This document shows positions 1 through 38,482 of a stretch of DNA of 38,482 nt, piece after piece. The notes below the pieces were generated by a model. The model ran no database searches. It had not been told where the DNA came from and was given only the letters and a program-made list of their open reading frames with translations. Both the position numbers and the translations under genes were made by a program. Where the stretch lies: assembly GCA_947630575.1 (NCBI GenBank), contig CANRIB010000010.1, forward strand, positions 1 through 38,482. Direction: 5' to 3'. This DNA is from an uncultured Bacilli bacterium (GTDB lineage: Bacteria; Bacillota_I; Bacilli_A; RF39; UBA660). Each line of letters begins with the position of its first letter. Within the stretch, counting starts at the first letter, position 1.

Positions 1-69
1 TTATTACTGGTCGAAATTTTTCTTCCTCCTTTCTCCTTTTTTATTGATTATTTTTAAAACTGTCCATAG

Positions 70-1494
70 CTAAGCTACATAAGGATTAGTTGATGAGCCA
101 TCTCCTTCTGGAGCAAATGTTATATCTGCTTTTAAATTTATTACTGGACGGATACCATATGTAAAGTTCACAATATTAAGTCCGAGGTTGCCATTAGAAA
201 CCACACAGAATACGCGTGCACCGCTAGAACTAATGAAGTAAGACGGAGACATTGTCCAATAATAGCCATTACTTTGATTATTTAAATAATAATCTGAATT
301 GTTTTTGTCATATAATCCTCCAGCAAATGTTACTTCATCGGCTGTTATTAGGCCTACTGGATAAGTTAAACTCTTTGTTCCTGAAGTTTGGCCTTTAGTT
401 GCAGTTGTTTTTTGTGTTGCTCCTGTATATGTAAAATAATCATTATCAATATCTTTACAATTAAATGTTGGCTTTGATTTATTAGTTGGACTTGGATAAC
501 TTCCTTTTGGTATTAATCTTAAATGAGCTCCATAATATGTTGTTGTAGTTCCTGTTCCTCCATTATCGTTTTCACTTCCCCATGCTGTTGTCTTAGTGGT
601 TGAATTTCTTCTATCATTGCAAAATCCGACATTTTTATCTATTTTTCCATTTTCACTTGCAAATTCATCTGATAAATTATTCTCAAACCATGTATTTAAT
701 TGAGTTAATACATTGCTTTTTGTTACATCTGTGCCAGTCCCATAACCATGAATACTTTCTGTTTTAAATTGAAATCCTACATACTCAGCTCGATTATTAC
801 TACTGTAATATTTAATACTAGTATCCTTATTTATTAAAGCAGCCGCTCCATTTGTTGTATATCCTCCATCGCTAGTGGCTGCACTTCCTTCTCCTGAGTA
901 CATCATTCTTATTGTTCCATCTCCATTTATTCGGATGATTCGCCAATATATATCTTTTCCATTTGTATCTGTACCGGTTTTTCCAAATTTCACCCAATTA
1001 CTATTTACTTTGCCTCTAAAGTAATATGTTGTTCCAAAATCATCAATATCTGTATATAATGTATCACTATGGTTTGCTATTTCTACTTGGTTAAAGCCTT
1101 CCTTTTCTCCCTCTTCTATATTTTTATACATTAATAACTTTTCACTAGCAGTTTCTTTTCTAAAATATAAATAACATTTTAAATCTTCTTGGTTAATATT
1201 TTTTATTATAATGTTCCAATTTTTACTATCCCATGAAATTGTAGTATTTCCATCGCAAATACTTTGAGTTGTATCAAGCGTAAATCCTGAACCTTTTTCT
1301 GGATATGTCCCTGAATATTTGTAAGTACCATTATCTTGTTCTATATAAATTCCTATTGGGCTTGAAGATGTTTTTATACTATCTTCGTTTAAATAAACCT
1401 CTTTTGTAGTGGATTTTTCGTAATTAATTAATAATAAGCTTATTAATAGTATTGGTATAATTGAAAATATGAATATTATTTTTTTGTTTCTCAT
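70..1494 (-). CDS. Membrane-anchored surface protein with lectin-like, variable C terminus (paralogue A)
   Basis: 474 aa. A hydrophobic segment at about residues 5-23 follows a basic MRNKK start and probably anchors or exports the protein. Residues about 60-115 form a two-cysteine module ending in CYLYF that also occurs in the paralogues at 1497 and 21801. From about residue 150 runs the shared C-terminal domain, with landmarks NWVKFGK, YWRIIRINGDGTIR, GFCNDR and YYWTMSP, ending RPVINLKAD. This layout resembles C-type-lectin/formylglycine-enzyme-like (DUF6273-type) domains; that assignment is from motif memory. Residues about 415-451 are the hypervariable stretch. The gene starts 2 bases after the stop of the upstream paralogue, so the two are probably cotranscribed. 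The function is likely ligand binding at the cell surface (inference). Confidence 0.8.
   Translation of the reverse strand: MRNKKIIFIFSIIPILLISLLLINYEKSTTKEVYLNEDSIKTSSSPIGIYIEQDNGTYKYSGTYPEKGSGFTLDTTQSICDGNTTISWDSKNWNIIIKNINQEDLKCYLYFRKETASEKLLMYKNIEEGEKEGFNQVEIANHSDTLYTDIDDFGTTYYFRGKVNSNWVKFGKTGTDTNGKDIYWRIIRINGDGTIRMMYSGEGSAATSDGGYTTNGAAALINKDTSIKYYSSNNRAEYVGFQFKTESIHGYGTGTDVTKSNVLTQLNTWFENNLSDEFASENGKIDKNVGFCNDRRNSTTKTTAWGSENDNGGTGTTTTYYGAHLRLIPKGSYPSPTNKSKPTFNCKDIDNDYFTYTGATQKTTATKGQTSGTKSLTYPVGLITADEVTFAGGLYDKNNSDYYLNNQSNGYYWTMSPSYFISSSGARVFCVVSNGNLGLNIVNFTYGIRPVINLKADITFAPEGDGSSTNPYVA
141..250 (-). other. Variable-region-like segment of paralogue A
   Basis: 47 of 110 bases are G or C, above the AT-rich flanks. 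It lies between the conserved codons for WTMSP and RPVINL. Variable codons are mostly pyrimidine-ending (TCT, TAC, TTC, ATT, AGT, TCT, AGC, GGT, CGC). The segment is followed by CCAGTAATAAAT, and GTAATAAAT is identical in all three paralogues. It is the least GC-rich of the three, so if it was diversified it may be older or from another template. Confidence 0.5.
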
Positions 1495-1496
1495 AA

Positions 1497-3455
1497 TTAA
1501 TCAACTCCTTCCACTATGTATGGATTAGAATATGTGCCTTTATTTTCTCCATTAGGATCTTGAAATGTTATTTTTGTATCAGCTTTTAAATTTATTACAG
1601 GGCGCACACTATACGTGCTGGCCACGTCGTTGCTGCCGAGCCATCCAGTCGAATCCACAAAGAACACGCTAGCAAAGTTGCTGAGAAAGTCAAAGGGAGA
1701 CATGGTCCAATAACCAAAATTTGTATATAAGTAATATCCTTGGTTATTTGTGCCATTTCTACCTCCTGCAAAATTTACTTCATCTGCATTTATTAATCCT
1801 ACTGGTTTTGATATTGCTTTATTTCCTTTTTTTGAATTATTCACTGTATATAAATCATTATCTTCAGATAATGTTGTTGCTCCACTTTTTGTATTTCTTT
1901 TACAATGTAAATCTGGAGTTTTTTGTGTTACTAATCTAAAGTATCCTCCATAAAAAGTTCCTGTTGTGGTTCCTCCTTTTGTATAATCTACACTCGCTGT
2001 ATCACTACTTCCATTATATGGAGTTCTATCTCCACAAAATCCTGCATCTTCATCTATATAATCTTTTGCAGTTTTTCCTCCAACACTTACATTTTCCAAA
2101 TTAGTTGAATACCAACTTTCCAATTTTGTTTTTATATTACTTGGTGAATCGTTTTTATGCGAGGTAGAATAATCTCCACTACTTGAACCATACATATAAC
2201 CTACATATCTATTTTGATCTATATTAGTATTAAATGCTAATTTAGTAGAACTATCTATTGTTACTTGAGTTCCAGTTCCTGTTACATATGCTGGATTATT
2301 TCTATTACTATTCGGGAAAGTTAAATTATCTTCGTCGCCCACTTTTCCAGAATATATTAATCTTATTGTTCCATCGCCATTTATTCTGATGATTCGCCAA
2401 TAATATTCCGCAAATTTAACCCAGTTATCTGTTACACTCCCTCTAAAATAATATGTATCTCCATCATCGTCTTGTGTTTTATAAAGTCCTTTATCTGTAG
2501 TTTCACACCCACTATCACACGCGGTTTTGCTGAAATTTGGACTAGTGCCATTAACCTTAGAACTTAATCCTAAATTTTCTAATACATCTGCTGATGTAGG
2601 TATCTTTTTAAAATATAAATTACATGATGTACCCGTTTCTGTTGCACTTACTTTTAAAGCATAATTGTCATCGTCCCAATCAAGAGTACCATTTTCACAT
2701 GAACTTTGATTTTTATCTAAAGTATATCCTTCTTCTTCTCCTGGAGCTTTTTTAACTTCTGTTTGTTTTCCAGTTTTATCTACTGTATATATTTTATTTA
2801 TAGTTATATCAGCTAGTTTAGCTTCAGTTTCTTCAACTGTTACAACACCATCAAATTTTTTATTCATATCTTTGTTTTGATTATCTTCTTCATTTGGAAA
2901 CTCTAACACTACATAATAATAAACAGAATTACCATTTGTATTACCTTTTAATACTTGATTAGTTGCTAAAGTAAAATTTTTTTCTACATTAGTAGTTTCA
3001 ATTTGTCCTTCATAAATTATTTCTCCTAAATTATCAAAGTTATTATTTTCACACTCTTCAAAGTATTTTCTAAAATTAGCATTACCAGATTGAGTTTTAA
3101 TACAACTTATAGATGGTGTTTCTTCACTTGTAGTTCTATATACATAATATTTTAAAGGTGTTTCTAATTCATTAATTCCTTTCCAAATTAAATTATATTC
3201 GACAATGGTATTATCACTTAGAGCAGTTACTTTAATCGCGGAAATATTTCTATGACCTGGTAATATATCTCTATCATCAAAATTTAAAGTTCCCTCCACT
3301 GCTAGTTTAACATCATCAATAGTCGCGGTTGTTACTGTAACACTAGAAGGATTATTTTCTATAGTAAAATCAGATGTAAAATAAGCATAACTAATACCGA
3401 TAATTAATAAAATCCCCACAATAACTACTAAAATATGAAACTTCCTTTTTTCCAT
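1497..3455 (-). CDS. TasA/camelysin-like exported protein with lectin-like variable C terminus (paralogue B)
   Basis: 652 aa. The N terminus (basic MEKRK, hydrophobic core, then SYAYF near residue 25) matches the SipW-type signal peptides of TasA/CalY proteins, followed by a beta-rich domain (LNFDDRDILPGHRNIS) closely paralleled in the protein at 21801. Residues about 215-290 hold the two-cysteine module ending CNLYFKK. The C-terminal domain carries NWVKFAEYYWRIIRINGDG, GFCGDR, GYWTMSP and SVRPVINLKAD, with the hypervariable part at about residues 582-618. It is the first gene of a two-gene operon with paralogue A, and the start has an AGGTGAG ribosome site. It is probably a secreted or fibre-associated binding protein; no SipW peptidase gene is present in the window. 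Confidence 0.8.
   Translation of the reverse strand: MEKRKFHILVVIVGILLIIGISYAYFTSDFTIENNPSSVTVTTATIDDVKLAVEGTLNFDDRDILPGHRNISAIKVTALSDNTIVEYNLIWKGINELETPLKYYVYRTTSEETPSISCIKTQSGNANFRKYFEECENNNFDNLGEIIYEGQIETTNVEKNFTLATNQVLKGNTNGNSVYYYVVLEFPNEEDNQNKDMNKKFDGVVTVEETEAKLADITINKIYTVDKTGKQTEVKKAPGEEEGYTLDKNQSSCENGTLDWDDDNYALKVSATETGTSCNLYFKKIPTSADVLENLGLSSKVNGTSPNFSKTACDSGCETTDKGLYKTQDDDGDTYYFRGSVTDNWVKFAEYYWRIIRINGDGTIRLIYSGKVGDEDNLTFPNSNRNNPAYVTGTGTQVTIDSSTKLAFNTNIDQNRYVGYMYGSSSGDYSTSHKNDSPSNIKTKLESWYSTNLENVSVGGKTAKDYIDEDAGFCGDRTPYNGSSDTASVDYTKGGTTTGTFYGGYFRLVTQKTPDLHCKRNTKSGATTLSEDNDLYTVNNSKKGNKAISKPVGLINADEVNFAGGRNGTNNQGYYLYTNFGYWTMSPFDFLSNFASVFFVDSTGWLGSNDVASTYSVRPVINLKADTKITFQDPNGENKGTYSNPYIVEGVD
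1601..1710 (-). other. Variable-region-like segment of paralogue B, GC-rich island
   Basis: 59 of 110 bases (54%) are G or C, in a gene otherwise strongly AT-rich. On the coding strand it runs from the TMSP codons to CGCCCT, then GTAATAAAT. It shares the exact 15-mer GTGTTCTTTGTGGAT with the segment at 21871. Variable codons include GAC, CTC, AGC, AAC, AGC, GGC, AGC, AAC, GAC, GCC and AGC, that is NNC, as expected if AAC codons of a template had been mutated at adenines. One codon is missing relative to A and C near its start. Confidence 0.6.
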
Positions 3456-3682
3456 TATATACTCACCTATTCTTATTCTAATTCTTTTTTAGAAATATTT
3501 CATTATGTTCGACAAAACATACCAAAACTTAGCAAAAAAATCTCTTGGCTCTGTTTTATATATAAATTGCAATACTTTATGTTATATATTTATATTACAA
3601 TATTATTTGCAAAAATTCAATCTTTTTGTTACTTTTTACGTAATTTTTTAAAATTTACTAATTATACTAAATCTGCTAGACA

Positions 3683-3775
3683 ATTTTATAATTTCTGCCT
3701 GAAAGATTTTATATTTTTTGTTAGGAGATTTTATAATATCTGTACTTTGACCATTATGTAATTCTATTATAAAAT
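3683..3775 (+). promoter_or_regulatory. Promoter with three upstream ATTTTATA repeats, in the 3456-3852 gap
   Basis: The 397-base gap between the divergent genes at 1497 and 3853 contains no convincing gene. It holds three ATTTTATA copies at 3683, 3706 and 3728, spaced 23 and 22 bases (about two helical turns), then TTGACC (3747-3752), a 17-base spacer and TAAAAT (3770-3775). This is a good sigma-A promoter for the nuclease gene. A second GGAGG lies at about 3805, well before the true AGGAGG at about 3840. The repeats may be regulator sites, or AT-rich coincidence. Confidence 0.5.
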
Positions 3776-3852
3776 TACCCCATAGAATTTCTTATCAACT
3801 TGAAAGGAGGCACATTTTTAGATAAGCAAATTTTATTTAGGAGGTAAAAATC

Positions 3853-4917
3853 ATGAAAAAAACAAAACCTTTATATGCCGATTTAATGGCTAAATATATA
3901 TTTGGGACAGAAGAAAATTTAATATATACTGCTCATCTTTTAGAATTATTTTTCAAATTAGAACCTGGTACTTTAGCTAATGCTACAATTCGCAATAGTG
4001 TTCACCTTTCTCGGGAAACAATAAATAAAAAAGGATTTGAAATGGATATTATCGTGGAATCATCATTTTTAAAAGTTATTAATATTGAATTTTATACTAA
4101 ATATGATTTAAATAGTGAAATAAAATCTTTTATGTATATAGCCAATAAATTTAGTAATAGTTTAAAAGTTGGTGAAGAATATAGTCAAGCTAAAAAAATT
4201 AATCAAATAAACTTTGTTAAAAATAATTTAGTACATCATACAGAAAAAATGATTTCTGAATATTTAATATTAAATAAAGATGATATAGAAGATCAAATGA
4301 TATCAGAATTTTTTCAATTATTTATAGTAGACCTTGACCAAGAAATAAATCAAGATTATAATAATGATGAATTAATGAGATGGATAAAACTAATAGGTGC
4401 TGAAACAGATGAAGAGATGCAAGAAATAGTAAAAGGCAATGCAATGATGGAAGAGGTCTATGAAAAAATGAAAGAATTTAGTCAAGAAGAATGGGTAAAT
4501 GATTATTTTAACAAAGAGAGATTAGTAAAAAGCCAGCATAATTCGGAATTAAGGGAACAGAAAGAAAAATTAACTGAAGAGTTTAACGAGAAAGAAAGAC
4601 TAGTAAGAAGTCAGCATAATTCGGAATTAAGAGAGCAGAAAGAAAAATTAACTGAAGAGTTTAACGAGAAAGAAAGACTAGTAAGAAGTCAGCATAATTC
4701 AGAATTAAGAGAGCAGAAAGAAAAACTAACTGAGGAATTTAATGAGAAAGAAAGACTAGTAAGAAGCCAACATAATTCTGAATTAAGAGAACAGAAAGAA
4801 AAGATGATTGAGAATATGATTCTAAAGAATTATAAACTAGAAGATATTGCCGAGATAAGTAATATGCCATTAAATGCTATAAAAGATATTAAAAAGAAAA
4901 TAGAAGCTCGAAAGTAA
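3853..4917 (+). CDS. Rpn-type PD-(D/E)XK nuclease / putative transposase family protein
   Basis: 354 aa. The first 200 or so residues match the recombination-promoting nuclease family (COG5464-like, PDDEXK superfamily): the opening DLMAKYIFG, then FEMDIIVES with acidic D65 and NIEFY with E79. The usual glutamine two residues after the glutamate is Tyr81 here, so catalysis should not be assumed. Residues 222-318 are four copies of a 26-residue charged, helical unit beginning ERLV(K/R)SQHNSELREQ, probably a coiled coil. The last 35 residues (LEDIAEISNMPLNAIKDI) look like the helix-turn-helix tail common in this family. The gene stands alone, with its own promoter, strong AGGAGG ribosome site and terminator. 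E. coli Rpn proteins promote RecA-independent recombination; no inverted repeats of a transposon are seen here. Confidence 0.8.
   Translation: MKKTKPLYADLMAKYIFGTEENLIYTAHLLELFFKLEPGTLANATIRNSVHLSRETINKKGFEMDIIVESSFLKVINIEFYTKYDLNSEIKSFMYIANKFSNSLKVGEEYSQAKKINQINFVKNNLVHHTEKMISEYLILNKDDIEDQMISEFFQLFIVDLDQEINQDYNNDELMRWIKLIGAETDEEMQEIVKGNAMMEEVYEKMKEFSQEEWVNDYFNKERLVKSQHNSELREQKEKLTEEFNEKERLVRSQHNSELREQKEKLTEEFNEKERLVRSQHNSELREQKEKLTEEFNEKERLVRSQHNSELREQKEKMIENMILKNYKLEDIAEISNMPLNAIKDIKKKIEARK
4516..4806 (+). repeat. 78-bp in-frame tandem repeat inside the nuclease gene
   Basis: Units begin at 4516, 4594, 4672 and 4750, each 78 bases (26 codons); the fourth stops after about 57 bases. The units differ at only a few positions, mostly third-base changes, which indicates recent expansion or homogenisation. 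Copy number could change by slippage or recombination without breaking the frame. Confidence 0.92.
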
Positions 4918-4932
4918 ATTGAGCTTCTTTTT
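4902..4932 (+). terminator. Intrinsic terminator overlapping the nuclease stop codon
   Basis: AGAAGCTC (4902-4909) pairs with GAGCTTCT (4921-4928), followed by a T run. The stem's 5' arm lies within the last codons and the TAA is in the loop. The opposite strand is also fairly T-rich after the hairpin, so it may also end the converging ABC operon. Confidence 0.8.
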
Positions 4933-5554
4933 AAAATTCCTTTTTTTGATAAATTTTTTTAGATATTAAATAAGAAATAAATAAGATTAAGAGAATTATA
5001 ATAGAAATAATATACATTCCATATTGGTTATCAATATTTTTAAGATATTCAGGGATAGTTATATATTTAGAAATTAAGCTAATAAGAAAGATAAAACCAA
5101 AAATAATAACAATTAAAAATATTCTTCCCCTTTCGACTCCATATTTAAAGATTAAAGGAAAACTTAGAGAAATGATTAATAATGCCCCAAATAAGCAACT
5201 ATAGATATTATTATTTAAAAGAGAAATATTTAAAGAATTGGATAACTCGCCAAATATTATACCACCTATATAAGTTAGTAAAATAGCCCAACAAATTATT
5301 AAAATACTGGTTATGTATTTAGCTTTAACAACATTTTTTCTTCCTTTAGGTAAGGTTATAGCATAACTATCCCATTTGTTTATTTCATCATAACTAAAAG
5401 TAGTTATAAAAAGCATCGTACTTATAAATGTTGGTATATAATAAAACATATTATTACCATCAATACTTAAAAAGCAGAATATTAATACAAGTAATAATAA
5501 ATGTTTAATATTGCTTTTAATTACTAATAAATCTTTTTTAATTAATCCTTTCAT
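4931..5554 (-). CDS. ABC-2 type transporter membrane subunit
   Basis: 207 aa, with about six hydrophobic segments and a short basic N terminus (MKGLIKKDLL) typical of small ABC-2 permeases paired with YtrA/BcrA-like ATPases. The start overlaps the ATPase gene's end by 17 bases and has an AAAGGAGC ribosome site, so the two are translationally coupled. It should form the membrane channel of the ABC exporter encoded here. The substrate is unknown; such systems often respond to cell-envelope-active peptides (family knowledge), which the sequence itself does not show. Confidence 0.8.
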   Translation of the reverse strand: MKGLIKKDLLVIKSNIKHLLLLVLIFCFLSIDGNNMFYYIPTFISTMLFITTFSYDEINKWDSYAITLPKGRKNVVKAKYITSILIICWAILLTYIGGIIFGELSNSLNISLLNNNIYSCLFGALLIISLSFPLIFKYGVERGRIFLIVIIFGFIFLISLISKYITIPEYLKNIDNQYGMYIISIIILLILFISYLISKKIYQKKEF

Positions 5555-6410
5555 TGTTTGCTCCTTTTATTTTTAAAACCATTAAATCTTCTAAAGTGAT
5601 ATTATCAATAATAAAGTTTTTATATTTTTTTTGCATATTCTTTTTATCTTTTACTAATATTTGATAATCATAACGATTTTTTTGATAGCTTATAATATCT
5701 TCTTTAGCAATAGTATTAAATTCTTGTTCACCACATTTTAAAATACCATAGTTATCTAATATTTCATCTCTAGTAGCATTTAAAATAATATTTCCTTTAT
5801 TAATAAATATAATGTAATCGGCAATATGTTCTAAATCGGTAGTTATGTGCGTTGATAAAAGAATAGTATTTTCAGGATTTTGCATATATTCTAAAAATAA
5901 GTCTAGTATTTCTCTTCTGACAACAGGATCAAGTCCACTAGTGGGTTCATCTAAAATTAATAATTTAGGTTTATGAGATAAAGCAGTGGCTATTTCTAAT
6001 TTCTTTTTAGTACCTGTAGATAGTTTTTTTATTTGAGTTTGAGGGCTAATATTAAATTTTTGTAAATAATTATAAAATAAGTTTTTATCCCAGGTTTTAT
6101 ATATATCATGCATAATAATAGATATATCTTTAGGTTTTAATATATCGGGGAAAAACATATTATCTAAAACTACCCCAATATCTTCTTTAGCTAAATATTC
6201 TTCTTTTTCCTCTTTAGAAAATATTTTTATTTGGCCTTCATATTTATTTATTATTCCTAATAAACATTTTATTAAAGTTGTTTTGCCAGCTCCATTTTCT
6301 CCGATTAAGCCCACGATAGTGCCTTTGGTTATGGTTAATTTGGGAACTTTTAAAGTAAATTTATCATCATATTTTTTGATTAAATCTTTAATTTCAATCG
6401 CATTATTCAT
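5538..6410 (-). CDS. ABC transporter ATP-binding protein (YtrB/BcrA type)
   Basis: 290 aa from the preferred ATG. Walker A is GENGAGKTT near residue 37, the signature is LSTGTKKKLEIA, Walker B is LLILDEPTSGLDP and the switch histidine is in LLSTHITTDL. The C-terminal 80 residues extend beyond the nucleotide-binding domain, as in BcrA-like exporters. An upstream in-frame GTG (6419) exists, but AGGAG is properly spaced (8 bases) from the ATG at 6410. The start overlaps the GntR gene by 8 bases. It pairs with the permease at 4931. Confidence 0.9.
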   Translation of the reverse strand: MNNAIEIKDLIKKYDDKFTLKVPKLTITKGTIVGLIGENGAGKTTLIKCLLGIINKYEGQIKIFSKEEKEEYLAKEDIGVVLDNMFFPDILKPKDISIIMHDIYKTWDKNLFYNYLQKFNISPQTQIKKLSTGTKKKLEIATALSHKPKLLILDEPTSGLDPVVRREILDLFLEYMQNPENTILLSTHITTDLEHIADYIIFINKGNIILNATRDEILDNYGILKCGEQEFNTIAKEDIISYQKNRYDYQILVKDKKNMQKKYKNFIIDNITLEDLMVLKIKGANNERIN

Positions 6411-6783
6411 TTTTGTCACTCCTAAATAAATATTTTATTAAATCTATTATTTCTTCTTCACTAATATTATATAATTTAGCTATTTCAATAATTTTGGTAA
6501 GATATTTTTCAATTTCTTGTTGTTTTAATTCTTTAATTAATTCTAGGTTTTGAAGAGATACAAAACTGCCCTTCCCTTGTTTAGTAATAATATAGCCTTC
6601 TTTTTCTAGTTCATCATAAGCTTTTTTAATAGTTAAAACACTTATTCTTAAATCTTTCGCTAAACTTCTAATTGATGGTAAAATTTCATCTTCCTTTAAA
6701 TCACCAGTAATAATCGCGGTTATTAACGCTTCTTTTACTTGCTCATAAAATGGTGTTCCATTGTTACTTATGATTATTTTCAT
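6403..6783 (-). CDS. GntR-family regulator, YtrA subfamily
   Basis: 126 aa. It has an N-terminal winged helix (residues about 10-75; PFYEQVKEALITAIITGDL, then LPSIRSLAKDLRISVLTIKKAYDELE) and a short helical tail of about 45 residues instead of a large effector domain, the mark of the YtrA subgroup. It is the first gene of the operon with the ABC ATPase and permease. A 13-bp perfect inverted repeat overlaps the promoter's -10 box directly upstream, so autorepression that lifts with a signal is likely (inference). The start has a GGGGTGAG ribosome site. Confidence 0.9.
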   Translation of the reverse strand: MKIIISNNGTPFYEQVKEALITAIITGDLKEDEILPSIRSLAKDLRISVLTIKKAYDELEKEGYIITKQGKGSFVSLQNLELIKELKQQEIEKYLTKIIEIAKLYNISEEEIIDLIKYLFRSDKNE

Positions 6784-6794
6784 AATAACTCACC

Positions 6795-6838
6795 CCAACT
6801 GTTATATGTATTATATAACAGTTGGATACAGTTGTCAA
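6795..6838 (-). promoter_or_regulatory. Consensus promoter with 13-bp palindromic operator (ytrA-type operon)
   Basis: On the minus strand: TTGACA (plus 6833-6838), a 17-base spacer, then TATAAT (plus 6810-6815), both boxes perfect. The inverted repeat CCAACTGTTATAT (6795-6807) / ATATAACAGTTGG (6813-6825), with a 5-base centre, covers the -10 box and the start site. The outer TACAGTTG next to it repeats half of the motif. Binding here would block RNA polymerase. Confidence 0.88.
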
Positions 6839-6849
6839 TATTAGAGAAA

Positions 6850-6876
6850 TAAAAAATCATAAAGTTAATTATGATT
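6850..6876 (-). terminator. Intrinsic terminator after the Big_2 protein gene
   Basis: On the minus strand AATCATAA pairs with TTATGATT around a 6-base loop, followed by TTTTTT. It begins inside the stop codon region of the gene that ends at 6876. Confidence 0.75.
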
Positions 6877-7994
6877 TATTCATCGTCATTTGATTCAGTT
6901 GAGTCAGAAGGATCGGGAGATGATTCATTATCACCTTTATTTGAATCGGGTTCTTTAGAACTTTCATCATTTTCGGTTTCTTCTTCTGGTTCTTTATTAT
7001 CAGGTTCAGGATTAGTTGATTCCTCTTCTTTTGGTTCTGATTCTTGAGGTTCTTCTTGAGCTGGTGGGGTTGGAGTAACACTTGGAGTAGGATTATCGTT
7101 TTGAGAAGTATCAGGAGCTTTAGATGAGGAACTTGGAGCTAAAATAGTGATTTTATAGGTTGCAACACAGCCTGATGCACTAGTCGCGGTTATTGTAACA
7201 CTTCCGGCTTTTAGGCCTTTCACATTGCCATTAGCATCAACACTTGCGATAGTAGAATCACTGCTACTCCATTTGATGGCATCTAATTTAGCATTCTTAG
7301 GGCTTACATTAACGATTAATTTAGTGCTACTTCCAATAGTTAAAGAGCTTGAGCCTTTAATGGTGATACTACTAATTTTTACTTTAACAACGGTGATAGT
7401 GCAACTAGCCTCAAACTCACCATCAACAGTTTTAACTGTAATAGTGGTTGTTCCTTCTTTTAGGGCTTTAACTTTACCAGTCATGTCGGCAATAGCAACT
7501 TTTTCATTACTACTTTCCCATTCAAGTTCTTTGTTAGTCGCATTGGCAGGTTCAAAACTAGCTTTTAATTGAATAGTTTCATAAGGAGCTAAAGTGGCAG
7601 TTTTAGTATTTAATGCTATGCCGGTTACAGGGACTTTTTCTTCTTCGGTTGCCTCTTCATTATTTTGAGATTCTTTTTTAGTCCATTTAGCTTCTAAAAC
7701 TAAATCATTAGTTACCGGTTCAGTAAAATCATAAAGTCCCCCTTCATAATACCAACCCATAAATTCATAACCTTCACGAGTGGGTTCTTCAGGTTCCTCT
7801 AATTTACCATTTTTATTAATAGTTAAAGGCTTTAGATTATTACCACCATTAACTTTAAATGATACTTTAAATTCTTTAGTTGGTTTAAATATTAAAAATA
7901 AAGATAAACTTACAATACTAAAAATAATAACAAGAAAAGTAATGGGTACCCATTTTCTTATTTTAAGTTTCTTTTTAGTAATTTGTTCTTCCAT
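6876..7994 (-). CDS. Membrane-anchored surface protein with InlB-type repeat and two Big_2 domains
   Basis: 372 aa. A cytoplasmic basic stretch (KKKLKIRKW) and one membrane segment (residues about 15-36) suggest a type II orientation. Outside follow a Listeria-type InlB B-repeat (residues about 40-106, with EGYEFMGWYYEGG and LEAKWTKK) and two bacterial Ig-like Big_2 domains (about 120-205 and 208-285; each has W.SS, VA/ASVD.G.V and G..TIT). The last 85 residues are Pro/Glu/Ser/Asp-rich with no sorting motif. It is probably a spacer-like adhesion or cell-wall-contact protein. It is transcribed alone from a consensus promoter at 8028-8056. Confidence 0.82.
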   Translation of the reverse strand: MEEQITKKKLKIRKWVPITFLVIIFSIVSLSLFLIFKPTKEFKVSFKVNGGNNLKPLTINKNGKLEEPEEPTREGYEFMGWYYEGGLYDFTEPVTNDLVLEAKWTKKESQNNEEATEEEKVPVTGIALNTKTATLAPYETIQLKASFEPANATNKELEWESSNEKVAIADMTGKVKALKEGTTTITVKTVDGEFEASCTITVVKVKISSITIKGSSSLTIGSSTKLIVNVSPKNAKLDAIKWSSSDSTIASVDANGNVKGLKAGSVTITATSASGCVATYKITILAPSSSSKAPDTSQNDNPTPSVTPTPPAQEEPQESEPKEEESTNPEPDNKEPEEETENDESSKEPDSNKGDNESSPDPSDSTESNDDE

Positions 7995-8027
7995 AATAGT
8001 TTCCTTTCTTAATATATTCTATTTAAT

Positions 8028-8056
8028 ATTATATATTTGGAATTCTCTTTTGTCAA
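8028..8056 (-). promoter_or_regulatory. Consensus sigma-A promoter of the Big_2 protein gene
   Basis: On the minus strand: TTGACA (plus 8051-8056), a 17-base spacer and TATAAT (plus 8028-8033). A second TTGACA lies about 20 bases further upstream with no matching -10 box. Confidence 0.85.
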
Positions 8057-8101
8057 TTTTTAATATTTTAGTTGTCAAATGTTGGCACTTTTTTAATATA
8101 T

Positions 8102-8134
8102 AAAAACCTCATTTCTATTAGTTAAGAAATAAGG
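8102..8134 (-). terminator. Intrinsic terminator after tRNA-Arg
   Basis: On the minus strand CCTTATTTCT pairs over 10 bp (one T-G pair) with AGAAATGAGG, followed by TTTTT. It begins 13 bases past the tRNA 3' end. Confidence 0.85.
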
Positions 8135-8147
8135 ATTAATTCAATTA

Positions 8148-8224
8148 TGGTGTTCTCGGCGGGATTTGAACTCGCGACCTACCCCTTAGGAGGGGGTTGC
8201 TCTATCCAGCTGAGCTACGAGAAC
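8148..8224 (-). tRNA. tRNA-Arg (anticodon CCT), CCA encoded
   Basis: The cloverleaf folds with acceptor GTTCTCG/CGAGAAC, D arm GCTC/GAGC, anticodon stem ACCCC/GGGGT around loop CTCCTAA (anticodon CCT, reading AGG) and T loop TTCAAAT. The discriminator A and the CCA end are encoded at 8148-8151. The T stem (GCGAG/CCCGC) has one A-C mismatch where a G-C pair is usual. It has its own promoter and terminator. In an AT-rich genome this tRNA serves a rare codon. Confidence 0.95.
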
Positions 8225-8230
8225 AGGTTA

Positions 8231-8267
8231 GCAAAATAATTATATAACTATTTTGCATTTTTAACAA
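8231..8267 (-). promoter_or_regulatory. tRNA-Arg promoter overlapped by an inverted repeat
   Basis: On the minus strand: TTGTTA (plus 8262-8267), a 17-base spacer and TATAAT (plus 8239-8244). The -10 region sits inside the inverted repeat GCAAAATA (8231-8238) / TATTTTGC (8249-8256). It lies just beyond the stop of the hydrolase, so the repeat could instead be a weak terminator, but no T tract follows it. Confidence 0.6.
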
Positions 8268-8268
8268 G

Positions 8269-9298
8269 TTATCTTTGTAAATTAGATGTTAGATTAGAAC
8301 TAATAAAGGAACTAATCTCTAAAATACTAGGATAAATTACATCATATAGGCAGTGTACTCCAGGATAAATTGTCGCGTAATAAACAGGACTTAAGTTGTT
8401 TTTTTCATGATAGGCGATTAAGCTAGTAAATATTTGACGTTGGGCTTTTTCAGGTACTAGTTGGTCTTTAATTCCTTGAAGACAATATATAGGAATATTT
8501 AAAGCAAATAGTTTTTGATAAAAAGTGGGTCTTAGAGATAATATTTCCTTATAAGTTTCTATTCCTTCTACTTGATTACCCATGTGAAACTGACCATATT
8601 TTTTAATCTCTCTTTCTTTTTTGCGACTAAATTCATTTTTAGAGGGATTTAAAAAGGCATCATCTAAAGTAAATAAAGGGGAAAATAAGCTTAAACTAGC
8701 AACTTTAGCAGGATTTTCCATAATATATAAAGCACTAATTAGCCCACCCATACAAGTACCAACAAAGTGATAACTTTGATATTTAGCCCCGATTTTATTA
8801 ATTATTTCTTTAATATCATTTTTCATGGTTATAAAAGAACTATCTTTGATAATTGGTCTTGTTATTAATTCATTTAGTTGTTCTTGTTCTTTTAAAGATA
8901 AATCTAAACTAGAAATAAAACTTTTTAAAGCTGGTTTATTATTAGAAAGCAATAAATTACAAATATGTTCTTTTTGTTTTTCATTAAGATGAGGCGCAAT
9001 CAAAGTTAATTGGGCGTGCATTTTTTTTTAAATCAATATTTTTACCACTTTCCCCATGATTGCGAAGATCAATTCTTAGTATGGCGGCCTTATCTTTTAG
9101 GGCAGCACTTAAATATTCGTAGTTTCCTTTAGGGTTATAATACATCTTTTTACCCTCTTTAGTTTTTCCTTTAACTCCTCTTTCATCTTTTGTGTAACCC
9201 CCACTGTGGAGGAGAAGCACTAAATCAGGGCTATTTAGGTTTCCTTCAAGTACGCCTCTAATAATTAAACCTTCAGACAATTGAAATTCAACCGGCAT
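8269..9298 (-). pseudogene. Alpha/beta hydrolase (serine aminopeptidase S33-like), split by a frameshift in an A9 tract
   Basis: Two overlapping frames make up one alpha/beta-hydrolase. The first (8984-9298, 104 aa) has the oxyanion-loop strand LVLLLHSGG and DLRNHGESG. The second (from 9021, 250 aa) carries the nucleophile elbow GTCMGG, the acid region GIKDQLVP and the histidine in GVHCLYD. The junction is a run of nine A on the coding strand (plus 9021-9029); with eight the reading continues D-L-K-K-M-H-A-Q-L-T in one protein of about 342 aa. The elbow has Cys where Ser is usual, so a thiol hydrolase (dienelactone-hydrolase-like) or an inactive enzyme is possible. It could be a true pseudogene, a phase-variable gene, transcriptional slippage or a sequencing error. 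It starts 11 bases after valS. Confidence 0.75.
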
Positions 9299-9309
9299 TT
9301 TTAATCCTT

Positions 9310-11823
9310 CTAAGCTTCTAATTTGGCTAATTTTTCTTTTTCTAAAGCTAATTTTTCTTTTTCACTGGCAACTAAATTTTCGGGAGCTTTATTAACAAAG
9401 TTAGCATTATTTAATAAGTTTTCTCTCTTTTTAATAGATGCTTTTAAGGTTTCTATTTCTTTTAGGAGAGCTAATTTATCTTCTTCGGTTATCTCTTTTT
9501 CATAATAAATTGTTAAATCAAATTCTTTATAAGCTACTTTATAAGATGTTATATTTAATTCTTTATCGGTGATATTGGTAATTTTAAGAATTTTTTTGAT
9601 AAGTTCATAGTTAGAATTATTGTTAAATTTTATTTCTACAGTTTTATCCATATGATTTTCTTGATATATTTTACGATATAATCTTATAAATTCAATCATA
9701 TCCGTAATTCTTTGGGTTTCATCTTTAAATATTTCTTTTTTATTATATATAGGATAAGAGCTAATCATAATATTGGTTGTAGTATCTATTTTACTATATA
9801 TTTCATCAGTTACATAAGGCATAAAAGGATGTAACATCTTTAGAATACCAATTAAAACTTTTTTTAGAACAGTTTTAGTAGTGGAATCATCTAAACTAAA
9901 TTTAGCAAATTCAATATAATTATCACAAAAATCATTATAAATAAAATTGTAAATAGTATTACCAGCATTATTAAGTTCAAATTTATCCATAAATTTAGTT
10001 ACTTCTTTAATTGTTTCATTATATCTAGTTAGAATCCATTTATCTATTTCTTGATAATTATAAGTTTCTTCTTTTAAAGATTCAATATTCATAAGAACAA
10101 AACGAGAAGCATTCCATAGTTTATTAATAAAATTCCAGGTTGATTTTAAGTTTTCTTCATCAAATTTTAAGTCCATACCATTAGATACGGCAGTAGTTAA
10201 ATAAAATCTTAAAGAATCAGCACCATATTTTTCACAGCATTCCATAGGGTCTATGCCATTACCTAAACTTTTGGACATTTTACGGCCTTGTTTATCTCTT
10301 ATGAGACCATGAATTAAACAATATTTAAATGGTCTTTCATTTAAAAATTCTAAGCCTTGGAAAGTCATACGATTAACCCAAAAAGGAATTATATCATAAC
10401 CGGTTACTAAAACATTATTGGGATAATACATTTTTAAGTCTTCTGTATTGTCGGGCCAACCTAAAGTAGAAAATGGCCATAGAGCACTAGAAAACCATGT
10501 ATCTAGAACATCTTCATCTTGATGCCAGCCTTCTTCTTTAGGAGCAGTAAGACCAACATAAACTTCATTATCTTTATACCAAGCAGGAATTCTGTGTCCC
10601 CACCAAAGTTGTCTTGAAATACACCAGTCATAAGTTATTTCCATCCAGTGATTCATGATTTTTTCATAACGTTTAGGAACAAAATTAACTTTAGTATCTT
10701 TATTTTTTTGATTTTCTAAAACACGGTCGGCTAAAGGTCGCATTTTAACAAACCATTGTTTAGAGATAATTGGTTCAATTAAAGCGCCACTTCTTTCACT
10801 AAAAGGAGCATTATGCGTAATATTTTCAACTTCAAGTAACAAACCTTGAGCTTTTAGGTCACCAATTAGTTTTTCTCGAGCAATAAAACGGTCTAAGCCT
10901 TCATAACCTTTGGCAGTATCGGCCATAGTACCATCTAAATTAATACATTTAATAGCTTCTAAATTATGTCTTAAACCTACTTCATAATCATTAGGGTCAT
11001 GATAAGGAGTTATTTTAACACAGCCCGTTCCTTTTTCCATGTCGGCGTGTTCATCTAATATTATGGGTATTTTTTTGCCAACAATAGGTAAAATAACATT
11101 TTGGCCATGATATTTTTTATAACGTTCATCATTAGGATTTACGGCAACCGCGGTATCCCCAAATAAAGTTTCTGGTCTGGTTGTTGCAACATCAAGGTAT
11201 TCATCACTATCCTCAATTTGATATTTTAAATGATAGAAAGCACCTGGGATATCTTTATATATAACTTCTTCATTAGAGAGTGCGGTCATGGCAACTGGGT
11301 CCCAGTTAATAATTCTTTCTCCTTGATAAATTAATCCTTTATTATATAAATCAACAAATACTTTACGAACGGCAGTAGATAAGCCATCATCAAGAGTAAA
11401 TCTTTCTTTGGAATAAGCCAGAGAAAGTCCTAGTTTAGCCCATTGATTATGAATATTTTCGGCATATTCATCTTTCCAAGCCCAAGCATGTTTTAGCCAG
11501 TCTTCTCTTTTTAAACTACGGGGATTAATCCCATTTTCTTTTAATTTTTTATCAACTTTAGCTTGAGTCGCAATCCCAGCATGATCCATGCCTGGCAACC
11601 ATAAAGTATTATAGCCCTGCATCCTTTTATACCGAATAATCGTATCTTGAATACTAGTATCCCAAGCATGACCAATATGTAACTTTCCCGTAACATTTGG
11701 GGGTGGTATTACAATGCAAAATGGCTCTTTAGCTTCTTTATTAGGTTCAAAATAACCATTTTTTTTCCAATTTTCATATTTGTTTTGTTCCACAATTAGA
11801 TGATTATATTTTTTATCTAACAT
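9310..11823 (-). CDS. valS: Valine--tRNA ligase
   Basis: 837 aa; charges tRNA-Val with valine. Class I signatures are present: PPPNVTGKLHIGHA (HIGH at residues 49-52) and KMSKS near residue 515. The editing domain lies between (TTRPETLFGDTAVAVNP). Anticodon-binding helices and the C-terminal coiled-coil arm, rich in Lys/Glu/Leu, follow. The start at 11823 is chosen because AGGAGG precedes MLDKKYN; the longer frame would begin inside the T-box terminator. Expression should rise when uncharged tRNA-Val accumulates, through the T-box at 11841-12034. The length is slightly below that of the usual bacterial enzymes (about 880). Confidence 0.97.
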   Translation of the reverse strand: MLDKKYNHLIVEQNKYENWKKNGYFEPNKEAKEPFCIVIPPPNVTGKLHIGHAWDTSIQDTIIRYKRMQGYNTLWLPGMDHAGIATQAKVDKKLKENGINPRSLKREDWLKHAWAWKDEYAENIHNQWAKLGLSLAYSKERFTLDDGLSTAVRKVFVDLYNKGLIYQGERIINWDPVAMTALSNEEVIYKDIPGAFYHLKYQIEDSDEYLDVATTRPETLFGDTAVAVNPNDERYKKYHGQNVILPIVGKKIPIILDEHADMEKGTGCVKITPYHDPNDYEVGLRHNLEAIKCINLDGTMADTAKGYEGLDRFIAREKLIGDLKAQGLLLEVENITHNAPFSERSGALIEPIISKQWFVKMRPLADRVLENQKNKDTKVNFVPKRYEKIMNHWMEITYDWCISRQLWWGHRIPAWYKDNEVYVGLTAPKEEGWHQDEDVLDTWFSSALWPFSTLGWPDNTEDLKMYYPNNVLVTGYDIIPFWVNRMTFQGLEFLNERPFKYCLIHGLIRDKQGRKMSKSLGNGIDPMECCEKYGADSLRFYLTTAVSNGMDLKFDEENLKSTWNFINKLWNASRFVLMNIESLKEETYNYQEIDKWILTRYNETIKEVTKFMDKFELNNAGNTIYNFIYNDFCDNYIEFAKFSLDDSTTKTVLKKVLIGILKMLHPFMPYVTDEIYSKIDTTTNIMISSYPIYNKKEIFKDETQRITDMIEFIRLYRKIYQENHMDKTVEIKFNNNSNYELIKKILKITNITDKELNITSYKVAYKEFDLTIYYEKEITEEDKLALLKEIETLKASIKKRENLLNNANFVNKAPENLVASEKEKLALEKEKLAKLEA

Positions 11824-11840
11824 TTTATTTCCTCCTCTAA

Positions 11841-12034
11841 AATAAAAAAAGATGGTTACCAAAGGGCGAAAATTTCGCGGTACCACCTTTTATTGTACTT
11901 ATTAATTTTAACGCATTACTGCGGAAATATTTCAACTCCCAAGCAACCTTCAAAAGTATTACTTATCTTTTTACACCTGATTAAAGACTCTCTTTAAAGT
12001 AATAGTTTTTTACTCCTCTTGTTCTTCGTTTTTC
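11841..12034 (-). promoter_or_regulatory. T-box riboswitch of valS
   Basis: The minus strand carries the T-box core AGGTGGTACCGCG (plus 11876-11888), which would pair with the tRNA acceptor end, followed by a terminator hairpin (GGTGGTACC with GGTAACCATC) and a T run at plus 11843-11850. A 5' stem-I candidate pairs ATTACTT with AAGTAAT further upstream. I could not place the specifier codon with confidence; a valine GUN is expected from the downstream gene. Confidence 0.92.
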
Positions 12035-12040
12035 TAATAT

Positions 12041-12069
12041 ATTTTATCAAATAATTGGATATTTTGCAA
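12041..12069 (-). promoter_or_regulatory. Promoter of the valS T-box leader
   Basis: On the minus strand: TTGCAA (plus 12064-12069), a 17-base spacer and TAAAAT (plus 12041-12046), giving a leader of about 210 bases. Confidence 0.7.
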
Positions 12070-12072
12070 GAT

Positions 12073-14229
12073 TTAATTACTTTCGGCTAAATAACCACTG
12101 GAATTTGCAAGATATATTTTATTTGTACTTTTAATTTTAATTGTATAACCATTAGAATTTCTAGTTATTTCATAATCATTTTCATAATATTCACTGATAT
12201 CAATATCATATGATAAAGAGAAACTAGAATTTTTATATTCGCCTATATTTAATTTATTATCTTGAGTAATTAAAACATAATAATCATCATAGAGAATAAT
12301 ATCTTTATATCCTGTGTCATCAATTCTATTGCCTTCAAAGTCATAGATGTAACATTTATGGTCATTATCCATTACTTTTAGATAATTACCATGATAATCA
12401 GTGATTTTATAGCCATATTTATCCGTCACTTTTTGCCCTGCTTCATCTAGTAATTGGTAAGTTCCAGAGCTTTCTTTAACCATATAGTACTCACCCATTT
12501 TTTCTAGTTCGTCATAATTAAAAGGAATAGCACTCGTGACAGAATCACCAATTTTAATCATACCATATTTGTTACTCTTATTTTTGGCCATGACATTTGT
12601 TTCTTTAGCTTCGGCAAACGATAATTTGGCTTCTTTGGTATAGCTTCCAGCATCGACACTCGCATATTTACTTAAGGTTTTATTATCTTTTAAATCATGA
12701 AGAATAATCGTTGGTTTAGCCTCATCAATACTATCTAGGATAAAGACATATCTTTCATTAAAAATAGGAAGCCAGCCTAAATTAGAACTATTATCTACCT
12801 CAACAGTATTTTTGCTATAAAATGATTCTGTTGCAATAGTACAAGTAGTTAAGACTTTAGTATTTTTTTCAATAGTATTTTTATTGGTACAAGAATATTT
12901 ACCTAATAATTCTTCTTTTTCTTCATCTTTATAGAAATATAAATTACCGTCAAAATAATTTAAATAGGCAAGCTCACTGCTTAATTTACCTTCATAAGTA
13001 TTAATCATTTTGCTTTTATCTGCATTTTTATTTTTATATTTAACTTCAATCGTGTTATTTTCTAGATTTAGAGTATATGCTTCTTTTGTTTCAAGTAAAG
13101 TTTTATTTTTATCATATATATTTAAAGGATTATAATTATCATTAGATAATTTAATGCCCTCTTCATTATATTTATTATTATCATAATCTCTAATATATAA
13201 TTTATTATCATTTATTAAGACAAAATAGTCATCTAATAAACTAATAAATTCACTTTTTTCTTCACTTACTAGTTTATTTTCAAAATCATATACATAATAA
13301 CCTTTATTATCAACAACTAAATGATCTTTATTATAACTTTTTATTTCATAATCTACAGGTTTACTTAAAGCTTTTCCATCTTTACTATAAATAGTATACT
13401 TATTTTTTTCTTCTACAACAACATCAGAATCTTTACTAGCCATGCCAATATAGTCATATTTAAATTCTAAAGGAGTTTCATAAATATCATCAATAAATTC
13501 TATTAAGCCATAGTTTCCTTTATCATCTTTTAAAATAACATATTCCGAATCGGCAAAACCTTTAACTAAAGCATATGTTCCCTCTTCTTTTTGTTCTTTT
13601 ATATTGTATAAAATAATTTTTTCTTCTTTAGATGAATTGTCGGCGATAAAAACATAATTATCTAAATATATCGCACTTCTTCTTTCAATTAAAGTTTCGT
13701 CTTCATAAACATTTTTAGGGCCATCAAAATTGTCTTCATTGCTATAACTTGCAACATAGCATTTGTCTTCATCTTTATTTTGACATTCATAGGTGCCTAT
13801 TTCCTTATCATCAGCATTTAAAAATTTTAAAATACCATCTTCATAGATATAATTTTCTTTTTCAACAATAACAACTGGTTCTTTTTCTTTTTCATTATCA
13901 TTACTTTTTTTCTTGCCTAAAGTTAAGACAAGGATGAGTAAAATAGTTAAAAGAATAATTAAAATTATAATGATAATTAAAAGAATTTTTTTCTTTTTGG
14001 GTAAAGATGTCCATTTTTCTTTAAGACTTTTTTTATTTTTCTTAGAAGTTTTTTTAGGTTGTTGTTCCATCACTTCTTCTCTTTCTTTTAGGGTATTTTC
14101 AGTTAAACCTAAATCTTCAGTTAAATCGTTTTTACTGGCACCTTCCATTTCAATGTTTTCAATTGGTTTAGGAATATTTTCCTCAATATCAAATAAATCT
14201 TGTGTTTTTTCTAAATCATTATACTTCAT
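12073..14229 (-). CDS. Single-pass membrane protein with large beta-rich extracellular domain (WG-repeat-like)
   Basis: 718 aa. An acidic cytoplasmic N terminus (about 65 residues) and a Lys-rich stretch precede one Ile/Leu-rich membrane helix (residues about 82-107). The outside part, about 600 residues, consists of recurring beta-hairpin units such as GNYGLIEFIDDIYETPLEFKY, NKYGMIKIGD..SAIPFNYDELE and TYQLLDEAGQKVTDKYGYKI, resembling WG-type repeats of beta-propellers. Two cysteine-bearing units (YECQNKDEDKCYVAS and YSCTNKNTIE...TTCTIA) mark an internal duplication. The gene is alone between the valS leader and rpmF, with an AAGGAG ribosome site. Its role is unknown; envelope sensing or binding is a guess. 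Confidence 0.7.
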   Translation of the reverse strand: MKYNDLEKTQDLFDIEENIPKPIENIEMEGASKNDLTEDLGLTENTLKEREEVMEQQPKKTSKKNKKSLKEKWTSLPKKKKILLIIIIILIILLTILLILVLTLGKKKSNDNEKEKEPVVIVEKENYIYEDGILKFLNADDKEIGTYECQNKDEDKCYVASYSNEDNFDGPKNVYEDETLIERRSAIYLDNYVFIADNSSKEEKIILYNIKEQKEEGTYALVKGFADSEYVILKDDKGNYGLIEFIDDIYETPLEFKYDYIGMASKDSDVVVEEKNKYTIYSKDGKALSKPVDYEIKSYNKDHLVVDNKGYYVYDFENKLVSEEKSEFISLLDDYFVLINDNKLYIRDYDNNKYNEEGIKLSNDNYNPLNIYDKNKTLLETKEAYTLNLENNTIEVKYKNKNADKSKMINTYEGKLSSELAYLNYFDGNLYFYKDEEKEELLGKYSCTNKNTIEKNTKVLTTCTIATESFYSKNTVEVDNSSNLGWLPIFNERYVFILDSIDEAKPTIILHDLKDNKTLSKYASVDAGSYTKEAKLSFAEAKETNVMAKNKSNKYGMIKIGDSVTSAIPFNYDELEKMGEYYMVKESSGTYQLLDEAGQKVTDKYGYKITDYHGNYLKVMDNDHKCYIYDFEGNRIDDTGYKDIILYDDYYVLITQDNKLNIGEYKNSSFSLSYDIDISEYYENDYEITRNSNGYTIKIKSTNKIYLANSSGYLAESN

Positions 14230-14314
14230 TTAAAACACTCCTTTATATTAAGTATAGTATAACACAAATAAAAATAATAATCTAGATTACTAATATGAAA
14301 AAATACTTTTGTAA

Positions 14315-14340
14315 AGAAAAAACTAAACAATTAAGTTTAG
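14315..14340 (-). terminator. Intrinsic terminator of the DUF177-rpmF operon
   Basis: On the minus strand CTAAAC pairs with GTTTAG (plus 14323-14340), followed by TTTTTTC. It lies about 40 bases beyond the rpmF stop. Confidence 0.7.
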
Positions 14341-14381
14341 CTTCATATTTCTTTTTTAAAAAACAAATATTAATTAAGATA

Positions 14382-14567
14382 CTATTCTTCTTCAGTCATC
14401 TTGATAACTTCAGTATCTTTGTAATAACCACATTTAGTACAAGCACGATGTGGTCTTAATGTTTCTCCACATTTAGGACATTTTGTTAATGCTCCAACTG
14501 TTTTTTTAAGATGGGTACGACGCATTCTTTTTTTAGTTTTACTAGTTCTTCTAAAAGGAACTGCCAT
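14382..14567 (-). CDS. rpmF: Large ribosomal subunit protein bL32
   Basis: 61 aa; a small protein of the 50S subunit. It has the classic [10 protein letters not shown] start and a zinc ribbon with cysteines at 30, 33, 43 and 46 (CPKC and CTKC). It lies 4 bases after the DUF177 gene, the widely conserved pairing. The acidic tail (MTEEE) is slightly longer than usual. This is the zinc-binding form of L32. Confidence 0.98.
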
Positions 14568-14571
14568 ATTC

Positions 14572-15051
14572 TCACTCCTCCCTTTTATCCAATAACTCTT
14601 TTAGCTTTTCAAGTCTTGGATCAATTTCTTCTATTTTTTCACCACCAAGGCTCCAACCTTCACCTTTTAATTCGGCATTTTGGGTTTTAGTAAGCCTCAT
14701 AGGAACTTCCAGAACAATATTTTCCCACAAAATAGGCATAATATCAAGTATATTTTGTTCTTTTTCACAATAAACTTGCAAAAATTCTTCATTTAATTCG
14801 TATTCTTCTTTAATTTTAATATCTAAAGGATAATTAATTTCTTCTAAAGTAACTGTATCATTTAAAGTCATATTGCCAGTTAAATTTAAATCTAAACATA
14901 AATTTTCCATACTGTCATAGCTAATAGAACCTGTAATGTGCATATTATTTAGGGCTAGAATTTCTTTATTATGATAAATATTAGAATCAAAATTTATGTC
15001 TGTATCTAAATATTCTTTTTCTCTTTGTAATTTAACTAAATTTATATTCAT
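14572..15051 (-). CDS. DUF177 (YceD/YlbN) family protein
   Basis: 159 aa. The family is tied to 23S rRNA accumulation and ribosome assembly in bacteria and plastids and is nearly always found directly upstream of rpmF, as here. Visible features are the two-strand pattern [28 protein letters not shown] in mid-protein, and a C-terminal [22 protein letters not shown], the usual ending DPRLAKLKELL. It is divergent from tmcAL, reproducing the Bacillus ylbM-ylbN-rpmF neighbourhood apart from the strand of tmcAL. Confidence 0.9.
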
Positions 15052-15189
15052 TTATAACACCTATTAATAATTATAATATATGTTTTAAGAATACACAACT
15101 AAAAAATTTTATTTGTCAAATTTAAGTATAATAAATTATTTTATTTTTAAATTAGGGAGATTTTTTGATATACTTATATTGGTGGTTTT

Positions 15190-16302
15190 ATGAAAGCAGT
15201 AGGTATTATTTGTGAATATAATCCTTTACATAAAGGCCATATTCATCATATAGAAGAAACTAAAAAAATGTTTCCTGGTAGAACAGTTATATTGGTTTTA
15301 AATGGTTATTTTTTGCAAAGAGGAGAAGTAAGTGTTTTATCTAAAGAAAATAAAACGATGCTTTCTTTAATTTATGGAGTAGATTTAGTGGTAGAACTGC
15401 CATTTATTTTTGGAACTCAAAGTGCCGATAATTTTTCTTGGGCCGCGATAACAATTTTAAATCATTTAGGTTGTACAGATATTGTTTTTGGCAGTGAATC
15501 AAATGATGTTGAAATGCTTAAGAAAGCCGCGAAAATGCAAGATAGTGAGGAATATAATAATAAAGTTAAAGAATTATTAGATACTGGTGTTAATTATCCA
15601 ACCGCGCTTGCAAAAGCTTTAGATGTATCTGAAAATATTTTTAATCCTAATGATTTACTCGGAATTTCTTATATTAAAGCTATTATAAAAAATAATTATA
15701 ATATAGAAGTTCACACGATTAAAAGAACAAGTAATTATCATGATTTAGATAGTAATGAAGAAGTTATTAGTGCTAGTAATATTAGAAGAAAAATTAAAAA
15801 TAAAGAAGATATTTCTTTGTTTGTACCAAGAAAAGTATTAAAAAAGATTGAAAATATTTCTTTAGATGATTTATTTCCTTATTTAAAATATAAAATATTA
15901 ACTGATAATAATTTAAGTAATTATTTAACAGTTGACGAGGGAATTGAAAATAGATTAAAAGAAAAGATTATTAATGCACAAGATATTAATGAATTTATAA
16001 GTCTTATTAAAACTAAAAGATATACTTATAATAAAATATGTCGGATGTTTATTCATATTCTACTTAGTATTCCTAAAGATATTAATAAACTTGCTTCAAT
16101 TGAATATATTAAAGTATTGGGTTTTAATAAAAAAGGCAGAGATTATCTTCATAATTTAAATGATATGGAAATAAGTTTAGTGCCAATTCCTAATACTTAT
16201 ACTTATAAATTTGAGATTTTAGCCGCGACTTTATATAGTTTAATTAGTAACAATAATATTATGACATTTGAAAAGAGTAATAAGCCTATTTTTTTAGAAT
16301 AG
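15190..16302 (+). CDS. tmcAL: tRNA(Met) cytidine acetate ligase (YlbM family)
   Basis: 370 aa; makes N4-acetylcytidine at the wobble base of elongator tRNA-Met from acetate and ATP. The N-terminal nucleotidyltransferase fold has the HxGH motif (H14-K-G-H17 in EYNPLHKGHIHH), GYFLQRGEVSVLSK, VFGSES and SASNIRRKI. The C-terminal alpha-helical domain is somewhat shorter than in B. subtilis (about 400 aa in total). Start chosen: the ATG after GGTGG. It is divergent from DUF177-rpmF, supporting the assignment. Confidence 0.93.
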   Translation: MKAVGIICEYNPLHKGHIHHIEETKKMFPGRTVILVLNGYFLQRGEVSVLSKENKTMLSLIYGVDLVVELPFIFGTQSADNFSWAAITILNHLGCTDIVFGSESNDVEMLKKAAKMQDSEEYNNKVKELLDTGVNYPTALAKALDVSENIFNPNDLLGISYIKAIIKNNYNIEVHTIKRTSNYHDLDSNEEVISASNIRRKIKNKEDISLFVPRKVLKKIENISLDDLFPYLKYKILTDNNLSNYLTVDEGIENRLKEKIINAQDINEFISLIKTKRYTYNKICRMFIHILLSIPKDINKLASIEYIKVLGFNKKGRDYLHNLNDMEISLVPIPNTYTYKFEILAATLYSLISNNNIMTFEKSNKPIFLE

Positions 16303-16312
16303 TTATTACTCT

Positions 16313-16963
16313 TTATCTTTTTAAGCTAGAATTGGGTTTTAGTTTTAAGGCTAAATTATTTAGTTCTTTAGGAAAACATAGAACTTCATGAAGTAAAAGA
16401 GAGTTAGTCATGTCTTCATTAGAATTGATATTAGCAGTTAGTTCTTTTAGTTCAGAATTATAAATATAAGATATTTCAAGAACGTCTAAAAGATGGTAAT
16501 AATCTTCTTTTTTTAAAATTAAATTTAAAGTATAATCAAGAACTACTTCTTCACCATTTAATAAACCTAGTAAAAAAGCATGGAGAAATTCAAAATTTCG
16601 TTCAGATTTACAAATAGCAACTCCAATATTTAATTTAGAGTTTAAACTAATGGAGAAAGATTTTTCGTAACATTTTCCATAACGGTTTAAACTGTAAAGT
16701 TCTGGATCTTTATAAAATTCATACATGAGTTTAAAATCTATACCATTAAAATTATACCAATCACCATTTTTTTTAATATGCCATTTTAATCTATTAAGGG
16801 CAGTTGGAGGATTTAAACTAAATTGTTTTAAAACCCATAAAGTTAGTTTTTTAGGTTCTAATGAAATAGGCGCACTCATGTCTTCTTCTTTTCCTTGATA
16901 ATTCATGATAGCATCATATTCTTGAGCTGATACATTGGTGTTTTTGAGAATATATTCGCGCAT
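16313..16963 (-). CDS. Unknown protein with Cys-His-Asp pattern (possible transglutaminase-like fold)
   Basis: 216 aa, not recognised as a named family. C98 in YGKCYEKS, H128 in FEFLHAFLLG and D143 in VVLDYTLN occur in the order and spacing of the papain/transglutaminase-like triad (C at a helix start, H and D on neighbouring strands). The N-terminal 90 residues are helical with a conserved-looking WHIKKNGDWYNFNG. There is no signal peptide or membrane segment, so it is cytoplasmic. It is transcribed alone from a consensus promoter back-to-back with the RNA gene at 17019. The fold is inference. Confidence 0.6.
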   Translation of the reverse strand: MREYILKNTNVSAQEYDAIMNYQGKEEDMSAPISLEPKKLTLWVLKQFSLNPPTALNRLKWHIKKNGDWYNFNGIDFKLMYEFYKDPELYSLNRYGKCYEKSFSISLNSKLNIGVAICKSERNFEFLHAFLLGLLNGEEVVLDYTLNLILKKEDYYHLLDVLEISYIYNSELKELTANINSNEDMTNSLLLHEVLCFPKELNNLALKLKPNSSLKR

Positions 16964-16987
16964 AAAAATTCCCCTTTTTGATTGGGT

Positions 16988-17016
16988 ATTATAACACTTT
17001 TTTATTTTTTAGTCAA
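16988..17016 (-). promoter_or_regulatory. Promoter of the 216-aa gene
   Basis: On the minus strand: TTGACT (plus 11 bases inside the gap, 17011-17016), a 17-base spacer and TATAAT (plus 16988-16993). Its -35 box lies 2 bases from the -35 box of the opposite promoter, within the palindrome GTCAAATTTGAC. Confidence 0.82.
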
Positions 17017-17018
17017 AT

Positions 17019-17047
17019 TTGACATTTAGAAAAAACTATAGTATACT
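17019..17047 (+). promoter_or_regulatory. Promoter of the tandem-pseudoknot RNA
   Basis: TTGACA (17019-17024), a 17-base spacer and TATACT (17042-17047); start site expected near 17054. The -35 box abuts the divergent promoter, so the two may compete for or share a regulator. Confidence 0.85.
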
Positions 17048-17070
17048 TTAATTGCATTAAATGAAATGCA

Positions 17071-17170
17071 AAATGTTAATCGCTTCCGGATGGTGCGAGT
17101 TATAAATGATTCCGGTCGAGAAATGTTAATCGCTTCCAGGTGGCGCGAGTTATAAATGAGCCTGGTTGAA
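17071..17170 (+). repeat. Two exact-period 50-nt tandem repeats
   Basis: Units at 17071-17120 and 17121-17170, with no indel. They share AAATGTTAATCGCTTCC and GCGAGTTATAAATGA. Most differences fall in the predicted pseudoknot stem and its flanks. Confidence 0.95.
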
Positions 17171-17178
17171 TATGTGGG

Positions 17179-17207
17179 AAAGCTTTATTTTTAATAGAGC
17201 TTTTTTT
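17179..17207 (+). terminator. Intrinsic terminator of the small RNA
   Basis: AAAGCTTTATT (17179-17189) pairs with AATAGAGCTTT (17193-17203) over 11 bp with a 3-base loop, one T-G pair, followed by TTTT. Confidence 0.92.
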
Positions 17208-17215
17208 AATATTTT

Positions 17216-17248
17216 AAAAAATGCAAAAGTTTTAAATTTGCATTTTTA
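17216..17248 (-). terminator. Terminator of the polA-mutM operon, possibly bidirectional
   Basis: AATGCAAA (17220-17227) and TTTGCATT (17237-17244) form a stem with T runs on both strands. It overlaps the mutM stop and could also backstop the small RNA from the other side. Confidence 0.82.
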
Positions 17249-18064
17249 TTTTTGACAGTTTTCACAATAATAAGTACTTCTACCACCTATTTTAATATTT
17301 TTGATTGGTTTTCCACAGATAGAACATGGTTCCCCTTCTTTTTTATGGACTTTTAATTTTTGTTGAAATCTTCCGGTTACTCCTAAGCTTGATGTATAAC
17401 TTTTGATGGTAGTGCCACCCATTTTAATAGCTTCTTTAATTATTTCATTTGAGCCTTTAACAATTAAATCACATTCTTCTTTAGTTAGGCTTCTTGCTTC
17501 TCTTAAAGGATTAATATGAGCATAAAACATTACTTCATTAACATAGATATTGCCTAACCCACTAATAATAGTTTGGTCTAATAAAACTGTTTTAATGGGT
17601 AATTTTTTATCTTTAAATTTTGCTAATAAATACTCACTAGTAAGATTTTTATCGCCTGGTTCTAAGCCTTGTTTAGCAATACTTGGTGTTGTTTCTAATT
17701 CTTCTTTTTTAATTAAATTCATCCGACCAAATTTACGAGTATCATGATATCTTAAAGTGCTATTATCTTCAAATGTAAATATTATATGTTCATGTTTAGC
17801 TTTTTCTTCACTTTTATCTTTAATAAAGAACTTACCTTCCATCCTTAAATGAGATAATAAATACCTGTCTTCAGTTTCAAATATTAACCATTTACCTTTT
17901 CTTTTTATATCTATAAAGGATTTATTTATTAAATCTTTTTTAAAATCTTTAATATTACTTTCAATTATTGGTTCATAAAAAATATCTATGTTAGTTATTT
18001 TTTTATTTAATATTCTTGTTTTTAAAGTATTTCTTACTGTTTCTACTTCGGCAATTTCTGGCAT
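17246..18064 (-). CDS. mutM: Formamidopyrimidine-DNA glycosylase
   Basis: 272 aa; removes 8-oxoguanine and formamidopyrimidines and nicks the strand. It keeps the catalytic N-terminal proline and glutamate (M-P2-E3), the variant MPEIAEVETV instead of MPELPEVETV, Lys58 in RKGKWL, and HDTRKFGRM. The C-terminal zinc finger has cysteines 247, 250, 267 and 270, and Arg262 in GGRSTYYC. It is the last gene of polA - HExxH gene - mutM, with only 2 bases between stop and start; mutM following polA is a common Bacillota arrangement. Confidence 0.96.
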   Translation of the reverse strand: MPEIAEVETVRNTLKTRILNKKITNIDIFYEPIIESNIKDFKKDLINKSFIDIKRKGKWLIFETEDRYLLSHLRMEGKFFIKDKSEEKAKHEHIIFTFEDNSTLRYHDTRKFGRMNLIKKEELETTPSIAKQGLEPGDKNLTSEYLLAKFKDKKLPIKTVLLDQTIISGLGNIYVNEVMFYAHINPLREARSLTKEECDLIVKGSNEIIKEAIKMGGTTIKSYTSSLGVTGRFQQKLKVHKKEGEPCSICGKPIKNIKIGGRSTYYCENCQK

Positions 18065-18066
18065 AT

Positions 18067-18981
18067 TTACATCCCTTTTCTTAAAGCTCTTGCATTATTT
18101 ATTTCTTTTATTAAAGTATTAAAATCTTCTTTAATAAGTTTTTCTATTTCTTCAGTAGTAATTTTAAATTTATTTTTATCAAATATTTCACTAAATCTTT
18201 TTAAAGTTAATATATATAATTTATCAAATATCTTATCTATGCGATTATATGCGGAAGGAATAAATTCTTCATCTAGTTTAGTAATTAAACTTTCTTTGTC
18301 ATCTTTAATTTCAGCTTCTAAAAAAGCTGATAATAAATCAGAACCAACTATTATTTTAGCTAAATGACATAATACTCCATAACCGGAGATTTCAAAATTA
18401 GGATCAACTAGTTTTTTGGTAATTTCTTCTTGCATGATTGAATTTAATCCTTCTTCTAGGCCTACTCCTTTTTCTTCAATTAATACTTCTTTTATTTTTT
18501 CGCCGTCTTTTATGAGTCTTTTTTTAGTTTCAATTAAACCACTTCTTCCAATTAATAAATCATTATCGATTTTATATTCATTATAATAACTTTTAATTAG
18601 ATGCCCTAATTCATGAATTAAAGGTGATTTAGAAAATCCATTGTTATAGTTTTTAGTTACAATTACTACTCTTTTAACTTCTTTAATTTTAAATTCATTA
18701 TCTTCATAGTCAATAATAGCTTTTGATTGATATGCTCCTGATGATCTTTTTAAATCCGCGGCTGATACAGCATAACCATCATCATTATCTAACATATCAT
18801 TATTTTTTAATATTTGATAAACATTATCACCAATTAATATGGGTGTATTGTATAGTGCTTCATAAATAATTGGTTCTTTATCAGCACCAAAATAAGCAAT
18901 AAATTCAGGATATAATTCTCTTAAAAAATTAGCAAGAGTTTCATCATAATTAAATTTTTTTATTATATTTTCTATATTCAT
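18067..18981 (-). CDS. Putative HExxH metalloprotein between polA and mutM, function unknown
   Basis: 304 aa, cytoplasmic by lack of a signal or membrane segment. H123-E-L-G-H127 in SPLIHELGHLIKS is a zinc-peptidase-like motif following a beta strand (RVVIVTKNY), and a downstream helix with GVGLEEGLNSIMQEEIT offers a candidate third ligand. I do not recognise a named family. The start codon overlaps the polA stop by one base (TAATG), and 2 bases separate its stop from mutM, so it is coexpressed with two DNA-repair enzymes. A toxin/immunity-type protease or an unrelated passenger are both possible; no DNA-binding domain is visible. Confidence 0.65.
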   Translation of the reverse strand: MNIENIIKKFNYDETLANFLRELYPEFIAYFGADKEPIIYEALYNTPILIGDNVYQILKNNDMLDNDDGYAVSAADLKRSSGAYQSKAIIDYEDNEFKIKEVKRVVIVTKNYNNGFSKSPLIHELGHLIKSYYNEYKIDNDLLIGRSGLIETKKRLIKDGEKIKEVLIEEKGVGLEEGLNSIMQEEITKKLVDPNFEISGYGVLCHLAKIIVGSDLLSAFLEAEIKDDKESLITKLDEEFIPSAYNRIDKIFDKLYILTLKRFSEIFDKNKFKITTEEIEKLIKEDFNTLIKEINNARALRKGM

Positions 18982-21557
18982 TATTTCGCCTCATATAAAT
19001 CTTTACCACTAGCAATTCCTACTTTTAGAGGAACTGAAAGTTTAATAACATTTTCCATTACAGTTTTAACTATATCTGTAACTTCTTTTAATTCTTCATT
19101 TAATGTGTCAATTACAAGTTCGTCGTGAATTTGTAAAACCATTTTACTTTTGATATTTCTTTTTTTAAATTCATCATAAACTAGAACCATAGCTTTTTTG
19201 ATAATATCCGCGCTTGTTCCTTGAATTGGAGTATTAAGGGCAATTCTTTCACCTGATGTTCTTATCATGTAATTACGATTATTTAATTCTTCAATAGTAC
19301 GTTTACGATTAAATAAAGTGCGAACATAGCCTGTTTCATAAGCTTCTTTGATAATATTATCCATATAATTTTTTACGCCGGGATATAATTCATAATATTT
19401 TTCAATAAATTTAGCGGCTTCTTTAGGATTAATGTTTAAGTTTTCGCCTAAACCAAAACCAGATATACCATAGACAATACCGAAGATAACCGCTTTGGCA
19501 GTAGAACGCATTAGTTTGGTTACTTCACTTTCTTTTACTCCATATATATCGGCGGCAACTTTAGTGTGAATATCTTGGTCATTTCTAAATGCTTCAATTA
19601 ATTCTGGACTGCCCGAGATATGAGCTAGAATCCTTAGTTCAATTTGAGAATAGTCTATACTTAAAAATATATCATTACTAGGAATAAAAGCTTTCCGTAC
19701 TTTTCTTCCTTCTTCCCCTCTTACAGGAATATTTTGGAGATTTGGTTCGACACTAGATAATCTTCCGGTTCTAGTTAGAGTTTGTTTAAATATGGTATGG
19801 ATTTTACCATCAGGGAATTTAGCATTTTCTAAACTAATAGTATAAGTAGATAGTATTTTACTAAAATTACGATATTCCAAGATTAAGTTAATAATAGGAT
19901 GTTTATCGATTAATTTTTGTAAAGTTCCAGCATCAGTTTTATAACCAGTTTGAGTTTTTTTACCATTTGCAATACCTAATTTATCAAATAAAATTTCACC
20001 TAATTGTTTGGGGCTAGCAATATTAAACTCACAGCCGGCCATATCGTATATTTCTTTAGATAAAACTTCTAGTTTGGATTCAGCTTCTTTTTTTATTTCT
20101 TCTAAAGTATTACTATCAATTTTTACTCCTACATATTCCATATCAGCAAGAACATAAGATAGAGGCATTTCAATCTCACTAAATAATTCATACATGCTCT
20201 CTTTTTTTAGTTCATTAATGTAGGTATCTCTAGTATCAAGGATAAATCTAGCTTTTAAAATTATATCTTGTTTTAATTTATTTAAATCACTAAAACCATT
20301 TTTTTTGGCTTCTTCATAAAAAGTTACATCTATTCTTTCAGGATGGAGTAAAAAAGCAATATCGTCTTTAATAAAACCTTTAGTTAAATAAGCGGCAATC
20401 ATTAAATCATAATTAACTGTAGGGATATTAGCACTATATCTTCTATTTAAAATTTCTAAAGCTTTAGCATTGTAAGTATAAATAACTTTGTCTTTTAAGA
20501 TATTTCCTAAATCTTTAAATAAATCTTTAGTTAAATAATAATTATTGTTTTTATCACAGATACCAACACCTAAAATATGACCTTTATGATAGTTTTCTTC
20601 ATCTATTTCAACATAAATACTAACTTCATTATCTAAAACTAAGTCATTTATATTAGTTATTTCTTGATATGTGATATTTTCTTTTTTTATTTCGGGTTTA
20701 TCAAAATTTTTAAGTAAAGAATAAAATTCTAATTCTTCATATATTTCACTTAATGAATCTTTTTGTTCACCAGTATATTTTATTTCTTCAAAAGCTATAT
20801 TTAAAGGAACATCTCTATAGATTGTAGCAATATCTTTGCTCATAAAAGCATTTTCTTTGTCTAATTCTAATTTTTCTTTGATTTTGCCTTTGATATTTGC
20901 AATATTTTCATATATACCTTCAAGCGAGTTATATTCTTGTAAAAGTTTTAAAGCAGTTTTTTCACCAATTCCTTTAACACCCGGAATATTATCGGAAGCA
21001 TCACCGGCAAGAGATTTTAAATCTATTATTTTTATAGGTTCTATTCCATAATCTTCTTTAAATGTTTCAGGATTATATTTAATATAACCAGTTTGTTTTA
21101 ATAATTTAACATCGACAACAGGACTAATTAATTGAAGTAAATCTCTGTCGCTAGAAATAATGGTGGCGTCATATTCAGGGTCTAAATCCGCCATTTTAGC
21201 AAGAGTACCAATAATATCGTCAGCTTCATATGGTTCTAATTCTAAATATTTAATACCCATAGCATCTAATATTTTTCTAGCAATAGGCATTTGTTTTATT
21301 AAATCATCAGGGGTAGCATTTCTTCCCTCTTTATAAAAATCATATTTTTGTTTACGAAAGTTTTTACCTATATCAAATGCAACGGCAATGTATTCAGGTT
21401 TTTCTTCATTAATTATTTTATTAATCATACTTACAAAGCCATATAAAGCATTTGTGGGAAAACCTTTGGAATTACGCATAATATTACCTGTATAGGCTGT
21501 TGCATAATAACTTCTAAACATTAAATTGTTACCATCTACTAATATAACTCTTTTCAT
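18981..21557 (-). CDS. polA: DNA polymerase I
   Basis: 858 aa; gap filling and Okazaki primer removal. The order is 5'-3' exonuclease (residues 1-290; LVDGNNLMFRSYYA, YEADDIIGT, SSDRDLLQL, GDASDNIPG), a vestigial 3'-5' exonuclease region (about 300-460) and the polymerase (about 470-858; RTGRLSSVEPNLQNIP, IDYSQIELRILAH, KAVIFGIVYG, QIHDEL). Proofreading residues are gone: the DxE motif reads IYVEIDEE and a second Asp is Ala in YNAKALE, as in Bacillus and Taq enzymes. Start set at the ATG after GGTGG; an in-frame GTG three codons earlier lies within the ribosome site. First gene of the operon. Confidence 0.97.
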   Translation of the reverse strand: MKRVILVDGNNLMFRSYYATAYTGNIMRNSKGFPTNALYGFVSMINKIINEEKPEYIAVAFDIGKNFRKQKYDFYKEGRNATPDDLIKQMPIARKILDAMGIKYLELEPYEADDIIGTLAKMADLDPEYDATIISSDRDLLQLISPVVDVKLLKQTGYIKYNPETFKEDYGIEPIKIIDLKSLAGDASDNIPGVKGIGEKTALKLLQEYNSLEGIYENIANIKGKIKEKLELDKENAFMSKDIATIYRDVPLNIAFEEIKYTGEQKDSLSEIYEELEFYSLLKNFDKPEIKKENITYQEITNINDLVLDNEVSIYVEIDEENYHKGHILGVGICDKNNNYYLTKDLFKDLGNILKDKVIYTYNAKALEILNRRYSANIPTVNYDLMIAAYLTKGFIKDDIAFLLHPERIDVTFYEEAKKNGFSDLNKLKQDIILKARFILDTRDTYINELKKESMYELFSEIEMPLSYVLADMEYVGVKIDSNTLEEIKKEAESKLEVLSKEIYDMAGCEFNIASPKQLGEILFDKLGIANGKKTQTGYKTDAGTLQKLIDKHPIINLILEYRNFSKILSTYTISLENAKFPDGKIHTIFKQTLTRTGRLSSVEPNLQNIPVRGEEGRKVRKAFIPSNDIFLSIDYSQIELRILAHISGSPELIEAFRNDQDIHTKVAADIYGVKESEVTKLMRSTAKAVIFGIVYGISGFGLGENLNINPKEAAKFIEKYYELYPGVKNYMDNIIKEAYETGYVRTLFNRKRTIEELNNRNYMIRTSGERIALNTPIQGTSADIIKKAMVLVYDEFKKRNIKSKMVLQIHDELVIDTLNEELKEVTDIVKTVMENVIKLSVPLKVGIASGKDLYEAK

Positions 21558-21574
21558 TTTTACCACCTAAATTA

Positions 21575-21603
21575 ATTATACAATAAAAACTTAATATTGA
21601 AAA
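21575..21603 (-). promoter_or_regulatory. Promoter of the polA operon
   Basis: On the minus strand: TTTTCA (plus 21598-21603), a 17-base spacer and TATAAT (plus 21575-21580), about 20 bases from the polA start. Confidence 0.7.
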
Positions 21604-21623
21604 TAAAATTAAATAATTTAATC

Positions 21624-21653
21624 AAAAAATGAATAGAGATTGAACCCTATTCA
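21624..21653 (-). terminator. Intrinsic terminator after paralogue C
   Basis: On the minus strand TGAATAG pairs with CTATTCA (plus 21630-21653), followed by TTTTTTG. It is about 150 bases beyond the stop codon of the gene at 21801. Confidence 0.75.
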
Positions 21654-21664
21654 GTATTATGTTT

Positions 21665-21818
21665 GGGTAAAGGTAACCCATATCTTGTCTATTAATAAAA
21701 AGGATAAGCATAATAGACAAGTAGTAAATTTAAAATATTTTGAAAAATATCACATGGCACTCCTTGAAAAGTGTATTTTTACCATTTGTCCCATTACACT
21801 TTACTTCGGTACAAATGG
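21665..21818 (-). other. Hairpin-rich 3' region of paralogue C
   Basis: Between the stop codon of the gene and its terminator lie a 10-bp inverted repeat (CTTGTCTATT 21684-21693 / AATAGACAAG 21712-21721), a small GGGT/ACCC hairpin (21665-21679), and an 8-bp pair CCATTTGT (21782-21789) / ACAAATGG (21811-21818) that spans the stop codon. No gene is supported. The region could be a structured 3' untranslated end, and the 8-bp pair lies about 50 bases past the variable segment. Confidence 0.5.
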
Positions 21819-23726
21819 ACTTCCTGATTTTCCTGTCCCTGTAAATGTTGTATCAGCAGAGAGATTTATTACCGGGCGCACACCGACGTTCGTGTCGCTC
21901 ACGGTGTTGCTGAGGTAGCCATACTTATCCACAAAGAACACGAGAGCATAGCCACTGCTGTCAGCGCGAAGCGGAGACATTGTCCAATAGGCTTGATCGG
22001 TATATAACCAGTATTTATTATTATTTTGATACATAAAACCTCCTGCTAATACTACTTCATCCGAAGTTATTAATCCTATTGGATTTTTTAATTTTTTATT
22101 TCCTACTATTGTTCCACTTGATGTTGTTACTCCTTTTGAATTTTGTCCTGTAAACAAATCCCTTGTTGGATTTGCACACTTTAATGATGGTCTTTGAGTT
22201 GTATCTGCATCTGTAGTACCACTTTGCAATAATCTATCCCATGGAGCATATGCTGTTTGGGTAGTTCCTGTACCACCTCCAGGGCCTTTATAACTTCCAT
22301 GATCTGCTGCAGATAATCCTCTATCATTACAAAATCCTGTTTCCACATCTATTTTATCTACTTGAGGTGAGGCTTCTAAGTTTGTTTCTGTCCACCAACT
22401 ATCTAACTTTCCTTTTATGGAACTATCTGAAGGATTAGTATCTAAAGCTACTTGACTACTATTGCTGTTTGAATTATACATAAACCCTACATACCTATTA
22501 TCACTATATGTTGAATTAAATGCATTTGTTCCTATCTGAGTTACATTTGTATTTGTTGCAGGAGCAGAAGAACCCGTTCCTGCATATATTAATCTTATTG
22601 TTCCATTTCCATTTATTCGGATAATTCTCCACCATATATCGTCACTGCCTTTTTTTCCAAATTTGACCCAGTTATTATCTACTTCTCCTCTAAATACATA
22701 ACTGTTTCCAAAGTCATCCTCTACAGTATATACTCCATTTTCGGCCATATTATTGCTTTTACTATCACTAAAGCATGTTGAAGAATCTTTTGTTCCATTA
22801 CAACTTGGACCTGTAATATTTGCAGTTAATATTCCGTCTGATTTTATTCCTAAATTTGCCAATGTTTTATCTGCTGCTGGTATTATTTTATCATAATATA
22901 AATAACAAGTTGTTCCATTGATGGTTAAACCTTTTATATTTACACTGTTATCTTCATAATTAATACTTGCCTTTGCTCCATTACTACATTGACTTGCTTC
23001 TGTATTTATTTCATATTCCTCTCCTGGCATTACTTCTGTTTCTTCATATTTTCCTGTATCTTCATTTTTTATAAAATATCCTAGTATATTTATATCTGCT
23101 TTGGTATTACTTATCTCTCCATATACTCTTCCTTCAAATTTTTCTCCTATATCTATACTTTGATTCCCATTATCTGGATATTCTACTATGATATAATAAT
23201 ATTTCTTTGTTCCTTCTTCTTTTGCTGTTATAAACTCAGTATTGGTTATTTTTATTGTTTGTTCTTCTGTTGTTTTGGATATTTCTCCTTCATTTATTGG
23301 TTCTCCTAATTCTCCATTTATAGTACACTCTTCATTTAATTGTTGGATTCCATTTACTACTTTCTTTTTCTTTTCACATTTTAATTCTATTTCTTTTTCT
23401 TCTTCTGATACATATACTTTATATTTTAAATTAGTATTTAAATCATTGGTTCCTACCCATGTTAAGTTATAAGCTATAAGTTCATTATTACCTGTTGCAG
23501 TTGCTGTTACTTTTGATAATGTTTGATGTCCTGGATATATATCTTTATCACCAAAATTTATATTACCACTTATATCTAATGTTGAACCATTTACAGTTGC
23601 AGTGCTTCCCTCTGTTGTTGCTCCTGTTCCCTTAAATATTGTTTTACCTACAAAATATGCTAAAGACACACCTATTCCTAATATTAATACACTTAACAAT
23701 ATTATTACTCTTTTATTCTTTTTCAT
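21801..23726 (-). CDS. TasA/camelysin-like exported protein with lectin-like variable C terminus (paralogue C)
   Basis: 641 aa, the same architecture as the protein at 1497. It has a signal peptide with LGIGVSLAYF near residue 25, a beta-rich domain (INFGDKDIYPGHQTLS), a two-cysteine module (about residues 220-285, ending CYLYYDK), and a C-terminal domain with NWVKFGK, WWRIIRINGNGTIRLIYAG, GFCNDR, AYWTMSP and GVRPVINLSAD. Hypervariable residues are about 582-618. It has its own promoter, is divergent from a double-HTH regulator, and lies 18 kb from paralogues A and B. Exported binding protein; the ligand is unknown. Confidence 0.82.
   Translation of the reverse strand: MKKNKRVIILLSVLILGIGVSLAYFVGKTIFKGTGATTEGSTATVNGSTLDISGNINFGDKDIYPGHQTLSKVTATATGNNELIAYNLTWVGTNDLNTNLKYKVYVSEEEKEIELKCEKKKKVVNGIQQLNEECTINGELGEPINEGEISKTTEEQTIKITNTEFITAKEEGTKKYYYIIVEYPDNGNQSIDIGEKFEGRVYGEISNTKADINILGYFIKNEDTGKYEETEVMPGEEYEINTEASQCSNGAKASINYEDNSVNIKGLTINGTTCYLYYDKIIPAADKTLANLGIKSDGILTANITGPSCNGTKDSSTCFSDSKSNNMAENGVYTVEDDFGNSYVFRGEVDNNWVKFGKKGSDDIWWRIIRINGNGTIRLIYAGTGSSAPATNTNVTQIGTNAFNSTYSDNRYVGFMYNSNSNSSQVALDTNPSDSSIKGKLDSWWTETNLEASPQVDKIDVETGFCNDRGLSAADHGSYKGPGGGTGTTQTAYAPWDRLLQSGTTDADTTQRPSLKCANPTRDLFTGQNSKGVTTSSGTIVGNKKLKNPIGLITSDEVVLAGGFMYQNNNKYWLYTDQAYWTMSPLRADSSGYALVFFVDKYGYLSNTVSDTNVGVRPVINLSADTTFTGTGKSGSPFVPK
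21871..21980 (-). other. Variable-region-like segment of paralogue C, GC-rich island
   Basis: 63 of 110 bases (57%) are G or C. On the coding strand it runs from TGGACAATGTCTCCG through CTT, CGC, GCT, GAC, AGC, AGT, GGC, TAT, GCT, CTC, then GTGTTCTTTGTGGAT, and later AGC, AAC, ACC, GTG, AGC, GAC, ACG, AAC, GTC, ending GTGCGCCCGGTAATAAAT. Nearly all variable codons end in C or T. This pattern is expected of adenine-directed mutagenesis of AAC/AAT codons. Confidence 0.62.
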
Positions 23727-23789
23727 TTTCTTCCACTTTCCTTTACATTACAATTTCTAATATATTAGAAAACCACTCTTTATAATAAA

Positions 23790-23818
23790 ATTATAATATC
23801 TCAAATATCAAAAGTCAA
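23790..23818 (-). promoter_or_regulatory. Promoter of paralogue C
   Basis: On the minus strand: TTGACT (plus 23813-23818), a 17-base spacer and TATAAT (plus 23790-23795). It lies 70-100 bases from the divergent regulator gene. Confidence 0.8.
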
Positions 23819-23890
23819 TAAAAATATCATTATTTAATGCACATTTTATAAACTTGAAATATTCATGAGAAAATGGTTATGGTGATTTTA

Positions 23891-24325
23891 ATGTATAAGG
23901 AAAAATTAAAGGCTATTAGGGAAAGAATAGGACCTACTCAAAGAGAGATTGCAGAAATTCTTGGTATTCAAAGAGGTTTATATGCTCAATATGAAACTGA
24001 ATATACAGTTATACCAATTAAACATTTAAATACAATTTGTAATTATTTTAATGTATCATTAGATTATATTTTGGGATTTACAGAAAATATTTCATATAAA
24101 GATTCACGGAAAGATATAGATAAAAAGTTATCAGGTTTAAGACTTAAAGAATTTAGAAAGAATAAAAAATATACTCAAGTAAAATTAGCAGAAATTTTAA
24201 ATACAACTCAATCTACCATTGCAGAATATGAACGTGGAACAAATATTATTGCTACTCCTTTTTTATATACTATATGTAAAGATTATAATCTTTCGGCTGA
24301 TTATTTGTTGGGTAAAATTGATTAA
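23891..24325 (+). CDS. Transcriptional regulator with two tandem XRE-type HTH domains
   Basis: 144 aa from the ATG at 23891, which has GGTGA upstream; three in-frame upstream codons (ATG at 23873) are less well placed. Residues about 3-62 and 84-144 are each a complete Cro/C1-type HTH with a tyrosine-rich end (TQREIAEILGIQRGLYAQYE...YFNVSLDYILG and TQVKLAEILNTTQSTIAEYE...DYNLSADYLLG). The protein could thus bind two half-sites as a monomer. It is divergent from surface-protein paralogue C, whose regulation is its most likely role (inference from position). Confidence 0.85.
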   Translation: MYKEKLKAIRERIGPTQREIAEILGIQRGLYAQYETEYTVIPIKHLNTICNYFNVSLDYILGFTENISYKDSRKDIDKKLSGLRLKEFRKNKKYTQVKLAEILNTTQSTIAEYERGTNIIATPFLYTICKDYNLSADYLLGKID

Positions 24326-24359
24326 ATTAAAAAAGACGTTTTGATTGCCTTTTTGTTTG

Positions 24360-24608
24360 TTATTTTTTTAGTATTCTACTTTGACCTTCTAGTTCAATTA
24401 AATAAGATTTGAAGTGTTTTTTAAATTGATAGTTGAAATAAACATTATTGGAACGACGCATTTCTATTTCTTGTTTAAAATATGGGTCTGTCATATATCT
24501 ATTCCAAATAATTAAACGATATTCTGGATAGTTTGCTATCTCTTCCCAGTTAATTAAATCTAGATGGGGATTTTTTATTCTTTCTTCATAGGTATAAATA
24601 CCTTTCAT
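24360..24608 (-). CDS. Small protein of unknown function
   Basis: 82 aa, with a good GAGGTGA ribosome site. It is rich in aromatic and charged residues (WEEIANYPEYRLIIWNRYMTD), predicted helical, with no membrane segment or metal motif. It starts 22 bases after the AI-2E-family gene and is probably in its operon. I do not recognise it. Confidence 0.6.
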   Translation of the reverse strand: MKGIYTYEERIKNPHLDLINWEEIANYPEYRLIIWNRYMTDPYFKQEIEMRRSNNVYFNYQFKKHFKSYLIELEGQSRILKK

Positions 24609-24630
24609 TAATTTTCACCTCAAACGTAGA

Positions 24631-25770
24631 TTATTTTACTACTTTTTTGGGCTTTTGTCTACTATTTTTAATTTCTAATCTGGTGTTGACATTAGTTGCT
24701 AAGATTGAATATAAAACGGAGGATATAGGTACGGCAATAAGCATACCAATAATACCAGAAATACTGGCACCAATTGTAACTGCTACTAAAACCCATATGG
24801 CAGGTAAGTTTACAGACTTACCCATAACTTTTGGATAGATAATATTTCCTTCTATTTGTTGTAAGATTAAGATATATATTATAAATATTAAAGATTTTAA
24901 AGGACTAATCATAAAGATTAAAAAGGCTCCAACAGCAGTTCCAATAAATGCGCCAAAGATAGGTATTAAAGCGGTAAAACCAATTAAAATGGAGATTGTA
25001 CCAGCATAAGGAAGGCGAAGTAATAACATACCAATTAAACACATAACCCCAAATATAGCAGCTTCTAAGACTTGACCACTGATAAAGTTAGCAAAAGTGC
25101 GATTTGATAAGCTAGCTATTTTTTTAATTTCCAGAACTTTCTTTTCAGGTAAATAAGCATTTAGAACTTTATTAGTTTGTCTTATTAAATTATTTTTTTC
25201 CACTAATAAATATATAGCAAAAATGATGGCAATAATGAGATTTACAACACTCATAACAACACTGGTTGCAATTCCTAAAACATTTTCTAGTAATTTATCA
25301 CTATGGGTATTGATATAAGTAGTTATTTTATCAGTAAATTCTTTGGTTTTAGAAATGATGCTTTCCCTTATACCTTCATTTATACCTACTTTATCTAATA
25401 TTTCCGTAACATTTTCTTGATATTTAGGAATATTATCTATAAAGATATTAGTAGTATTTTTTATTTCGGGAACAATTAAAATAAACATAAAAGTTAAAAA
25501 GCTTAAAACTAAAGCAAGGGCTATAACAATACTTAAATTATGTTTAGCTTTGGGACTAATAGAACATTTATTAAAAAGTTTATATTCAATTTTATTTACT
25601 AAGACATTTAATACAAAGGCAATTACTAAACCAATTATAAAGGGAAGAACTAAAGTAATAATACTTTTTAAAAATAACCATAAAGGTTTAATATATATAA
25701 ACATAAATATTAGACTAATAGTAAATATAATTATTTTAATAATGTCGGTTTTTAATTCTTTATTAAGCAC
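24631..25770 (-). CDS. AI-2E family transporter (PF01594-type membrane protein)
   Basis: 379 aa, about eight membrane segments: three near the N terminus, a long soluble loop (about residues 100-160), then the conserved C-terminal block with ISGQVLEAAIFGVMCLIGMLLLRLPYAG, ALIPIFGAFIGT and QQIEGNIIYPKVMGKSVNLP. The family includes TqsA and YdiK, and some members act in Na+/H+ exchange or quorum-signal export; the substrate here is unknown. The start is a GTG either at 25770 (AGGTGA at the right distance, preferred) or at 25779. Confidence 0.88.
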   Translation of the reverse strand: MLNKELKTDIIKIIIFTISLIFMFIYIKPLWLFLKSIITLVLPFIIGLVIAFVLNVLVNKIEYKLFNKCSISPKAKHNLSIVIALALVLSFLTFMFILIVPEIKNTTNIFIDNIPKYQENVTEILDKVGINEGIRESIISKTKEFTDKITTYINTHSDKLLENVLGIATSVVMSVVNLIIAIIFAIYLLVEKNNLIRQTNKVLNAYLPEKKVLEIKKIASLSNRTFANFISGQVLEAAIFGVMCLIGMLLLRLPYAGTISILIGFTALIPIFGAFIGTAVGAFLIFMISPLKSLIFIIYILILQQIEGNIIYPKVMGKSVNLPAIWVLVAVTIGASISGIIGMLIAVPISSVLYSILATNVNTRLEIKNSRQKPKKVVK

Positions 25771-25841
25771 TTTTATCACCTATTATTATTATAGTATAAA
25801 GTATTAAAAAAATAAAGTTTAATTTAGGTTTTGGTAAGTAA

Positions 25842-25875
25842 AAAGACATTGAATTTTAATATATCCAATGTCTTT
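25842..25875 (-). terminator. Intrinsic terminator of divIVA
   Basis: On the minus strand AAAGACATTG pairs with CAATGTCTTT over 10 bp, followed by TTTTAC. It overlaps the last base pairs of the stop codon. Confidence 0.88.
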
Positions 25876-26299
25876 AATAATCTTCATTTATACTATCAAT
25901 GAACTCTATTTGTTCATCAACAACACTTCGAAGTCTTCTTTTAAAGATAACTACCCTTCTTTTTAAGAGTTCTGCATCTTGTTCGACTTTATTTGCTTTT
26001 AATAAAGCATCATTAACTATTCTAGAAGCATTACGTCTAGCATCATCAATAACACCTTTGGCTTCATCTCTTGCCACTTTTTTAATTTGATTTGAGGCAT
26101 CTTCCGCGACCATGATGGCCCTATTTAGAGTATTTTCCATGTTTTTATATTTTTCTAAATCTTGTTTTAGATTATTTATTTCTTCATCTTGTTTTTTTAA
26201 TTTAGCAAGCATACTTTCATACTCTTTGGTTACTTCATTTACAAAACTATTAACTTCTAATTTATTATAACCATTAAAGCTATTATTAAATTTTCTCAA
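25874..26299 (-). CDS. divIVA: DivIVA-domain cell-division/polarity protein
   Basis: 141 aa. The N-terminal membrane-binding motif (FNNSFNGYNKLEVNSFVNEV, like the family's F-x-x-x-F-R-G-Y-D-x-x-E-V-D-x-F-L) is followed by a long coiled coil to the end. It recruits division or pole factors to curved membrane. The start is TTG: an in-frame TGA lies just upstream, and GAGGTGAT precedes the TTG by 5 bases. It lies directly downstream of sepF, the usual dcw-cluster pairing, but ylmH and ylmG are absent. Confidence 0.88.
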   Translation of the reverse strand: MRKFNNSFNGYNKLEVNSFVNEVTKEYESMLAKLKKQDEEINNLKQDLEKYKNMENTLNRAIMVAEDASNQIKKVARDEAKGVIDDARRNASRIVNDALLKANKVEQDAELLKRRVVIFKRRLRSVVDEQIEFIDSINEDY

Positions 26300-26336
26300 A
26301 GGAATATCACCTCAAAACTAAGCACTTTTTATTTTT

Positions 26337-26735
26337 TTACCATTCTTCTTCGACTTCGGTTTTATTTTTTTCGGCTTCATCAGAAATTTTGCCTTGAACA
26401 TTAACATTTTTAGGAGTACATAAGTAAATACCAACTCCTATTTTTTGCATTGTTCCTCCAATGGCATAAATACAGCCACTTAAGAAATCAATTATTCTTT
26501 TTGCTTGATCTGATGTTACTCTTTTTAAATTTACAACCACACTATTGCGGTTTTTTAAATGATCAGCGATTTGTTGCGATTCAGAATATGCTCGTGGCTC
26601 TAATAAAATCATTTTATTTCCAGATTTATCCGCCTCTGCAAGAGCATCACTTTCATTTATATTATAAAACTCGTCCTCTGACCCTGTAAGCTCTTCATCA
26701 TCGGGGTCCTTAAATATATTTTTAAATAGAGCCAT
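26337..26735 (-). CDS. sepF: Cell division protein SepF
   Basis: 132 aa; binds FtsZ and membrane to align Z-ring filaments. A short amphipathic N-terminal helix (MALFKNIFK) and an acidic linker precede the SepF domain (residues about 40-112), with ILLEPRAYSESQQIADHLKNR, VVVNLKRV, AKRIIDFLSGCIYAIGGTMQKIG and IYLCTPKNV. The ribosome site is GGAGGAG. It is the first gene of a two-gene unit with divIVA, 37 bases apart. Confidence 0.94.
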   Translation of the reverse strand: MALFKNIFKDPDDEELTGSEDEFYNINESDALAEADKSGNKMILLEPRAYSESQQIADHLKNRNSVVVNLKRVTSDQAKRIIDFLSGCIYAIGGTMQKIGVGIYLCTPKNVNVQGKISDEAEKNKTEVEEEW

Positions 26736-26806
26736 AAACTCTCCTCCTATTTTAAACTTCTATTTTATTTTATCAAATTATAATTTATATTTCAAGTCTT
26801 ATAAAA

Positions 26807-27094
26807 TTATAGATATTCCATAATACGAACATCTTTAGCTAATTTTTCTACTAAAGATTCAGGTTCATATTGGTTAAATATTGCTTCAAAATTACTATTA
26901 TCCATCAAAAACATATCATGATAATTGATAAATATTTCAGAAAGATTAGTAACACCAATACTATTTAAATATTCTAAATTTTTACTAACTAATTTTTTAT
27001 GAGCTTCTAATTCTTTAATTAAAGTACTAGTACTATTTTCTTTTAAAGCTTCTATATCTTTTTTTTCAAAACCATATTTTTCTAAAAATTTCAT
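26807..27094 (-). CDS. Small helical protein of unknown function
   Basis: 95 aa, with no membrane segment. The pattern (FLEKYGFEKKDIEALKEN, LEYLNSIGVTNLSEIFINYHDMFL) resembles paired-helix repeats of the mTERF type and parts of the neighbour at 27871. It starts 1 base after the stop of the gene at 27096 and is the third gene of that operon. Function unknown; the resemblance is weak and by eye. Confidence 0.65.
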   Translation of the reverse strand: MKFLEKYGFEKKDIEALKENSTSTLIKELEAHKKLVSKNLEYLNSIGVTNLSEIFINYHDMFLMDNSNFEAIFNQYEPESLVEKLAKDVRIMEYL

Positions 27095-27095
27095 A

Positions 27096-27857
27096 CTATA
27101 TACCTCTTTCCATATTCATGTTATTTTCCGGAAAAGCTGCAAGTATTGTATTATTTATCATATTTTGCATTTCAGGAGTTAAAGCAACACCTTGTAGGGC
27201 ACTTTCAACTATATGTCTTTCACCTAAAATGCGATAAGCTTTATTATCATTACTTAACACACTGTCAAGATTAGCTATAATACTTGATATAATAAAGGTT
27301 AAAGTAGAATCTGAATTTAAGCTATTTATTTCACCAAGGCGACTAATGATATTACTTTTAACATTTAAATCTTCAACATCTAATTGTTTTACTTCATGGG
27401 GCTCAACAATGGAGGGATTATCAACTACGCTATTATTGGGAGCTTCTTTGGCTTCAACTGTAAAACTTTTAAAATCTTCGGCTGTTTTTATTTCTTTAAT
27501 AAAAGTATTATCAGGATTAACAAAAGGAATTCCTTTTTCCATGGCTTCTTTAACGCGATTTAGGAAACTAGGAGTAAAAGAACGAACTTCTAGATTAGCA
27601 TTAAAGATTTCTTTTAAATTTAATTTATCTATTTCATCAAGAATATTTGGTAATTCGCTTAATTCTTTTTCACTAGCACTGAGCATTTTGATAAAACTAC
27701 CAGGAATAGCACTCATCTCATAACCTCTATTTAAGAATAAATCCATAACTTTGCCAGCATTAGGAGTCATATTTTTATTAGCTAAAAATTTATTAAGATC
27801 AACATCTAGTGCTAGAGTAATAATAGTTCCATCAGTACATTTAAATTTGTTATTCAT
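27096..27857 (-). CDS. Unknown protein, middle gene of a three-gene cluster
   Basis: 253 aa, soluble, mixed composition with a flexible stretch (about residues 120-165, acidic and Pro/Asn-rich) between an N-terminal part (TDGTIITLALDVDLNKFLANK) and a helical C-terminal part. The ribosome site is GGAGGGG. It lies 13 bases after the upstream gene and 1 base before the downstream gene. I do not recognise a family. Confidence 0.7.
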   Translation of the reverse strand: MNNKFKCTDGTIITLALDVDLNKFLANKNMTPNAGKVMDLFLNRGYEMSAIPGSFIKMLSASEKELSELPNILDEIDKLNLKEIFNANLEVRSFTPSFLNRVKEAMEKGIPFVNPDNTFIKEIKTAEDFKSFTVEAKEAPNNSVVDNPSIVEPHEVKQLDVEDLNVKSNIISRLGEINSLNSDSTLTFIISSIIANLDSVLSNDNKAYRILGERHIVESALQGVALTPEMQNMINNTILAAFPENNMNMERGI

Positions 27858-27870
27858 TATTTTCCCCTCC

Positions 27871-29040
27871 TTAATACGCCATTAAAGGTACTTTCTTTGG
27901 GTCTAGACCACTATTTTGTAATAATATAATTGCTTTATCTAAGTTACGATAATCATATTTAGTTAAGACGGTAGGATTTAAATATATATCTAAAGCACTT
28001 TTACCTATTCGAAGTAGTCTATCAACTTTGGCTTCTAATTCTCTATCATATAATAAGTTAATATTATCAACAAAAACATCTAAACTTAAATCATTATTTT
28101 TAAAAATAGCAACATTACGACGAATTACTTTTTCATTGAAGTTTTGAAGTACTTCTTCTAAATCACTAGCCGTATAATCTAAATAATCTAGACCTATTTC
28201 ATTAAATAAATCCATTAAATCTTCTTTATCAAACTCTTTTTTGGCTTCTTCTTTTGGAGGTTCTTCCTCTTTTAGAGATGTAGCTTCTGGTTGTTCTTCT
28301 TTTTCAATTATAGGTTCAACTGGTGTTTCAACCACATTTGATTCTTTTATTTCTTCTTGGCTTTTAGCTTCTTTTAAAACATCACTTATTGAACGTTTAT
28401 CAGCATTTTTTAAGCGTTCATCATATTCAAATAAAGCATCTTCTGGGAACATTAATATTTTTGCAGCTTCTCTTGTTTCTTCTTCTGTAAAATCAAATTG
28501 TTCTAGTAAAGCGGTAATAGAATCTCTCGTGATATTAATATTACCGGCAAGAGCTAATTCAAAATATTCGTTTAGTTTTTCTTGATTAGATATAGCAGCA
28601 TCTCTTCTAATACTAATTTCTTCTATCGCGGTAATAGCACTGCTCATTTCTTCTTCAACTTTAACTAATTTTTCTTCACTTTCCTTTTTTTCATTGTTAA
28701 GGCTTTCAATGGTAGTTGGAAGAGCTTTATCTAATTCTTCGGCTAAAGCTTCAGGATCAAAACTAATATTAAGTCTTTCTATAACAGTTGCAAATTCATT
28801 TTTATCTATACCACTTAAAACCTTAGAAAGTTTTTTACCTTGTTCATCTAATTCTTTACTGTCTTGCTCTAATTCGGCAATTTTTTCTTGTAAAGCACTT
28901 TTTTCGGCAGTAGTTCTATCCCTTGTAGCTTCGGCTTCTGCTTCGGCACTATCCATTTCTTTAAATATAACACTATCTTTGCCTCGAAGATTGTATAGTT
29001 TATCAAGAAGTTTTGTAACTTCTAATGTTGATGATTTCAT
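27871..29040 (-). CDS. Coiled-coil protein with helical-repeat C terminus, unknown function
   Basis: 389 aa. Residues about 15-155 are a long Glu/Lys/Ala-rich coiled coil; about 225-265 is an acidic linker (Glu/Pro/Lys-rich); about 275-389 is helical with LDYLDYTASDLEEVLQNF, VAIFKNNDLSLDVFVDNINLLYDREL and LRIGKSALDIYLNPTVL, reminiscent of mTERF-like repeat units. There is no signal peptide. The ATG at 29040 is chosen because AAGGAG precedes it; a GTG three codons earlier is too close to that site. First gene of the operon. Structural or scaffold roles near the division genes are only speculation. Confidence 0.7.
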   Translation of the reverse strand: MKSSTLEVTKLLDKLYNLRGKDSVIFKEMDSAEAEAEATRDRTTAEKSALQEKIAELEQDSKELDEQGKKLSKVLSGIDKNEFATVIERLNISFDPEALAEELDKALPTTIESLNNEKKESEEKLVKVEEEMSSAITAIEEISIRRDAAISNQEKLNEYFELALAGNINITRDSITALLEQFDFTEEETREAAKILMFPEDALFEYDERLKNADKRSISDVLKEAKSQEEIKESNVVETPVEPIIEKEEQPEATSLKEEEPPKEEAKKEFDKEDLMDLFNEIGLDYLDYTASDLEEVLQNFNEKVIRRNVAIFKNNDLSLDVFVDNINLLYDRELEAKVDRLLRIGKSALDIYLNPTVLTKYDYRNLDKAIILLQNSGLDPKKVPLMAY

Positions 29041-29067
29041 AACCAACACTCCTTTATTCTATAAATT

Positions 29068-29096
29068 ATTATAGCAAAGGTAAATTAAAATGTAAA
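29068..29096 (-). promoter_or_regulatory. Promoter of the three-gene cluster
   Basis: On the minus strand: TTTACA (plus 29091-29096), a 17-base spacer and TATAAT (plus 29068-29073). Confidence 0.75.
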
Positions 29097-29164
29097 TATC
29101 AAAAAAAGATTATTAAAGAATAATTAATATAATAGAAAAGAAATATGCCTACTAATTGTAAAGA

Positions 29165-29193
29165 ATAACACCTAAAATTATTTAGAATATAAT
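29165..29193 (+). promoter_or_regulatory. Probable promoter of the ABC importer operon
   Basis: ATAACA (29165-29170), a 17-base spacer and TATAAT (29188-29193). The -35 box is poor, so an activator may be needed. No TPP or other riboswitch motif is visible in the short leader. Confidence 0.5.
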
Positions 29194-29222
29194 AAAGTGT
29201 AATATTTTAAGGAGGAAATATT

Positions 29223-30218
29223 TTGAAAAAATTTGTGACGTTTTTAATATGTTTAGTTATTATTGGGGTGGGATTAGCTATTTATTTTGTAAAGGATAAA
29301 GATGAGAAAAAAGAAGAAAAAGAATTAACAACTATTAAACTAGCAGAAGTAACCCATAGTGTTTTTTATGCCCCTTTATATGTAGCAATAGAAAATGGTT
29401 ATTTTGAGGATGAAGGAATAGATTTAGATGTTATTTTAACTCCGGGAGCAGATAAAGTAAGCGCGGCTGTTTTATCAAATACAGTAGATATTGGTTTTGC
29501 AGGAACAGAATCAGCAGTTTATGTTTATGCAGGAGGAGAAGATGATTATTTAGTTACTTTTGCAGGACTTACAAAAAGAGATGGACAATTTATTTTAAGT
29601 AGAGATTGTGATAAAGAATTTAAATTAGAAGATTTATATGGAAAAGAAATATTAGTAGGAAGAGAAGGAGGAATGCCAGCACTTAATTTTTTAAATGCGA
29701 TGGATAATAGTAATATTGATACAAGTAAAATAAATATTAATTATGCCGTTGATTTTGCAGCTTTATCGGGAACATTTATTGGAGGAGTTGGCGAGTATGT
29801 TAATTTATTTGAACCTACGGCAACAAGTGTAGTGGAAACTGGTGTTGGTTGTATTGTCGAATCAATTGGAAAGTTATCAGGAGAAGTTCCTTACACAGCT
29901 TTTTATGCGAGAAAGAGTTATTTAAATGATAATAAAGATTTATTAGAAAGATTTACTAAAGCAATAAATAAAGGTTTAAAATATGTTAAAGAAAATGATA
30001 GTAGTAAAGTAGCGAAAGTAATATTACCACAGTTTCCAGATACTTCATTAAAAAATATTGAGGCAATTATAGATAATTATAAAAAATATGATTCATGGTT
30101 AGACTCCCCTTTTATAACTGAAAAAAGTTTTAATAATTTACAGGATTTATTACTTAAAAATAATTTAATTAAAGAAAAAGTTCCTTATAAAGATTTAATA
30201 AATAATTTAAATGAATAA
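29223..30218 (+). CDS. ABC transporter substrate-binding protein, NMT1/SsuA-like
   Basis: 331 aa. The N-terminal hydrophobic segment (residues 4-23) lacks a lipobox cysteine, so it is probably membrane-anchored rather than lipidated. The periplasmic-binding fold of the NMT1/THI5-SsuA group follows: KLAEVTHSVFYAPLYVAIENGYFEDEGIDLDVIL, a GADKV turn, and AVLSNTVDIGFAGTESAVYVYAGG. The start is TTG after a perfect AAGGAGG. It is the first gene of an operon with an ATPase and a permease. Family substrates include sulfonates, nitrate and thiamine pyrimidine precursors; the sequence does not choose between them. Confidence 0.88.
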   Translation: MKKFVTFLICLVIIGVGLAIYFVKDKDEKKEEKELTTIKLAEVTHSVFYAPLYVAIENGYFEDEGIDLDVILTPGADKVSAAVLSNTVDIGFAGTESAVYVYAGGEDDYLVTFAGLTKRDGQFILSRDCDKEFKLEDLYGKEILVGREGGMPALNFLNAMDNSNIDTSKININYAVDFAALSGTFIGGVGEYVNLFEPTATSVVETGVGCIVESIGKLSGEVPYTAFYARKSYLNDNKDLLERFTKAINKGLKYVKENDSSKVAKVILPQFPDTSLKNIEAIIDNYKKYDSWLDSPFITEKSFNNLQDLLLKNNLIKEKVPYKDLINNLNE

Positions 30219-30960
30219 GTTACTCTCAATTAATAACTTGCAAAAAAAATATTATACTAAAACTGATGAAATACTAGCAATTAAAGATTTATCTTTTGAT
30301 TTATATGATGGAGAATTTATGGCAATCGTGGGTCCTTCAGGGTGTGGTAAATCGACTTTGCTTAATATTTTAACAAATATGGATAAACTTACAAATGGTA
30401 ATATTACTTATTATAAAGATAATTTAAAGTTTGGATATATGCTGCAAAGTGATTCAATGCTCGATTGGAAAACTATTTGGGAAAATGTAATTTTGGGACT
30501 AGAAATTAAAAAAATTAACACGAAAGAAAATTTAGATTATGTTAGTAAATTATTAGAGTCTTATGGCTTAGCCGAATTTAAAAATTGTTACCCTAAAGAA
30601 TTATCAGGAGGGATGAGGCAGAGAGTAGCACTCATTAGAACACTTGCTTTAAAACCAGATGTTTTAGTATTAGATGAACCATTTAGTAAACTTGATTATC
30701 AATCAGGATTAAAAGTAAGTGATGATGTCTATAAAATAATTAAACAAGAGAAGAAAACAGCGATTATGGTAACACATGATTTAGCACAAGCAATAAGTTT
30801 AAGTGATAGAGTTATAACTTTAACTAAAAGACCTTGTACGATAAAGAATATTTATGAAATTAAAAGAGATAAGAATTTAACACCAATTGAAAATAGAAAA
30901 GATAAAAACTTCTCATATTATTATGATTTACTTTGGAAGGATCTTACTTATGAAGAGTAA
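30211..30960 (+). CDS. ABC importer ATP-binding protein (NitT/TauT type)
   Basis: 249 aa. Walker A is GPSGCGKST (about residue 45), the Q-loop is in MLQSDSMLDWKTIWEN, the signature LSGGMRQRVALIR, Walker B VLVLDEPFSKLD and the switch histidine in MVTHDLAQA. The LDWKTIWENV stretch is typical of SsuB/TauB/ThiZ-like subunits. It overlaps the binding-protein gene by 8 bases and the permease by 11, so translation is coupled. Confidence 0.93.
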   Translation: MNKLLSINNLQKKYYTKTDEILAIKDLSFDLYDGEFMAIVGPSGCGKSTLLNILTNMDKLTNGNITYYKDNLKFGYMLQSDSMLDWKTIWENVILGLEIKKINTKENLDYVSKLLESYGLAEFKNCYPKELSGGMRQRVALIRTLALKPDVLVLDEPFSKLDYQSGLKVSDDVYKIIKQEKKTAIMVTHDLAQAISLSDRVITLTKRPCTIKNIYEIKRDKNLTPIENRKDKNFSYYYDLLWKDLTYEE

Positions 30961-31735
30961 AGAATATTTAGAATATCTAAAAAAAGAAAAAAGAAAAAAG
31001 TTTTTTATTTTAACTATGCAAATATTAATTTTAGGAGTATTTATTATTCTTTGGGAAGTTTTAAGTAATAAGAAAATAATTAATCCTTTTCTTTTTTCTT
31101 CCCCTTCTAGAATTATTATTACTATTAAAAATCTATATTTTAATTATCACTTAATAAAACATATTTTAACAACTTTATATGAAATATTTATTGCTTTTAC
31201 TTTGGGAATGATTTTAAGTTTTGGAGTAGCTATCCTATTATATGAATTTAAAACTTTTAATAAAATAATAGACCCCTATCTTACAATGCTTAATAGTCTT
31301 CCTAAAGTAGCTTTAGGACCACTTATTATAATTATAGCAGGAGCTAATACTAAATCGATAATTGTAATGGCTTTACTTATTAATTTAATTGTCGGAATTA
31401 TGTCCATTTATAATGGTTTTAATAATATTGATAGTGATTTAATTATGTTATTTAAAACATTTAGAGCGAGTAAATGGGATACTTTAACAAAACTAATTAT
31501 TCCGGCTTCTTCAAAAAGTATTATCGCGTGTCTGAAATTAAATATAGCACAAACATTAATAGGTGTAATTATGGGTGAATTTTTAGTTAGTCAAGCTGGT
31601 ATAGGTTATTTAATTATTTATGGTACTCAAGTATTTAATCTTAATATGGTTATGAGTGGAATTGTAATATTAATAATTATTTCAATATTGCTTTATGAAA
31701 TAGTGTCTTTAATTGAAAAAAAATTAGTTAAATAA
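30950..31735 (+). CDS. ABC importer permease (NitT/TauT type)
   Basis: 261 aa, six predicted membrane segments. The binding-protein-dependent transport domain has the EAA loop around FKTFRASKWDTLTKLIIPASSKSII, fitting the family's E-A-A-x-x-x-G interface to the ATPase. Start at the ATG at 30950, with GGAAGG upstream; a longer frame from 30887 lies inside the ATPase gene and has no ribosome site. Last gene of the operon. Confidence 0.92.
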   Translation: MKSKEYLEYLKKEKRKKFFILTMQILILGVFIILWEVLSNKKIINPFLFSSPSRIIITIKNLYFNYHLIKHILTTLYEIFIAFTLGMILSFGVAILLYEFKTFNKIIDPYLTMLNSLPKVALGPLIIIIAGANTKSIIVMALLINLIVGIMSIYNGFNNIDSDLIMLFKTFRASKWDTLTKLIIPASSKSIIACLKLNIAQTLIGVIMGEFLVSQAGIGYLIIYGTQVFNLNMVMSGIVILIIISILLYEIVSLIEKKLVK

Positions 31736-31781
31736 AAAAAGACTATTAGAAATTAAATGTTTCTTTAGAGTCTTTTTTATT
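31734..31781 (+). terminator. Intrinsic terminator of the ABC importer operon
   Basis: AAAAAAGACT pairs with AGTCTTTTTT, with an inner AGAAA/TTTCT pair in the long loop and T-rich sequence after. It begins in the stop codon. Confidence 0.85.
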
Positions 31782-31921
31782 TTGGTTTGATAAGGATATT
31801 TTAATAGAAACTATTTCTTTTTAGGTGGGAATTCTTTAAATATCTTTAAAATAATTTATCAATTTAAGTTACATATTATTTTTGAATTATCAAGAAAAGT
31901 GCACTTGTTTAATATTTATTT

Positions 31922-32797
31922 TTAAGTTTCTTTTATTTGTTCTTTAATTAATTTTGCGTGTAAGACAACTTTTTCAAAATCATTTTTACAAGTAGATAAA
32001 GTTAATACTTTATCATTTATATTAACAGTAGTATTAAAGTTAAAGACACTGCGACTAGTAATGGTATCTAAAAATTTTTGATGGGAGCTTGCAGTACCAA
32101 AATTAGATGTTAAATAATAAGTTTCATTAGGTATGTCATAAACAGAGAAAACTTGCCATAAAGTGCTAGTACTGGGAGTAGATATATTAATAACATAATT
32201 ATCAGTGTTATTATACCAATTACTGTTTAAGATGTTTTTTAAAGAACCAAACATGGTTTTATTATACATTCCGTGAGCATAAATGATACTATTATCATCT
32301 AAGTTATTTAAATCATTGCGATAATCAAGAAAAACCCAACCAGCAGGATTGTAACTTTTATCATAAGTATGAGTTAAATAATAAGAATTATCTTTAGCTT
32401 GAACGACAGGATAATTGATATTAGTGCCATTTACTTTAATAAAGGCGACTGTATCACTGTTTTTCTTTTTAAGTTCATCAAAATTGACAGCAATTAAAGG
32501 TAGTTTAATGTAATCCCAATATGGATCTTCAGGTGGTAATTCATCTTCTTTGGGAGGATTTATAATTTTTTCTTCTTTATTAGCAGATATTTCTTCAATA
32601 TCAATTATTTTGTATATTTCTTCTATTTGCTTTTCTATTTGTTTAGTGCTTTTAAGCCATTTTGCAACATTAATTTCGGCAAACATAATAATACTTATAC
32701 CTATAAAAATACAGATAAACCAGATGTAATTAGGAATAGGTTTCTTTTTTTTATTTAATTTGGATAAATCTTTTTCACTAACTTTCTTATATTTCAT
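31922..32797 (-). CDS. Class B sortase
   Basis: 291 aa; a transpeptidase that would cut a sorting motif and attach the protein to the cell wall. It has an N-terminal membrane anchor (residues about 24-42), a Lys/Glu linker and a sortase domain from about residue 90. Catalytic His175 is in IIYAHGM and Cys270 in TLSTC. The usual catalytic arginine a few residues later appears as Lys276 (KNDFEKVVLHAKL), with a one-residue shorter loop, so activity needs testing. WDYIKLP and INYPVVQAKDNSYYLTH are typical class B features. It lies downstream of its likely substrate at 32869, with a terminator in between. Confidence 0.88.
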   Translation of the reverse strand: MKYKKVSEKDLSKLNKKKKPIPNYIWFICIFIGISIIMFAEINVAKWLKSTKQIEKQIEEIYKIIDIEEISANKEEKIINPPKEDELPPEDPYWDYIKLPLIAVNFDELKKKNSDTVAFIKVNGTNINYPVVQAKDNSYYLTHTYDKSYNPAGWVFLDYRNDLNNLDDNSIIYAHGMYNKTMFGSLKNILNSNWYNNTDNYVINISTPSTSTLWQVFSVYDIPNETYYLTSNFGTASSHQKFLDTITSRSVFNFNTTVNINDKVLTLSTCKNDFEKVVLHAKLIKEQIKET

Positions 32798-32823
32798 AAT
32801 ATAGCTCCTAATATTATATAAAA

Positions 32824-32846
32824 AGGAAAAGCCTTACACTTTTCCT
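32824..32846 (-). terminator. Intergenic terminator between adhesin and sortase
   Basis: On the minus strand AGGAAAAG pairs with CTTTTCCT over 8 bp, followed by TTTT. It would make most transcripts end after the adhesin, leaving less sortase by read-through. Confidence 0.75.
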
Positions 32847-32868
32847 ATTTTATTTTTTATTTATATTT

Positions 32869-34620
32869 TTAATGTAAGTATTTTTTACTGGCAATTCCAC
32901 AGACAATAGTACCCACAATACCAAGACTGATAAATGGAATAATATTATCTAAAGTTTTTGGATTATCATCAGTTTTTTCATCTTCAATAATCGCGATTAG
33001 ATACATATTGTCATTTATAGTATTAGTTAAATCTAATTCTTGGTTATCTTTATTAGTAAAACCTTTAATATTAAGGCCTTCTTTTTTTAGATTATCTAAT
33101 AAATTTTGTAAAGTGCTTCCCTTTTCAACTTCATATTCTTTTTCTTCGTCTTTAATTAAAACTGTTACTTTAACTTTTTCAGCTTCTTCTTTTACGAAAG
33201 TTGCGGTTATTTTAACGTCATCGTTTGGCATAGTGAATTTACCATCTTTTACTTCAATAGTATTGTCGTCTGCGATAGTATTAATATTACTTATAGCCAT
33301 TGCTATAGGAGATGCGCCAGTTTTAGTTACGGTTATAGATTCTAGTTTATAGCCTTCATCTGGAGTAGCAGTAATAGTTACTTCTTCGCCCTCTACAGCG
33401 TTTTCATTAACAGTAATTTTACCATTTTCAGGTTGTTCAACAGTGATATTATGTAATTTTCCTACTTGACCACTTACTGATTGGCCTAAAGAGGCACTAT
33501 CAATAAATGAGTCAACTTTAGAACTAAAGGTTCCCCCTGTAATAAATTTAGAACCAAAACTAGTTGCTTTAAATTGTTCTGATACATTTATGTTATTAAT
33601 TCCAGTAGGAGAATTAAATTCACCATCTTTTATTTCCATTTTTTCTACAGTTGTTTGAGGAGTATCATCAGTACTATCAACATACTCTAGGATAGTAGCA
33701 TTATTAGAACTAGTATATGTTCCTCCATCAATAGAAATATTAACTTTACCATAATAGCCTTTATTAGATTCAACTTGGATAGCGGCTCCAGTTCCTTCAA
33801 AACCATTATTTAAAGGTTTTGGTTCATTTTTAGGACCAGTGGCAGTTACTGTAGTTCCTTTTAGATTTAAAGTTCCAGATTTAGTTATTATGCCAGTTTG
33901 GCCTTCAATAGTAGCCTTATTAATGGTTATATTGGAATTTCCGGCTTGATAAATGCCCGTGCCATCTTCAACATTAGAAATTAATTTAGCACCATCATGA
34001 ATATTAATTATTGGAGCATGAGCTGCGTTTTTAATATTACCATGAGTACTTAAGGCAGCAGAAACAGTAGAAGCTGTTTTAGCATTATTTAAAATAGTTC
34101 CATATATATCAACAGTGGTGCCAAAATTTACAGATTCATTGGCAGCATTAAGAATTATATTAATAGGATTAATTCCTTCAATTGTAACATTTGTATCAAT
34201 AGTTAAAGTAGAATTTTTTTCAACATCAGTACTTGAGCCATAAATACATAAGGTGCCATTAATAGATGTTAATTTTCTATTTATGATTTTACCATACCCA
34301 GTTATTTTTAAATCACCTTTAGTTAAGAGAATTGTAGCATTACCAGTTCCTTCAATATTATAATTGTTTAAGTTTATAGTTATATTCTTATCAGTATTAA
34401 TATCTAAAAATTCATTAATGGTGGTAGTTTTTAATAAATCAAGAGTTCCTCCCTTGGTATTAAGGTTATTAATTGCAGTTTTTAAATCTTGATAACAATT
34501 ACTTTCAGTTGATGCAACATCGGAAGCACTACAAGAATTTGCTTTGGCTTCTTTATAATTTAAGCTAAAAGCTAATGCACCAATCATTAATGAAGATAAT
34601 ATTTTTTGATATGTTTTCAT
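32869..34620 (-). CDS. Cell-wall adhesin with beta-helix-like repeats and NPKTLD sorting signal
   Basis: 583 aa. Signal peptide (MKTYQKILSSLMIGALAF..., cleavage likely after EAKA near residue 27). Residues about 40-350 are parallel-beta-helix-like repeats rich in N, G, T and I (KITGYGKIINRKL, ITINKATIEGQTGI, GTYTSSNNATILEYV). Then comes an InlB-repeat/Big-type segment (about 385-475; GKITVNENAVEGEEVTITATPDEGYKLESITV...MPNDDVKITATF), and a C-terminal sorting signal: NPKTLD, a hydrophobic stretch (IIPFISLGIVGTIVCGIA) and a basic SKKYLH tail. The motif fits class B/D-type NP(Q/K)T recognition by the adjacent sortase. An extracellular adhesin is the likely role. Confidence 0.86.
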   Translation of the reverse strand: MKTYQKILSSLMIGALAFSLNYKEAKANSCSASDVASTESNCYQDLKTAINNLNTKGGTLDLLKTTTINEFLDINTDKNITINLNNYNIEGTGNATILLTKGDLKITGYGKIINRKLTSINGTLCIYGSSTDVEKNSTLTIDTNVTIEGINPINIILNAANESVNFGTTVDIYGTILNNAKTASTVSAALSTHGNIKNAAHAPIINIHDGAKLISNVEDGTGIYQAGNSNITINKATIEGQTGIITKSGTLNLKGTTVTATGPKNEPKPLNNGFEGTGAAIQVESNKGYYGKVNISIDGGTYTSSNNATILEYVDSTDDTPQTTVEKMEIKDGEFNSPTGINNINVSEQFKATSFGSKFITGGTFSSKVDSFIDSASLGQSVSGQVGKLHNITVEQPENGKITVNENAVEGEEVTITATPDEGYKLESITVTKTGASPIAMAISNINTIADDNTIEVKDGKFTMPNDDVKITATFVKEEAEKVKVTVLIKDEEKEYEVEKGSTLQNLLDNLKKEGLNIKGFTNKDNQELDLTNTINDNMYLIAIIEDEKTDDNPKTLDNIIPFISLGIVGTIVCGIASKKYLH

Positions 34621-34649
34621 TTAAAACCACCTTTTTCTTTCTTGAGTTA

Positions 34650-34679
34650 ATTTTACTATATATTTACTTCACTTGTCAA
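34650..34679 (-). promoter_or_regulatory. Promoter of the adhesin-sortase unit
   Basis: On the minus strand: TTGACA (plus 34674-34679), an 18-base spacer and TAAAAT (plus 34650-34655). Confidence 0.78.
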
Positions 34680-34723
34680 TCACTTTATATTTATATTTAC
34701 ATATCATGTGTAAATCATTTAAA

Positions 34724-34748
34724 GAAAAAATCTCAAAATTATGAGATT
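34724..34748 (-). terminator. Intrinsic terminator after the 531-aa flavoprotein gene
   Basis: On the minus strand AATCTCA pairs with TGAGATT across a 6-base loop, followed by TTTTTC. Confidence 0.8.
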
Positions 34749-34758
34749 AATTTATACT

Positions 34759-36354
34759 TTAAAATTCTTGTTCATTACTATATTTTTGAATTAATTCTTC
34801 GGCAACTTTTAGACCATCAATTGCCGAAGTTGTGATTCCTCCAGCATAACCGGCACCTTCACCGATGGGATAAACTCCTTTAATATTAGATTCCATATGT
34901 TCATCCCGAATAATTCGAACTGGAGATGAGGTTCGGCTTTCTATCGCCGCAAGTACAGCATTATCATTATCAAAACCTTTTATTTTTTGACCAAAATTAG
35001 GCATGGCTTCTTTAATCGCATCACTAATATAACTTGGAAGAATAGTATTTAGATTGCTTAGGGTATAATTTCCTTTTAACATATAAGAAGCACTAGATAA
35101 GGATTTACTGGATTGATTATTTTGAAAATCTTGATATAACTGAAGAGGAATACGTCCCTTTCCTACTTCATAAGCCTTTTTTTCTAGTTCTCGTTGGAAA
35201 GATAGTCCTGATAAAGGTTTGTTCCCAAAATCGTTTGGGGTAACAGTTACTATTACAGCACTATTTGATGTTCCACTGTTGCGGGCATGATTGCTCATAC
35301 CATTGATAACCAGATGCTTTTCTTCACTTGATGAATTTACAACATAGCCTCCAGGACACATACAAAAAGTATAAACTCCCCTTTTATCTTTAGTTGTATA
35401 AGTTAATTTATAGCTAGCCGGAGGTAAAAGTTTAGCATATTTACCATAAGTACTTTCATTAATCATAGCCTCATCATGCATTATGCGTATACCGACCGCA
35501 AATGGTTTTGCTTCCATATTTAAATTATTAGCCTTTAACATTTCAAAGGTATCTTTGGCACTATGACCTATGGCTAAAATTAAATTAGAACATTTAATTT
35601 GTTCTTTATTGTTTATTTCAATAGCTTCTAATTTATGATTATTAATAAATAAATTGGTTAGTTTGGTATGATATAAAAATTCTCCGCCTAAGTTAATTAT
35701 TTCTTTACGAATATTTATAATAACATCTCGCAGTAAATCAGTTCCTATGTGGGGGTGTGAACTATAAAGAATATCAGCAGGAGCACCATGAGCAACAAAG
35801 ATTTCTAAAACTTTTTTACCTAAGAATCTTTTATCTTTTATTAAAGTATTTAGTTTGCCATCGGAAAAAGTACCAGCACCACCTTCACCATAAACTACAT
35901 TACTTTCGGGATTTAATTTACCTTTTTCCCAAAATGTTTCTACATCTTTAATTCTTTTTTCTATGGGACTTCCTCGTTCTATAATAAGAGGTTTATACCC
36001 TTTTTGGGCCAGCATATAGCCGGCAAATAAACCTGCAGGACCACTGCCAATAATAATTATTCGGGAAGTTAGTTTGGCACTTCCCATTTTGGGAAAATGA
36101 TAACTTTCATCAGGAGTTTTAATAATATTTAAATTATGATTTTTAGCTAATAATTCATTTTCATTGGGGACTTCAACATCAACTTCATAAACAAATAAAA
36201 TATTATTTTTATCACGAGCATCAATTGATTTTTTATTTATTTTAAAACTTTTAATAGAAGATATATTAAGATGAAGTATTTTAGCAACTTTTTTAATAAG
36301 AGTTTCTGGGCTATCTTTAGTTACTTCAATTTTAATTTGTCTTAATCTAAGCAT
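34759..36354 (-). CDS. FAD-dependent oxidoreductase of the COG2509 group
   Basis: 531 aa. An N-terminal domain (residues 1-95) precedes an FAD-binding Rossmann fold with GSGPAGLFAGYMLAQKG near residue 103 and the group's signature GEGGAGTFSDGKLNT (near 155). Further motifs are SHPHIGTD, GIRIMHDEAMIN and a C-terminal PIGEGAGYAGGITTSAIDG that would contact FAD. Members are predicted dehydrogenases of unknown substrate, often described as uncharacterised NAD(P)/FAD-dependent enzymes. The frame overlaps the end of the next gene (36347) by 8 bases, so the two flavoproteins are cotranscribed. Confidence 0.88.
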   Translation of the reverse strand: MLRLRQIKIEVTKDSPETLIKKVAKILHLNISSIKSFKINKKSIDARDKNNILFVYEVDVEVPNENELLAKNHNLNIIKTPDESYHFPKMGSAKLTSRIIIIGSGPAGLFAGYMLAQKGYKPLIIERGSPIEKRIKDVETFWEKGKLNPESNVVYGEGGAGTFSDGKLNTLIKDKRFLGKKVLEIFVAHGAPADILYSSHPHIGTDLLRDVIINIRKEIINLGGEFLYHTKLTNLFINNHKLEAIEINNKEQIKCSNLILAIGHSAKDTFEMLKANNLNMEAKPFAVGIRIMHDEAMINESTYGKYAKLLPPASYKLTYTTKDKRGVYTFCMCPGGYVVNSSSEEKHLVINGMSNHARNSGTSNSAVIVTVTPNDFGNKPLSGLSFQRELEKKAYEVGKGRIPLQLYQDFQNNQSSKSLSSASYMLKGNYTLSNLNTILPSYISDAIKEAMPNFGQKIKGFDNDNAVLAAIESRTSSPVRIIRDEHMESNIKGVYPIGEGAGYAGGITTSAIDGLKVAEELIQKYSNEQEF

Positions 36355-37558
36355 TTTTACTTGCTTCCTCTCCGGCAGTTAAACCTGTTATCCAGGCAAT
36401 ACCTAAATTATAGCCACCACACTCACCAGTAATATCAAGTAATTCTCCTACTAAATATAAATCTTTAATTATTTTACTTTCCATAGTTTGCATATTAACT
36501 TCTGTTAAAGGGATGCCACCCTGACAAACTTGAGCATGATTAAAATCTAAGGTGTCTTGAACTTTAAAAGGAAAGTTTGTTAAAAGATCAACAATTTTAG
36601 TTTGGGGAGCATTTTCCCATAAAATATCATCTTTTATTTTGGCTATTTTAAATATTACATTAACTAATTTAGGATTTAAAAAGCCTAATAAAATATCTTT
36701 TAAAGTATAGTTATTAAGTTTTATACTTTGATTATTTAGCCAAACTAAAAATTCTTCTTTACTTCCTTTATACCATGGAACTAAATTAAGATAGATAATT
36801 TCTGTTTGGTTATTTAATAAGCCTTTAGATATATAACTACTTAAATTAAATATACAAATACCACTTAAACCATAATTAGTAAATTGAGCTTCACCAGTTT
36901 CAGTACGAATTATTTGGTTATTTTCTTTTAAAGTTAAAGTCGCGTTACTGCGGACACCATCCCATAATTTATAATAATTATCAGAACCGGTTAATTGTAC
37001 TAATGAGGGTAAAATTGGGGTTAGATTATGGCCTAGAGATTTTACTAGATTATAAATGTTACCATCAGAACCAGTTTTGGGAGAAGCTTTACTTCCGCCG
37101 GCAATAATAACTTTATCACTTTCATAGATATTGTTGGTTGTATATACATGAAATTTTTTATCTTTAGTTATCTTAGTAACATATTCATTTAATTTAATGG
37201 TTACTTTAAGAGTTTTTAATTTAGTTTCTAAAGCATTTAAAACAGTTGATGCTTGATTAGAAAAAGGATAATAATAACCATTAGTAACTTTTTCAATAAG
37301 ACCTAAATTATGAAAAAATGGGAGAATAACATCTTTTTTTGTTTGCCAAAGTTCTTGAAATAGTTCAATATTTTCAGAATGATATTTAGTTATATCTTGA
37401 TATTCATTCCAAAAATTACAACGACCATTGCCAGTTAATAATAATTTTTTACCTAATTTGTTATTTCTTTCTAATAATGTTACTTTAGCACCATTCATGG
37501 CGGCTTTAATCGCAGATACCATGCCGGATGCTCCTCCACCAATGACAATAATATGCAT
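36347..37558 (-). CDS. HI0933/BaiN-family NAD(P)/FAD-dependent oxidoreductase
   Basis: 403 aa. The opening MHIIVIGGGASGMVSA is the FAD dinucleotide fold; GKKLLLTGNGRCNFWNE is the hallmark of the family (COG2081). The C terminus (VGELLDITGECGGYNLGIAWITG) closes the FAD site. Members have been described as aminoacetone-oxidase-like or as reductases; the substrate here is unknown. The start at 37558 is chosen from GGTGA at five bases' distance; ATG at 37564 and GTG upstream are less well spaced. It is first in a two-gene unit with the COG2509 enzyme. Confidence 0.88.
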   Translation of the reverse strand: MHIIVIGGGASGMVSAIKAAMNGAKVTLLERNNKLGKKLLLTGNGRCNFWNEYQDITKYHSENIELFQELWQTKKDVILPFFHNLGLIEKVTNGYYYPFSNQASTVLNALETKLKTLKVTIKLNEYVTKITKDKKFHVYTTNNIYESDKVIIAGGSKASPKTGSDGNIYNLVKSLGHNLTPILPSLVQLTGSDNYYKLWDGVRSNATLTLKENNQIIRTETGEAQFTNYGLSGICIFNLSSYISKGLLNNQTEIIYLNLVPWYKGSKEEFLVWLNNQSIKLNNYTLKDILLGFLNPKLVNVIFKIAKIKDDILWENAPQTKIVDLLTNFPFKVQDTLDFNHAQVCQGGIPLTEVNMQTMESKIIKDLYLVGELLDITGECGGYNLGIAWITGLTAGEEASKNA

Positions 37559-37584
37559 TTTCATCACCACTTGTTTCTTTTATG

Positions 37585-37613
37585 ATTTTATCATACAAAT
37601 ATACGTATGTCAA
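37585..37613 (-). promoter_or_regulatory. Promoter of the two-flavoprotein unit
   Basis: On the minus strand: TTGACA (plus 37608-37613), a 17-base spacer and TAAAAT (plus 37585-37590), beginning just after the SDR gene's stop. Confidence 0.82.
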
Positions 37614-37623
37614 ATAGAAATGA

Positions 37624-38373
37624 TTATGGTCTTAATCCAGATGCGCCTTGTAAAGTTATAGTTTCGCCACTGATATATGAAGCAGCACTACTAGCTAAAA
37701 ATAAGCAAACGCCTCCAATGTCTTTTTTAGCATCACCAAATCTTCCCATAGGAATATCTTTAATGGTTTTATTGTAGGCTTCAGGATATTCTTCTTTCCA
37801 TTGACTTAATTTTTCGGTCATAACTAAAGGACAAATACAATTAACATTGATATTATCGGGTCCCCATTCAGTCGCGGCTACTCTGCTTAAACCTCTAATG
37901 CCTTCTTTCGCGGCAGCATAACTAGATTCAGCAATACGACCAAAAAGTCCGGCACCACTCGCAAAATTAATTACAGAACCTTCAGTTTCTTTTAAATAAG
38001 GATAACATTCACGCATATAATGAAAAGTGCCATATAAACCTGTATCAATAGCTAAAGCAAAATCTTCATCAGTATGTTCTACCAACATTTTTCCAGATTT
38101 AGATGCTTGAGCATTATTAATTAAAACATCAATTCTTTTAAATTTGGCAATAGTATTAGCAATAACATTTTGAACATCAGAAGTATTTTTACCATCGGCA
38201 ACAATACTTAAAACTTCGACTTGATATTTTTCTTCAAGTTTTGTTTTAGCCTCCAACAATGTTTTTTCTGTACGACCTGTAATAACTAAATTATAACCGG
38301 CTTCGGCAAAAGCTTCGGCTACTCCATAACCAATTCCCTTTCCTCCCCCAGTAATTATAACAACTTTTTTCAT
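37624..38373 (-). CDS. SDR family NAD(P)-dependent oxidoreductase
   Basis: 249 aa from the ATG at 38373, which has GGAGG five bases upstream; the longer frame starts within that site. Classical SDR features: TGGGKGIG (residues 8-15), NNA (86-88), Ser139 in NFASGAG and Y152-x-x-x-K156. The loop position that often holds a catalytic Asn reads IDTGLYGTF (Asp110/Thr111), as in some enoyl/dienoyl-type reductases. The C terminus ETITLQGASGLRP fits tetramer-forming members. Substrate unknown; the gene ends 66 bases before the flavoprotein gene, but a separate promoter lies between them. Confidence 0.9.
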   Translation of the reverse strand: MKKVVIITGGGKGIGYGVAEAFAEAGYNLVITGRTEKTLLEAKTKLEEKYQVEVLSIVADGKNTSDVQNVIANTIAKFKRIDVLINNAQASKSGKMLVEHTDEDFALAIDTGLYGTFHYMRECYPYLKETEGSVINFASGAGLFGRIAESSYAAAKEGIRGLSRVAATEWGPDNINVNCICPLVMTEKLSQWKEEYPEAYNKTIKDIPMGRFGDAKKDIGGVCLFLASSAASYISGETITLQGASGLRP

Positions 38374-38443
38374 AACTTCCTCCATCATAGATATATTATA
38401 ATATAAAATACAAGAAAAATGAAAAATAAATTTTTCATTAAGT

Positions 38444-38472
38444 AGAATTCCTTTCGGAATTCTTATTTTTTT
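38444..38472 (+). terminator. Terminator-like hairpin upstream of the SDR gene
   Basis: AGAATTCC and GGAATTCT form an 8-bp stem with a TTTC loop, followed on the plus strand by TTATTTTTTT. No plus-strand gene leads into it inside the window, and no T tract follows on the minus strand, so its purpose is unclear. Confidence 0.5.
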
Positions 38473-38482
38473 GTTATACTTA

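Follow-up and report, generated by a model that had tools for sequence, protein, structure and literature searches.

CptI-Er of Eubacterium rectale (PDB 4RMO), an RNA antitoxin of a type III toxin-antitoxin system, is the only CptI whose structure has been solved. It is an H-type pseudoknot of 45 nt; besides stems S1 and S2, it has a very short loop L1 and a long A-rich loop L2 that adopts an A-minor twist (PMC4627078). Loop residues A29 and U30 are required for antitoxicity, and one repeat suffices (PMC4627078). The cognate toxin, CptN, has endoribonuclease activity: it cleaves its own antitoxin RNA between the repeats and ends up locked together with these monomers as a 2:2 complex (PMC4627078). 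CptI is highly specific: of six non-cognate pairs tested, with toxins 35–44% identical, none was neutralized (PMC4627078). CptIN-Er stabilizes plasmids (PMC4627078, PMC5086642), and a phage disarmed ToxN with pseudo-ToxI repeats (PMC5086642). We found no earlier report of solitary type III RNAs in the open-access literature, where absence is no proof. Here, we analyze an RNA element in the window, the whole 38 482-nt stretch of DNA from an uncultured Bacilli bacterium (genome G000). The element is very probably a solitary CptI-family type III antitoxin RNA, left behind after deletion of the CptN gene from a complete CptIN system.

The transcription unit occupies positions 17019–17207, between two genes on the minus strand:

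17019–17047, + strand: promoter (−35 TTGACA, 17-nt spacer, −10 TATACT), 11 of 12 matches in the scan
17052–17071, + strand: 5′ leader hairpin TTGCATT/AATGCAA (arms 17052–17058/17065–17071), from the MFE fold
17071–17119, + strand: CptI unit 1, with S1 at 17080–17083/17095–17098 and S2 at 17086–17090/17111–17115, from the repeat, covariation, and comparison with CptI-Er
17101–17108, + strand: putative A-minor-twist loop of unit 1, TATAAATG, from comparison with the CptI-Er repeat (PMC4627078)
17121–17169, + strand: CptI unit 2, with S1 at 17130–17133/17145–17148 and S2 at 17136–17140/17161–17165, from the repeat, covariation, and comparison with CptI-Er
17179–17207, + strand: Rho-independent terminator, an 11-pair stem (17179–17189/17193–17203) followed by a T tract, from the fold and its conserved position in relatives
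17205–17215, + strand: deletion scar, from the pairwise alignment of the window with G019; blastn blocks stop and resume nearby
16313–16963, − strand: gene of a 216-aa protein, a flank that marks the insertion site and is not part of the RNA
17246–18064, − strand: mutM, the flank on the other side, likewise not part of the RNA (Pfam Fapy_DNA_glyco and H2TH)

The original prediction had proposed a consensus promoter, a 5′ hairpin, two exact 50-nt units, and an 11-bp terminator. Promoter scan and fold bear out the promoter, hairpin, and terminator, the last of these being visible in the fold and not listed by the promoter/terminator scan. The units do form a tandem pair of direct repeats with a period of 50, each being 49 nt long and the two 86% identical rather than exact copies. 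From this promoter, the transcript would be expected to start near 17054. A TTGACATTT...TATA block lies in front of nearly all related arrays, and relatives carry 5′ hairpins at the same position with different sequences (e.g. GCACTT/AAGTGT). A riboswitch or leader, already judged unlikely in the original prediction, was rejected because the same strand is empty downstream and mutM is convergent. The 216-aa protein had no match in a Pfam search; its gene is present in 6 of 60 related genomes and adjoins mutM in several of those. Elsewhere in the window, a T-box leader (11859–12035, −) and a tRNA gene (8151–8224, −) score above the Rfam gathering thresholds, and both are ordinary.

Both units contain S1 as TCGC/GCGA, and S2 reads CCGGA/TCCGG in the first and CCAGG/CCTGG in the second, so two pairs are compensated between the units while S1 is constant, exactly as originally described. 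The interleaved stems are predicted to form an H-type pseudoknot with a short L1 and a long A-rich L2. The single-strand MFE of the RNA is only modestly below that of shuffles (z = −1.36), because a single-strand fold cannot contain pseudoknots. Covariation was assessed across 62 distinct units from relatives, in which 94.3% of S1/S2 cells were paired, compared with 82.9% in shuffles, and 88 cells had changed on both sides, compared with 29. Double-sided changes occurred in eight of the nine S1 and S2 pairs. The outermost S2 pair is the weak one. None of 500 shuffles covaried as strongly, and the signal vanished when the partners were slid along the alignment, upholding the selection for RNA structure that had been proposed from two units.

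The RNA had originally been presented as an unrecognized class, to be abandoned as such on a match to an Rfam family. Rfam 15, searched at gathering and permissive thresholds, yielded only chance-level matches in the 17019–17207 region. The class is nevertheless a described one, the CptI antitoxin; it had gone unrecognized because no Rfam model matches it and the identifying toxin gene has been deleted at the locus. A search of 100 related genomes recovered numerous homologous arrays, mostly of two units. Many of these are followed by a ~155-codon open reading frame (MKVKTGYIYHIKDEFF...) that begins less than ~100 nt from the terminator. In G019, its product matches the CptN toxin of PDB 4RMO (E = 1.5e-18), and a Pfam search of this protein returned no family match, PF13958 included. 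Conversely, in an independent genome collection, an array lies directly upstream of 77 of the 78 assessable CptN genes (those with enough upstream sequence), with two units in 72 of the 77, three in three, and one in two. Since CptN follows homologous arrays, and an array precedes CptN almost without exception, the RNA is the CptI antitoxin of CptIN.

The array itself agrees with this assignment. It consists of tandem repeats of the kind expected for CptI (~45 nt, usually two), and the loop TATAAATG, present in both units, is identical to CptI-Er positions 28–35, including A29 and U30. The loop motif ATAAAT occurs in 42 of 49 toxin-linked and 37 of 45 solitary units. Linkage to a CptN gene is found in relatives, including at the syntenic G019 locus. 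A complete CptIN has CptN directly downstream of the terminator; at the window locus the toxin segment is absent and mutM comes next on the opposite strand, which makes the locus a solitary CptI rather than a CptIN system. A separate small RNA class unconnected with toxin-antitoxin systems would fit the missing Rfam match and the missing toxin, and is almost certainly not the answer given CptN behind homologous arrays (77/78); synteny with a complete CptIN in G019 in essence refutes it.

The history of the site can be read from relatives. In G019, the same neighbors (mutM, the 216-aa gene, and a HIGH-nucleotidyltransferase gene) enclose a complete CptIN. The pairwise alignment is near-identical across promoter, both units, and terminator; the window then lacks ~490 nt of G019, comprising the ribosome-binding site and the whole 158-aa CptN gene, and the alignment resumes at the CptN stop codon. 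The window genome is a single draft assembly of 62 contigs, and one contig supports the deletion. In G025 and G013, the site is empty, with ~55 nt from mutM to the 216-aa gene. From these empty, complete, and toxin-deleted states of one site we infer insertion followed by toxin loss. A complete CptIN (promoter, two units, terminator, and CptN gene) probably entered the mutM/216-aa intergenic space in an ancestor of the window species and its sister G019, and the window species then lost the CptN gene from just behind the RNA terminator. Between the window and G019, the array is identical at 94 of 99 positions, compared with 146 of 223 fourfold-degenerate sites in four neighboring genes (Fisher p = 2e-9). 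Of the five array differences, two lie opposite each other in S2 pair 17138/17163, as a compensated change between G-C and A-U. Array conservation and this compensated pair therefore point to structural selection on the RNA for the greater part of the period since the species diverged, selection that may predate the toxin loss.

A transcript of ~150 nt should still be made and fold into two H-type pseudoknots. If a matching CptN entered the cell or was expressed in it, the toxin would cut the RNA between the units, and each released unit would bind and block it. By inference, the window RNA would neutralize a CptN closely resembling the G019 toxin and, most tentatively of all, keeping it would benefit the cell.

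Toxin-less arrays are not confined to this locus. A covariance model of the units detected arrays in 25 of 36 genomes of the genus and in at least 72 of 291 sampled genomes of the family, a survey that covers only model-recognizable arrays and favors intact ones. In other genera, the arrays among the matches listed were accompanied by an intact toxin in 41 cases, a broken one in 12, and none in 24 (one of these 24 at a contig edge); among these matches, toxin-less arrays are nearly as common in the family as complete pairs. One site in the genus, beside a PPDK-type gene (PEP-utilizers_C domain), displays a series of states: G007, G026, and G028 have an intact toxin, G030 a frameshifted one, and G008 a truncated one, and the toxin is gone in G004, G016, G020, and G024, with two units left in G004 and G016, one in G020, and a scrap of the array in G023. 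Solitary arrays mostly retain promoter and terminator. No CptN-like frame was found in their examined flanks, and a different gene family taking the place of CptN was rejected, as the genes behind them vary or are ordinary neighbors, including a DnaB-type replication gene, rpsL, and a gene for a small membrane protein.

Some toxin-less arrays have three or four units, and some consist of unit types that were never found beside CptN. Two solitary arrays upstream of rpsL (L147, G017:C34; L149, G025:C74) share such a unit type, CCGCCACTAGATGG.... The arrays are near-identical between the two species, whose flanks have diverged beyond alignment. The idea of a conserved solitary subtype was dropped, as within the genus only these two species carry it; among 386 sampled family genomes, the CCGCCACTAGATGG pattern gave one match, with two mismatches. 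Toxin-less arrays of about four units, instead of the usual two, occur at L138 (G027:C102), where two unit types alternate, and at G287:C20:11142-11338. In G007 and G031 (L071 and L082), an extra single CptI unit lies just behind CptN, leaving the toxin flanked on both sides.

The window genome carries further type III loci. On its contig C2, an intact CptN gene is accompanied by a two-unit CptI of its own; this toxin shares 55.5% identity with that of G019, which is cognate to the window locus, and the C2 units have 2 extra nt between S2 and S1 relative to those of the window. A single-unit CptI with promoter and terminator (L033 114–162, −; G000:C23) adjoins a small HTH-like regulator gene, the absence of a toxin there being uncertain as the contig ends ~100 nt past the unit. 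The genome also holds a complete ToxIN, with three ~36-nt tandem repeats (AAAAAAGCGGTGAACCCAGCCATAAGTTGGGAAAT; L032, about 1316–1440) and a ToxN gene (L031, G000:C25:9522-9998; PF13958, E = 2.5e-49). A scan of viral contigs found one, L260 (IMGVR_UViG_3300011008_002676), that bears a complete CptIN (4550–5240) rather than a solitary array. This conjugative-looking contig encodes a HerA/VirB4-like ATPase, which suggests that CptN travels on mobile DNA and makes an antidote role plausible.

Why the RNA is kept can be answered in several ways. We give roughly even weight for and against its being an inert relic of a module that dies toxin-first, because the antitoxin cannot safely go before the toxin, with a useless leftover RNA in decay that is not yet visible. 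All stages of such decay coexist at the PPDK-type site, from intact pairs through G030, G008, G004/G016, and G020 to G023, and some arrays are degenerate. However, all eight tested pairs are kept in 40 of 45 solitary units, as often as in toxin-linked ones (46 of 49, p = 0.47), and the orthologous solitary arrays G025:C96 and G015:C1 still agree at ~90% of positions and differ by a compensated change in S2, although their flanks align poorly. Survivorship bias weakens both of these objections. The toxin of that orthologous pair may have gone only after the species split, and the toxin at the window locus may be a recent loss, in which case conservation of its array would date from before that loss.

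It is possible, if leaning towards doubtful, that the RNA is instead selected as an anti-addiction or anti-defense antidote, kept to neutralize the CptN of mobile elements and so prevent them from holding the cell hostage. The complete CptIN beside the HerA/VirB4-like ATPase, plasmid stabilization by CptIN-Er (PMC4627078, PMC5086642), and the phage pseudo-ToxI repeats directed against ToxN (PMC5086642) argue for it, as do the solitary arrays of genomes where no CptN was detected, such as G027 and G014, since some of these exceed two intact units. The narrow specificity of CptI in the non-cognate pairs of PMC4627078 speaks against it, and the CptN of the mobile contig is only 56% identical to the toxin cognate to the window locus. 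The same specificity makes it improbable that the RNA serves in trans as an extra antitoxin gene for the intact C2 toxin of its own genome, a similarly distant protein whose own units differ; moreover, several genomes with solitary arrays have no detected CptN. Retention of the pseudoknots suggests an antidote function, and plain decay is at least equally compatible with the evidence. That solitary CptI arrays are common, selectively maintained antidotes against conjugative-element CptN in uncultured gut Bacilli appears rather unlikely to us.

The analysis gives the identity CptI to an RNA invisible to Rfam, and adds 62 covarying units and a toxin-linked set to a natural CptI collection of which few members had been characterized. 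A single site in empty, complete, and toxin-deleted states illustrates how a type III module dies, and the frequency of toxin-less antitoxin RNAs prompts one to ask if these are relics or serve as RNA antidotes to incoming toxin copies on mobile elements.

Among known systems, the window RNA most resembles CptI-Er, with which it shares two tandem repeats of 45–50 nt, a predicted H-type pseudoknot with a short L1 and a long A-rich L2, the identical loop octamer UAUAAAUG, an A in the junction between units, a terminator behind the repeats and, in the window's relatives, a toxin homologue behind the array. It differs in the deletion of the toxin gene, unit length (49 vs 45 nt), L1 (2 vs 1 nt), and stem sequences; a 5′ hairpin precedes its units, and none is described for CptI-Er in the consulted text of PMC4627078. 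ToxI and AntiQ (of ToxIN and AbiQ) follow the same type III layout, in which tandem pseudoknot repeats are followed by a terminator and then the gene of an endoribonuclease, yet membership in the ToxI/AbiQ family was rejected: their repeats are 34–36 nt long rather than 50 and have a different fold, and the toxin linked at the G019 locus lacks PF13958. As an antitoxin without its toxin and a possible shield against incoming homologous modules, the locus also parallels the solitary antitoxins and anti-addiction modules of type II systems, which are proteins, whereas the antitoxin here is an RNA.
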